Positions 1 through 64,000 of a stretch of 64,000 nucleotides of DNA are shown here, piece by piece. The notes beneath the pieces were generated by a model. It saw only the letters and a list, made by a program, of their open reading frames with translations. It was not told where the DNA came from and made no database searches. Position 1 is the stretch's first letter. Each line of letters starts with the position of its first letter. The stretch is from Macrotrachela quadricornifera (Eukaryota > Rotifera > Eurotatoria > Philodinida > Philodinidae), in NCBI GenBank assembly GCA_022393335.1, contig JAJEKB010021016.1:201493-265492 (forward strand), given 5' to 3'. The position numbers and the translations under genes were made by a program.

Positions 1-2260
1 TTCTTTTTTTGGCTTTGTTTTAATTATTTCTTTTTTGAAACAAGGCATACCTTTTGAAAATTGTCTACAGCAGTAAATCTTGTGCACGCATCTTTTCATA
101 TATCTATTCTATGAAAGACTATATTTGTGAGTTTTATTATGGTTCCCGAAGTGATTATTATTTTAAAAGAGTGACGATCCAACTTAGAAACTTCTCATCA
201 TCTTAAGGAAGAATTAGTTGATATGCGAATTTCTAGTCCTTATGTAATTGATTTTATATATCTTTATCTAGAAAGAGATCGTGTTGCTTTAGAAATGTAC
301 GATATCGTTCATTTTAGGTTAAAGATTTGCTTTCCTTGAAAAACAAAAGTCAGTCTTCAGTAGAATAGACAAAATAGAAATACGTAAGAGAAGGGCAATC
401 CGAATTAGTTTCGTTTTCTCAAAACCATTTAATTTTGCATTTGGTAGACCCTTTATCATAATATTCGGTCACTCTCTGTCAAAGTGACCCATTACAAAAA
501 GAACTGGAAACAGTATTTTATTGATTTTCATCTAAGCTGACACGATTAAGCACTACAATTCTCCCCAAATGCTCATTATAGAAATATGCGTTCTTGTTAG
601 GTAGACTCTATGTAGATGTACAGCATGACCGATTACTTTTTTATGGAGCTCTAGTTTTTTGTATGTACATAGCAGTTTATTAAAATTTGGCACCTTTTCC
701 TGAAAGTTTTCGAGATCTCCGACTTGGCACCCTATTTTATAAATGAAGAATAATAACTTCAAAACATAACTCTGTCATGCTTTGCATCAGGATATACTCT
801 TGCAATTAAAATCTCAACTTCAAATATCTATAGTTAATTGCATAAATCTATTCTTAATTTCTTTTATCTATCTCTAAATGTCAATAGCAGATATAAGAAG
901 TTTAGCATTAATATGTATATATTGAGTTAAGGATAGAAAGACAGAAAGAAAGAATGGCTTGTCTATCGGCTACCTTGCAATACGAGGCGTTGTCCGAATA
1001 CAACATCGAAATGCCGTTACTTTCTGTACAGCTATTACTAATTGTAGCTCTAGACAGAAGGTTGGCCAAATTCAAAGTTCTTCTGCTTAATTCCTTAAGT
1101 TATCCGTAAACACTAACTAACAACATACTAGTCCCAGATACATTTGTATGTATATCAACCACGTAGCTAAAATGTTATTGGACGAGTGATCCGAGACAAA
1201 TAGCCATTAGTGACTTGTCCAACTTCATTCAATGTCTATGAGCATCGAGGTTCGAGCAGATTATCTTGTGGGTAAGCGGTGAATAAGTTAACCACTCAGC
1301 CATAGTGGCTTGAGGTTGAAGATGGATTTAGGAGGTTAACAATAGATATAAGGTTAAGCATATATATAGAATAAAGGATATGTTTGAGGGATTAAGTATA
1401 TACAATTTAATAGAGCGAGTCAAACTCTATAGGTTGATGTATAAGTTGATTTCCATAGCAGAAAAATTTCATGAAGAGCATTCATTATTAAAAGTTGAGT
1501 TTTTTTGCATTTTTTGGGATATTTTTGGGGTCTCTGATCTTTGTATATCTAACCGGTCAAGCATGAATCTGTAGACCATAAAGCCTTGGAATATTATAAA
1601 AAGTATTGAGCTCTAATTTCCTGAAGGATCGAATACCATCGTTAAACGGTGAGAGTGGTGGCGGTGAATCATCACGAGTGCATTCCTACTCAAAAGATTC
1701 TATGAGATATTAGAAATTTTTCCGTAAACGCTTGTAGTTTTGAAAAATGGTGTCCGAAACAGTTTAGATTTCCAGGCAAAAAAAAGAGTCGAACTAACAT
1801 TAGCAGTGTCTCTGCCACAAACTCTGAAATATTTTACCTAGTTTATCATCATTATTTTTTTTATCTCACGCTATTTATTTCCAGAGGAATGACTTAATGG
1901 AAACTTTATCATATCTTCGAATTGTCTTTATTTGTTGCACAAGTTCAAAGTTGTGGAACAAAAACTCAAAAGCATAGCGAAGCAGACGAGCTGATAAAAA
2001 TTGTTAAAAGAATTTGTTTGCATATTATTCACTTTACTTTGGCTTCTATAATTGAGAGGCAGAAAATAAGGAATACGTATAATGATAGAGCATTTTGCGC
2101 TCTATTAGAATATATATTTTGCTTTTCAAAAAGATCATTTTATAGAAACGAAAAAATGGCCAAAACTCATTTTGAAGATATGAGTAACACAAGACTTTGA
2201 GAATGTAAACATGACGTTGTCTTAAGTGAGCTCAATTTCTTTCAATATTTCATGAGTTCA
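1..2260. other. No recognisable gene
   Basis: I see no conserved coding sequence here. The short open frames (under 95 codons) lack family motifs and acceptable splice sites. The sequence is AT-rich intergenic DNA containing one tRNA-like relic, listed separately. Confidence 0.5.
1235..1309 (-). pseudogene. tRNA-like relic (Ser/Leu type) or SINE head
   Basis: Read on the minus strand, the sequence opens with a good tRNA A-box and D-arm (TGGCTGAGTGGTTAA) as in tRNA-Ser or tRNA-Leu. About 45 bases later there is a degenerate B-box-like TCGAACC. The acceptor stem does not close and no anticodon arm can be drawn, so it is not a working tRNA. It may be a decayed tRNA gene or the 5' part of a tRNA-derived SINE. 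Confidence 0.25.
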
Positions 2261-2272
2261 AAGTGTAACTCA

Positions 2273-2285
2273 TATATATAAAAGG
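2273..2285 (+). promoter_or_regulatory. TATA-like box upstream of the GPCR gene
   Basis: TATATATAAAAGG lies 148 bp upstream of the GPCR start codon at 2433. A pyrimidine-rich TTTTCAG at 2381-2387 could be the acceptor of a 5' UTR intron. Both are plausible by position and sequence only; the region is AT-rich, so chance matches are common. Confidence 0.25.
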
Positions 2286-2432
2286 ATAGAGAATTTCACA
2301 GACTCTCAGAATGTGCCATTCCTTTTAAAAAAACATCCTATTATGGTAACAAAATACTGAAAATACAAAATCAAACTTGCTTTTCAGGAATATATATATA
2401 TTCTTGATATATCCTGCTACGAGTGTAATACT

Positions 2433-3446
2433 ATGTCGACGGTTATCAATACTCTTGTTTTAATTCAACAAGCTATTACTCGTTATGGACTAACAACAAT
2501 TATCGTATTGGGAAATGTAGGTAATTTATTTCTTATCGGAATCTATTTACAAAAGAAGCATCGAACAAACTCGTGCTCAATCTATTTACTTGCATCGTCC
2601 GTTTTCTGCATAATTGGCGCTAATTGGGCCATTATCCCAATATTGTATACACTTGACAATCCCGATCCTGTAATCAATTCATTGTTACTATGTCGGATGC
2701 GTGGTTACTTCATACATACCGCTTCGATGTGCTTTCGTTACACACTCGTGCTAGTATGTGCTGATCGATATGCACTGTCTAACACACGCGTCTCTGTTCG
2801 AGCTTTCTGCCGACCAAAAATTGCTTATCGAGCGATTGCAACTGTCACAATTTTCTGGTATGTGATTTCCTTGCATCTGGCCATCTTGGAAGACATCCAA
2901 AGTGGTCGCTGTTATGTGTTTGGATTATATGGACAAATATTCGGCTTCTATGTTCTAATTTTCACTGGCATCATACCTATTGTTCTTATGACCACCTTTG
3001 GCATACTGCTCTTGAAAAACCTACGCCAATTGCGCTCGCGTGTTGAGCCAGTTGACGCCAATACTAGATTCAAAAAACGAGATATATCATTATTCAAACT
3101 TGTATTGATGGAAGTGACTGTATATATTATGTGCACGATCACATATCCATCTATGGCAATTTATAATCAAGTGACGGCTGATATCACGGCAAGCAAATCT
3201 GCAGACCGAAGACAAATCGAATCGTTCATGAACTTTATCACAAATTCGTTCCTTTTGTATTTGAATTACAATACGACGTTCTATATTCATCTAGTAACAT
3301 CTCAAGCATTTCGAAAAGAAGTGAAAAAATTCGTACGAAATTGTGTTGGGAAATTGAATGAAAATTCAGAAAATGATGGAAATAGGATGATGACTATGGG
3401 CAATCCCCAAAGAAGAGAACAACAACAGTTAGGTACAATTCTCTAA
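2433..3446 (+). CDS. Rhodopsin-class G-protein-coupled receptor, single exon
   Basis: The 337-aa protein has seven hydrophobic segments and class A landmarks. TM1 carries GNVGN near residues 27-31. Cys87 before TM3 and Cys160 in the second extracellular loop can form the usual disulphide. An intact DRY motif sits at 111-113. TM6 has a degenerate proline motif (TITYP, about 235-239). TM7 has NYNTTFY at 278-284 where NPxxY is usual. A basic cytoplasmic tail follows. The protein would act at the plasma membrane, coupling an unknown ligand, probably a peptide or chemosensory cue, to G proteins. Intronless divergent receptors of this kind form large families in rotifers (family knowledge). The start codon follows a TATA-like box and leaves a short N-terminus without a signal peptide, as is common in class A. 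The ligand cannot be deduced. Confidence 0.88.
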   Translation: MSTVINTLVLIQQAITRYGLTTIIVLGNVGNLFLIGIYLQKKHRTNSCSIYLLASSVFCIIGANWAIIPILYTLDNPDPVINSLLLCRMRGYFIHTASMCFRYTLVLVCADRYALSNTRVSVRAFCRPKIAYRAIATVTIFWYVISLHLAILEDIQSGRCYVFGLYGQIFGFYVLIFTGIIPIVLMTTFGILLLKNLRQLRSRVEPVDANTRFKKRDISLFKLVLMEVTVYIMCTITYPSMAIYNQVTADITASKSADRRQIESFMNFITNSFLLYLNYNTTFYIHLVTSQAFRKEVKKFVRNCVGKLNENSENDGNRMMTMGNPQRREQQQLGTIL

Positions 3447-4272
3447 AATTTGGAAAATATCGAATGTATTCTATGAATTGAAAAAAATTTTGAAGTTCAC
3501 TTTAAATTATTCTTGCAAGACAAAATCGAAGAATATACACTTATCATTACATCATTCATTCATGCAATGGACATCATAACACGAACTACTTTCAATTGAT
3601 AGATTTTGAGCTTTTCTATCACTAAGCTTCCTTGAATATGTTTTTTTCAACGAGATAATTAATAGCATATATTTTGAAGGTAAAATTGAGGAAACGGATT
3701 GATATTGTTCTGTTCATTTTTTTTGCTTTTGTCATTTGCTTTACTTGTGTTTTTTTCTTTTCTAAACGTTATCATTATTAAAGCTCTTTGTTATTATTCG
3801 TAATCACCAATAATCTCGATTCCTCAAGAATTTCATAAAAATTATGAATAATTTATTCATTCTTATTATCGTCCGCTTCATTGCATCATCTGTAGTTTTG
3901 GTCTTATTCTAATTCCTTCTTGTCTATTCCATTGTCATGCACTTTTCTATTGTTTGTATCTATCGATGTTTCAAATCAAAGTTGCATATAATGCTATGAC
4001 CAATAAAAACCTATATACTACTGATTGCTCCAAAAGTTTTGCAACATTTTGTATTTTGCCTATATCTCAGCAGAGATAAATGATAGAATCTTGAGTTTTT
4101 TAAAAAGATGTGCCTTAAAAAGCTCTACAAGAATAGTAATAACAAATTCTAATTGACTCGTATCAATGATCTTTTTCATATTAAAAAAGATAGATCTATA
4201 TGTCAGTGGTTTGTCTCACTGCTGTATTTACGCCATTTACTAAAGTTTTATGATAGTTTCAAAAGCCTGTAT
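3447..4272. other. GPCR 3' flank, no gene seen
   Basis: AT-rich non-coding sequence with several AATAAA-like signals that could serve the upstream receptor gene. No open frame with recognisable content. Confidence 0.5.
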
Positions 4273-7200
4273 TAGGGGTGCCACTTAATCTTTACTATAC
4301 TTTGAAAAAAGTAAAGTAAAGTGAAGCAAAGTTATATAACCAAGATAATTTTATTACGGATTTATCAGCTCATTATTATGCATTGATACAATTACAACAT
4401 ACTAAAGTTTATATGAAACCTATTTATAATAAATAACTGCAAAATAAAACAAAAACTGCGATACTGATGTAAATTATGACGATTCGTGTTTCGAACTGGA
4501 GTTTCAAATGAAATGGATGATAAAGTTTTTGACCTTAATTTTCGTTCTGGCATGAAGTTTGCTTGCGGAGTGTTGGAGTTCAGTTTTTTAATTTGTAATA
4601 TTCTATTTGTTATTAATAATAAAATCAATAATATTCACCAGTAATATATAAAGAAAATATTATTTTCATAAATTTTAATATATGAAAAATAATAAATTCA
4701 AGACATACGAAGTTCAATGGTTTTCTTGTGTTCCTTTAACCTTAAGGACATCGTCCTTCTTTTTCCATGATTTTCAGATCTTAGAGATGGCAAGTCCAAT
4801 CGAGCTGAAATTTTTACCACAGATAGAGGACCTAAAATGATGAGACACATGTTCGAGGAAAAAATTTTCAAAAGGGATCTTCTTGAGTTTTTTGAAGAAC
4901 TAATGGTTTTTCATAGGTCGCATTGTGCCACCGGTTTTCCCCATTAAATTTCGTCTGATTAGGCTGAAAAATACTTTGGGAATACCTACGGATGCATCTC
5001 AGAGATATTTTTCAGCTTTTTTTGAAAACCTCACTTTTTTTTTTATAAAAAAATACGTAAAGGTTTTTGCCATACCCAAGTTTCTGACCTTCAAAATCCG
5101 ATAAGTTCGGATGAGAACATCACAAATTAAAATGGCTGATTTTACCTCTAAAGAGTACTTCAAAGCATCTGTGTGAATAATTTCAGCTCGATCGGACAAA
5201 GTTAAAAGGAAGTTATCGGGGACATAATCGTGTTACACGGATGAAAAATGAGTTATTGAGAAAAATGAAAAATAAGTTCGAGGACAATCTAATTCTTTTT
5301 CAACATTTTTATGAACAACTTTTTGTGCAGAATCCACTGAGCACATAAAAAAAATTTTTCAAAAGTTTTTTTTTTTAGGCGACAACTTCCCATGGACTTC
5401 CGATAGCAGCGCAATGCAGGGACAGATTGAGGTTATTCAAACGACCATTGAATTATTAGCATATGATCTATATACAGCACATATAAACAAAAAAAAATTT
5501 TTCAAAAACTTCGACAAAAAAATAGAGGGGGCATCCTTAATCATAGATAGATTGTTATAGGAGAAAAGATCAGAATGAAAAAAAGATATATAGTACAATT
5601 TTCTTGGACTCCTTTAATCTTATTTGTAGATAGATAAGTTATAAAGTAAGACGAAAGAATGAAGATATGTGAATATGCGCACCTCGAGCAAAAACTTTTT
5701 TATCATTGCTTTTTTTTCTGTTTTATACCAAAAAATATGAAGTATTGATCTAGATCATTTTCAATGATTGTAATTGAAAAATGCTTATCTGATTTCGAGA
5801 CAATTCATTTTAATTATCGAAAAAAAATTTTTGCTTGGGTATACAAAGACTGATATAATTGTAAACAAAATAAAATATGAAATCTTTATGAAAATCACGA
5901 TACTCGACTTGTCCACGAAAGGTGATGTCATTCCGTTACGCTTATTTGTAATAAATGAGGAATTGGGACATCTTGGCAATATCTTATTCTGAAAAGCACA
6001 ACATCTTCGTCCAAAATCCCCTATGGATTTGATCCTAGACACTGAGTTTTTTGTATGTAATGAAATAAATAAAACGTAACGGAATTACGTTTTACGTGGA
6101 CAAACCGTACTATTTTGTTGTGTGTTAGAGTATAGTCGTTATTTCAAGCTTACTAAATCAAAACTATAGTACAATGTCATTATACACTGTGAGTTTTCTC
6201 TCTGAATCAAAATTTCTCTGAAGATAAAAAAAAAATACTAGTCTTTCTTACTATTCAATTAGCAAAAGCATAGACAAAAATGATGGTTAGTTTTGGAAAC
6301 TATACGACAGCAACTCAGTATGAAGCCATTGGCAGATAAGAAGTGAAAAGTTTGAAAACAAAATCATTAAGAAAGGGTATGACACTTTTTAGCAAGTTCG
6401 TATCAACGACTGCATCAATTTATTAATTTCGTAGAAGATAGAATTTTCTCAACTTGATTAGCCTTTTAGCTGCATATAAGCAATGACAGAAAAAATATTT
6501 TAAAGTAAAACACAAGCATAAACATGAATAAAAAATAGTAGTAAGGAAGATAATATGACATCTGGTGCTCTGTGAGAAATAATTTGAATTTATCTGACAA
6601 TGGAAGTATGGGTATTGTAAATTGAAAAGGCTAGATATTTAAAATTCAAGGTATGTGAAATTTAGATATAAAAATGAATCAGAGAAGATTTTTTCCACTA
6701 TCATAAGGGCAAAACATAGTGTTGTTTGGGGATATTGTGGGGTTTGTAGGGATTCTCTTTCATATGGCCCGAACAACACTATGCTTTGCCCTTATGATAG
6801 TGGAAAAATGTTTTCTGATTCATTTTTATATCTAAATTTCACATACCTTGAATTTTAAATATCTTTCTGTAGACAAGCCAAAGGCCGCTAATATTTTAAC
6901 TTTGTTAGTTTGGCGGTAAGAACTTTCTTCTGATGTAAAAATATCTAGCCTTTTCAATTTACAATACCCATACTTCCATTGTGAGAACAAAGTATCAAAA
7001 TAAGTAAGTTCTATTGTTAGTATCAATAGTCATATTCTACCCGATTTCGAATTGGAACATTATCAAAGAATTTCGAAATTTTCTAGTATATTGTTTATCT
7101 TGTAGTAAATCTGTATCTTTCTAACTTTATTATGATTTATAGAAACAAAATAAAAATAAATACCATATCAAATAATGTTCTTCTTTCCATCATCCGTGTC

Positions 7201-7562
7201 CTAATTTAACTTATCATAATTCTTAAAATTCCTCTTGTATTCTTCCAAGTTTCAAACTAATATTGTGATATTTCTGTTTATACATCGATTTACATGCTGC
7301 TTAGATATAATGGCTGATAGTATGTAAAACGAAACTAGACTTTGAAGTATTAAAATACGACACACTTGCAGTTTTTGTTTTTTTTTCGCAGTTATTTATT
7401 GCAAACAAGTTTTATATAAACTTCAGTATGTTGTAATTGTACCGATACATGATAATGAGCTGATAAATCCGTAATAAAATTAACTTGGTTATATAACTTT
7501 ACTTTACTTTACTTTACTTTACTTTATTATTCGGGTAAAGTAAAGATAAAGTGCCACCCCTA
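4273..7562. mobile_element. hAT-like non-autonomous DNA transposon, 3.3 kb, long TIRs
   Basis: The element begins TAGGGGTG and ends CACCCCTA. Its terminal inverted repeats are long, 4273-4459 against 7368-7562, with recognisable similarity along their whole length. Both run through ACTTT-rich stretches and then into shared unique sequence. The ends match the smaller element at 13407-14104, which has an 8-bp target duplication typical of hAT. Here the flanking 8-mers (gcctgtat and ataaagag) do not match, so the duplication has decayed or the ends were rearranged. No transposase frame is visible inside. The interior holds a separate inverted repeat at 6598-6981. Confidence 0.75.
6598..6981. repeat. 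Inverted repeat with one arm 81 bp longer
   Basis: The left arm 6598-6728 is the reverse complement of 6771-6981 with few mismatches, around a loop of about 42 bp. The right arm carries an extra 81 bp (6866-6946) bounded by two copies of AAATATCT. One of these 8-mers plus the extra block is missing from the left arm, which suggests deletion between short direct repeats there. The structure lies inside the larger hAT-like element. Confidence 0.8.
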
Positions 7563-8884
7563 ATAAAGAGACTTTGTGTTAAACATGTAATCATATAAGA
7601 TAGAATCCAACATTCCTTCTACTGTTAAACTAGATAGTATAAGACTATTACATTTGTTTTCTAGAATAATCATTGTTTTATATGTATCATAATCAAAAAT
7701 ATATAGTCATACATATCGAAATGATCATCATACTATTTTATTATATTTCATGAATATATTCACCAGACTTTATTGAAAAACTTACATATAAAATAGTTTT
7801 GATAGTCATTCTTTCCAAAATTATCGATGGATAGAAAATTAACTATTGCATGATGTAAGATCAAGTTTTGTTCTATCGAATTGATAATACCATCATTTTT
7901 TATATTTTTTTTTAATTCTTAGGATTTTGGTGGATGTTTTCAAGAGAAATTTGGATCTGTAATTGATATGATGTCAATCGAATGAATAATGAGGAACTAT
8001 TACTATTTTACCATGCGGGATTAAAATGTAAAATACGATATAGTTGTTAAACATCTCCCTTCAATATAAGATCATGTCCGAAAAGAAATTCATCAATCGC
8101 ATGAGAAAGGCAGACATTCATTATTTAATTAAGTGTGAAAAAAACAGGATTTTCGAACATATTAACTAACTATTTTTGAAAAGATTATTTTGCATTACGC
8201 TATGTATAATATATTTTTATACAAAAATTGCGCTCTTATATAAGTACAAATGAATTATTTTTCAATACTGTACAGATGAGCACATGATATATCAATAAAC
8301 AATAAAACATATCTCTTAAATAATATGATATAATTTCTTTCTGAGTACAAGTTATGCCAGTATAAATTAGTTGTAAAAAATTTCGTTATTATTTTTCAAC
8401 TGATAAATATAAATAACAATACGAATACAGTTGGAACTCAAGAAATAAAGTACAGTTATCAAAAGAATGTGATTTTTGTTTATTATAAAATTCGATATGT
8501 AATATTCGTTACTTATCAAATTACTGTGTGCATAAGAAGAATTGCAAGATATTCTTGTGCTGTTTTATTGTTGATAAAGTCTTTAAAAATACAACATCGA
8601 TGGTGAAATATTATTCTGCATAAAAATTACTGATCATGATATAAATCGAAAAGAAAATTTTTGAACAGAAGAGTAAGCAAAATACATCTTTATACTATTT
8701 CGAGTATCCTTTTTTTACATCCACAACATAAATTTAAACAAAGCGCAAAGAAGAATATTTGTATTGAGAATATTCTTCTTATATAAAGTTATAAGTAACG
8801 CGACATATAAGAGATTCAATTAATTGTTTGAACAAAGAAAATACGTAAAATAGTATTTATTTAGATAATCTCTCTCGATCAATA
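7563..8884. other. Intergenic, no gene seen
   Basis: Very AT-rich sequence between the hAT-like element and the 3' end of the TRPM-type gene. I found no coding signature or clear repeat. Confidence 0.5.
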
Positions 8885-11856
8885 TTATTTATTAGGTTCT
8901 TTAATGTTATACTTCATAGCGACCTTGTTTGCTTGCCTTTTAGCAGACACAACACGAGGAGTGATAGATAAATTGGATGATGGTTCAACTCGTAGATTGG
9001 TCTCTGATGCTGTTATCTGTCGATTATCTATAAAAATATAAAACAAATAAGATTCAAATTAAACTCTATTATCTATCATTATACTAGGCGTAGTTAAATA
9101 AGTCACATTTGAAATGGACTGATCGTCTATAATCATTTGTTCTTCTTCTTTATTATTCAACATGCATTTATATGTTACAAGAAGATATGGATTCTCTTTA
9201 AACGAATCTGAAAAACATTTATAATAGTCATTAATATGTACTTAAATAATTTATTGTTCTCTTCAATCTTACTAAGTACTGTATTTTTATTATTATTTTG
9301 TTGTGTTGATTGAGGTGATCGTAATGAATATACAAAAACTATAATTAATTAGAAAATATATCTTTTTTTTTTCAAACAATCTTACTAATGAATGTAAGAA
9401 AGAGTTGAAAAATATACCACAGAATATTTAACGGAGGTGGTACTAAAGATCGGTGAAATGCTGAGTGTAAGTTATATTTATCACAAAATTCCATGGTTGT
9501 TAAAAAATGTTCATAACGTTGGAGTGTTACAGATTTTTGTTTTGTATTATCACCAATAATACTTAAATATATAAGTATAATAATATTATATAACATTAGA
9601 TGATAGACTTACTTAAATAACACAATAAGTACATTAAGAAGAAGAATATTTGTAATACAAACAAATATAATTGTCAAACACCAAGAAACTAATGTATACG
9701 CATCTTCATAATCTATATAAAAAAATGTTTAATTTATTATATAAGTGTTTATTGGTAATTTTATTTTATAATAAATTTATATTTACCAAGAGTCGTATAA
9801 TCAATTTCACCGAATACTTTCCAAATACCAGAATCAAATAGTTTTTGAATTTGAATCCAATCAAATAGTTCATATCCATCACCGTTACCACCATCTTCAA
9901 CAGTTGCATTAATTAATTTTCCATCGGATGTATAATACCATGTTACTTGACTTTTTGTTATTAATAAAGCTCTAATTGCGATTGAAAATGCAAAGACATT
10001 AATAAGAATAGAAAAGAAAAAAAAGACAAATGCTTTCATCTAAAAAGAAAACACTCAAAAATAAAATTATAGAAAAAAAATTAACTATATCTTACCATGC
10101 GAAATAGTAAAAATAGACACCAACCAAGCTGTTTATATATAGCAAATATGCGTAAAAGTCGAGTACACCATAAAATAAAAGCGAAACACATTAATATTCT
10201 AAATATTAAAATCAAATCAATTTGAATTAAAAATAAATATTACTTTGAAATTACAAATGTTTCTTCCGGTCGTGGAAATCGTAAAATAAAAGCTAATAGA
10301 TAAATTATTATTGTTATACAATCTAAATAGTTCCATGCACGTCGAAAATAAGAATAAAAATGACGATGTCGTTTAAAACTTTGCGTAAACTAGAAATTAT
10401 TAAAAGTTCTTTATAATATATATTAAATAAGATTATATTTATTACTTCAAGTATTTCTTCTACAAATAAATGTAATACCCAAATATGTGTAATAATTTCA
10501 GATCTTGTTAATGGAAAATTTTTCATTTTTGCACGTACTTCTCCATAATAATTGTATGGAAAATATGCCATCATTATAGCATAACCATGAATCATAAGAA
10601 AACCAATAAAAAAAATCTATCATAAAAAAAAAAAAGATTAAATATATTATGTTAAATATTTTATAAATACATAATAATAGTAGAATTGTACAATAGGTGC
10701 AGTATAAAATATCTTGATTTTACTATACCATTTCAGTTTCTGACGGAATAGTATAAAGCCAGGAATTAACACAAGTATAGGTATGAGTGGTAAAAATATT
10801 GTAGCTAAAAATGTCTACAATTATCAAAAATTGACAAGTACAATACTTTTTTTTAAAGATAAATCATATACAAACTCGAAAATGAATATAACCTCGATCA
10901 TTATCCATATTATTATACCATATGTTTCGTACATATTTTCGAATTAAATTTGATTCATAAATACTACGACAAGAATTTTTATTAATCAGTTCCCATGCTG
11001 TACACTCGAAAATTTGATCATGTTCTAAAAGTAATTCAACTGGTTTACGTTTAGCACAATTGATTGCATGAATTCGATCGATTTCTGTAGATGCAAGTCG
11101 GCTATATTCTCTAAGACAAAAACAAATTATCTTATTATTAAAAATGAATTCAGAATGAGAATTTGATTAGTAACGAGTTCAATAAATATGTATCAATAAT
11201 AAATAGATTGAAATATATTTATGAAAAACATACTCAGCCATTTCATTTAGATAATGACATCTTTTAAAATTTTCACAACCAACTAAATGGGCGGCTCTTT
11301 TATAAATCTTGGCTGCCATAAGATAAGCTACATATGGTTTCTAAATAAATTTCATTTAGTAAATAAAATTATTTCATAAATGTATTTACCTCAAATTGCT
11401 TACAAAATTGCTTAGCTTCGTTACTATGATCAGAAAAAATGTAAAAAAGAAATCTATCACGTTTATCTAAAGAACATATAATCATTAAAATATACTTTCT
11501 AATACAAAAAAGTTACTTTGTACCTGAAGAACTATTATCGTAATGATTATTCTAGAATAATTCATTAAATTTATCACAATTATATGATTACTTGTATTAC
11601 TCACAAGATAAACTTTATAATATTGTTCTTTCCAAGTTAAATTAACTATGTTTGAATTGCTTGATGAGATTGGAATAGGTAACCAAAAATACTATAAATA
11701 CATCCTTAAGTTCAAATTTAAATCTCATATAATAACTACTTCTCTAGTTTGTTCTTCACAATTATATAGATTCATCAGAGTCACCTGATCGATTGTCAAG
11801 AAATCATACTCTTCATAAAAATCATCTATCAGGCGAATTGTAGGTGGTTGAATCAT
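8885..11856 (-). CDS. TRPM-type cation channel, 16 exons
   Basis: The model has exons 11856-11740, 11691-11605, 11551-11524, 11466-11390, 11340-11234, 11110-10876, 10814-10671, 10616-10446, 10389-10244, 10198-10096, 10039-9787, 9712-9613, 9561-9386, 9338-9273, 9207-9085 and 9027-8885. All join in phase with GT-AG introns and give 691 aa. An in-frame TAA just upstream of the ATG supports the start. The order is that of TRPM: a helical pre-membrane region (TAWELI, VRNIWYNN), six membrane segments, the S2-S3 region with VEEILE, a segment beginning RRAWNYLDC, a pore helix with FGEIDY, and after S6 a conserved block with LQRYEH and PPPLNI. The acidic FGE filter resembles divalent-permeable TRPMs. 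The roughly 700-aa N-terminal MHR domains and C-terminal kinase of long TRPMs are absent, so it is a short form. It would form a tetrameric plasma-membrane or organellar cation channel. Confidence 0.85.
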
Positions 11857-13398
11857 ATGTACTTAATCTACAATACAAAAATTATAGAAAAAAATAAAAA
11901 AGTCACCTAAGAAACTAATGAGATAAAAGAGTTAGAGTCTAGATTAATGATTAGCATAACAACAATAATCAGCAGGATTTCTTTTCACTAAAACAACAAA
12001 TATCGTATGATCTTTATTGTTTAACAATTTTAAGAATGAGACATTGGAAAATTCCAACATATTCAAAAGAGACTTCTTCCATTCTTTCTATTAAAAATAT
12101 CCTACAGAGAATAAAAAGACAAGCAAGACAAATGACTCATTAATGCAAATAAACAGGACGATTGATAGAATGAAATTTCCAACTGAGTCATGTTTTTATG
12201 TTATTTGTTTGCCATTAAAAATTGAAGTGCATATAAAGATTATTTATGATAAATAATAAGAATTTGATTTAAAGATTTTATAAATAAAGCAAAGAAATTC
12301 TTTAATAACAATTAAACATAAACGATATAAACCAAGTTTAAAACAGACATTAAAATAAAAATAAATCATTGTAACTAAGATTTAACCTCATATTTGTCAT
12401 TATTACTAACACAGTTTTTCTTTCTATTTTGTATTATTATTAAAATGATGACGAGGAGAAAAAGGAATTTTTTAAAATAAAAACAGTTATCAGCAATAGA
12501 GTAATATATTTTTCTTTCTTCGTAAAAAAAGAAAATTTCTCTAGTAATTTTAATACTTTTTTTGATGTAAATATTGTCCTTAAATAAACTGCATATCAAA
12601 CAAATACTTGTAAAGAATATTTCAACATTTAGAATTATCATAATCCATTGGTAAAGTTAGAAGAATAATAGACTTTCTCATTTGAGCAGTTATTGAAATC
12701 TTTACAATTCATCTTACTTTCAGAGAAGTGTTTATAATCGAAATACATCAACAACCGTGAGACAAAGGTAAAAGAAAATATATAAATTATCATTGGCGCT
12801 GATGAACTAATCCAATTTCCTGAAAAATACATTCTCGAAAAGAGAAAGTGGTTCTTACCACATAAAACACGGGAAATGCTATAGGATCTGTGTAGTTTCA
12901 TTTTCTGATTTTTTTTGATAGTAAGAGCTATTTACAAAACTTAATGCAGATCGTGTGCATGATCAGAAGACTAGCAATTAGTAAAAAGATTGCTTGAAAT
13001 AGATAAGTAATAACATACTACAAGACGAAAAACTGTGATTTCGTATGTATCTGATACTTCATCTGCTCAAAAATATTGTTGATTAGGATACATAATCGAT
13101 GTTTTTTTTTCTTTTTTTTTTGTCTATTGTAAACATGAATATCAAACTTCGCAAAGATACTAAGTGAATAATACACATTACTGATTTACATAGATAAAAA
13201 CGAAAATAAATGATTGGTAAAAAGAATAATATACAATTTCTCAACAGGTATTCTAAAAAAAACATTTTGAACGGATTAAGATATGGTGTAAAATTCGTTA
13301 TTGATGTGAAATATATTGATCTTTTCGATCTTAGACCTTTAATCAAATATCACCTTCCGCATTAAAGGGTATATTGTAAAAAAAATTCACATTTTACT
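11857..13398. other. Intergenic, no gene supported
   Basis: This lies upstream of the TRPM-type gene. Open frames of 87-88 codons on the minus strand (12375-12641, 12638-12901, 13083-13346) have no recognisable motif and do not splice in phase onto the channel. I found no missing TRPM N-terminal exons here. Confidence 0.45.
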
Positions 13399-13406
13399 TT
13401 TCAAAC

Positions 13407-14104
13407 TAGGGGTGTTACTTTATCTTTACTTTATAAATAAAGATAAAGATTTGCTTTATCTTTATTTTATAAAGAATAAAGATAATCTTTATTTTAAAAA
13501 ATAAAGATAAAGAAATAAAGAAAACTTTATTTTTTATAAAATAAAGATAAAGCAAATCTTTATATTTATAAAATAAAGATAAAGATAATCTTTATTTGTA
13601 AAAATAAAGTTAAAATAAAGAATAAAGATATTTTTTTATGTAACAGGCACATATGCAAATAGCTTGTATAAGAGCAGAATATGTTAATTAGTGTCCCTTC
13701 TTATCACCATCCTTACTTCCACGTCATATCATCAAAAAATAAGGATCAATCATGAAACGATATATGCGAAAACTGTTGTTGTATGTTTTATTTAATTATA
13801 TAATATGATAATTTTTCGTAAGCTACTTCAACAAAACAAAAAAAAGTAAGTTTTAATACGAAAAAAATTTCTTTATTCTTTATTTTATCTTTATTTTTGA
13901 AAATAAAGAAAAACTTTATTTTTATTTTATAAAGATAAAGAAAAAAATCTTTATCTTTATTTTATAAAGTAAAGATTTTCTTTATCTTTATTATATAAAT
14001 ATAAAGATTCACTTTATCTTTATTTTATAAAGAATAAAGATTTTTTAATTTCTTTATCTTTATTCTTTATTTATAAAGAAAATAAAAATAAAGTAACACC
14101 CCTA
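13407..14104. mobile_element. hAT-like MITE with perfect 8-bp target duplication
   Basis: The 698-bp element starts TAGGGGTG and ends CACCCCTA. It is flanked on both sides by TTTCAAAC (13399-13406 and 14105-14112), an exact 8-bp target-site duplication as made by hAT transposases. The body is almost entirely permutations of AAAGATAAAG and its complement, arranged so the two halves can fold on each other. There is no coding capacity. It shares its termini with the 3.3-kb element at 4273-7562, so one transposase probably moved both. It lies 46 bp beyond the SK channel stop codon. Confidence 0.9.
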
Positions 14105-14150
14105 TTTCAAACATTAAAAAAACACAGATTAATATTTGTTCAATGAATAA

Positions 14151-15896
14151 CTAAAATTTATACTGAGTATGTTGATTTTTAATTGTATCCAATAAAATAT
14201 CGAGTGTATTCTGTAATGTATCCATACGATTATTCATATAATTTATATTTTTTTCAATTTTCTGTATTTGATTATTCATTACTAATATTCTTTCTGATGT
14301 TTCTTCAATTTTCGTATTTGTTTTATTTTCTATAGTCATAATTTCATTAAAACCTATACATGTACCAATTAAATTACGTTGCATTTGTTTTATTTTTTGA
14401 AAAGAAAGTATTGATCGAAATAATTTTTGTTGAATATGAAAAAATTGTATAGATTTTGATTTAGTTTTTCGTTTTAAATACCATACTTTAATAGCAAATT
14501 TAATAATATTAGCTGCTTGTTTTTTATGATTATTAGCTAATCTCATATTTGATAAAAATGTATGTACCTATTTTTCTTCTCGAGTTAAAAGAAGTTTCAC
14601 TGTAAGTATAGCAATAAGAAGACCAGATAAAAAAAGACCAAGTAAACCAATTATTGCAGCAACAGCTAGAATAATCAATTCAATAAAGTAATGAAAAAGA
14701 AAAAAGAAAACTTTATTTACTTCGTCCAGAATATGTTGATGGAAGTCGATCACCATAACCTATAAAAAAGAAAATATTTTTATCAAAATTCTCTCTCTAT
14801 ATATACCAACACTAGTAAATGTTACAATGAAAAGCCACATTGCATCAGACATAGACATATGTTCATTTGTATCTGTATAATCACAAGCACGTAAAGCCTA
14901 ACTTCCAATAAGAAACAGAGTAGTACATATTATAAATAAAAATCTTTCTGGCCGTTGTTCAAGATGAGTTTTCATAAGAAAATAAAAATCAATTGACACT
15001 CGATTAAAATAACTAAGAGATCGTAATGATACATTACGAACCATATGTGAATGAAACATAATCGAACGACCAAATAAATATAGACGAAAAAACACTATTC
15101 ACATAAAAAAAAAAATAATAAAATTTACTTGGCAAACCAAGTCCAACATCAATAGCTGTATAAGACATTGGATAAGGAATTATTAAAGATGAATCCGATA
15201 TTGTTAAATTTAAATTTTGTATTTCAGGATCTTTTTTAGGATAAGATCGAGGTATAGGATGAATTGCACAAATTAATATTTCAATTATAATAATTAATAT
15301 TTTTTTACACGTCATTTCAATATACCATTTTTCAACTGCATTTCGAAAACAATGAAGTCTTATAGTTAAATAATGATAATAAAAAATAGAAGCAAGTAAT
15401 ATAATTGTTGTTAATGTAATTATTAATTTAATAAACCAACTAGCTTTTGTATCTTGATCATCAATATATTTAAAAGTTATTTCATTTTCAACTATCATTA
15501 ATATAATACCCAAAATACCTAAGAAACACATAAAATTGCTTACAAAAGTACTATAAGAAAAAAGAAAAATTTTTAAAAATTCAAAATAAATTTAACATAC
15601 AGTCGAACATAAAAAAATTCTCTTGTACGTAATCGAGTTCTTAGATTAGTCATGGAAATTTTTATAGCTGATCGTCGTTTTCGTGTAAGAACATATGAAT
15701 ATTCACCAATATTATCTATAGAATGTTTTTTCTCTGATGAACAATCAGGAAGACTTGGTGAACTAGGAATATGATTCATAAGAATTGCTGCTGATGATAA
15801 GGAATTTTGAGTATTCCATTCCGTATGTTTCATTATTGGAAAAATATTATTTGCAAGAGGATCAGTTGGACGTCGATGATAGTTATCGTCAGACAT
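14151..15896 (-). pseudogene. SK-type calcium-activated K+ channel with two in-frame TAG codons
   Basis: Exons are 15896-15601, 15550-15129, 15094-14807, 14759-14721 (39 bp) and 14665-14151. All join in phase with short GT-AG introns, giving 520 codons. The product has the SK layout: S1-S3 ending in the conserved ICAIHPIP, S4 beginning FFRLYLFGRS, a pore with SVGYGD, S6 with an LTREEK-like end, a basic calmodulin-binding region and a C-terminal coiled coil. The pore signature is split by an intron within SVG/YGD. Two TAG codons interrupt it. One at 14900-14898 sits where SK channels have a conserved Trp before S5's end (TGG to TAG). The other at 14570-14568 is just after LTREEK, where SK proteins have His. 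No frameshift is present. It is either a young pseudogene, an allele with errors, or a transcript recoded by readthrough or editing. Confidence 0.8.
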
Positions 15897-16637
15897 TATT
15901 GAATCTACTTGTATAGATATATAAATTTAATTATCAAACGAAAATAATCTTTTTAGCAATGACCATTCTCACTGACTATAACGATAATTACTTGTGTTTG
16001 TAGGCATTATCAATGTAACGAACGAAACAAACAAAAATATAAAAAAATAAGGGTTTTTTTTTCACTATGATGTACTTATAATCATTCTTAATATTATGAT
16101 TTGTGTATAGATATTTAAGCAAAATAGATAAATATGAGATAGTCACCTGTTGATTGTGTTATAGGGCTTCAATGAAATTGGATTATTTCTACTATGTACA
16201 ATCAAATTTTCTTTCTTTTCTCTCATAATAAAACACACGTGATTTATTGTTGAAAAAGAAACGTCTTCTTGTAAATAGATTAACAATGATCATAAAATTT
16301 TTTATCGTGTTCATTATTTCCGAAGAACAACACATTAATAAAAAAAATCTTATGAGTAAACAAAATATAAGTTCAATTGGCATTGAATATTTCTTTATAA
16401 ATTCATTTTCTATCGATGTTTTTTTTTTTGCCTTACAATAAAAATAAAAAGAACTTAGATAAGTTAATCATGTAAACCTGTATGTTCTGGATATCACAAT
16501 ATAGTCATGACAATTATTAATAAACAATATACATATAAGTATGCATCTCATTCTTTTAAATTCTGTCATTGTGAATTGTAGATTAGTCAATAACAAAGTA
16601 AGTATTAAGAAAAACATCAATAATATAATCACTGCAT
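15897..16637. other. Intergenic between SK-like gene and rhomboid copy A
   Basis: AT-rich sequence without a recognisable gene. A 74-codon minus-strand frame at 16468-16692 overlaps the rhomboid 3' end in another frame. It lacks a counterpart beside the second rhomboid copy, so I do not call it a gene. Confidence 0.45.
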
Positions 16638-19600
16638 ATACAGTTGATTTGTCAATTAGAGTTTTATAAAATCCAGCTAATGGTTGGAGCATCGTTTAGA
16701 AAAAAGATACTTAAAGTTATAACATAGTAAAGAGAAAGAAAAACGAATGCTATATATCGGCATACCGTTTGAAGGTTAATAAACTCATTATTCCATGGCA
16801 ATGGACATCCCAACATTCCAACACCTAAGAGAAAACCCACCAATCCCCCACCAAAATGACCTGAATGTGCTGGCTTGATATTAAAGATAATTAATGGCGA
16901 TATGGAGATGACAAAAGGGAATAACACCAGTACGATTATTTGTATGAATATGAGAAGTCTATGACCAATATTTGTTTGCATTGCAATAAGACGGTCTACA
17001 GTCAAAAACAGCATTAGACCATACAAAGAACCGGAAGCTCCAATAGCAGCTAAAGAAACAAAAACAATTATAAGTTCGAATCGTTTATCTTAGATGAAAA
17101 CACTCAATAAATGAATCACTTTTGATTCTTCAAAAATAATCATGACTAAAATCTGCAGCTACTTGAAATAGTTTACATTCACTCATTCATATCATTTTAA
17201 AACTCACAAGATTATATTCGTTAATTTATTATAAGAACTTTTAAATAACAATATCAATTTTAATGTTTACTTACGTTCTCTTCCATTCATAAGTGCGAAA
17301 CATAAACAAGAACCTAGATTTGAAAGCCAGTAAATAATAGCCACACGAATTGAACCATATTTCCGCTCTAAAGGAATGCCACATAATATTTGTATTAAGA
17401 GATTGCCTAGCAAATGGAGTAAGGTCATGTGAAGCAGACTAACAGTTATCATTCGCCATAGCTGATGTGGATACATAAAAGAAAAACATATATTTTTGAG
17501 TTCATTGTCGTAATAACATGTTGTATTTTCCATCGATGATGAACAGCTGACATTGCGAATACGAATATGTTCAGGTGTTGGCCGCATACATGGTTTAAAA
17601 AACATGAACAAATTTAATAGACTATATCGAAACTTTTGATCTCTCCAATTGACATTGATATATGTCAAACAATAAATAAAAATGTGTATAATGCACATAA
17701 CGATGATGAATATTGGACGATGATATTTTTGATTTGATACATCATCAAGAATCATGAAACGTCGAAGCCATAACCATACATTAGTTTTTCCAGTGGAAAC
17801 TGATTCTTTAACTCGTACTGAGGACGAATCTTCCGTTTCCACTTCAAAATTCTTGTGAATATTCATTATTTCAGTAAAAATGCTTCGCAATATTTTCTTC
17901 CGTTGTGTTTTTACACAAAAGACAGAACACTATTTACGCTTGTTTTTCTTTCTGCTTTTTTATCAGACATATTTTTTATAGAAGTAGATCATATATGGTC
18001 TTATTTTTTTTCTGACAATAGAACGAGAAAAAGCTAATATAACGTTACAAATTATTTTTGTTCTGCTCCATAACCTATTTTTGCACTAATGAGAAAATGT
18101 CGCTTCTTATTCTTTTTCATATTTTCTATAGAATAACGATTAAGCATGGATCTTTATTTTCCTTACAAACACCGCTATTCGAGTTAACAGAAGAAGATCA
18201 AATATGTAAACCAAAGACTGTAAAATAAGTCATATAAGCAGTTTATATTAACAACGCTTTTACGCATAAGTAATATAGCATCTTGGATATAAGAGAAACT
18301 CATAGAATTTTTTATCCGTCAAAATCTGATTAACAAACTTATATTGAAGCATCAGACAAATCTCTTTTTTCATTTCAGTAAAATATAATAAAAGAAATGG
18401 AGTATAGATGATATCCAAAAGATTATCAAAGTTGGATATTAATTTTTCTCAAATGCTAAATGCACAAAAAATCTGGTTCGGTTCAAGAACATATTTAAAC
18501 AGTGATTAATCTCCACTATTAATTGTAAAATAGTAGTTCTTTGAACTTCCAAAGCATTTTCTCGATAATTTTATGTATGAAATAACATTTTTGTTCTACA
18601 GTTAATGTAAATTTTACATTTGTATCAACTCTTTGTTTACTATAATTTTACAATTCACATAATCTGTTAAATAAATTAACTATGATTACTATCAGACTTT
18701 CTCTTATTTTTAAGAATACAAACGAATAAAAATTCGGTAGAAGATTTAGACATTTTCCTATAAAGTGCTTTCATTAGACATTCTCTCAGAAAATAGAATG
18801 AAACGAACTTGGAAACCAGATTTTTATCAGAGTTTTGTTACAAGACTTCAATAAATTTTGCATAAAGAGTTTAGAATTTTGAAATAAAGTGTGACACTTT
18901 TCCAAATTTTAAAGGAGACTCAGTTAGATTACTATTTAAAAAAAAATATCACTTAAGAATTAAATATTGCAGGTGTTATTGATGAATTTACAAAATCAAA
19001 TTTAGATTAAATTTAACTAACATATCTTTATTTTGCATCTATTGCATAGTATAATAAAGTTGTCATTGAAGAAAACAGAAAAACAAAAAAGATCTTTCTC
19101 TTCAAAAATTCTGGATATGTCATTTGTTTAATCCAAATAAATTTGATGCAAAATAGCTGAACTTTGACACGGTTCCATATCTTTTATTCATTTTTGAAAA
19201 AAAACAATTAACGAAAATATTTTCAATAGAACTGACAAATTCAGAAAAAAAGTTATTTAATATATCTATCATCGAACGTAACCATAGTTGCAATAACTAT
19301 TTCTATCAAATTCAAACCAATCTTTGATGAAAGTTTTATAAGATCATTCATAACTGTTTTAAGATAAATTGTAGCTAAAGAATAATCTTTGTTTATATTA
19401 TAAACTTTCCCAATCTAATAGACATCCAAGGCTTCGATGCGGGTCAATTTTCATCTCATACGAAAGAATTTTTGAACAATATAAATGTATAACTAGAAGA
19501 TTCATAATTCGATTAATGAACAGTCAACTCAGCATAAGCATATAATATATGATATTTTTCATGCTTATCAAAGAATTTTATAAGAGTTTTATCACCAAAA

Positions 19601-20107
19601 AAATTTCGGTTTTTTTGTTCATGAATTCATTTATGCTCATCGTTATCGTTCGAAATTTTCTCAGAAATGTCCATCATTAAAGATCATTACTCAATTATTT
19701 TATAGAACATCACGATATTCAGAAAGATTTGATGGTATTAATAAAAATATTTGTTACCTTTTACGAATGAATTGAGTTTAGGTTTTATGCGTATATATTT
19801 TTCAAGATTTAACGCTTTGTTATAGACTAAAATCTCTCTATAAATATTTTCTAGCATTCTGCATATCTTACTATGACGTTTTTTAAATAACAAAAAAAAA
19901 GAAATAAATTATTAAGCATCATTTTTTCTGAAACAAAGGAATAAATAGTGAGGTTATATTGTTCTATTGGATTAATTGCGTCTGGTAGCAAGAAGAAAAT
20001 AATTTTCAGACATATTCACATAATATGAACCATGAAGGTCGCATCTGAAAGATGCGGCAAGTCAGCACACTAGTTTTTTTGACGATTTTCACGTATATAT
20101 TTTAATT
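16638..20107. repeat. Segmental duplication, copy A
   Basis: This block is repeated in the same orientation at 23340-28188. It contains the rhomboid gene and roughly 2.2 kb upstream of it. Similarity is high throughout, interrupted by indels. Copy A lacks the insertion found at 25416-26538 and lacks blocks of about 100-270 bp present near 27.1-27.3 kb and 27.8-28.06 kb in copy B. The left edge is sharp at the TATACAG shared by both copies. The right edge is near the TTAA where copy B has a piggyBac-like relic. Confidence 0.85.
16664..17890 (-). CDS. Rhomboid-family intramembrane serine protease, copy A
   Basis: Two exons (17890-17275 and 17049-16664) join in phase across a 225-bp GT-AG intron to give 333 aa. 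A cytoplasmic N-terminus of about 70 residues precedes TM1. Next comes a rhomboid core with HQLWR followed by a His-rich membrane segment (LLHMTLLHLLGN) and GIPLERKYG. The intron falls just before the catalytic GASG serine motif (read across the junction as GREPAAIGASG). The partner His is in AHSGHFGGG on a later membrane segment. Both residues of the Ser-His dyad are therefore present, unlike iRhoms. It should cleave membrane proteins within the bilayer of the secretory pathway or plasma membrane; substrates are unknown. Both copies stop at the same codon after NDAPT-WIL, which supports this C-terminus. Confidence 0.85.
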
Positions 20108-20583
20108 CATTATTTGAATATTTTGCTCAACGAAAACTTATTTGGTTTTCATCAAGGGTTATTTCATTGTTATGCTGAATATTTTGCCTAACAATTTCCT
20201 TTTTTATTCCATTAAGAACATGTAATCGACCATTTTTTCTTCGATATTTAAGTGAATTTATTTGTTTGAATTTGTAATATACATAGTTCTTAGTAAAACA
20301 TTTGTTTCATGATGAATAGCATGAATGAATCGTACACCGTTGTTTTAATAATATAATATTGATATATGAGATTTTTTAGATCAATAATTGATGTTAGGAT
20401 GACATGTTCTGACAAGAAAAGAAATCATACTTTTGTATGATCGACACAAATATGTTCCTAGAAAAATAAATTTTTGTCCAAATTTTTTTCAAATATATCC
20501 GTATCTTTTGATAGAAGCGCCAAACCGATACAATTTTTCATCATCAAGATATACTCATTAAAAAGCTAATTCAAATGACTCCT
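17891..20583. other. Upstream region of rhomboid copy A, no gene seen
   Basis: Non-coding, AT-rich. Most of it (to about 20107) belongs to the segmental duplication and is conserved with copy B despite having no open frames, so it may include the shared promoter. Nothing recognisable between 20108 and 20583. Confidence 0.45.
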
Positions 20584-20853
20584 CTAGTTTTTCATTATAT
20601 AAAACACATAACTATAACTTTCTGAATATTTCTTACAAATTCGATCTTCCGTTGGTCCATAATAATCATTCCACCAATCATTTTCATCTGATACAAAACT
20701 ATCAATCAATTCATATCCACATTTTCTTCTAATCTCAAAATTATCTTCTCGAGAATGCATTCCTGAATAGTGTTTTGACCAAGATTCATGAATTTCTAAT
20801 AGTGCCCATGTAAACATGAAACGCAAAATCGATGCGTTAAAACGCGGTTTCAC
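20584..20853 (-). pseudogene. C-terminal fragment resembling a class I SAM methyltransferase
   Basis: The 89-codon frame contains GYELIDSFV, then DWWNDYYGPTEDRI, then KKYSESYSYVFYIMKN. I recognise these in this order from the C-terminal part of bacterial-type SAM-dependent methyltransferases, where the stretch after RI is normally some 25-30 residues longer. Here it seems deleted, joining RI almost directly to the terminal KYS-YGYVFYI block. No methyltransferase Rossmann motifs are visible upstream; the frame runs instead into the ACGCGT array. It is best read as a relic, possibly of a gene acquired by horizontal transfer. The assignment rests on motif memory only. Confidence 0.4.
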
Positions 20854-21165
20854 AATAAAACGCGTTCACGCGTGATTAAAAACCATTCCAAAATGCATTC
20901 AAACGCATTTTCAATATGGAACGCGTTGAGATGTAGTTAGAAAAAATATCAAAACGCGTCTAGACGCAGTTTTCCTTCATAACGTGTTTAAACGCAATCA
21001 GAAAAAATATTAGCCGCGTCGCAACACATTTCCAGAAAAGTTGAACGTGTTTAAATACATCTTGTTTACTAATTGCATTTAGACGCGTTTCAAATATTTT
21101 TTCAAGCACGTTTGTATGCGTTTAGTTCTTGTTAATCGGTTGCGATTTTACGCAAAAATTGCTGC
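20825..21165. repeat. CpG-rich array of AACGCGTT-like motifs
   Basis: About twenty variants of the near-palindrome AAACGCGTTT (ACGCGT, ACGCATT, GACGCG, ACGTGTTT) occur within 340 bp, many in opposed pairs. CpG is scarce in the surrounding DNA. The two edges (CGCAAAATCG and, inverted, GCGTAAAATCG) look like degenerate terminal inverted repeats. It may be a decayed palindromic mobile element or a binding-site array. Confidence 0.6.
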
Positions 21166-22862
21166 TCTAGAATAGTTAACTACGTGATCGAAAACATCCG
21201 CTTATATATATTTTATTCATCTAAACTTCATTGAACTTTTTAATAAAGAATGTCAAGATGATTTTAAAATAGATAAAAGTTCAATTACACGTACAGCAAA
21301 GAATACATATTTTTCTAAAGTTTCTATATATAATAATAAAAGAATATTGTAATAATTTTCAGCTATCCATAACTCTTTTAGCAAATTATACTAAATATTA
21401 CCATTTAAATAATATTAATAACTTTTCATTATATATAACTACTAAACAGGTTTTATGAATAATTATTTATTCATTAAATTCTTCGATAAAATTATTTATC
21501 ATGTGATCGATAAAATAAAAAAAATCACAATATTAATTGCGTGTAGTAGTCAGTAAAAAAGATATTATTTTATTAAAAAAAAAACCTATTTAAAAAGATA
21601 AATGAAAAATCATATTATGTGTTAAATATCTTAACTTCGAAAAAAGTACATCTTATTGAAATAAAGTATTTAACCAAAAAGATTCGGATTCAAGTATATT
21701 TTATTTTAAAAAAGAAAAGATTTCGAACTAGTATAGCTCAGTGGTGTATATAAACGACATCTGATCATTGGTTTATCTGACTTTTTTCCACATACAGACC
21801 ACTTGCGCTATGCTTAGTAGTTGTTCGCGATCATATGTGCATACCATACGTTTTTATAAAGACATATTAGTTGATAGTAGCATGAAATCACAAAAAAATC
21901 CCTTGTTCATGTAGAAAAAGTGTTTTTTTTGCAACAGCGACCATTTGTCACATAGTTTCGCTTTTTTTTAAACAAAAAGTCTACAATTGAAATAAGCTTT
22001 ACTTCACAGATTCTAGCGCTTTTCACGCTGCGTTTTATGATATATTTTGTATTTAATAAAGCCTATTAGGTGATGTAAAAGGAAAGTTCAAAAGGTGGCC
22101 TTTCATTCTGTTTCAGCAATTTTCTAAAAAATAAAATTTTAGTCTTCATTCGTAACTTATTAATTTTTGCAGTGCAACCAAAGCAAATAAAATCGAAACC
22201 ATATGGTTCGATAGAGCAGTTGATGCTCTATCTAACTGTATTGAAATAAGAAATTCCCGATGCTGTACTTAGATACAGCAAACGACACAAAACTATTAAA
22301 AATAACGTAATCAACCTGTACAGAAACAATATCAACCTTCAAAATGTTTCAGTTTCAAATGAAATCATACATAATAATGGTATTATTTTTCAAAAAACTC
22401 TACAATTTGCTAAAGCCGATCATACCGTTATAAAATCTTATAAAAGTATTATAAGAAATATAGCTGCCACTAATTAATAAAATCAATACCTTTCTCAATT
22501 AAGTTTATTAGTGCATAAGCGCTCTCCATCGCTCATTCGACAGTTGTACAATTCGTTGTGACAATTATTATTTGTGCGATACCCAATTACATTGATCTTG
22601 ACGACAAACGGGTATTCCTACTATACAGAATTTGAGGTCTTATAGATATCGCTATCACAGAGGACTTAAATAGTTCGAGTAGTTCTAGAAACCACATCCC
22701 AGTGACACTCGTGGAAATCCCATAGAACTATTGCAAGTTTATTTTAGGCAATATTTTTTTTGACCGTTGGCCTTCTAACGAACAAACCAATCCATTTTTT
22801 CCATACCGCTCTCTGCTGAGCGAAAACAAAAACCATTACATTATTTTCTTTAAAATGCTCTT
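21166..22862. other. Unique spacer between the rhomboid duplicates, no gene seen
   Basis: AT-rich sequence with no recognisable coding content. A tRNA A-box-like string near 21731 has no matching B-box. Confidence 0.45.
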
Positions 22863-23070
22863 CTTTCACCGAAAAAAGTTACTTGGAAATTGTAAGAAAC
22901 TGATAATGCTATTCAACTCCTCGACCCCGAAAACCTTTGGTAAAAAATTATAAAAAAAAACATTATTTTATTAAAATAAGCCTTTTTTTACCGGAACAAA
23001 AATTACTTGAAAAAATTGGAAAACTTATAATGCCGTTCGACTCCCGGACCCCAAAAACCGTTGGTCAAAT
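22863..23070 (+). repeat. Two-unit direct repeat, period about 122 bp
   Basis: The block at 22863-22945 (ACCG..AAAA..TTACTTG, ending CTCGACCCCGAAAACC) recurs at about 22985-23070 with roughly 80 percent similarity, separated by an A/T-rich spacer. No coding frame spans both units. Confidence 0.55.
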
Positions 23071-23369
23071 GTTCATTATTGTCTTCTGCTAAAGCTATAA
23101 TGCTTCGATGGAGTTTTCTAAGAACATGTTCTTTTGACCTTGATGAAAAGCAAGCAAGGAAGCAAGCAAACTATTTTTTTTCATATGATCCTCTCTCCAG
23201 TCGACGGAAAAAAACATCGAATACTTTCATCGTTCACTTTTACGATTTTGAAAATAAACAAAAAATATTCAAGAAAATAAAAATAATGTTCAAAGTTATA
23301 CTTCACATTTCTTCGTAACAAGATGTTACTTCAGCCATTGTATATACAGTTGATTTGATAATTAGAATT

Positions 23370-24572
23370 TTATAAAATCCAGTTAATGGTTGGGGCATCG
23401 TTTAGAAAAAAGATACTTAAAGTTATAACATAGTAAAGAGAAAGAAAACCGAATGCTATACATCGGCATACCGTTTGACAGTTACAAAACTCATTATTCC
23501 ATGGCAATGGACATCCCAACATACCGACACCTAAGAGAAAACCCACCAATCCCCCACCAAAATGACCTGAATGCGCTGGCTCGATATTAAGGATAATTAT
23601 TGGAGGTATAGTGATGACAATAGGAAATAACACCAGCAAGAGTATTTGCATGAATATGAAAATTCGACGACCAATATTTGTTTGCATTGCAATAAGACGG
23701 TCTACAGTCAAAAACAGCATTAGACCATAAAGAGAACCGGAAGCTCCAATGGCAGCTAAAGAAACAAAAACAATTATAAGTTCGAATCGTTTATCTTAGA
23801 TGAAAACACTCAATAAATGAATCACTTTTGATTCTTCAAAAATAATCATGACTAAAATCTGCAGCTACTTGAAATAGTTTACATTCACTCATTCATATCA
23901 TTTTAAAACTCACAAGATTATATTCGTTAATTTATTATAAGAACTTCTAAATAAAAATATCAATTTAAACGTCTACTTACATTGTGTTCCATTTATGAGT
24001 GCGAAACATAAACAAGAACCTAGATTTGAAAGCCAGTAAATAATAGCCACACGAACTGAACCATATTTCCACTCTAAAGGAATGCCACATAAGATTTGTA
24101 TTAAGAGATTGCCTAGCAAGTGGAGTAAGGTCATGTGAAGCAGACTAACAGTTATCATTCGCCATAGCTGATGTGGATACATAAAAGAAAAACATATATT
24201 TTTGAGTTCATCGTCATAATAACATGTTATATTTTTCATCGGTAGTTGACAGCTGACGTTTCGAATACGAATATGTTTAGGTGTTGGCCGCATACATGGT
24301 TTAAAAAACATGAAAAAATCGGATAAAATAGATGCAAACTCTTGTTTTCTCCAATTGATATTGATATATGACAAACAATAAATAAAAATGTGTATAATGC
24401 ACATAACGATGATGAATATTGGACGATGGTGTTTTTGATTTGATGCATTATCAAGAATCATGATACGTCGAAGCGACAGCCATATACTAGTTTTTTCAGT
24501 AGAAACTGATTCTTTAACTCGTACTGAGAACGGATCTTCCGTTTCCATTTCAAAATTCTTATAAACATCCAT
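23370..24572 (-). CDS. Rhomboid-family intramembrane serine protease, copy B
   Basis: Exons 24572-23981 and 23755-23370 join in phase to 325 aa, with the intron at the same position and phase as copy A. The core is close to copy A (roughly 90 percent by eye), including WRMITVS, GIPLEWKYG, the GASG serine motif formed just after the splice (TQSAAIGASG) and AHSGHFGGG. The N-terminus is shorter by eight residues because it starts at the MDVYKNFE methionine. Most differences lie in the cytoplasmic N-terminus and loops, while membrane helices and the Ser-His dyad are kept, so both copies are probably under selection. Sequence downstream of the stop is not shared with copy A beyond about 30 bp, so the two genes must use different 3' ends. 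Confidence 0.85.
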
Positions 24573-25410
24573 GAATCCAGTAAAAATGCTTCACAATTTT
24601 TTCTTCCATTTTACTTTTACAAAAGAGATAGAACACTATTTCCGCTTTTTTTCTTCCTGCTTCTTTACAAGACATTTTCTTTATAGAAGTAGACTATATA
24701 CGGTCTTATTTTTTTCTGACAATAGAACGAGAAAAAGCTAATATAATGTTACAAATTATTTGTGTTCTGCTCCATAACCTATTTTTGCACTAATGAGAAA
24801 ATGTCGCTTCTTATTTTTTTCTTCATATTTTCTACAGAACAACGATTAAGCATGGATCTTTATTTTCCTTACAAACACCACTATTCGAGTTAACAGAAGA
24901 AGATCAAATATGTAAACCAAAGGCTGTAAAATAAGTCATATAAGCGGTTTATATTTACAACGCTTTTATGCAGAAGTAATATAGCATCTTGGATATAAGA
25001 GAAACTCATAGAATTTTTTATCCGTCAAAATCTGATTAACAAACTTATATTGAAGCATCAGACAAATCTCTTTTTTGATTTCAGTAAAATATAATAAAAG
25101 AAATAGAGTATAGGTGATATCCAAAAGATTATCAAAGTTGGATATTAATTTTTCTCAAATGCTAAATGCATAAAAAATCTGGTTCGGTTCAAGAACATAT
25201 TTAAACAGTAATTAATCTCCGCTATTAGTTTGTAAAATAGTAGTTCTTTGAACTTCAAAAGCATTTTCTCGATAATTTTATGTATGAAATAACATTTTTG
25301 TTCTACAGTTAATGTAAATTTTACATTTGTATCAACTCTTTGTTTACTATAATTTTACAATTCACATAATCTGTTAAATAATTTAGCTGTGATTACTATC
25401 AGATTTTCTC
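24573..25410. other. Upstream region of rhomboid copy B, no gene seen
   Basis: Non-coding DNA homologous to the upstream region of copy A. Conserved by recent common origin; no independent feature is recognisable. Confidence 0.45.
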
Positions 25411-25415
25411 TTATT

Positions 25416-26538
25416 GTGTACTCAAAAAGTGAGTACACTCTAAAATCGGTCCGTCCGTCCATATACACAATAACTCTTCACAATTACATTCCATTGAGCT
25501 GAAATTTTGTGTACAGAATTGTCTCATCAATATCTCGGTCGAGTTCGAAGATGAGAGCGATCCGTCAAGAAATGGCTGAGTTATCGAAAAAAATTTTCAT
25601 TATTGACTAGACCATCCCTAAAGGAGGATGCAGGGATTTTTTCACAAAAAAATTTTTTCTCATAATTATTTCCAACATATATAAATCGACTCAGTTTTTA
25701 ATGCTGATTCCGAATATGATATTGGTTTTGAACAAAAACTGCATCCAGAAACTAAATTGCTTAGATATGTCTCAGGTGACCGATAGTTTTTGGATTTCCC
25801 AAATGCTTGGTTTTGCAGCTAGTGAAAAGGACTATCAAAAAGTAAAAACCCGAACTCGATAGCTATTAATATTGGTGATTTATTAGGAAAATACTGATGT
25901 CTGTGTCTATCGTATATCTCTTTTAGATTCATGAGGTTGCTTACGATCATACTCTCGGTAGATACAAACGCAAATCCATTCTGAAATAACTCTTTCTACC
26001 CAGTTTTCCAAGCTGAACACGAATCTGAACTCAAATTCTGTAATTTCTAAAGATATTGTATCACTTTGGGAGTAAAGTCAATAGTCACTAGATAGGGTCG
26101 CCTACAATATGGTCCATGTGAACTTCGCTTCCCAGTTTTTTATCTTTACAAATTAGTGGCAAAAAATGTGTCTTGACAAGATCTATGTCTTGTAGAAAAA
26201 TAAGTCTAGGATCTCATGCACCGCGTGAGAAAAGTCTAAAATATTACCTTCAAAAGTGTAGTATTTCTTCGAACTTACTCAGTTTTTGACTTCTATCACT
26301 TCTTTTATTTCATATGTTACTCACTTGAGTAGAGTGAATTTGTAGACTAAACTGTTTTTGTTCAATTGAGACATGCTCGAACTCAAATGGCCAGGCTATT
26401 CACAAGATAAGGTCTTGAGGGTGAGGACAGACTCAAAACAACAATTTTACACAATTTAATAAAAATCAATTTGTCGTTAATTCTTTTTACTTTTTGAAGT
26501 ACACATAACACTCGGATTTAAATCCGAGGTTTCCACAT
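25416..26538. mobile_element. 1.12-kb insertion with TTATT duplication and terminal hairpins
   Basis: Aligning the two segmental copies shows an empty site in copy A (CTCTTATTTTTAAG) and a filled site in copy B. The inserted DNA is flanked by TTATT at 25411-25415 and 26539-26543. The left end is a perfect 9-bp hairpin (GTGTACTCA/TGAGTACAC) with a 5-base loop. Eleven bases inside the right end lies the 18-bp palindrome CTCGGATTTAAATCCGAG. It has a CCGTCCGTCC tract near the left end and no open frame of note. I do not recognise the superfamily. Confidence 0.85.
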
Positions 26539-28184
26539 TTATTTTTAAGAATGCAAACGAATAAAAATTCAGTAGAAGAGTTAGACGTTTTCCTAAAAAG
26601 TGCCTTCATATAGCTTTCTAATTTATAGACCTTCTGCGAGTTTTTCTTGACAAAAAGTTCTTTTATTTGACATTTTGTCAGGAAATAGAATAAAACAAAT
26701 TTGAAAACCAGATTTTTATCAGAGTTTTGTTACAAAACTTCAATAAACTTTGTATAAAAAGTTTAGAATTTTGAAATAAAATGTGACACTTTTCCAAATT
26801 TTGAAGAAGACTAAATTTGATTACTATTTAAAAAAAAATATCACCTAAGAATTAAATATTGCAAATGTTATTGATGAATTCACAAAATCAAATTTAGATA
26901 AAATTTAACTAACATATCTTTATTTTGCATTTATTACCTTTTTTATTTTTCTAATTGTATACTATAATAAAGTTGTCATTGAAGAGGGCAGGAAAAAAAA
27001 GATCTTTCTCTTCAAAAACTCTGAATATTTCATTTGTTTAATCCAAATAATTTAATAGAACTGGCGAATTCGGAAAAAAGTTATTTAATACATTTACCGT
27101 TAAAGGTAACCATAGTTGCAGTAACTATTTCAAAACAAAGTTTTTATAAATAAATTTTAATTATTAAATCATTTGGTCTATCAATATGATTTGTATTTCC
27201 ATTCAAATTGTTAATTATTTCTATTTTGTATGCAATTGATGAATACTTATCATAAATATCTATCAAGTTCAAAACAATCTTTAATGAATGTTTTATAAGA
27301 TCATCCATAACTTTTTCGAGACAGACTATAGCTGAAGAATAATCTTGGTTTATATCATTAAGTTTCTCAATCTAATAAAGACATCCAAGGCTTCGATACG
27401 ACTCAATTTTCATCTCATAAGAATTTCTTGATAATAAAAATGTGTAACTAAAGATTCATAATTCGGTTAATGAACAGACAACTCAGCATAAGCATATAAC
27501 ATATGATATTTTTCATGCTTATCAAAGAATTTTCTAAGCGTTTGATCGCCAAAAAAATTTCAATTTTTTTTCAGTTCATGAATTCAGTTATGCTCATTAT
27601 AATCGTTCAAAATTTTCTTAGAAATATCCATCATTAAAGATCATTACCCAGTTGTTTTATAGAACATTACGATATTCAGAAAGATTCTATGGTATTAATA
27701 AAAATATTTGTTACCCTTTACAAATGTTCACAAGTATATAATAAATATTTTCCAGCATTCCGCATGTCTTACTATGACTTTTTGTAATCGATTATATTCG
27801 TAGCATTTTTGAAATTTTTTAAATACTATTCAAGACCTTTTTTTATAATATTTGATTAAACCTAATTTAAATGCCATAAAAAAATGAATTATATTGGATT
27901 CAATTTCTTTAATAATATTTCATCATAGTTCTGCACGGATTGACAATGATTTTTATTAAATAAATAAGCTCATGTCATAGATTAGTCAATAGAAAAATAT
28001 CGAAGTGAAATAATAATTTTTTTTTATTTTTGACCTAATACCATACTGTAGTATGAAACAAATAAATTATTAACTGTCATTTTTTCTGAAACAAAGAAAT
28101 AAACAGCAAAGCTCAAAAGGTCGCTTGTGAAAGGTATGACAAGTCAACATACTAGGTTTTTTAGACGATTTTTAGGTATATGTT

Positions 28185-28911
28185 TTAACGCTTTCACGGC
28201 GATGTGATTTTCCTGGAAAATAGAAAGATTCATTTTCATGTATATTCACATTCCGAAAAATACTTTTGTTGATATTTTTAATATGGGCCACCAATTGTTT
28301 TTCTGTTTTCATGTGTTCATAAACAACTGAAATTCTACAATGATTACATGTTTTTTGAAGAAACCGATAGAGAAAGCAGAGATAACTCCTTGACTGATAT
28401 GAGTGTTTTGTGTGGTAATTTTGTTAGAATGCAATTCAAACTTTCAAAACTCCGTAAAACAAATTATCAATGGTGATGTAAATTTACAAAGAAAGCTATA
28501 CTGTCAACAATGACACGACAATTATACAGTTTCGTCAAAGTTTTGTTCGGTCCTTACTTTTTCGTATGCTATTCTAGAAGCCAAAATCCGATTTGAAGCC
28601 TAAACTCGCTGGTCACAAGCTAGAAGAAATAGAAAAATCTGCACACAATGTCCAAAGACGGTGTGCTAATTGCTATGAAAAAATCGGGCAACAACAATCA
28701 CGAGAAGTAGATGCGATGGCAGCAAAGCAAATAAAAAGCATTCCTCTGTGTAATAAAATGGCTCATACAGTAGCAAAGATGAACTAAATAAACAACTGAT
28801 TTTCGCTTATTGCTTAGAAGAAAAAGAAAAAAAAATCTGTTTCTCTTGTCATTTATTTTGTTAAAATATATTGTGAGCCACCGATGGCTCACATCACCTT
28901 GAAAGATTCAA
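28185..28911 (+). mobile_element. piggyBac-like relic, short copy
   Basis: It begins TTAA followed by CGCTTTCACGGCGAT. It ends with the inverted ATCACCTTGAAAGA next to TCAA, a one-base change from TTAA. The same termini and interior occur at 54383-55321. A 64-codon frame (28593-28787) encodes HKLEEIEKSA followed by RRC-NCYEK, which resembles the Cys-rich C-terminus of piggyBac transposases. The rest of the transposase is missing. Compared with the other copy, 53 bp between two AATAAAAAGC repeats has been lost. Confidence 0.75.
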
Positions 28912-29839
28912 CTAGGACTAAGGATCATTATATGGGAGGACATCCTTTCTCTGATGCAACATTAATTTGCCTTTTTACATTAAAGTAACATGTGCTTGTT
29001 GGCACACACATCTTCTTTCTTCTCACAGTAAATGATAAGAAAAAATAAGGGTAGGTTTAAATAAAATTTTATAATATCAGAAAATTTACAGAATTACATT
29101 CATACGATTCTCTATGTCAATATTTCTTGTGTCAAAACACGGCCATATTTGCAAAAAGATTCAAAGAGTTTGCCCTTATTGGATGCGAGAACGATGAATT
29201 TTAAAAATGTCTCAGAACTTCTGAAACATCTTTTAACTAATGTAATACTAAAGATTTGTAAGGGCTACCAATTATCGTACTGTTTTCAAAATTGATATTA
29301 CTCGCACATTTTTCAGTTATTATAATGAAATTTAATTGCAATAATCATAATTATATTACAACAATAAACTAGAGTAGCCTGTCGTCACCGTAGTCATAAA
29401 TGTGTATTAGCTACACTCTAAAAAAAAATAGGTATTATAGCGTAAGTTCGATAGAATACCTATTGTTTTAGAATGTATTTCATACCTTCGAAATGTCACT
29501 ATTTCACAATACAACACACACTTTATAGAAACGAGAGAAAATAGAAAGTTGAATGCGGGAATAACAATATGAAGAGATGAGAAAAGAAACAACAATAGAA
29601 GATAATAACAACATTCATACACCCATTAAATAACAATAAGTGGTTTTGTCGGAAATTTCATGGAACATTTCTTAAAAGAAAATTATAGACTGATAGATCA
29701 AAAGATGGAAAAATTATGAAGAAACTATCGAGAAAGTCATTCACCTTGTGATATACATTATTTTTGTACTTAAACTCGTTATCATGGTCATACTCTCGAA
29801 ATTCTTATATTTTATATTTGAGAAAAATACAGAAAAGAG
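28912..29839. other. Intergenic, no gene seen
   Basis: AT-rich DNA between the piggyBac relic and the 3' end of the 321-aa gene. The small open frames have no recognisable content. Confidence 0.45.
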
Positions 29840-30805
29840 TTATTTTTTTTCTTCAGATACTTCAGCATAATCTATTTGTACAGAAAATGTTGCACGTTTT
29901 TCTTCAACAATAAATTTTTGATTTCGAGGAATGATTAAAAGTCGTCTGGTTTCACACGTATCTGGTAAATCAATTGGATGTGTAAGATTAATAAATCCTT
30001 TAAGTGGAATAGGATGAATATAATCACTAATATCTATAAAACCGCCTCCAAATCCCCAGACTTTAGGTAAATGAATCATAAGTTTTTTAATATTTAACAT
30101 AAGTTTTCCAGTATTTTCATCTAATTTTAATTCGCATTCACCATGAACAGTTTGCTTTAAATGTGGAAGCATATCCATTATACCAGAGATTTCTGCAAAA
30201 GCTTTAAATTGAAAAAGTGATGGAGATAAAAGAGCTTCCATTCGAGAAATATTAATTGTAAATCCTAGATGTTTAAATTGCATTGATTTCATAGCTGTAA
30301 ATAATTTATTGAATGTACTTTCATGTACTGTAACTGATGTATATTCATCTGAATGTGCATGAATGGGTGATGCATCAAGAGCATCTAATACATCACGAAT
30401 AGTAGAAAGTAATTGACGTTTTCCAAAGATATAATGAATTAATGATGTCGTAGGTTTTTCTGTATTCTCATTTTCAGTAGCATAAATAAAACAATTACGT
30501 ATTGCATGTGGTAATGAACCCATATGTAAAAGTTCATTTTTGAGATTTTCATGTGAACGTCCTGCAACAATTAAAATGACGGTAGTATTCGTATCAAGTT
30601 GTTTAATATAATCGAAAGCATCTTCAAAAGATGCTGATCGTTCAATATGATGTTGAGCACATTCCTTATTTAATGATTCTAAACATTCAGCTATCAATTC
30701 TTTTTTACCATCTTTAACGATTATGACGATAGTGATTTCTTGTTTTTGTTCTGTTGCATTATCAGCTTTCGACGATTCTTGTTTTGGAATAGTTTTTTCT
30801 GACAT
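29840..30805 (-). CDS. Protein of unknown function with Rossmann-like N-terminus
   Basis: A single exon encodes 321 aa. After a charged, disordered N-terminus (about 1-25), residues 25-130 alternate hydrophobic strands and helices: ITIVIIVKD, TVILIVAGRSHEN, NCFIYATEN. This is the pattern of the receiver-like domain repeated at the N-terminus of rotifer ADP-ribosyltransferase-family proteins, including those at 48.9 and 55.9 kb in this window. Residues 150-250 hold a second part with STFNKLFTAMKSMQF, and 250-310 are rich in strands (VWGFGGGFIDISDY). No signal peptide, membrane helix or catalytic motif is evident, so a cytosolic role is likely. Codon use is AT-rich like its neighbours. The frame is clean and starts at the first ATG. 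I do not know its function; the domain link is inferred from fold pattern. Confidence 0.7.
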   Translation of the reverse strand: MSEKTIPKQESSKADNATEQKQEITIVIIVKDGKKELIAECLESLNKECAQHHIERSASFEDAFDYIKQLDTNTTVILIVAGRSHENLKNELLHMGSLPHAIRNCFIYATENENTEKPTTSLIHYIFGKRQLLSTIRDVLDALDASPIHAHSDEYTSVTVHESTFNKLFTAMKSMQFKHLGFTINISRMEALLSPSLFQFKAFAEISGIMDMLPHLKQTVHGECELKLDENTGKLMLNIKKLMIHLPKVWGFGGGFIDISDYIHPIPLKGFINLTHPIDLPDTCETRRLLIIPRNQKFIVEEKRATFSVQIDYAEVSEEKK

Positions 30806-32094
30806 TTCACTATCTATAATAAAAAAAAATTATTTCGATTGTGAGAGAGATCGTCAAGTATCTCTGAAGTGATACAGTGATTAAAAAGATTGTCAAAACC
30901 GTAAAAATTGAAGATAGGATCGAAAAATGAAAGTAGAACACAATGTTTAGATCCACAGAGAATCGAAGATTGTATTCTTGTTTTCAAATCAGACTAATTT
31001 TCAATATTTTCTGGTATGGGAACTAGTATTCAGGATTACTGAATTTGAAATGTATTCCTAATTCTCCATTCTGATATTTTTAAAAGTTATGTGAGATAGT
31101 AATGAAATGAGCTGTAAAATCATTATCTGAACTAGAACTAAAAGCTTTGCAACAAAATCATTTTTTCGATTATAGACAGTTTGTTGTGAACTTAAATATT
31201 TTCTAATTAGAATTTTTGTACATACAAATAATCTTAATATTCTTCTGTATAACGACATCCATTGTTATTCACTATTACAGACCTCAACAAAAGAGAACAG
31301 AAGTCATTGAGTTCATTTTTTTTGCATTAGTGAACAAGAGTTACTCAGTACGTTTTGTTAGCAATTTTTCTAAGAATGTATGTGAGTTTCATATTTTGAT
31401 TCTAGAGAGTTATTACATACACGTTTATTTTCATTGTTCATGTGAAATTATTTTATCACTTAATGTTTTTAATGATATTTGTAAAAATAAATCAGTGCTA
31501 AGAAGTTTGAGTGAAATAAAAAGATTCAATAACATAGAAATTTATATGTATAACCTACAATATGTAGTCCTCATTAGACTTCGATTAAATTAACTAATTT
31601 TCTTGTTAATGTATGTGATTATTAAAAAAGAAATATATATACTCACTGACAACCGAAAGTATAAAAATAGTAATGAAAAAAAAAAAAAAAAGATCAACAA
31701 TGGAAGAAAGAAAAGAACCAATCACTAGAAATATAAAAGTTAACGTCATAGAGTGGCATCTTTTGGTGCTAACATCATTCATACTATAAAACCTAACCGA
31801 AATAAACTTTCAAATACACAAAATGAAAGGACATACTTTATCTTATCTTGTACTCTATGATGTCATTAATCAAAGGAAGTATTTATTTTGTTTTGTATTA
31901 TACAACATATAGAGCAAGAAATCTTACTTCTGAAGAATTTATTTAACTCCTTTGAGACGGGATTACTTTTTGAAATAAATGGAAATTTTTCGGACATTCC
32001 GTGTAATATAAAATGGGAATCAAAAGTTGAAGAGGGAATCCATCAGAACATCGATCATGCCGGCTGTTGAAAATTTTTAGATTTCGAATTTTAC
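30806..32094. other. Intergenic, no gene supported
   Basis: A 125-codon plus-strand frame (31216-31593) lacks an ATG at its beginning and any family signature, so I treat it as chance. The region includes a 15-base poly-A tract near 31677. Confidence 0.4.
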
Positions 32095-34735
32095 TCTTAA
32101 ATTCAACTTCCTAGAAAAATTGATTTTTTTCAGTTGTAGTGGTATTTTGTGATTTCCTTCCTCGAGTTTCGCCCATTTGAGGCGTAGAATCTCTCAGATA
32201 TTAGAGAAATTTTTATGCAAAAACTAAATTTGAAAGAAAAAAGTGTGCAATTTTAACATGAGATTACTGAATTTTCTCATGAGTGAATGGAAAATGTAAT
32301 TATTAGAATAGTTTCAAGTTTTATAAAAAAAAAAAAAGACAAGATGAAAACTATGTTGATTTGTACCACATTTGATGAATGATTGAATGGATCAATGTTG
32401 AGTACTTCTCGATAAATAATTGAAGAAATCTTCGAAACAAGTTTTACCATTCTCTGGTTCTATTTCATGTCAATCGGAATGATGTCATATTAACTCAGTA
32501 CTTTGTCAGGTCTCCCTAGTGTAACGCATCCTTTTTCATTCTCTTTTGTCATTTTTTGATATTCTATTCTTTATGGTTCCTTCTTTTGTCCTACTCTTTC
32601 TTAACAATTTATTGCATAGCTTATATCTCTTATTACATAGTTTAGTGACAATATGAATGCATAATTGTATAAAAAGACTTATGAACATAATGATAATGAA
32701 TAATGTGCAAATGAAGAAATTATATGTTCAAAATCAATCAAACAAAAACGATAAGAGAAAGGACGACTGGTCAATATAATACGTAGTTCACAGTAATAAG
32801 TAACGTAAATGAGTGATAAGAAACGATAGAAACTACCATTGCTATTGTTAATACATGTATAACAAATAAAAGAAGAAACAAATAATGTATGCATAAATAT
32901 GCATGAGCTTCCATCTATTTAGCCCTTTACGGCCGGATGTTGCCAAATGGCAACATTTTGCCAATATCACTTTAGAATTTATTTCAAAGCGATGATATAT
33001 GGTTCCTGAAGCTGTTTGATAATTAACTACATGCATTTTAGGGCAATTGTATGCCTTTTCAAGAAAGGAGAAAGCTATCATTGACGAGAGAAATGAATTC
33101 TCCTCCAACACTCAAAACAGCTTCAGAGTCGAAATGATGTGTTTTCCATTTGTCCGAGCATTTGATGCAAGAAATAACTAGTGGTTAATACTTCTCTCCA
33201 GACCCATTATCTATTATACCAATATGATGAATTATTCAGTTTACTCGAAGAACGGAGTGCAAGAATGTTGCCAAACGGCAACATCCGGTCGTAACGGTAC
33301 AAAAAGTTGGAAAAAGCGAATTATTTTTTCTCGATAGAAGTCCAATAATTTGCTGTTAATTTTAATCCAGATTGTCAAACAAAAGTATACTTTGTTCATG
33401 TATCTATCTCTTACAGCCTTAATGTTAAATATATTGCCATAATACTAAAGAACTTTTCGTAATAGTGAAAATTTCACCTATTTTCTTTATAAAAGCCGAT
33501 GAATTTAGTAAGTTTTTAACAGGATTTACAGGATTTATAGTACATTATAGTATTCCTATACAGACTAGTATAACACATTACTAATCTTGTTAAAATCTTA
33601 CTAAATTCATCAGCTTTCCTACAGAAAATAGGTGAAATTTTCACTATTACGAAAAGTTCTTTAATATTATGGCAATATATTTAACATTAAGGCTGTAAGA
33701 GATAGATAGATGAACAAAGTATACTTTTGTTTGACAATCTGGATTAAAATTAACAGCAAATTATTAGACTTCTATCGAGAAAAAATAATTCGCTTTTTCC
33801 AACCTTTTGTACCGTTATGGCCGGATGTTGCCAAAAGGCAACATATTGGCATTCAGCTCAAAATGAGTTTTTGAAATCCCAAGATGGAATTCAGTAACCT
33901 CCACATTCAAAAGATAAAGAATATATAGGAGAAGAATTTTTTGCTTGCTATCTGCTGGTAGCCGGCCGCAAAGGGTTAGATCAAAAATTTATAGACATGA
34001 AAGTTTTGTGAAGAACAAAAAGAAATAATGAATACATATTGAAAGAAGAGAAGGGAATGTGCAGATATATATATATATGCGCGTATGTATCAGTGTGAAG
34101 AGAAGGAAATTTCCAATACAATACTCAACTGGGATATATATGTTAGACGTCAATTCACGGATACACATTACAAAGGTTAAGACTAATAGTCTCTAAAAGA
34201 CATTCTCTACCACGCTTAAAAATATTCTTCTCTCATGATTTTTAACATATGTGTAAACTCATGCAAACATTAAATTCGCAACTCAAAAGATCTAATAACC
34301 AAATGCAATAAGTAGTAGGAGAACTTGTTTCCAAGATTTCTTCAATTATTTTTTGAGAAGTACCCAACATTGATCCGTTCGATTATCCATTAAATGTGTT
34401 ACAAATCATTAGTTTTTATCTTGCTTCTTTTAGCATAAAACTTGAAACTATCCTAATAATTACATTTTTCATTCATTCATGAGAAAACTCATGTTAGAAA
34501 AAGAAACATACCAAAACATTCGCTGTGAGAAACTAAAAATGCACACTTTTTTCTTTCAAATTTCACTGTTTCATAATAATTTTTTATGAAAAAAATGCAT
34601 CCAGAAAATATTAAAAATAATCTATTTTGTAGAGAAAAAAATTCTCAATCATTTGAGAAATCCCACATCTCAAATGGGCGAAACACGGGGGAGAAAATCG
34701 CAAAATACCACTATAGTTGAAAAAATCAATTTTTC
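32095..34735. repeat. Large inverted repeat enclosing a piggyBac-like MITE
   Basis: The left arm, about 32095-32450, is the reverse complement of about 34317-34735. Shared blocks include GTGGTATTTTG, TTTCGCCCATTTGAG, GAAAGAAAAAAGTGTGCA, ATGTAATTATTAG and AATTGAAGAAATCTT. The left arm lacks roughly 90 bp present in the right. Between the arms, about 1.87 kb contains the element at 32923-33975. The arrangement looks like a foldback element or an inverted duplication that has been invaded by another transposon. Confidence 0.75.
32923..33975. mobile_element. piggyBac-like MITE flanked by TTAG, with internal hairpin
   Basis: The ends are CCCTTTACGGCCGG (left) and the inverted CCCTTTGCGGCCGG (right). 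Both are adjoined by TTAG on the same strand (32919-32922 and 33976-33979), a 4-bp duplication. Inside, arms 33268-33526 and 33583-33846 form a near-perfect inverted repeat of about 260 bp around a 56-bp loop. The outer ends of these arms themselves resemble the element terminus (CCGGATGTTGCC). There is no transposase frame. The CCCTTT-type end and 4-bp TTAN duplication point to the piggyBac superfamily. Confidence 0.75.
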
Positions 34736-35998
34736 GAAGAAGTTCGAAATATGAGGTCCGTCTTTTTCTTGTATTGATCGGTTTTCTAGTGGACTCTCTC
34801 TTAAATTCTCTATTTATTATTATAAAAAATCTAATTTTGATGATAACAACAAAATCAAGTCTGGACAGATCTGGGGATATGAAGATACCTTTTCACGTGC
34901 TTTCGGAATATATGATCAGTTTTCAAAAAAAAACCTGTTCTTATAGCGATAATATATGAGAAAAACAAACTGAAATTATTTTTTTTTGTCGAGAAGATAT
35001 ATAAATTTAGAAAATCTACATTAATATATTTAAAAAAAATTTATCATTACTTAAAATATTAACAAATAAAAAAAAGAAACTTTTATTTATTTTTTTTCTT
35101 CAAGTCACCATTCATTTTATTTATGTGAATAACTCATCAAAAAGAAATAGATGAAGAAAATCATAATGAATTATTTTATATCTATAATAATCCATTCAAT
35201 TTATTCTATTATATAGCAAAATTTGTTTTTATTTTTATTACAAAATAAAATTATTAAATTATTAAATGTTGTGAACACATATATTTATCTAACAGGTAAT
35301 AATAATGAAAATTATTTTATTTAAATATTTAATTTACATCTTACATCTATTTATATGAAAATATTCATGCAGACATTTCGATATACGTGAGTAGTTAACA
35401 ACGAAAAAAAGTACATATTATTTTTAATTTTGTAGCATGTCTAATCAGAGTGAAGGTTTTTATCATAGAAAGAAAACAAAATACATGCATGAATAACTAC
35501 TGTATTTTCATTTAGTTTAAGGTATTATAATGATAATAACAACCAATACAATATATCTCATATATAATATAAATAATATGACGTACGATTAAGAATAATC
35601 AAACAAGGATAAAAATCAGTAAATAAGATATACTGTCTTTTTGTCAGGGTTGCCTTCACCAAGATCAATCATTGGCTATATCCAATATTTGTCAAAACTG
35701 ATCTACAAAATAAAATAAGATTTTTCTAGTTGATCATGTCTATCACTGCATTCATTCGTGAAAATAATGAGGAGGATAAAAAAAAATGACTCATTCTCAA
35801 GATAGATATTATTTGCTTTCTATCAACATATAATAATAAAGATTCTCTTTTTATCTTATATGTTAAGTTTAACCATGTGATAAACAGCAATATAAATTGA
35901 TGATAAGAAATAAAATATTCAACCTATCGATCAATACAACGATTAAAGGTAAGTTTGTTTTCATTTAGTTAACCTAACTCGATATAACTACAACATAA
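34736..35998. other. Intergenic, upstream of the membrane-protein gene
   Basis: Very AT-rich; no coding signature found. It presumably contains the promoter of the gene beginning at 35999, but no individual element can be defended. Confidence 0.4.
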
Positions 35999-38900
35999 AT
36001 GGCTAATAGTGGGAGGTAAAAAAAAAGTAACTTTCTATATCTTTTAATCATATACAACTTAGGGCTTCATGGGCAACTTCTTTGGCAATATGTTGTATTT
36101 TCTTAACACTTTTTTTGATTGTTGGAACAATTATTTTGGCATTAATACCTGTTTATTTAACATCAAGAGATATTAATCCAAATACAAATCCACGTAAGTT
36201 AACATTCGATATTATTTTATTAAAATAACTGAATATATTGTTTGTAGAACAAACAACACTTATTGGTGCATATGGTTCAAATTTAGAGAATGGTCGATCA
36301 CTTACATTGTCTCCTTCAAGTCCTGATGGTCGTCAGGTTTAGAATTGTTGTCTTTACCTAATTCTCTTAATTAGTATTTTGTTTTTAATTCAGTTAATTC
36401 AACGTGCTGGTTTACAAAATAGTGGAGTTACTGTACCAGCACGTAGTTTTAGAAATGCAATACCAGCAAATGGAAAAAAGAGACAAGTACTCACTGAGTT
36501 AGTAAAATAAAATCTTTTATTTTATTATCATTTTTTTTTTTTGTATTTTATAGAAATCCTATTTGTGAACAACCAATAACTTTAACAGGAGATATATATT
36601 TGGCACAATTTAATATTCCACAATCATCATTTTGTAGTTCAAGAGACTGTCAAGAACAACGTCTTTCAAATATGCAAGATTCTCTTCGAATGTCGTCTCA
36701 AATATTTTCAGTTGATATGTTCTTTACTAATGGACAGACACAAGCTGTTCAACTAGCATTTTGTGGTTTTTACACTTCAGGTAGATTAAAAATAATCAAA
36801 AACCAATATATATTTTTAGTCATTACAATAAACTTCTATATTTATTTATTGAAAACTTCGTTTTCATTTCATATAAAATTATTCTAATAGAAATTTTATT
36901 CTTTATTTATATAGCCAAGCTTTTTTTTTGTTGTATTATAGATTCTGTGGACGTTCCTACAAATTCAACAACCTCTTCTACATCATCAACAAATGCCATA
37001 ACAACATCAACAAACACCATATCAACGTTAACAAACACTGTACTAACAACAACAACAACAACGACATCAACAAACTGCATTACAGAAACAATAAATTATA
37101 TTTATTTAATGACTTACACTAATATTTTATATCGATTCAGTCCAACAACACTTGATTTAACACAAGTTGGTACAGTAAATTGTTCATCAACTGCTACTAA
37201 TTATTACATTGCTCTCCAAAGTAATGGTATACTTTGGGCATTAGCAGAAGATGGAACATTGTATACATATAATATCAGAACTGCACAATGTATACAAACG
37301 GCATTTGCACGAAATCAAAGTGGTATTAGTCGTTTTAGTATGGCATTTGCTAAGAACGATAATGGTAATGGTGAAACATTATATATTAGCAAACAGAATG
37401 ATGAGGGTCGCGTCTTTGGAACAATTAATTTATCTACACTCACCATCTCAATTATAGGAAATTTTAACGATGGTTTATACGGAGATTTATCAGGTACCAA
37501 TGATGGTAGATTATATGGTTTGTTTGCTGACACAGACTTTATTATTAAAGGAATTAATAAATCAAATGCTCAAATTTTATCACAATTTCTAATCCATCAA
37601 TACCAAAACATAGATGCTTATGCATTTGCACCTTACAATTCAAAATTTTTCTTTTTTCTCTTTGAAAACAACTCAACAACTATACATTTGTCTGATCCAG
37701 CGACAAATACAACCACTGATATAAAAACAGTACCTCAAATGTTCTATACTGCTGCTACTTCCACATGTTTAGCAAATACACCTATCAACATTACAACAAC
37801 AACAGCAGCTGGTACAACAACAACAGCAGCTGGTACAANNNNNNNNNNCAGCAGCTGGTACAACAACAACAGCAGCTGGTACAACAACAACAGCAATTGG
37901 TGTGACAACAACAACAACAACAACAGCAATTGGTATGACAACAACAACAACAACAGCAATTGGTATAACAACAACAACAACAACAACAATTGGTATGACA
38001 ACAACAACAGCAGCTGGTACAACAACAACAGCAATTGGTGTGACAACAACAACAGCAATTGCTGCTACGACCACAACAGTAATTGGTACTACAAACACAA
38101 CAGCAACTGGTGGTACAACAACAACAACAACGACTGCTGTTACAACGAGAAGTGATTGTGCAGCAGAAACTAAAAATTACGTTTATTTTATAAATAATAA
38201 TAGTGTTCTATATCAGTTTACTCCAAAAACTCGTCAAGTGACAAAAGTTGGTACGATTAATTGTTCAGTTTCGGAATCTATTAATTCCATCGCAGTACAG
38301 CGAAATGGATTAATTTGGGTGTTATTAACTAATGGAAAACTCTATACATATAATATTAATACTACACAATGTGTGGAAACACCATTTATGAGAAATCAAA
38401 CAGACATTACGAATTTTACAATGGCATTTGTCAATAACGATGATGATAATGATGAAACATTATACATTAGTAAACAAAATGATGAAGGCGGTGTTTTAGG
38501 TACTATTGATTTAACTACACTTAAGATTTCCATTGTTGGTGATTATTGTGATAGCTCACCTGCTGATTTAGCAGGAACACCTGATGGTCAATTATTTGGC
38601 TTCTTTCATGATCAATCTGACACAATTAAAGAAATTGATAAAACAAATGCTGCAATCTTAAATGAATATCCATTGGAGTCACCAAGTAACAATGATAACA
38701 TAAAGACTCTGACATATTTTCCTTACAATTCAAAATTTTTTATTTTTACTGGCTATAGCGATCATACTAATATAGCTACTTTTGATCCATCAACAAGAAC
38801 TACGACTAGTGAAGCAACTGTGTCTGAAACAAACTTCTTTATTGCTACTGTTTCAACGTGTTTACGTACTACAACTAATGCTTCAATGATGAGTGATTGT

Positions 38901-41162
38901 ATAACAGAAACACAAAATTATGCTTATCTTATCAATGAAAATAATGTTCTATTTCAATTTTCTCCAATGACTCTTCAGTTGCAAGAAATCGGTATGATTA
39001 ATTGTTCAGCATTTGAATCTATTAATTCAATTGCAATTGAACATAATGGAACAATTTGGGTGTTATATAGTGATGGAAATCTCTATATATATGATATTAA
39101 AACTAAAGAATGTAGGGAAACACCATTTATGGCAAATGAAACATGCATTACGAATTTCACTATGGCATTTGTCAAAAATGATGAGGATAATAATGAAACA
39201 TTATACATAAGTAAACTAAACGACGAAGGAGGTCTCTTAGGAACAATTGATTTAATTACATTTGAGGTGTACATTATTGGTAATTATAGTAATGGTTCAC
39301 TTGCTGATTTAACTGGAACACCTGATGGTCGATTATTTGGCTTATTTTATGATTCAATGGATATAATTAAAGAAATTAATAAAACAAATGCTGAAATTAT
39401 ACGGGAATATCCATTAGAAGAAGCAGTTGTTTGCGAAGACATAATATCTTCTTCATTTTTTCCTTATAACTCAAAATTTTTTATTTTTACCGGCTATAAG
39501 GATCGTACTGATATAGGTATATTTGATCCAATGACAAACACTACAACGTATGAAGGAAGCGTTTCTGAAACGAATTTATTTATTGCTGGTATTTCAACAT
39601 GTTTGGATAGTTCAACAAATGTTACAACAACGACAACAATAACAACGACTGCTGTTACAACAAAAACAACATCAACGACTGCTGTTATGCCAGGAAGTAA
39701 CTGTATTGGAGAAACTGAAAAATACGTTTATTTTATAAATAATAATAGTGTTCTATATCAGTTTATTCCAAAAACTCTTCAGCTGACAGAAGTTGGTATG
39801 ATTAATTGTTCAGGTTCTGAATCCATTAATTCATTCGCTGTCCAGCGAAATGGATTAGTTTGGGTGTTATTAACTAATGGAAAACTCTATACATATAATA
39901 TTAATACTACACAATGTGTGGAAACACCATTTATGAGAAATCAAACAGACATTACGGATTTCACTATGGCATTTATCAAAGACGATAATGATAATAATGA
40001 AACACTATACATTAGTAAACAAAACGATGAAGGTGGTATCTTAGGTACTATTGATTTAACTACACTTAAGATTTCCATTGTTGGTAATTATTGTGATGGT
40101 TCATCTGCTGATATAGCGGGAACACCTGATGGTCGATTATTTGGTTTGTTTCATGATCAATACGACTCAATTAAAGAAATTGATAAAACAAATGCGGAAA
40201 TTTTATCTGAGTATCCAGTCGAGTCATCGAGTAACGATGATGATATAGAAACGCTTACATATTTTCCTTATAACTCAAAATTTTTTATTTTTACTGGTTA
40301 TTGCGATCATACTGATATATCTATTTTTGATCCATCAACAAGAATTACAACCTATCAAGCAACTACGTCTGAAACAAACTTATTTATTACTACTGTTTCC
40401 ACATGTTTGCGTACTACAACTAATGCTTCAATGATGAGTGATTGTATAACAGAAACACAAAATTATGCTTATCTTATTAATAAAAATAATGTTCTATTTC
40501 AATTTTCTCCCATGACTCTTCAGTTGGAAGAAGTTGGTATGATTAATTGTTCAGTATTTGAATCTATTAATTCAATCGCGATTGAACATAATGGAACAAT
40601 TTGGGTATTATTAAGTAATAGAAATCTCTATATATATGATATTAAAACTAAAAAATGTATGAACACACCATTTATGTCAAATGAAACATGCATTACGGAT
40701 TTCACTATGGCATTTGTCAAAAACGATGAGGATAATAATGAAACATTATACATAAGTAATCTAAACGACGAAGGAGGTCTCTTAGGAACAATTGATTTAA
40801 TTACATTTGAGGTGTACATTATTGGTAATTATAGTAATGGTTCACTTGCTGATTTAACTGGAACACCTGATGGTCGATTATATGGCTTATTTTATGATTC
40901 AATGGATATAATTAAAGAAATTAATAAAACAAATGCTGAAATTATACGGGAATATCCATTAGAAGAAGCAGTTGTTTGCGAAGACATAATGTCTTCTTCA
41001 TTTTTTCCTTATAACTCAACATTTTTTATTTTTACCGGCTATAAGGATCGTACTGATATAGGTATATTTGATCCAATGACAAACACTACAACGTATGAAG
41101 CAAGTGTATCTCAAACCAATTTATTCATGGCTGCTGTGTCAAGTTGTTTAAAAACAAATTAG
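35999..41162 (+). CDS. Type II membrane protein, mucin-like linkers and five repeat domains
   Basis: Exons 35999-36015, 36063-36193, 36248-36336, 36394-36497, 36554-36780 and 36942-41162 join in phase. A cytoplasmic tail of a few residues precedes one long hydrophobic anchor (residues about 10-37), so the rest faces outside. After a Cys-containing stalk (NPICEQP, FCSSRDC) come five domains of about 225-235 aa, at roughly 37070-37775, 38150-38865, 38890-39605, 39695-40420 and 40435-41150. Each contains an INCS-like block, LYTYNI, MAFxxND, ETLYISKxNDEGG, DGRLFGLF, PYNSKFFIFTGY and a closing STCL. The strand-rich pattern suggests a beta-propeller-like fold. Thr-rich, probably O-glycosylated linkers join domains 1-2 and 3-4. 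An assembly gap of 10 N (37839-37848) lies in the first linker. The total is about 1590 aa. The function is unknown; an adhesive or surface-coat role is a guess. Confidence 0.8.
37793..38127 (+). repeat. Coding minisatellite (Thr/Ala/Gly linker) with assembly gap
   Basis: Repeats built from ACAACAACA runs plus GCAGCTGGT or GCAATTGGT encode TTTTAAGT or TTTTAIGM units in the first linker of the membrane protein. Ten N at 37839-37848 mark an unresolved part. The frames before and after the gap agree only if the true missing length is a multiple of three, so 10 is not the real length. Confidence 0.9.
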
Positions 41163-42525
41163 AATTTTTTAATATTCAAACTAAATTTTTTTTTCGTATA
41201 TTTGGTTTTTAATGTATACATTCTTTATATATATATCGATGTTTTTTTCATATCACAGGTGATGTATTAGATACAAAAACTAACAATGACGAAGTACTTC
41301 ATAATTATAGTGAGATAAATACTGTTTTACATGTATACATATGGCTGCATATTTTTAATTAAATTTGTTATTCTTAGGAATTATTATGGCTAATCAATCA
41401 CTCATTTAAATTTCAGCTTAATTTTGATTGAAAAACAAGGATTAATGAGTGAAGATTATGAAATCACTTTAAAAAATGTTTACTATTCAAGTGTATTCTA
41501 GATGTGCGATATAATATTTGTTGTAATAGAGATCATAGAATAGATTTAAATAATTCGTATATATTTTTACTACTTAAATATCTCGTGAAAAAAGTTGCAT
41601 TGACAGTAAATTCTCATTTTTGTCCAAGTAAAAATAAAATTATTGACAAGGACAAATAACGTCTATGAAAAACAAAAACATATTATTGCATATATGAAGG
41701 TGCACTCTCCTAAATGCATATGATTAAACAAATATGTGAGTCATTATTATAAATTTATGCGTTCTTACTTTTTTCTTTAGAATCGAAATACTTCCTACCT
41801 AAGATAATTATTTAACATAGAAAAAAAGAATGTTCTTTTGTAATTTTTTTTAAATCATGGAGAAATAAAATATAATATATTTTTTTTTGACGAAGTCTGT
41901 ATCACTTATTGATGATGAAATTCATTAAGTAAAGAGATGGTACTTTAATAATGAAAAAAAAATCAAAATAATGCCAAAGAAACATAATTATTGTCTAAAC
42001 AAAATAGCAAAAAATCAAGTATTTGTATAAAAAAACATTCACATATCTTGTGAAACATTCAAGTACGATATTCTGCATTATAAACAAAATATCGTCTCTT
42101 TAAAAGATTAACGAATTTCTTTACATATTTGGGTTATTCAATCATATCCTAGTTTAACGATGGTGTACAAAAAGAATACTGACATAAGAATTGTACTGTA
42201 TAATATTAAAGAATTACCGTTTTCAATAAAATAGTGATGGAGATATGATTATTCTTTTACAATGTTTTTATACTCTTTTCTTATCGAAGACAAATAACAC
42301 GAACATGATTAATAAAAGAAAGAAGAAGTCTTTCGTAATTTATGTTGTTCTTGCGTAAGTTTCTTTCTTATATATATATATTAAGAAATTCTTTTGTTGA
42401 ATTATACATTTAGTTTATAGAATTTAATTTCTTATTCTTTTAATTGTATTATTAAATTTGTACATTTTTTGGTAAGTTATTTCTTATAGATTTAGAAAAA
42501 GTATTAATTATATTATATTTAGAAT
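41163..42525. other. Intergenic, no gene seen
   Basis: AT-rich DNA between the membrane-protein gene and the PARP-like gene. No coding or repeat structure recognised. Confidence 0.45.
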
Positions 42526-43575
42526 ATGATGTTAGCTAATGATTATGATAATTTTGATTATAATTCAAGTCAAAATTCTTCTGAAATTGAATATCAAATT
42601 GATCTATTTGAATCTCGTCAATATTTCAAATGTCGAAAAAATAAACAAAAAATAAAAAAATCTTTATGTTCAATCTCATTAAAAACTCTTAAATCTCAAC
42701 CACTATTAATTAAAAATAAATGTATAAGTTATAAAAAAACACCAAAAGCTGAACAAAAATCATTTCGTTATAATCATTATCCACAAGAAGAAAAAGAAAA
42801 ATTTGAATGTGATGAACAATTTCAAGTATCAAATAAATCAATTTCTATTGAATCAAATCGTTCAAAAGTACTTGAAGATGAACATTTCGAAAATTTTTCA
42901 AATTTTCGTCGTCATTTTTATAATCTAAATCATCAACAAATTAAATCATCTCTTGAAAATTTTCCTTATATTAAAATTACTGATATTCTTATTGCATCAG
43001 TAAATGAATCTGTTCAAAAGAATTTTATGAAAACATTAAATCAAAATAAATCGCGTTTTCCTCAATTAGTTTATCATGGAACAAAATTAAAAAATATCCC
43101 TAGTATTCTTCAATATGGACTTTTAATACCAAATCAAGCACATCCAATCAATGATGAAGCCCCTATTATTGTCTCAGGAAATGGTCAATCATTTGGTACT
43201 GGAATTTATTGTAGTCAAACAGCTATTTATTCTTTATCATATGTTCATATGACTAATACTCTATTAGTATGTGCAGCAATACCAAAACGTAAGAAAGATG
43301 GAAAAATGGAACGTTGTCATGGAAATATATTAGTTTTATCGGATGTAACAAGAATTATACCATTATTTTTAGTTAATTTCAAATATTTAAATCGATCAGG
43401 TATCAATCAACCTTGGTTTAGTGTACAAGAAGAATTAAAAACAGTTAAGGAGACGAATAGGGAAAAATCTGTTGTTATTTCAAGAAAATATTTAAGAAAA
43501 GTACTCTGTTATATGAATGATCAAGTACGAAAGAATAGTCAATATCAAATACGAATGTTTGATTCATTCAACTAA
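42526..43575 (+). CDS. PARP-like ADP-ribosyltransferase domain protein
   Basis: A single exon encodes 349 aa. Residues 1-170 are Lys/Ser/Asn-rich and probably disordered. From about 183 the PARP-type core appears: LVYHGTKLKNI (the conserved HGT), ILQYGLLIPNQ, FGTGIYCSQTAIYSLSY (the conserved GIY-S followed by a Tyr), and a strand with LLVCAAIPKRK. It ends with a PLFLVNFKYLN segment. The His and Tyr that hold NAD in PARPs are visible. The third catalytic residue is not Glu in any position I can align, which suggests mono-ADP-ribosylation, another use of the fold, or loss of activity. It would transfer ADP-ribose from NAD to an unknown intracellular target. The closest resemblance is to small PARP-core proteins of invertebrates, some of which are fused to E2 domains. 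It lies 5.3 kb upstream of the ADP-ribosyltransferase/E2 locus on the same strand. Confidence 0.6.
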   Translation: MMLANDYDNFDYNSSQNSSEIEYQIDLFESRQYFKCRKNKQKIKKSLCSISLKTLKSQPLLIKNKCISYKKTPKAEQKSFRYNHYPQEEKEKFECDEQFQVSNKSISIESNRSKVLEDEHFENFSNFRRHFYNLNHQQIKSSLENFPYIKITDILIASVNESVQKNFMKTLNQNKSRFPQLVYHGTKLKNIPSILQYGLLIPNQAHPINDEAPIIVSGNGQSFGTGIYCSQTAIYSLSYVHMTNTLLVCAAIPKRKKDGKMERCHGNILVLSDVTRIIPLFLVNFKYLNRSGINQPWFSVQEELKTVKETNREKSVVISRKYLRKVLCYMNDQVRKNSQYQIRMFDSFN

Positions 43576-44511
43576 TGTATTTTTTTTTCTGTTATTATTA
43601 TTTTAAATAAAAATTAGAAAAATATCGTTCAATAGGGAAAGTTAAGAACGAAACATTTTATAATCATCAGATATTTTTTCAATCTTTTTTTTATTGCATA
43701 TCATTGACTGGCATTAATGAATATTATAGTATTGAAAATTAAATAGAGTATATATTCGATTTGTCAATATCTGTTGGTTCATGTTGGAGGAAAACAAAAG
43801 AGGAAACGTTGTTAATTTTGTAACATGAAAAGCTCTACAATTTACAGTAAATGATTTATTTTATAGTTCTATCTTTTTGTTTTCAAAACGCACAAAATTT
43901 TGACCGTGCAAAAACAACATTTCCTTTGGATAAAATGAATCTAGTTTTTTTCTTATTCCGCTATTTTATCATTTGATATCTTTGTTTTTTAAAGAAAACA
44001 AAATATCACATTTGATGCAACGTGAAAATCTATGTCGCTAGAATCAGTCAAAAATCGATAGTTCAAGCGTTTTACTCATTCTTTATTAATTTTTCTATAA
44101 AATCAATATAAATAGTGTGAATCCATTGGGTCCGTTGTCTGTAGATTCGAGCTACTATCCTGCGAACAACCATACAATCATTGGCAAGATTACGATTCGG
44201 ACTACAGTGAAGAGAACAGCATTTGAGAGCGTAAGGATATCACTGCGAAGATATGCTAACTCCAAGCCTTACAAAAAAAAGAAACTTCAAGATTGATTGA
44301 CTTGTTTTCTTAGTATACGTCAGCGATTTGTATAAAACGTAAATGGAGGTCCAAAATGTTGATTTCAATTCGAAATATTACTGTTTTAATAAAAATTAAA
44401 AAAAACTTTGAAAAATCAGATTTCAATAAATATTCAAATTCCAGACATCCATCTATATTTGTACTCATTGATATATCATTAAAAATGCGTTTGTAAAAAT
44501 TTACGTATATC
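43576..44511. other. Intergenic, no gene seen
   Basis: AT-rich non-coding sequence following the PARP-like gene. Confidence 0.45.
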
Positions 44512-44513
44512 TA

Positions 44514-45231
44514 CAAGGTATTCCAAAAGTCATCGAGAAAAGTCTTTTCGTATATCTTTATTGTTACATTTAACTCCACCAACAATCTTTTTTAAATGAT
44601 AGGTAGATCTAACAAATTTTTTTTACGAGCGAGTTTCAGAAATATTGTTAAAAGATATCAGCTTTTATCGAGATACAAAAAGTGTCGGGTATTTCTATGG
44701 GTGGTCAACCAAAAAAAAAAAGATTGGTCTTTGAACCTTTTTAACATATTCCATTTTATAGAGTTTTTTTCACTGGTCGTTTTTGTAAAAAAAAGCTTTT
44801 CTGTTATCATCAACAAATAATGGTGCTAGGATCAAAATACGGAAGGATATTACTCCACGGTTCCAGAACAACTTGAAAGTTCTTCCATATTTTGTCCCTA
44901 GCATCGTTATTCATTGATCATAATAGAAAACATTTTTTTGATCAAAATGATCAGTGAAAAAAGCTCTACAAAATGAAATATATTTAAAAAATTTTAAAGA
45001 CCTACCTTTTTTGTGTGATTGATAATTCAGGGAAATATCTGATGAAAAAGGTCACATTCTTCTAAATATGTTGACAATGGTGATTGATTTCAAGTGTATT
45101 AATAAGCTGTTGATTTCTAAAGAAAAACTTGGAACTCTCCTCTATCATTAAAAGAAAGAATTATCTCATGAGGTTAAAAAATGATGAAGATATTCAAGTT
45201 TTTTTCTAAACATGACCTTTGGAACACCTTG
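44514..45231. mobile_element. Tc1/mariner-type palindromic MITE, TA-flanked
   Basis: The 718-bp element is flanked by TA on both sides (44512-44513 and 45232-45233). Ends CAAGGTATTCCAAAAGTCAT and, inverted, CAAGGTGTTCCAAAGGTCAT match closely. The two halves remain recognisably inverted copies toward the middle (44820-44848 against 44879-44915), so the whole element can fold as one hairpin. It has no coding capacity. Confidence 0.8.
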
Positions 45232-45309
45232 TAAAAAAAAGGTTAATTTTTTGTGTTTTCTTATCAAGTCAAATCTAACTAGGGTTCTCTCATCTATTTC
45301 GAGCTTTTA

Positions 45310-45360
45310 TATACTATACTACATTAGATACGATCAGCACGAACAAAGTAGTATAGTATA
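45310..45360. repeat. 13-bp perfect hairpin
   Basis: TATACTATACTAC at 45310-45322 pairs perfectly with GTAGTATAGTATA at 45348-45360 around a 25-base loop. No neighbouring gene or terminator context explains it. Confidence 0.6.
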
Positions 45361-45861
45361 GGTTGATTCTTTTTAATGTTCTGCAGTATTTCTAATCGCA
45401 ACTTTGTATAGAGGAAATCCACAGAACATTCACTTTTTTGGAAATATACATGGCGGTAGACTTATTAGAAGGAATTAATACTTACAGTATATGGAAAACT
45501 ATTTCATATTTCAAAAGATAATGTTTTAGACATATGCAGAAGCCAATCTATAGTGTAAAGACTGCATCCATATTTATTGAAACGATATGAACATTGCTTA
45601 CTTTTTAGTTCTTTAATATCATACAAAAGTTCGTCTGTATTTACAATCTTTAGAAACAAGGTGTTTATTTACATTTTGCTCATACAAATAAAGTTCACAT
45701 GTACATCTTATTTTTGATTTTTATTAAAAACAGAGCCAAGACGAAAGTATTTGTACTTAACTCTTGGTACTTTTCCAGTTGAAAGTAAAAGTACAAGTAT
45801 TCCTGAGATTTGTACTTATACTTTTACTTGGGAAAAGATACTTGATATTTATACTGAAGTA

Positions 45862-47104
45862 TTGGATTGGCAAAAAAGTTTTGTCGTTTTTTTTTTAAAT
45901 TTTCATTTTATTATTTTTCTTTCAAACATCAAACTAGTTTTCAATAATATATGCTCCATCGCTATCTACGACCTGCCGCCAAGGTTTTGATGGAGAAAAA
46001 ATTCCACGTTCGTAAAAGTCCTGAAACTTTTGGCTGAAAAAGTCAGCCAAGTCCGTTTTGAGGTTGCTATCATCATCGAACTTTTTCTCACGCAGGTGAT
46101 TGGAGGGAGATCGAAACAAGTGATAATCCGTAGGAGCACAATCTAGAGAGTAACGTGGATGGAGAATGGTGACTCATCCTAGCTTCAATAATTTTTTGCG
46201 GGTCGATTTTGTAACGTGGAACCTTGCTTTATCATATAAAAAGTAAATCCGATCTTGCTTGCTCTTGAGTTTTTGTGCAACACGATTCAGTTGCTGACAG
46301 TGGAGATCGGCGGTGATGGTACATCTATTCGGTAGTAGTTTCCAATAGATAATTCCTTTAACACTTCATTAGACACTCAACATCACTTTCTTCGAATGGA
46401 GATCGTTTTTCAGTGTTATTGTGCCCGTTTGATAAACGCTAAGCCATTGACGTTTGCATGTATAATTAATATACAACATCCATTTTTCATCGTCAGTAAT
46501 GAGATTGCGAAGCCATTTGTAGTTACGATCACATGCAGTAAATCTATACAAACATCAAGTCAGTATTGAAACTGATGGACCGATAATTCATGTGGTATCC
46601 AAACCCCCTATTTCCACGTCTTTCCTAATTCGTTCAGATATGTTTCCACCGTGGTATGAAAGCATCAGAGTTGCTCTGCTAAACAGCGTGTCGTCAACCG
46701 AAGATCATCTTCAATGAGTTGTTTCGATCGGTTCAAATCCACGTCGACTAGTCTTTCAGAGCGAGATGAATCGTCCAATTCAAAACTCCCATTGTTGTTA
46801 AACCAATTGAACCAACGTTGTGCCGTACGTGTGGAGACAATATCCTGACCCATTGCACCGCAAATGTTGTCTGTTGCTTCTGTTGTTATATGATCCAGAA
46901 GGAATTCATGAAGTACGAGCACTCGAACCTCTTTTCGAGAGAGATTCATTTCTGTTTCACGATCGACATTCATATCGATAACTGTTATATCGTTCGATAT
47001 CTATCTACACTCCCTATATATCCTTCATATATAAACTTCCAGAATATTCTCGAACGTTCTATGAAAATTTTTAAAAAAATGACAAAACTTTCTTGCCAAC
47101 CCAA
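45862..47104 (-). mobile_element. Inactivated mariner transposon (D,D34D)
   Basis: The 1243-bp element is flanked by TA and bounded by the classic mariner ends TTGGATTGGCAAAAAAGT and, inverted, TTGGGTTGGCAAGAAAGT. On the minus strand the transposase can be followed from about 46973. A helix-turn-helix region contains STRTAQRWF and LTTRCLAEQL. The catalytic region has TDDEKW, YDKARFH and APTDYHLF, with 34 residues between the second and third Asp. Stops interrupt it, including one after AEQL at 46665 and a TGA where a Trp is usual after KLLKLG. All three catalytic Asp codons survive, but the gene is dead. Confidence 0.9.
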
Positions 47105-47326
47105 TATTACCCCAGTCAGAGCAAGAACGGTAACAAGTCATGGCAACTTGTCTCACCACTGCCTCATGTAATTACTATTATTATGAACCAAATATTAGAT
47201 CTTTAGTAACAATATAATTGGAGTTCCTTTGTTATTTTATGTTAAATTCAAAATAACTTTTAAGTAATCTGATGAGTCTCTTGAGCAAGGACGACAAGCG
47301 GTCATAGCAGCTCATCACAGAACACC

Positions 47327-48000
47327 TAAAAAATCTCATCAACAGTACATTTTCAAGCGGTGCTTCTATAAGATTTTTATATAGGGTTCAGTGAGATCTA
47401 TCATCCATCTGTAAGGCATACTGTTGTATCTGCTTTTGCTCAAAAGAAAACCACAGAGTCTTGCCAAAGGAGGCCCTTGCTTTCGTTTATTCTATTCAAT
47501 CAATAACTTATGAAGGAAACATTCGATGATTTTATGCGCAATAGATTATTTTCTCTTCGTAAGATTCTATTTCCACTGGTGCATGACAGATGTATTGATC
47601 TATTACAGTTTCAGAGATCGGCGATTCCAGAAGTCCTTAAAAGTCACATCAATAATACATTTTCAAGTGATGCTCGTTTAGGCGTTTCTAGAGTTCAATG
47701 AGATCTATCATTCGTCTATAGGGCATCGTACTGTATCTTTTTTCGTTCAAAATAAAAACCACAGAGTCCTGACAAAGAAGCTCCTTGTATTTGTTCATGT
47801 AGTTCGATTAATAATTTATGAAAGAAGAATCGGATGGCTTTATGAGCAATAGATTATTCTCTCTGCGTAAGATTCTCTATCCATTGGTGTATAATCCAAC
47901 AATGCATCTACAAGAGGTCATGAGTGCGTTACTTATTAGATACATTAAAGAAGTCGATAAGGATATGTTTTCAGTTGTTCATTCAAAAGCCTTGGATACT
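47327..48000 (+). repeat. Tandem repeat, period 308 bp, about 2.2 units
   Basis: Blocks such as TTATGAA(G/A)GAA, ATAGATTATT(T/C)TCTCT and CCACAGAGTC recur at a 308-bp spacing (for example 47509 and 47817), with a partial unit to the left. Short frames in each unit (47510-47701 and 47818-48012) begin at the same position but have different ends, so a conserved protein is doubtful. Confidence 0.7.
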
Positions 48001-48077
48001 TATCATTATTAGTATATTTCCTATTGTATTTATAGAGATGAAGACTGTACGCTAGAGACATCTGTAATAGGATAGGT

Positions 48078-48194
48078 CATTCACAAAAGAGATATCTATG
48101 ATAGAATGGATCACCCACAAAAGAGATATCTATGATAGAATGGGTCACCCACAAAAGAGATATCTATGATAGGATGGGGCGCCTATAAAAGAGA
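48078..48194 (+). repeat. 34-bp minisatellite, about 3.5 units
   Basis: Units of CACAAAAGAGATATCTATGA and following bases repeat every 34 bp from 48082, 48116 and 48150, decaying near 48184. They directly follow the 308-bp repeats. An AATAAA-containing T-rich tail follows at about 48220. Confidence 0.8.
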
Positions 48195-48853
48195 CATGCT
48201 AATGGCCGTCATCAATAAACTCTTGTTTTCTTTTATTATTTTTCTTTTTTGTTTTATTTTTATAATATTCTGTTTGTGTTTAGAATTGAAATTGTGAGTT
48301 ATTTTAATTGCATCTTGAGAAATATTATATTAAGTATATGTGTTTTTGAAATGGACTACGAAACATAATTTTTGGCAATATCAGATAACTGTTGTTTATT
48401 AGTTTTAATAATTAGTTGCATTATATTTCTATGTTAAAGGAATTATGCCCTTTTCAGTCGAGTTTGTATGCAAAAGTAATAATATTTATTTGTGAATATG
48501 CACATTTATTTAGAGACAATTAGTTATGATCCTGAAATATCTACAAAATCTTTACGGGGCATTTTTGCAATGAACGTACCCCAATCGCTAAATGCACTTA
48601 AATTAAGCAGATTTATTTTTTTTTTGAATCTGTTAAAAGATTTATATTACACTCACCCTACGATTGATTGACTATCTGGTACTATTGAATTTTAATTTTA
48701 GAATTAATTTTGGAGTCTTTTTCGATTTTCAAATTAATTTTGGATAGAAATTCTTAATACCGATTATTTATATCACTCGACAAGTTTTTTAATCAGATCG
48801 ATAATCGCTATCGTGGTATTTATACCATATTATACTGACATCCTACCCTCAAG
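48195..48853. other. Upstream region of the ADP-ribosyltransferase-like gene
   Basis: AT-rich, no gene seen. It separates the tandem repeats from the start codon at 48854. Confidence 0.4.
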
Positions 48854-51427
48854 ATGGCATTAAGTGCAACACATCGAATTATTTGGTTAGATGCATTCAA
48901 TGAAGAAGATGGTAAATGTCGCAGTTTCGAACGTATGTTCTGCACTACATTAGGTCGAAATTCTGAAGTGGATAATGTGTTAAATGTACTAATATGTGCT
49001 TTAAATGAGAATGCTGTTCCCTTTATATTTGTTGACGAACCTAAAAAAGCAATTCATGAAATTGAAATTAATCATGACAAACATATTATATTTATTTCAT
49101 CAGGATCCCTTGCTCTAGATATTATTTCATCTATTACTTCTACATATCCTAATGTTTATTCATTATTTATCTTTTGTGGTACAATGACAAATTATGTTGA
49201 ATTTGCTTGTAACTATCGACATTGCCTGCAAATTTTTGACAGTGAACTCGATTTACTTGTAAGACTTTTCCGTGATATATCATGGAAAATAATTGAAGAA
49301 GGAAAAGAACGTTTGGTTGTAAATGATCCAGAAGGTGCACTCAAGTATTTTAGACTTTCTGGTACACTGGAAAATGCAGCAAATGAAACAGATAAACTCA
49401 ATAATTTATTTCTCGATCATCTTATATTGCTAAATGGTTCTGAAGATGAGATTGGGCTCATTCAGCAAGCAGAAGACCTGAAAAGACAACAAGCCGAACA
49501 AAGAGAAGAACAACAAGTAGAACCATTGCCTCTGCAATATGATTCACAAGGACAAGTACGAGGAGCAATAAACCAAAATCTAGGCTTATCGATAACGGTA
49601 CGAGCATTACAAGACGAGGAATCAGCTGATTCGTCCCACAGAGAACCTAGCGAATTACCATTAGGAATTCCGAATTTCTCCGGCCCCATCACGGCATCTT
49701 CACCTGCTCATGCTTTTGAGACGAGACTCACGCCCACCCAAGTGAGAATTAGCGAGAAAGAACTAAAAAAAGTTGACATTATATTTCTGAATGTCGTTAG
49801 CGATGAGTGTTGTACAAAAAATATTGAAGCGGCCCATAATATATTTGTTGGACTTTCAAAAGTTAAGAATGAAATCAAAGAATTCAATAATATTGATCGA
49901 TGTTTTATGTATATAAAAATGCAAGAAAACAACCAAATTTACTTAATTTTACTGACGGCTCTAAGCGGAGAGAGAATGTCAACCTTACGAGATTACTCTC
50001 AAGTAGTCTTTGTCTACCAACTCGATTCACCAAACCCATATATAAAAGATAAGCGTTCGGTTGACAATTTCGAATTATGTGAGTCATTGATTAATGGTGA
50101 ACTATGCGCATATCACCGATTTATGTGTTTTGAATCCTTCTTTTATACGGCATGTAGAGATGCTATAGCAAAACCACCTCAAGAATTCGACAAAGTTTCT
50201 CGTGAGTTTATCTGGTATCAACTAGCTGTCGAAGTAATCTTTCGTCTTCGAAACACTGAAGAAAACAAGAAAGACTTCATTGAACTCGCTTTCCATTTAT
50301 ATTCCGAAAATTCTACTGACAGAAAGGATATTGAAGAATTCAATAGTAAGTATATGAAAAACGCCATCAATTGGTACACAAGGTCATCATTTGTTTATCG
50401 TATTGTGAGTCTTTCATTTTCGCCTCGTGAAGTCTACCGTATATTCAAAATTCGCTACTTCGTTATTGATTTATACAATGAGTTAAAACAACTTCATGAC
50501 GAATATTCTTCATACTTTAATCGTCTAATACATGTACATCGTGGAAAGAGAATGGCCATCGACGAGTTTCACAAGCTGAAAGCAAGCATAAACGAGCTTG
50601 TAATCACAATAACTTTCTTGGCAACTTCTTTAAACCCGCAAGTGGCTTGTTTCTTCGCTGGTGATGGATTAGTGCCTAATGGCTACGTTTCAGTTATTTT
50701 TTACATGACTATTGACACACAAATCAATAAATCGAAGGCGTTCGCATTCGTCGGACATAAAAGTACTAAACAAGATGAGGATGAATGTTTGCTACCCCCT
50801 GGAATGATATTTTGCAACAAAGATATTAACAATATTTCGGTATGTCTGTTTTTCAGCCGAATCCAAGCATCGCTTTTCTCATTCTAGGAAAAACTGTATG
50901 TAGTGAAATTGGAACACGGGCTGGAAGAGGAAAATCTGCAAGAAGAATATAATCGTTCGAAAGCTGCTGATTTTGAAAAAGCAAAGGATATTAAATCACT
51001 GGAAGATTTCGAACATTTCACGATGCAGATCTCGCATTTATCAGAAGAGCCAACAAGTGATAACCCAATTGAACTAGAAATTCGCGAACAATGTGAGCGA
51101 AAATTAGTTATGTTAATACATGGATTCATCTCTAATCTTTTAGACACACCAGTCTCGATGGAAAATCCACCTCCACAAGTACTCGTACAAAGGCCGCCGA
51201 CTGCAGAAAATAGTGAGTCAACGTTCAGATGTAAATATGGATGTCATATTTTTTCACTCTCAACCCAAACGCTAGGCTCAGGTTTCATTACCCTTTCTAC
51301 TGAGATCTTCCAAAATTCCCAGATGGCATATGAGTTACGAGATGTGTCTATAGATCTGTTCGAAAACGAAGTGACCTCAGAATGCAAATTGCTAAACTCA
51401 GATCGTCAGAAATTGCATCCAAAATAG
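48854..51427 (+). CDS. Mono-ADP-ribosyltransferase-like protein with two N-terminal Rossmann-like domains
   Basis: Exon 48854-50839 joins exon 2 (from 50888) across a 48-bp intron in phase; unspliced beyond that, the frame ends at 51427 (841 aa). Residues 1-170 and about 305-430 are two copies of a strand-helix domain (HRIIWLDAFNEE...HIIFISSG; VDIIFLNVV...YLILLTALSG). Between them is a Gln/Glu-rich helix. Residues about 495-680 match the ART fold expanded in rotifers: AINWYTRSSFVYRIV, a helix ending LYNELKQLH, then VHRGKRM (R of the R-S-E triad), FLATSLN in the Ser-motif position (first Ser is Ala), AFAFVGHKS and EDECLLPPGMIF (E-x-E). It probably transfers ADP-ribose from NAD to proteins, though the altered Ser motif leaves activity uncertain. 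A strong donor (GTGAGT at 51213) in phase with the E2 exons at 53061 suggests a longer fused product. Confidence 0.75.
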
Positions 51428-51766
51428 AGTTACCTTCATCATAAAATATTTAACCTCTGCCTTTACAAAGCTATAGGTGTATGTCTAAGTTGGTGTGGAT
51501 CCTTGTGTTCGATGCCATCATATGGATATTCATACGATTCATTCGATATATATTGGCCTGCCATACAACATATACATCCGCACTTATTCACCCTCCTCAT
51601 AATTGGCACTTAATATCCCCTTCTTTGTTTCCTGCGAAAATTACAGCAACCCAGTGAGCTCTAAAATTTTGCATTCCTTTGATATATTGCAAAACTTAGT
51701 TTCCCTAAAGTGTTCTTAGTTGACCTGTGAAATATTAGAAACCACTTTTATAATGCTTTTGTATAT
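51428..51766. other. Probable intron sequence of the ART-E2 gene
   Basis: No coding signature. If the donor at 51213 is used, this is the first part of an intron that was 562 bp long before the hAT insertion. Confidence 0.4.
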
Positions 51767-51774
51767 GTTACAGA

Positions 51775-53053
51775 CAGTGTTGCCACCTTCTAAAGTCCAA
51801 AAAGCAGAAAACAATTTATAAATAGCAGAAAATGCCAGAAAGTTCATCATCGAAAAGCAGAAAGAAAACAGAAAGCCTATTTTTTGTGACATAAACGATT
51901 TTTAAACTTGTTCCAGTGTATTAATTAAAAAATTTTACATTAAATTTTCATCTTTATTGTACAAAATCAAGAAATAGACCTACTTAATTGGCGAATAGGA
52001 TTATTGGGCACATTTTCTTTGGACTACATATTTTCCATTTGATTTCATAGCTTTTAATAAATCTTAATTATCCGATAGATATTTACGCATCTTAGTTATG
52101 ATAAGGAGAAAATTAAACGTATTTTTACTTCCGCGATATAGGTTTTCTTCTCGTACAATTCCATTTATTATATGATAAATGTTTCAATTCTGAGAATGCT
52201 GAGTCCACATAAGCATTGCTACAGGATGGTAAAGACATATAAGAAGCATATGAACTTTTTAAAATTTGATGATTGAAGTGAGAGAAAATATAAACATTCA
52301 TAACCGGTTGGATATGAGAATTTTGTTGACTGTTAAGTTATTGTCATTTAGAATAAAATAAGACCACCAGTAACTATTACAAATAAGTCGCGACTGAAGA
52401 TTCCGTATCAGAGATGAAAGATTTTCTTTTCTCAGAATTACCAAAATTCTATAAGATTTTTTTTGAGAATCGTTCGACTTAAATTCGTCTGGTCATGTAT
52501 AGAATCGAACAGACCAACGATGAAAGTGAAAGGTTCAGTTTCAGCACGGGAGTAACTAGGAGGGATCGTGTGGAGTGCTGCACCCCCGCTTCTGAAAATA
52601 TTATTTTTGCTTTGGTCAAAAAATTGTGTTTTCGGGGATGTTTTGATGCTGAATCTACACGAATGAAGACTTTGCGCCTTCCTGCCTCTGAGACCAAGGT
52701 ACGCCCCTGAGTATCGGTCAGTCTGTTTGGTTGTATGCATGGCTAAATGAAATCAACTTAAGTAATTCTCCATAAAATTGTCTTCGATTTTGTGGGTTTT
52801 TTGTAAAAGAAAAGTTCTTATCCTTATTGGGCATTATTTATTCTCAATACATCTTCGGTAAGTACGGTCAAAATTTCTGTTATAATTATGAAAGAAAAGA
52901 TCTTTCGAAAGAAAAATGTTGGTTAAAAATGTAAACAATAAAATATTTAAAAAAGCAGGAAAACGCTCAAAAAGCAGAAACGACAGAAAAAAAGCAGAAA
53001 AACCTTCAAAAAGCAGAATTTTTCTGCTAAAAGCAGAAGAGGTGGCAACTCTG
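51775..53053. mobile_element. hAT-like element inserted at a splice acceptor
   Basis: The 1279-bp element has ends CAGTGTTGCCACCT and, inverted, CAGAGTTGCCACCT, typical of hAT. It is flanked by an exact 8-bp duplication GTTACAGA (51767-51774 and 53054-53061). The target is the splice acceptor of the downstream E2 exon: the restored empty site reads TATGTTACAG then ATCCTCC. AAAAGCAGAAA repeats fill both subterminal regions. No transposase is encoded. A smaller hAT-like MITE is nested at 52545-52709. Confidence 0.9.
52545..52709 (-). mobile_element. 165-bp hAT-like MITE nested in the larger hAT
   Basis: The right end, read inverted, is CAGGGGCGTACCTTGG, a common hAT terminus. The left end CACGGGAGTAACTAGG matches it at 12 of 16 positions. 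The flanking 8-mers agtttcag and agtatcgg agree at six of eight positions, consistent with an aged target duplication. This block is less AT-rich than its host, which fits a separate origin. Confidence 0.55.
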
Positions 53054-53060
53054 GTTACAG

Positions 53061-53731
53061 ATCCTCCTATCAATAGAACTCATTATCTACCAAATTTTCC
53101 TTTATCGACAACAAAATATCTTTGGAAGCAAATACAACAACTCAAGTTGTCAAGCATGGAAGGACACGCAACAATTCCTTTTATTATTGACCAAAGTCCT
53201 TTCAATGAAGGAGCAGAGCCGACTTTATTTGGGAACGATTGTGTTCTCATTGGTCGAATATTTCCATTTTCCGACATCTACAACAAAGCTAGTTACAAAA
53301 TACAAAATGACTTTCCACCTGCATATCCCTTCCAGCCACCGGAAGTTCGTTTTATCACTCCTATCTATCATCCGAATGTCGATAAGAATGGTCTGTCAAA
53401 CATAAAACCAATATAGATTCTCAATCAGTGAGTTTTACCTTCTAAATTGATTTTTTTAGGCAGAATATCACTGAAGATTCTCGATAAGAACGCTTTGTGG
53501 TCACCGGTTGTATCTTTGGTTCAAGTTATCGAAAACGTAATCAAATTAGTTGACAATCCCGAGCCTGATAACGCTCTCTCAACAGGTCAGTATCTGTTTC
53601 ATGCTTGCCTCTGTTCATCGATCCATCAATTTTTCTTTGTAGAAATTGCAGCCGAGTTTGTCTTCAACAGATCTGAATTTAATCGTAAAGCGATGGAATG
53701 TGTAGAACGTCACGGATTGCCTCGAGCATAA
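53061..53731 (+). CDS. Ubiquitin-conjugating (E2/UEV-like) domain, Ser in place of active-site Cys
   Basis: Exons 53061-53390, 53460-53585 and 53643-53731 join in phase (181 codons after a split first codon). The fold markers of E2 enzymes are present in order: a helix with KYLWKQIQQLK, strands ending YKIQNDFPPAYPF, QPPEVRFITPIYHPNV (the HPN triad), then NGRISLKIL, ALWSPVVSLVQVIENV and a C-terminal helix ending ECVERHGLPRA. In active E2s the eighth residue after HPN is the thioester Cys; here it is Ser, right after an intron. It is therefore a UEV-like or altered E2 domain. No start codon precedes it: the exon begins with an acceptor in phase 1, which fits the phase-1 GTGAGT donor of the ART gene upstream. 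It most likely is the C-terminal part of that protein (951 aa in total). Confidence 0.75.
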
Positions 53732-54382
53732 ATACAATATAACTGAAGTCTTTCAGCGTGAAATTTAGGACGAAACGTGATCTTTTTAATTTCTAGTGTT
53801 TTTAATCTATCGCATTTTATATACACAAGAAAATATATTTATCATAAATTGTAACCATGGATATATAAAGGCCATCGCTAGCTACAATTAGCAGTATTTC
53901 AAAAACTACAATAGTGTTAAACTTGAAAGTTGTATTCAAGTATGCAACAATTCAGCTATACAAGTATTCGAATATTCAAATTTTCAACTGTTCAAGTATT
54001 CAACGATTCATTTCAACTATTCAACTATTCAAGTTTTTCCGTTTCCCAGCATCTCGCCCTCAGCTGATCCTGTGTGGTGTTGGTACATCCTATTCCAAGA
54101 TTTCATCTTCACCCTCAGCTGGTCCTGTGAGGTTCTGCACCCTCGTCCCTCCTCTCTTCCTTTTCGAATGCTTGAACAGTTCAATACTTGAATACAAGTT
54201 TCGAGTATTACATATATGAGATACTTTGAATTGGAAAATGTAATACCTTAGTATGCATGAAAAGAAACTACTCTTATTGAACATCTTAAAGATCTTCAAG
54301 TTTTAGTCATAGAGAGGAAATAGAAGAACAAACGCCTTTCTTTATATATATATATCTTTTTATGAACTGATGTTGTGTTTCT
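53732..54382. repeat. Low-complexity ATTCAA-rich stretch with inverted ends
   Basis: Around 53912-54215, TTCAACTATTCAA-like words recur. The two edges carry CTTGTATTCAAGTAT-like sequence in opposite orientations, suggesting a small palindromic element. Internally CCCTCAGCTG-TCCTGTG occurs twice about 60 bp apart. I cannot define its borders or family; the rest of the interval is featureless. Confidence 0.4.
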
Positions 54383-55321
54383 TTAACCCTTTCATGACGA
54401 TTCGATTTTCCTAGAAAATAGCTTCAATAGAGTCATGCTCAATATGTGTCACCAGTTGCCGTTCTGTTTGTATCATTAAATAGGTGATCCTCTTTCATAT
54501 TGAATTGAATAATTACTGCCAATTTTGTTTTTTTCCTTCTTTATATGTATGATACAAAAGGAATGAGATAACAAAAAGAAGTTTTAACTTCTTCTCTTTT
54601 GCATTCTTTTTATAGCATTATTTGAGTTTTTCTTCTTGCGTGTTCATAAACAACTGAAATTCTACGAGGATTGCATGTTGTTTGAGGAAACCGATAGAGA
54701 AACCAGAGGTAACTCGTTGACTAATACGAGTATTTTGCATGGTAATTTTGCTAGAATGCAATTCAAATTTTCAAAACTCCATAAAAGAAATTACTAGTGG
54801 TGACGTAAATTTACAGAGAAAGCTATGCTGCCAACAATGGCACGATAACTCTGCAGTTTCATCAAAGTTTTGTTTGGTGCTTACTTTTTGATATGTCATT
54901 CGAGATCGAGAATCCAAAATCCGATTCAAAGCAACAATCAACAAGTAATTTGAAGCTTAAACTCGCTAGTCACAAGCTAGAAGAAATAGAAAAATCTGCA
55001 CACAATGCCCAAAGACGATGTGCTAGTTGCTATGAGAAAATTAGCCAACAACAATCAAGAGAAGTAAGTGCGATGACAGCAAAGCGAATAAAAAGCTTTC
55101 TGTTCTGATTGTGACAAATTCTTTTATCTTAATTACTTTAATAAAAAGCATTCTTCTGCGTAATAAAATGGCTCATACAGTGGCAAAGATGAATTAAGTA
55201 AACGACTGATTTTCGCTTATTGCTCAGAAGAAAAAGAAAAAAGAATCTGTTTCTCTTATCATTTTCTTTCTTAAAATATATTGTGAGCCACCAGTGGCTC
55301 ATATCGCCTTGAAAGAGTTAA
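54383..55321 (+). mobile_element. piggyBac-like relic, long copy
   Basis: It is bounded by TTAA at 54383-54386 and 55318-55321, the exact piggyBac target duplication. The inverted ends are CCCTTTCATGACGAT and CTCTTTCAAGGCGAT. A frame at 54893-55108 encodes HKLEEIEKSAHNAQRRCASC, then after a frame change CSDCDKFF followed by a His, which resembles the Cys-rich C-terminal domain of piggyBac transposase. The catalytic core is missing. A near-identical relic lies at 28185-28911. Confidence 0.85.
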
Positions 55322-55936
55322 TTATATGTTCGATTTTCAGCAGTGTATTTATTTCTTTTTGGTTTGATGAGTTCTCATAAATGAGAAAATTTTGAAGAAA
55401 TCTTCAAATAATTTCAGCCGTCACTTCATACAAGCAAGGAAAACTTAGGTATTCTCAGTTGCCATTGCAAAGAAAAAACATAAGTGACACAAAACTCAAC
55501 CATCATCATCAATCTACGCATCTGTTTACATATTTGCTTATGGGATCGAGAATAAAAAATTTTCCGAAAATGAGAACAAAAAAAAATGTTACGGAAAGGG
55601 AAAGTAAAAGAAAAATTCCGGGAATGGGAAACAAGAGTCTAGGAAAATCATTGCCGTAGAACTCTACACTTACATCGACTATGTTCCGCGGCCTTTTCTC
55701 TTTTTGGCTGTTTCCGTCTAAAAAATGATTAAATTTTTTTTTTCTCTTCTTTATCGAACTAAACAGTAGCAGTATTCGAATTTCTAGTGTCTTCATGAGA
55801 ATTGGTTTTTTTCCTTCTTCCTTCCCGGCACGGCAAAAATAAACAACTATAAACTCTCATTTTTACGACTAGTTTTGCCTCTCTTTGACGCAGATAAAAG
55901 CAAACGTTTACGTTGATCAGCAACTATACTGTAGCA
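55322..55936. other. Intergenic, no gene seen
   Basis: Short spacer between the piggyBac relic and the next coding region; no recognisable content. Confidence 0.45.
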
Positions 55937-58102
55937 ATGAAAAGAGTAGCATCTGCAGTTCGATCGGCAAAGAAAACGAAAACTTCCAACATTTCAATTG
56001 TAACAACGTCAAGCGACGATTATGCTTCTTCATCAAAAGAAAAGTTACAACCTGTAAAAACGGATTTAACTATTTGGATCGATTCAACTGTGTATCAAAA
56101 CAAGCAAATACAAACTGGCATCAATCGTTCGATGAATGTTATAACATATATTCTATTAGCTAGTAATTATAAAAAATCTAAACAATGGCTAAAACAATAC
56201 CATGATAAGGAAGCGATTATTCTAATTGTTTCTGATAAACTTGGTAAGAAGATTGTGCCTTTTATTCGTGATTTAGCACAGATAAAATGTATCTATGTCT
56301 ATTGCACCGACCAAAAAATTACTAACAAATGGACTGAAAATTATTCGAAAGTGCAAAATATTTTTTCTGATGCGAATACTTTAATAAAACAAGTATCAAT
56401 ATATTTGAAAAATTCCAGGTACTACCAGTGTTCGTTTTGTCAACAACTGTTTCAAAAATTACCAGCTATCGATGTTGAATCATCTTATATCAAAGAAACA
56501 GTGGACAAGAATGAAGAAAATCGAGAAAGTATGTATCGATATTTTCAAATTGTTAATGAAAATGTGAAAAGCTTTTGAAGGTATTCTTACCAATCATCAA
56601 TTTGTGATTATTGATGTATCAAAAAAGTTAAATCAATTAGCTTCTGCCATGTTAGAATGTCTATATTCCCTCTCACAAGGTTCCATTATTATTTTTGATG
56701 ACGCTTTATCCATCGACTTTAATAAGCTGCCTAAGAAGACCAACATTTTTTTTGTAAGTAGCGAATTTGCTGATGAAATGAAAGGCAAATTTGAACCGAC
56801 CACAGCAGTTTTTATATTGGAAAAAGACAAGAAGAAGATTGATTATCAAGAACGGTTTGGTAGATCAGAAGATTTCATTTTTCAATTAACTGATGAATTA
56901 TACCGATGTCTTACAAAGGAAGCGACGGAATGCTCAGAACCCAGCAATTCATTAGCAACAAATAAAAAAAAAGAATTGGCCGATAATAATCACGGCGAGC
57001 TATTGAAGGTATATAAATCAGAACCTACAAGTTATAAAATTGCTACAACGTCTATTGGTACAACATCAACAATTATCTGGCTTAAACTGTGTTTAGAAAA
57101 TATCAATATAGCAGAATTGCACCACGTACTTTATGACGTTGTTTCATCATTTTTAGTATTTGACAATGTATCTCACTGCCACGAATATTTGCGAAAAAGT
57201 AGCCTCTATGATGCCGTATTTCTTGTAATCAGCATTGATGATGAAAACTTAGCTGTAGCTGAACTTCAACAATTTACTAATGTTCAGATTATCTATTGTT
57301 ATGGACAAACATCATCAGAAAATCAAGCAGTTATCCACAATTATAATGGTGTTCGCTTACGATTAATAAATAATCTTATTACTTATTACACCAAATTAGC
57401 TTCTGATTGTAGTACCAAATACAATGCAAAATCAGATGAAGATATACGTATGAAACTATATAAACGTCATAATATTCTTAATAAACTTTAAAGAAATCCT
57501 CTTCAATATTCTCTTTATTTTATAAATATAAATCATCGTTAAATTAAACTTCATTTTAGATGACATCGACCGAGAATATTCATTTTAATGATGATTTATA
57601 TGAAGTTGCTAAAGTGTGTACTCTTCTGCTTAATGAACTAAATGAACATGAAGTATCTGTGCCCATTGTCTTGCCGAATGTTGATCTAATGTCGTTTATT
57701 AAACCTTTTCATAAAAAAAGTGATTGTCATGAATATATCGAGAGAAACAATGATAAAAAGATTATATTGTTTGCTTAGTATAAAAACATACAACATTGGT
57801 TCTCATCTAATACCAATACACCAGAGAAACTCGAAAAAATAAAAATATTTTGTCATTCCACTGAAAAACCATACCTTACTGATTGAATACATCGTTATAT
57901 ACACAGATTTAGAACAACTGCGTTTGATATAATTGATTCGGACAAACTCAATCACGAATTATTATTATTCGGTGCCAATCTCTTAAAGACACCGTGTCCA
58001 GATTTACCATCTGATCCCGACTCACAAATACAATTGGTCAGGGACTACAAAAGGATTTGTCATGCTTTAGCTAATTATATTTGGTATGAAGCTAATAACT
58101 AA
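55937..58102 (+). pseudogene. Relative of rotifer ART-family N-terminal domains, with frame change and stops
   Basis: From ATG 55937 the first frame encodes a Lys/Ser-rich start and a domain with LTIWIDSTVYQNK, AIILIVSDKLGKKIVPFI, CIYVYCTDQ and SDANTLIKQV. This is the receiver-like domain also present at 48.9 kb. It stops at TGA 56576. Protein similarity continues at once in the +1 frame (FEGILTNHQFVIIDV), giving a second and a third such domain (STIIWLKLCLENI, DAVFLVISIDDEN) to 57491. A further in-frame block, 57560-58102, begins after a TTTTAG acceptor and looks like a fourth domain ending CHALANYIWYEANN. It carries internal TAG (57776) and TGA (57884). No ART catalytic domain follows. Several lesions suggest a decaying gene. 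The first junction reads UUU UGA A, a possible +1 frameshift site. Confidence 0.65.
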
Positions 58103-58443
58103 AATGTTCGAAATGCTTAAAATAGACAAATTGTAGAAGTAGCCATCTGTCTTTTTGTGTTTTTTTTATTGTTGTTAAGTCAATAATTTACACTAGATAG
58201 AAATAAAATACATGTAACGTTATACTAAATGCTCAAATTTTGTAATTTAAAGCAGGAAATCATTCATTTCCTATCAACTTGTTTAATATTAAAAAAAACA
58301 CCTACATATTTAGGTGTGAACAAAAGTTCTGGCAATATTAAATAAAAATATATCTTTCGGACAATTTATATAAAGTCTTTTTAAACTCCTTTTCTAAAAA
58401 ATATTTAGTTGCCTTGGACACTGCATGAGCTAATCTTGTTTCA
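58103..58443. other. Intergenic, no gene seen
   Basis: AT-rich spacer without coding signature. Confidence 0.4.
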
Positions 58444-58985
58444 GTGCTTCTCATCGATAATATCGCCTGTGAACTAGGGCTCTCAAAACGGTACTCAAGG
58501 CATTTTTCGAGAGTACATATACGATGATCAGGAAGAGCCAGGTGGTTTCAAGATAAATAGCGAAGTATTCTCCTCAAATACGATATACATACGAAAACCG
58601 CTATACGTCCTAGTGGAAATTAATACATCACAAGTAGAAATAGATCTCGATGGTCTTCGTTCTAAATTAATTCCTATTCCATTAATCAAAAAGTGATTTA
58701 CTGTTCTCATTAAGCAACTCTCTGGATATCTGTTCGAACGAGTGCAAGGTGAGAGAAAAGTTCCTCAAGTGATTCAAGTTGCAAGAATGCATTTGCCAAG
58801 TGTACCTGCCTTCGCAATAACTACTTATAAAGCGTAAGGACTCACAATGAACAAAATCGTGGTCGACCAGTCATTCTTCAGCCTTTCGACATGAAGGTTG
58901 TACAAGTTCGACCTTCTTCTGCACAAGATATTGAATTGAAACGTCTAGATGAACTGGATAGAAAGACAACGAGAATGTGCTTGTT
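58444..58985 (+). pseudogene. PIF1-like (Helitron-type) helicase C-terminal relic
   Basis: The sequence reads VLLIDNIACELGL, then in another frame NGTQGIFREYIYDD, PLYVLVEIN and VPAFAITTYKA-stop-GLTMNKIVVD, and after a further shift RPVILQPFDM with LKRLDELDRKT. These match, in order, the last third of PIF1-family helicases: the N-GLVNG-GTV region, VLVEF, the PAFAMTINK-QG motif, and a tail often ending in RLDELD. The TAA at 58835 replaces the conserved Gln of the QG motif. TGA at 58694 and at least two frame changes confirm it is dead. The region between the KIVVD segment and RPVIL, which includes the ALSR motif, is deleted. It may derive from a Helitron or a cellular PIF1. Confidence 0.55.
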
Positions 58986-59089
58986 TTGTTTTTTGAAAGT
59001 GTTATTAACAAATAGACTATTGATAGTTCAAAAAAACACATGTTGACTATTATTGCATATTTCAGGGTCATCTGTTTCAAGTTCCTAGC

Positions 59090-59335
59090 AGTGTAGTATC
59101 ATGTAGTACATCCGACAAACTCACGACTGATCTTGTGAAATTTTGGTATGATAACGTCTTGCTTCCTTCTATTTCTTCTCATCTAGTCCCGGTAATACTA
59201 CAGGTATTTACGACAATATTAAAAACTTTCATCGGCTTAAAATATCTAAATATACCACGACAAAAATTCATTCGTAGTCAGTCTCTCATTTATAATCAAC
59301 TATGTGTTCCCATTTTTCGAAAAATATTATAATAT
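59090..59335 (+). pseudogene. Possible DDE-transposase scrap
   Basis: One frame gives TSDKLTTDLVKFWYDNVLLPSI. A second, just downstream, gives GIYDNIKNFHRLKI and TTTKIHS. The order recalls pogo/DDE-type transposases, where a helix ending in LP-I precedes the catalytic strand and a block of the form TT..IQPLDV follows. A catalytic Asp cannot be confirmed, and the frame changes in the middle. Treat as tentative. Confidence 0.3.
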
Positions 59336-61412
59336 CCTTGACACACAAGTAGTTATGTGAACAATCATTCAGGTGTGCTTTACATTTGATAACATTCCGG
59401 GAAGTGGTGACTGTTGCGAATCGTCTCCATTTACTTGCTGCACATAGTGTGAGAACAATTTCTGTTTAGCTTAAAGCGATTGTTTTGGAACATATAGGTT
59501 AACATTAGAATAGATGTGAAAATAAATATACTATTGTGAAAGACTACAATTATCCTACAATTTTGGAAAATACTATATATAACGATGTATAGAATGATAT
59601 TGATATTGTCTAAAATTGATAATTCAATCTTCTCAAAGTTATTTGAGCTCAAACTTTCACGTTATGCCTCGCATGGATACAACTATATGTGAGAAAAATC
59701 TCAATTCGTTTCAATAAATATTGATTGACATATTACTTTTTTACTGATAAGATATCTCTTATAGTTGTAATAATAAAAATGCTCTATCTCTTCAGAAACA
59801 AGCCAGGAGCCCTAGCATTTTTTTACCATAGACATAGTTCACTATGGGCTACAAGATGCGCAAACCCTCGACTGAAAAGCGCTCTGGTACCTGGAAAGGT
59901 TTCCTTGCTAGTTTTTACTTTGAAGAAGTGAAAAACTCATATATTGAGATCAGTTAATCTTAATTTTATGCATTGTATTGTTCTTTGATGCATGTTAGTA
60001 AAGAGTAGCCTAGAATTCCTGACTTGATCTGTATAATAAATTTTTATATAACGAAGCACATGATTCTAAAGTAATCTCTATGAATAAAAACTGCAGTGAA
60101 ACACTGTACAAAATGACTTTTGATTGACCTTGCTAGTTCACGTTGTAAGAGAGTTATAAGTTTAAAAAGGTATTTCATAAAAAATAAAAATTAACCGTGA
60201 ACGTGGTCGCGAAATTTTTGCTATAACTTCTATTCCTTAGGTTCCCTAGAACAAGGTTTGTATTTAATAGAAAAGCTGTACAATTCTCTAGAAAATCAAG
60301 CAAATTATACCGGAGACAAAAGAATAAAGCCTTTGTAAACTTAGTACTGCTTTTTGCGACTTAAACATTTTGTTCTTTTACTATTTCCATAAAAAAGCAT
60401 AGGAAAAGTAACAACTCAATCGAATTTTATAATTTCAAATGTGCTGTTTCTCGTAATCTGTATCAAGTTTCAAAAATACGTCGAATATTTGACACTATTC
60501 AGTAAGAAACGGTAAATCTAATCGAAATTTTGATGTTGCAGCTAGATAGAGAAGAGCAATTGTTTCTGATCATAAGAGGACAAACCTGATAAAAAAATCT
60601 TTAATTTCGATGAAGTTATGGTTCTTTTACTGGAAGCACTATCACATATGGGCTGGATATGTCGTTAATTTTTGTTTTTTGTGAAGCTCTTTTCTAAGCT
60701 TATGTCTTTCTTACTGCGTGAGCTAGTGAGGCTAATCAAAAATTATTTTGTACAGCATTTTTATTGCATCTTTTCTTCGCAGAGAAAATTTTGGAACCAT
60801 GTGTTTCACGGTTATTTGTAAAACAAGCGAAGACCCACCTCTCCTCGCCAATTAATAGGCTGACAGAAGTTAGGTACATATTTCAGATGGTGGGTTTTTA
60901 CATTGTGCTCTAAGAAAAACAGTATGGATCGAGTTTTTCAATTTTTAGCTTTACTGTTGGCTTTATATCGATTAGATATATCACGCAATGTAAACCTGCC
61001 GTCTCGGATATGTTCCTAAGTTGAGTAGGCCTATCGATTGGTGCGACGAGTTAGGTCTTCGCTGGTTTTACAAATACATCTTTTTTCTTTAGATGTTTTA
61101 TTATTATCTGATAGATCTCGATGAAATCTATTGATTAGTATATAATTTAGACGAGACCTGCATCTTTCTGATAGACAAACGTATTCTACCATCGTGCTAT
61201 ACTCTGGAATATATGACCTTGTTGTGGAACGCATCAAATTGTTTAATTTCAAAAGAAATAGACTTCTTCTACTTACAATGATGACACTGATTCTAAGTAT
61301 TACTTAGCTAGATTAACTATCAAATACATGAATATGAATCAGAGTTGGTAAGAAGATAAATGGTCATTCTATAAATACTTCTTTTCCTCAACGGCATAAA
61401 AATAATTCAATG
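59336..61412. other. Intergenic, no gene supported
   Basis: About 2 kb of AT-rich DNA. Open frames up to 73 codons show no recognisable motif, and I see no repeat structure that relates it to other parts of the window. Confidence 0.4.
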
Positions 61413-62642
61413 TTAGTAATTGTCATTCAACTTCGCAGCAACCTTTTCAAGAATCGTTCGAATTCGAGGAAAATTACGATCTGTTGTTCTCATATCAGGT
61501 TGATTTGTAACATACGCAAATGAAAGATTTTTTGAAGGTACAGCAAAGCCACTACTACCACTGGATCCTATATTATAATAAGAAAAACAAGTAAATAAAA
61601 AGAAATACTTTGAAAAATTTTACCAGAGTGACCAAATATTTCTGATCTAAAGAATGGAAATGTTTGATTAAGAAGTAAAAATCCCATACTAAATGTTAAA
61701 GGTACAATTCCTAGAAAGTCAGGCTCATCTTTAGGAGTATTCGATTTTATTGCTTGTTTCAAAACTGCTTCGTGTAACAATCGTTTTTGTTTTTCATCAT
61801 CTAAATCAGTGATAAGTGATGCATAAAGTTTTGCTAATGATCGAGCATTTGTTATTCCATTTCCTGCTGGAATTTCGGCATGATGTAGACGAGGTTCATT
61901 GAAAAACACATATAAACCTTTCAGTGAATCATTCACTGTTTGAATTGTATCTAAACTAAGAGTAATTGGTGATACATGATAATCTTCTTTTGATGGTAAA
62001 CCAATATAAAATTGAATTTTTAAACGGCTTGCAATTTCATCCTGAATAAACTATCCTACACTTCTCTTCTTTGGATCAACATGTTTTATTAATTCTCCAG
62101 CCAGCCAACCATAATTTAATCCATGATAACTATGAGAAGTTCCCGGAGGTCATAATGGTTTTTGTTGTTCTAATGAGTGAACCATTGCTGTCCAATTCAA
62201 AATTTGGATCAAATGGTACTCCAGCACGATGAGAAAGAATATCTGCTACTGTTGTATTTTCTTTACCATATTGCCCGTATTCAGGCCAATATTTTGTAAC
62301 TAAGTCGGAATAATTAAGTAATCCTTTTTGAACACATAATGCAACAGCAATAGCTACTACACCTTTACTAGCTGAAAATACTAACTGTAATGTATTATTA
62401 TCATAAGGTTAAGTAAAAGAATGATCAAACCATCCAACCCATAAATCTACAACTAATTTACTTTGATGATAGAGTGCTATTGAAGCACCTAAATCTCGTT
62501 CTTCTACAAAATTCTCTTTGAATAAATGACGCACAAATTCCCAACTATTTGCAGTTGTTCCACCAATATTGTAATCATCGTGACTGAGCAAACACACAGA
62601 TGAAATAGCAAAAATCCAAATCCACATAAAGCAACTGATCAT
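61413..62642 (-). pseudogene. Secreted beta-lactamase-like (LACTB-type) serine hydrolase, broken
   Basis: The first residues form a signal peptide (MISCFMWIWIFAISSVCL). The family motifs follow on the minus strand: LQLVFSASKG with the S-x-x-K nucleophile, ILSHRAGVP, SHSYHGLNYGWLAGELI with the Tyr motif, DPKKRSVG, PAGNGITNARSLAKLYA, and GHSG with the third motif at the exon junction. The last exon (61567-61413) joins in phase across a 56-bp intron. Lesions: TAA at 62411-62409, a one-base frame change near 62190, TGA at 62152-62150 where Trp is expected, and TAG at 62053-62051 where Gln is expected. Such proteins (class C beta-lactamase fold) occur widely in animals as peptidase or esterase-like enzymes. 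With four lesions this copy should not make a full protein. Confidence 0.8.
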
Positions 62643-63870
62643 TTTATTTTGTTATTTTGCGTCTGCTAGAAAATGAAGATAGATAAATAAAGAAAAGAGG
62701 ATTAGGAATATAAAACTGTCTAAATATCAGATATTTGACTTTAAAAAAGACAAAAGATTTGTTTTGTTTTTATAATATCATTTTTAACTTAAATGTCATG
62801 AAATTCGCAAGAGATTTAATAAGTTTGTCGATGCTTGATTAACATTCTACTCTATTGAATTATGTGATTGAATAATACTTAAATCAATTAATTGAAGTAT
62901 ATTCATGTTTTACATCTATTAGAACTTAAAATGATAATACTATAATCGGATTATTGAAGTTTTAATTGATAAAAATTGATTCCTAAGTATTAGTCTAATA
63001 AATCAGTATTTAAATATTTTTTTGTGCCTCCGACGATTTAACACCAATATGATTACGATTCGGCATAATATTGTCATTTTTTATGATTTGTTTTCATCTT
63101 CTTCTGTTTATATAAGGTGCTTAGTATATCCATCATTATTATCGTTATATTCTTGAGAAGAAAAAATGAATCCACACATATGTAAAGGGTACATCCGATA
63201 GTGTGTAATAAACACAGATGATGAAGTATGTTTGGGTACAAGTTTATCTACCCTCAAAACAGAGAATAACTATACTTTATGTACGACAGTTAAATTTGTT
63301 CAATGATTTTGCAGATGATCGATTATAATCAATGAGAGTTTCAGCCGCATGTGATTAAAAAAGCCGCGAAGATGAGTTTCGAAGTGTAATTCATAGCATA
63401 TAACGATTGGATCACTATCATTTAAAGAAGAATGAAACGAAAATGTCGATGAAATCATGTGGGGGTATGTATAGCTGAAAGTTTTCGTGGAGGTGTGAAT
63501 TTTTAAATTTATTGATTGTTTTTAGAGTTTCATTCAGAAGATCGAGCCTCCTATTTTGGTTCATGATTACATTTTAACATGGTTACCATTTGTAATGTCT
63601 TTCTGGACATCTTGACTCTATGTTGTCGAAATAGAAATCGATTTCAAGAAAATATTCTTTTTACAGGTGATGATGTTGCTGCCATACTTAATATCTTTGT
63701 TGTTAATCCAATTAATGTTTTGAATTTGTTTGATTAATTATTAAGAATTAGTCGATCTGAATCGTCATCGTCATTGAGATAGTTTAAGATTTTATTTCTA
63801 ATATAACTGAATGCATCAGACCTTTGTCATTTATTAATTCTATGTTCGATGTTTGAAAAAAGACACTTAC
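62643..63870. other. Intergenic or intron, no exon identified
   Basis: Between the hydrolase pseudogene and the partial exon at the right edge. The part next to 63870 is probably intron of the edge gene. Confidence 0.4.
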
Positions 63871-64000
63871 GTTTTGGTGTTGATCTTGATGGTGTTGTTG
63901 CTAGAGTTGTATGTGTTTCAACTGATGTTGCATTTTTAGATTGTGTAATCGTTGTTGCATCAGAAAATAAGGTAGATAATGAGACAAATTCATTCAATCT
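63871..64000 (-). CDS. Partial exon of a Thr/Ser-rich protein
   Basis: On the minus strand the last 130 bases are open in a frame rich in Thr and Ser (ATTITQSKNATSVETHTTLA). They end at a consensus donor GTAAGTG beginning at 63870, in phase 1. Composition resembles the Thr-rich linkers of the membrane protein at 36-41 kb. The gene runs out of the window, so neither its start nor its type can be told. Confidence 0.4.

What the first reader, a model, noticed from the sequence alone, without database searches (positions are those of the whole stretch)
48854..53731. Candidate ADP-ribosyltransferase-E2/UEV fusion gene
The ART-like frame contains a consensus donor (GTGAGT at 51213) in phase 1. The first E2 exon has its acceptor at 53060 and needs a phase-1 partner, and no start codon lies in front of it. 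Joining them gives one open frame of 952 codons: two Rossmann-like domains, an ART fold and a ubiquitin-conjugating fold. PARP-E2 fusions are known in some eukaryotes, and bacterial SidE enzymes link ADP-ribosylation with ubiquitin. An R-S-E-type ART joined to a Cys-less E2 fold would be a new combination as far as I know. The phase match alone has a one-in-three chance.
Basis: partly seen in the sequence, partly recalled or inferred. Interest (0 to 1): 0.85.

Follow-up and report, generated by a model that had tools for sequence, protein, structure and literature searches.

The report
Predicted rotifer ART-E2 fusion gene
A rotifer-type genome appears to carry a home-made gene that joins an ADP-ribosyltransferase-like domain to a ubiquitin-conjugating-like domain, but both active sites are altered, a transposon sits on the joining splice site, and no RNA evidence was available.

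Summary
The splice anatomy is real: five exons (48854-53731) give one 951-aa frame; donor 51213 and acceptor 53060 are both phase 1. The C-terminus is a clear E2 fold (PF00179, 5.9e-30) with Ser at the catalytic Cys. ART identity holds through relatives: a four-ART profile hits arginine ADP-ribosyltransferase Vis (6.5e-4), and homologue P0011 passes PF03496. But R-S-E is not intact: the STS Ser is Ala, against Ser in 7 of 7 other rows. All three modules also occur as separate genes, so this looks like a three-way chimera. For fusion: coding signal stops near the donor; the nearest ART paralogue has a phase-1 donor there; the E2 has no start, whereas 20 of 21 paralogous frames do. Against: that paralogue splices to a 14-codon last exon instead; the two closest E2 relatives are predicted to start at the acceptor motif; a TIR element with 8-bp duplication sits exactly on the acceptor and leaves competing sites. 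No allele or transcript was found. I hold fusion at about 0.5. PARP6/8-E2 fusions are already known, so this would be a variant.

The parts
48854..50839 (+). exon 1: N-terminal 'MALS' module (about residues 1-257), alpha/beta module and ART-like domain
   Evidence: N-terminal part 74-78% DNA identity to 8 other places
48854..49625 (+). N-terminal module; elsewhere in this genome a separate 238-308-codon open frame
   Evidence: 7 of 8 read
50540..50542 (+). ART Arg (HRG motif), residue 563
   Evidence: invariant
50621..50623 (+). Ala590 in place of the first Ser of the STS motif
   Evidence: Ser in 7 of 7 other rows
50777..50785 (+). E-x-E motif (E-D-E, residues 642-644)
50840..50887 (+). intron 1, 48 bp; same position in ART paralogue L040
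50888..51212 (+). exon 2: helical-looking region after ART and Pro-rich linker
51213..53060 (+). intron 2 (phase 1), 1848 bp, holding the transposon; 561 bp without element and one TSD copy
51213..51427 (+). alternative unspliced end of the ART frame; no coding signal
51767..51774 (+). left target-site duplication GTTACAGA, with the native acceptor AG and its T-rich tract upstream
51775..53053 (.). hAT-like element, 1279 bp, TIR CAGTGTTGCCACCT / AGGTGGCAACTCTG, no ORF over 104 aa
53054..53061 (+). right target-site duplication; its AG is the acceptor used in the fusion model
53061..53390 (+). E2 exon A, no in-frame ATG before residue 32 of the module
53391..53459 (+). intron 3, after HPNVDKN(G); an intron at this place also occurs in cluster E2 paralogues
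53460..53585 (+). E2 exon B
53468..53470 (+). Ser at the E2 catalytic Cys position
53586..53642 (+). intron 4; an intron at this place also occurs in cluster paralogues
53643..53731 (+). E2 exon C and stop

Best explanation
A lineage-specific chimeric gene. Three rotifer gene families that also exist alone (an N-terminal alpha/beta 'MALS' module, a two- or three-exon ART gene, an E2-like gene) became one: the MALS stop and the ART start were lost, giving the long exon 1, and the phase-1 donor at the end of ART exon 2 was joined to a phase-1 acceptor in front of the E2, whose own start was lost. A hAT-like element later landed on that acceptor and duplicated it. Most likely role (inference): with Ala for the STS Ser and Ser for the E2 Cys, the protein would be a weakened or non-catalytic ART tethered to a UEV-like, ubiquitin- or E3-binding module, that is an adaptor rather than an enzyme coupling both reactions. 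Shown: frames, splice phases, homologies, altered residues, TSD. Inferred: splicing, order of events, expression, function.
For: Open 951-aa frame with matching phases. Coding signal ends at 51178-51220. Nearest ART paralogues C5417 and C4334 keep intron 1 at the same place and end exon 2 at a phase-1 donor A|GTAAGT. Of 21 E2-family frames found in the fetched loci (allele pairs counted apart), 20 have a Met in the open stretch before helix 1, as does Rotaria sordida P0003; the window E2 has none in frame back to the previous stop of the empty site. ART homologues P0007 and P0008 start about where the window is fused to the MALS module. The MALS paralogues read (7 of 8) end at a stop. A second locus, C4390, has ART then an E2 0.8 kb downstream on the same strand, with an acceptor-like TATATAG|AA in phase 1.
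Against: No RNA. The closest ART paralogues read as ending in a third exon of 14 codons, not an E2. One of the 21 E2 frames (L025, 3685) also lacks a Met and has no known ART in front, so loss of Met does not prove fusion. At C4390 the E2 has its own ATG and the late phase-1 donor is weak (0.6). P0004 and P0006, the E2s closest to the window (59 and 55% identity), are predicted to begin with a start at the acceptor motif, so that stretch could be coding in stand-alone E2s. The acceptor and both active sites are altered, as in a decaying gene. No second copy of the whole gene was found.
Confidence: 0.5

Rival explanations
1. Two neighbouring genes: an ART gene that ends in its own tiny third exon, and an E2 gene whose original start lay in the 'FVYVTD' stretch at the acceptor and has been lost by a 1-base shift and the insertion, leaving a dead E2.
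For: P0004 and P0006 align without gaps from their first residue through that stretch and are predicted to start there; in the window an ATG lies nearby but out of frame (ATGCTTTTGTATATG, empty site); C5417/C4334 read as having a tiny last exon; most E2-family frames read are stand-alone.
Against: Gene callers on unspliced eukaryotic DNA can start ORFs inside introns, and GTG/TTG starts may be written M (recalled); the stretch is T-rich and ends in AG as an acceptor would; the E2 frame is otherwise intact over three exons. The loss of coding signal near the donor fits splicing to any third exon, so it does not decide.
Confidence: 0.33
2. The fusion existed, but the element has broken it: splicing now goes to the upstream acceptor copy (51773), giving ART with tail NSVATF-stop, and the E2 is no longer translated with it. 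(Overlaps with the best explanation: it concerns the present allele.)
For: The TSD holds the AG; the upstream copy keeps the native T-rich tract (65% pyrimidine) while 53061 has 47% and the other three introns of the gene 71-82%; translation of that splice stops after six codons.
Against: Splice strength was judged only by simple pyrimidine counts; a TE-internal CAG at 53036 is also in frame with the E2.
Confidence: 0.3
3. The E2 is expressed alone from an ATG inside the transposon (52916).
For: ORF 52892-53416 is open from the element into the E2.
Against: No promoter evidence (not scanned); the added peptide is low-complexity transposon end.
Confidence: 0.04

Closest known systems
PARP6/8 clade (Clade 6A) PARP-UBCc fusions of fungi, moss, green alga (PMC2964712, PMC4245714; passages read)
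   Same: an ADP-ribosyltransferase-superfamily domain and an E2 domain in one protein, the E2 C-terminal in the fungal ones
   Different: theirs is a PARP catalytic domain and (fungal ones) an E2 with catalytic Cys; here the ART relates to arginine ARTs / PF03496 and the E2 has Ser; different N-terminus and lineage
SidE effectors
   Same: ART chemistry linked to ubiquitin
   Different: SidE carries an ART plus a phosphodiesterase domain, no E2 fold (recalled)
ART genes of the same genome: ART-TPR (L017, 722 aa), C5417, C4390, C1195
   Same: homologous alpha/beta + ART core
   Different: followed by TPRs, a tiny exon, a separate E2, or a MALS-type module (C1195)
Stand-alone E2-like family (clusters on C4161/C4551, C3457/C4765; Rotaria sordida P0003)
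   Same: same E2 subtype; both intron positions seen in cluster members
   Different: own Met in 20 of 21 frames, not joined to ART; several keep the Cys
Long ORF ending in an E2 in the same genome (L027, 991 codons)
   Same: long protein ending in an E2
   Different: von Willebrand-type look (named by eye, not scanned), no ART seen; its E2 motif keeps Cys

Membership tests
PARP-UBCc (Clade 6A) fusion | PARP catalytic domain (PF00644) | tested here: not met
   of two families listed at E up to 1 only UQ_con is significant in the 951-aa model; ART profile matches Vis instead
PARP-UBCc (Clade 6A) fusion | C-terminal UBCc domain | tested here: met
   given the splice model
PARP-UBCc (Clade 6A) fusion | catalytic Cys in UBCc | tested here: not met
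   Ser
R-S-E ART (arginine ART / exoenzyme type) | homology to ART families | tested here: met
R-S-E ART (arginine ART / exoenzyme type) | Arg and E-x-E | tested here: met
R-S-E ART (arginine ART / exoenzyme type) | STS first Ser | tested here: not met
   Ala; Ser in 7 of 7 others
R-S-E ART (arginine ART / exoenzyme type) | NAD-dependent transfer | not testable with these tools
   needs an assay
active E2 enzyme | E2 domain homology | tested here: met
active E2 enzyme | catalytic Cys | tested here: not met
UEV (Tsg101/Ube2v) | match to the UEV model PF05743 | tested here: not met
   not listed at E up to 1, (weak E 0.03-0.05 in relatives P0003 and L009)
hAT element | 8-bp TSD and short TIRs | tested here: met
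hAT element | transposase or genomic copies | tested here: inconclusive
   no ORF over 104 aa; the copy search did not complete

The most novel reading that the evidence does not exclude
A rotifer lineage evolved, perhaps twice (window and C4390, plus metagenome relatives P0004/P0006), proteins in which an arginine-type ART is physically joined to an E2-like domain, a route linking ADP-ribosylation and ubiquitin independent of PARP6/8-E2 and SidE, here in a pseudoenzyme form.
Probability: 0.15. Interest if true: 0.72.

Novelty: new variant of a known kind. Interest (0 to 1): 0.42.

Why it matters
If transcribed, it is an animal gene caught while being assembled from three families, with a transposon on the joining splice site, and a second, independent way to couple ADP-ribosylation-type and ubiquitin-type domains. 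It also shows that ART and E2-like families are expanded and shuffled here, so predicted combinations need RNA support before a function is claimed.

Tried and rejected
Rejected: ORF continuing to 51427 as the true ART end (no coding signal). Rejected as support: L017 'ART then E2' (the ART-TPR frame ends at a stop; the E2 is a short degenerate piece); L015 and L020 (ART and E2 on opposite strands). Donor GTRAGT alone as evidence: also four times in exon 1. Comparing by eye the listed E2 places and listed ART places gave two near pairs, window and C4390; both lists are capped (150 of 226 and 48 of 2044 candidates scored), so no rate is claimed. Single-sequence fold of the ART gave pLDDT 37.5 and was not used; the 6-sequence model has pLDDT 50.4 and only weak matches, topped by lysine decarboxylases for the N-terminal part. 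The E2 rows are anchored on the window and read through introns in some paralogues, so the Cys-position letters of L010_3337, L014_5525/7022, L025_6686/8186, L013 and L024 are not taken as real. Paper searches (listings only): of which 14 and 23 found no paper; none listed an arginine-ART plus E2 fusion in rotifers, within that open-access library. A fungal protein with Pfam PF13519, PF04564 and PF00179 (P0002) was the only hit. Never answered, so not known: an E2-only search of the own genome, a search for a second haplotype of the flanks, copies of the element.
Full report
The window is contig 4465, 201493-265492, of a 450-Mb genome. Its E2 has a 44% match to a Rotaria sordida protein, so a bdelloid or near relative is likely; the species was not identified.

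Gene model. Five exons give 951 codons plus stop: 48854-50839, 50888-51212, 53061-53390, 53460-53585, 53643-53731. All four introns are GT-AG; the one in question is 51213-53060. Pfam finds only UQ_con (5.9e-30, residues 842-942) at significance; the best solved relatives are UBE2L3 and UBE2T, about 2e-24 to 3e-23. The Cys position is Ser.

Three modules, each also found apart. A DNA search with 48800-51700 gave 9 places: itself and 8 others covering only about 48851-49625 at 74-78%; the 7 of 8 that I read are open frames of 238-308 codons that end at a stop. ART relatives: C5417/C5418/C4334 (40-41%), C1195, C4390, C4396, C1013/C4472 and long ART ORFs (capped). P0007 and P0008 start near window residue 276-285. 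E2s: clusters on C4161, C4551, C3457, C4765, some with the two introns of the window E2. So the window gene is chimeric at both ends. In C1195 a MALS-type module follows the ART instead: module order is shuffled in this genome.

The joint. In C5417 and C4334 the intron after ART exon 1 sits at the same place as in the window, and exon 2 ends at A|GTAAGT in phase 1 (score 5.6 in C5417); the next acceptor TTTCTTCTTAG, 88 bases on, gives a last exon of 14 codons ending in a stop. C4396 has a strong phase-1 and a fair phase-0 donor in exon 2. In the window the coding signal fades at 51178-51220. Two phase-1 donors, 51093 and 51213, score alike (2.9 and 2.7); the change-point favours 51213. So ART exon 2 very probably splices in phase 1 to something; whether that is the E2 is the open point.

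The E2 side. The empty site reads ...TTTTGTATATGTTACAG|ATCCTCC. No ATG lies in frame from the previous stop (NIRNHFYNAFVYVTDPPINR...) to residue 32 of the module. In a check made for this report, 20 of 21 E2-family frames in the fetched loci (allele pairs counted apart) have a Met in the open stretch before helix 1; the exception is L025 at 3685. P0004 and P0006, 119 and 112 aa, are the closest E2s and end at the same intron; their first residues M-V/I-F-V/I-Y-I-A/T-D align to the window's T-rich tract and AG. Either the acceptor is conserved and gene callers started inside the intron, or these E2s have a real start there and the window's is lost. I could not read their DNA. C4390 has a similar layout, ART then E2 on one strand 0.8 kb apart, with TTTATTTATATAG|AA in phase 1, but also an ATG further in, and only a weak late donor.

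The element. 51775-53053, 1279 bp, TIRs CAGTGTTGCCACCT/AGGTGGCAACTCTG, TSD GTTACAGA. The duplicated bases include the acceptor AG. Splicing to the upstream copy gives NSVATF-stop; splicing to 53037 or 53061 keeps the E2 frame. Pyrimidine content upstream of these is 65%, 53% and 47%, against 71-82% for the other three introns.

Judgement. A fused gene that is, or was until recently, real is my best reading at 0.5; separate genes 0.33; broken fusion (overlapping with the first) 0.3. With both catalytic residues replaced, an enzyme that couples the two reactions is unlikely. Known comparators: PARP6/8-UBCc fusions in Ascomycota, Basidiomycota, moss and green alga (PMC2964712 and PMC4245714, passages only).

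Noticed in passing
window 42523-43575 (+): 350-codon ORF with a PARP catalytic domain (PF00644, 1.2e-9), 5.3 kb upstream of the ART-E2 gene: a second ADP-ribosyltransferase-superfamily gene close by.
   Followed up: partly
window 55898-58102 (+): Next frames downstream look (by eye) like the WLD-type alpha/beta modules that go with ARTs here; no Pfam family was significant in the three pieces scanned.
   Followed up: no
L041 (C1195:7601-10600) 246-1244: ART exon 2 runs straight into a MALS-type module (30% identity, 7.9e-19): reverse module order of the window gene.
   Followed up: partly
L027 (C4565:240501-245000) 1-2973: 991-codon ORF ending in an E2 and resembling, by eye, von Willebrand-type proteins; domain not scanned.
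   Followed up: no
L014, L025, L010: In the E2 clusters the catalytic Cys is replaced in some copies (Ser at L014 4016 and its likely counterpart in L025, His in L010 323): loss of the active site in more than one member.
   Followed up: partly
window 37773-41162 (+): 1129-codon ORF with four repeats of about 720 bp, 78-91% identical.
   Followed up: no
window 28297-28906 and 54626-55316: Duplicated stretch, 82-91% identical, one copy just downstream of the E2.
   Followed up: no
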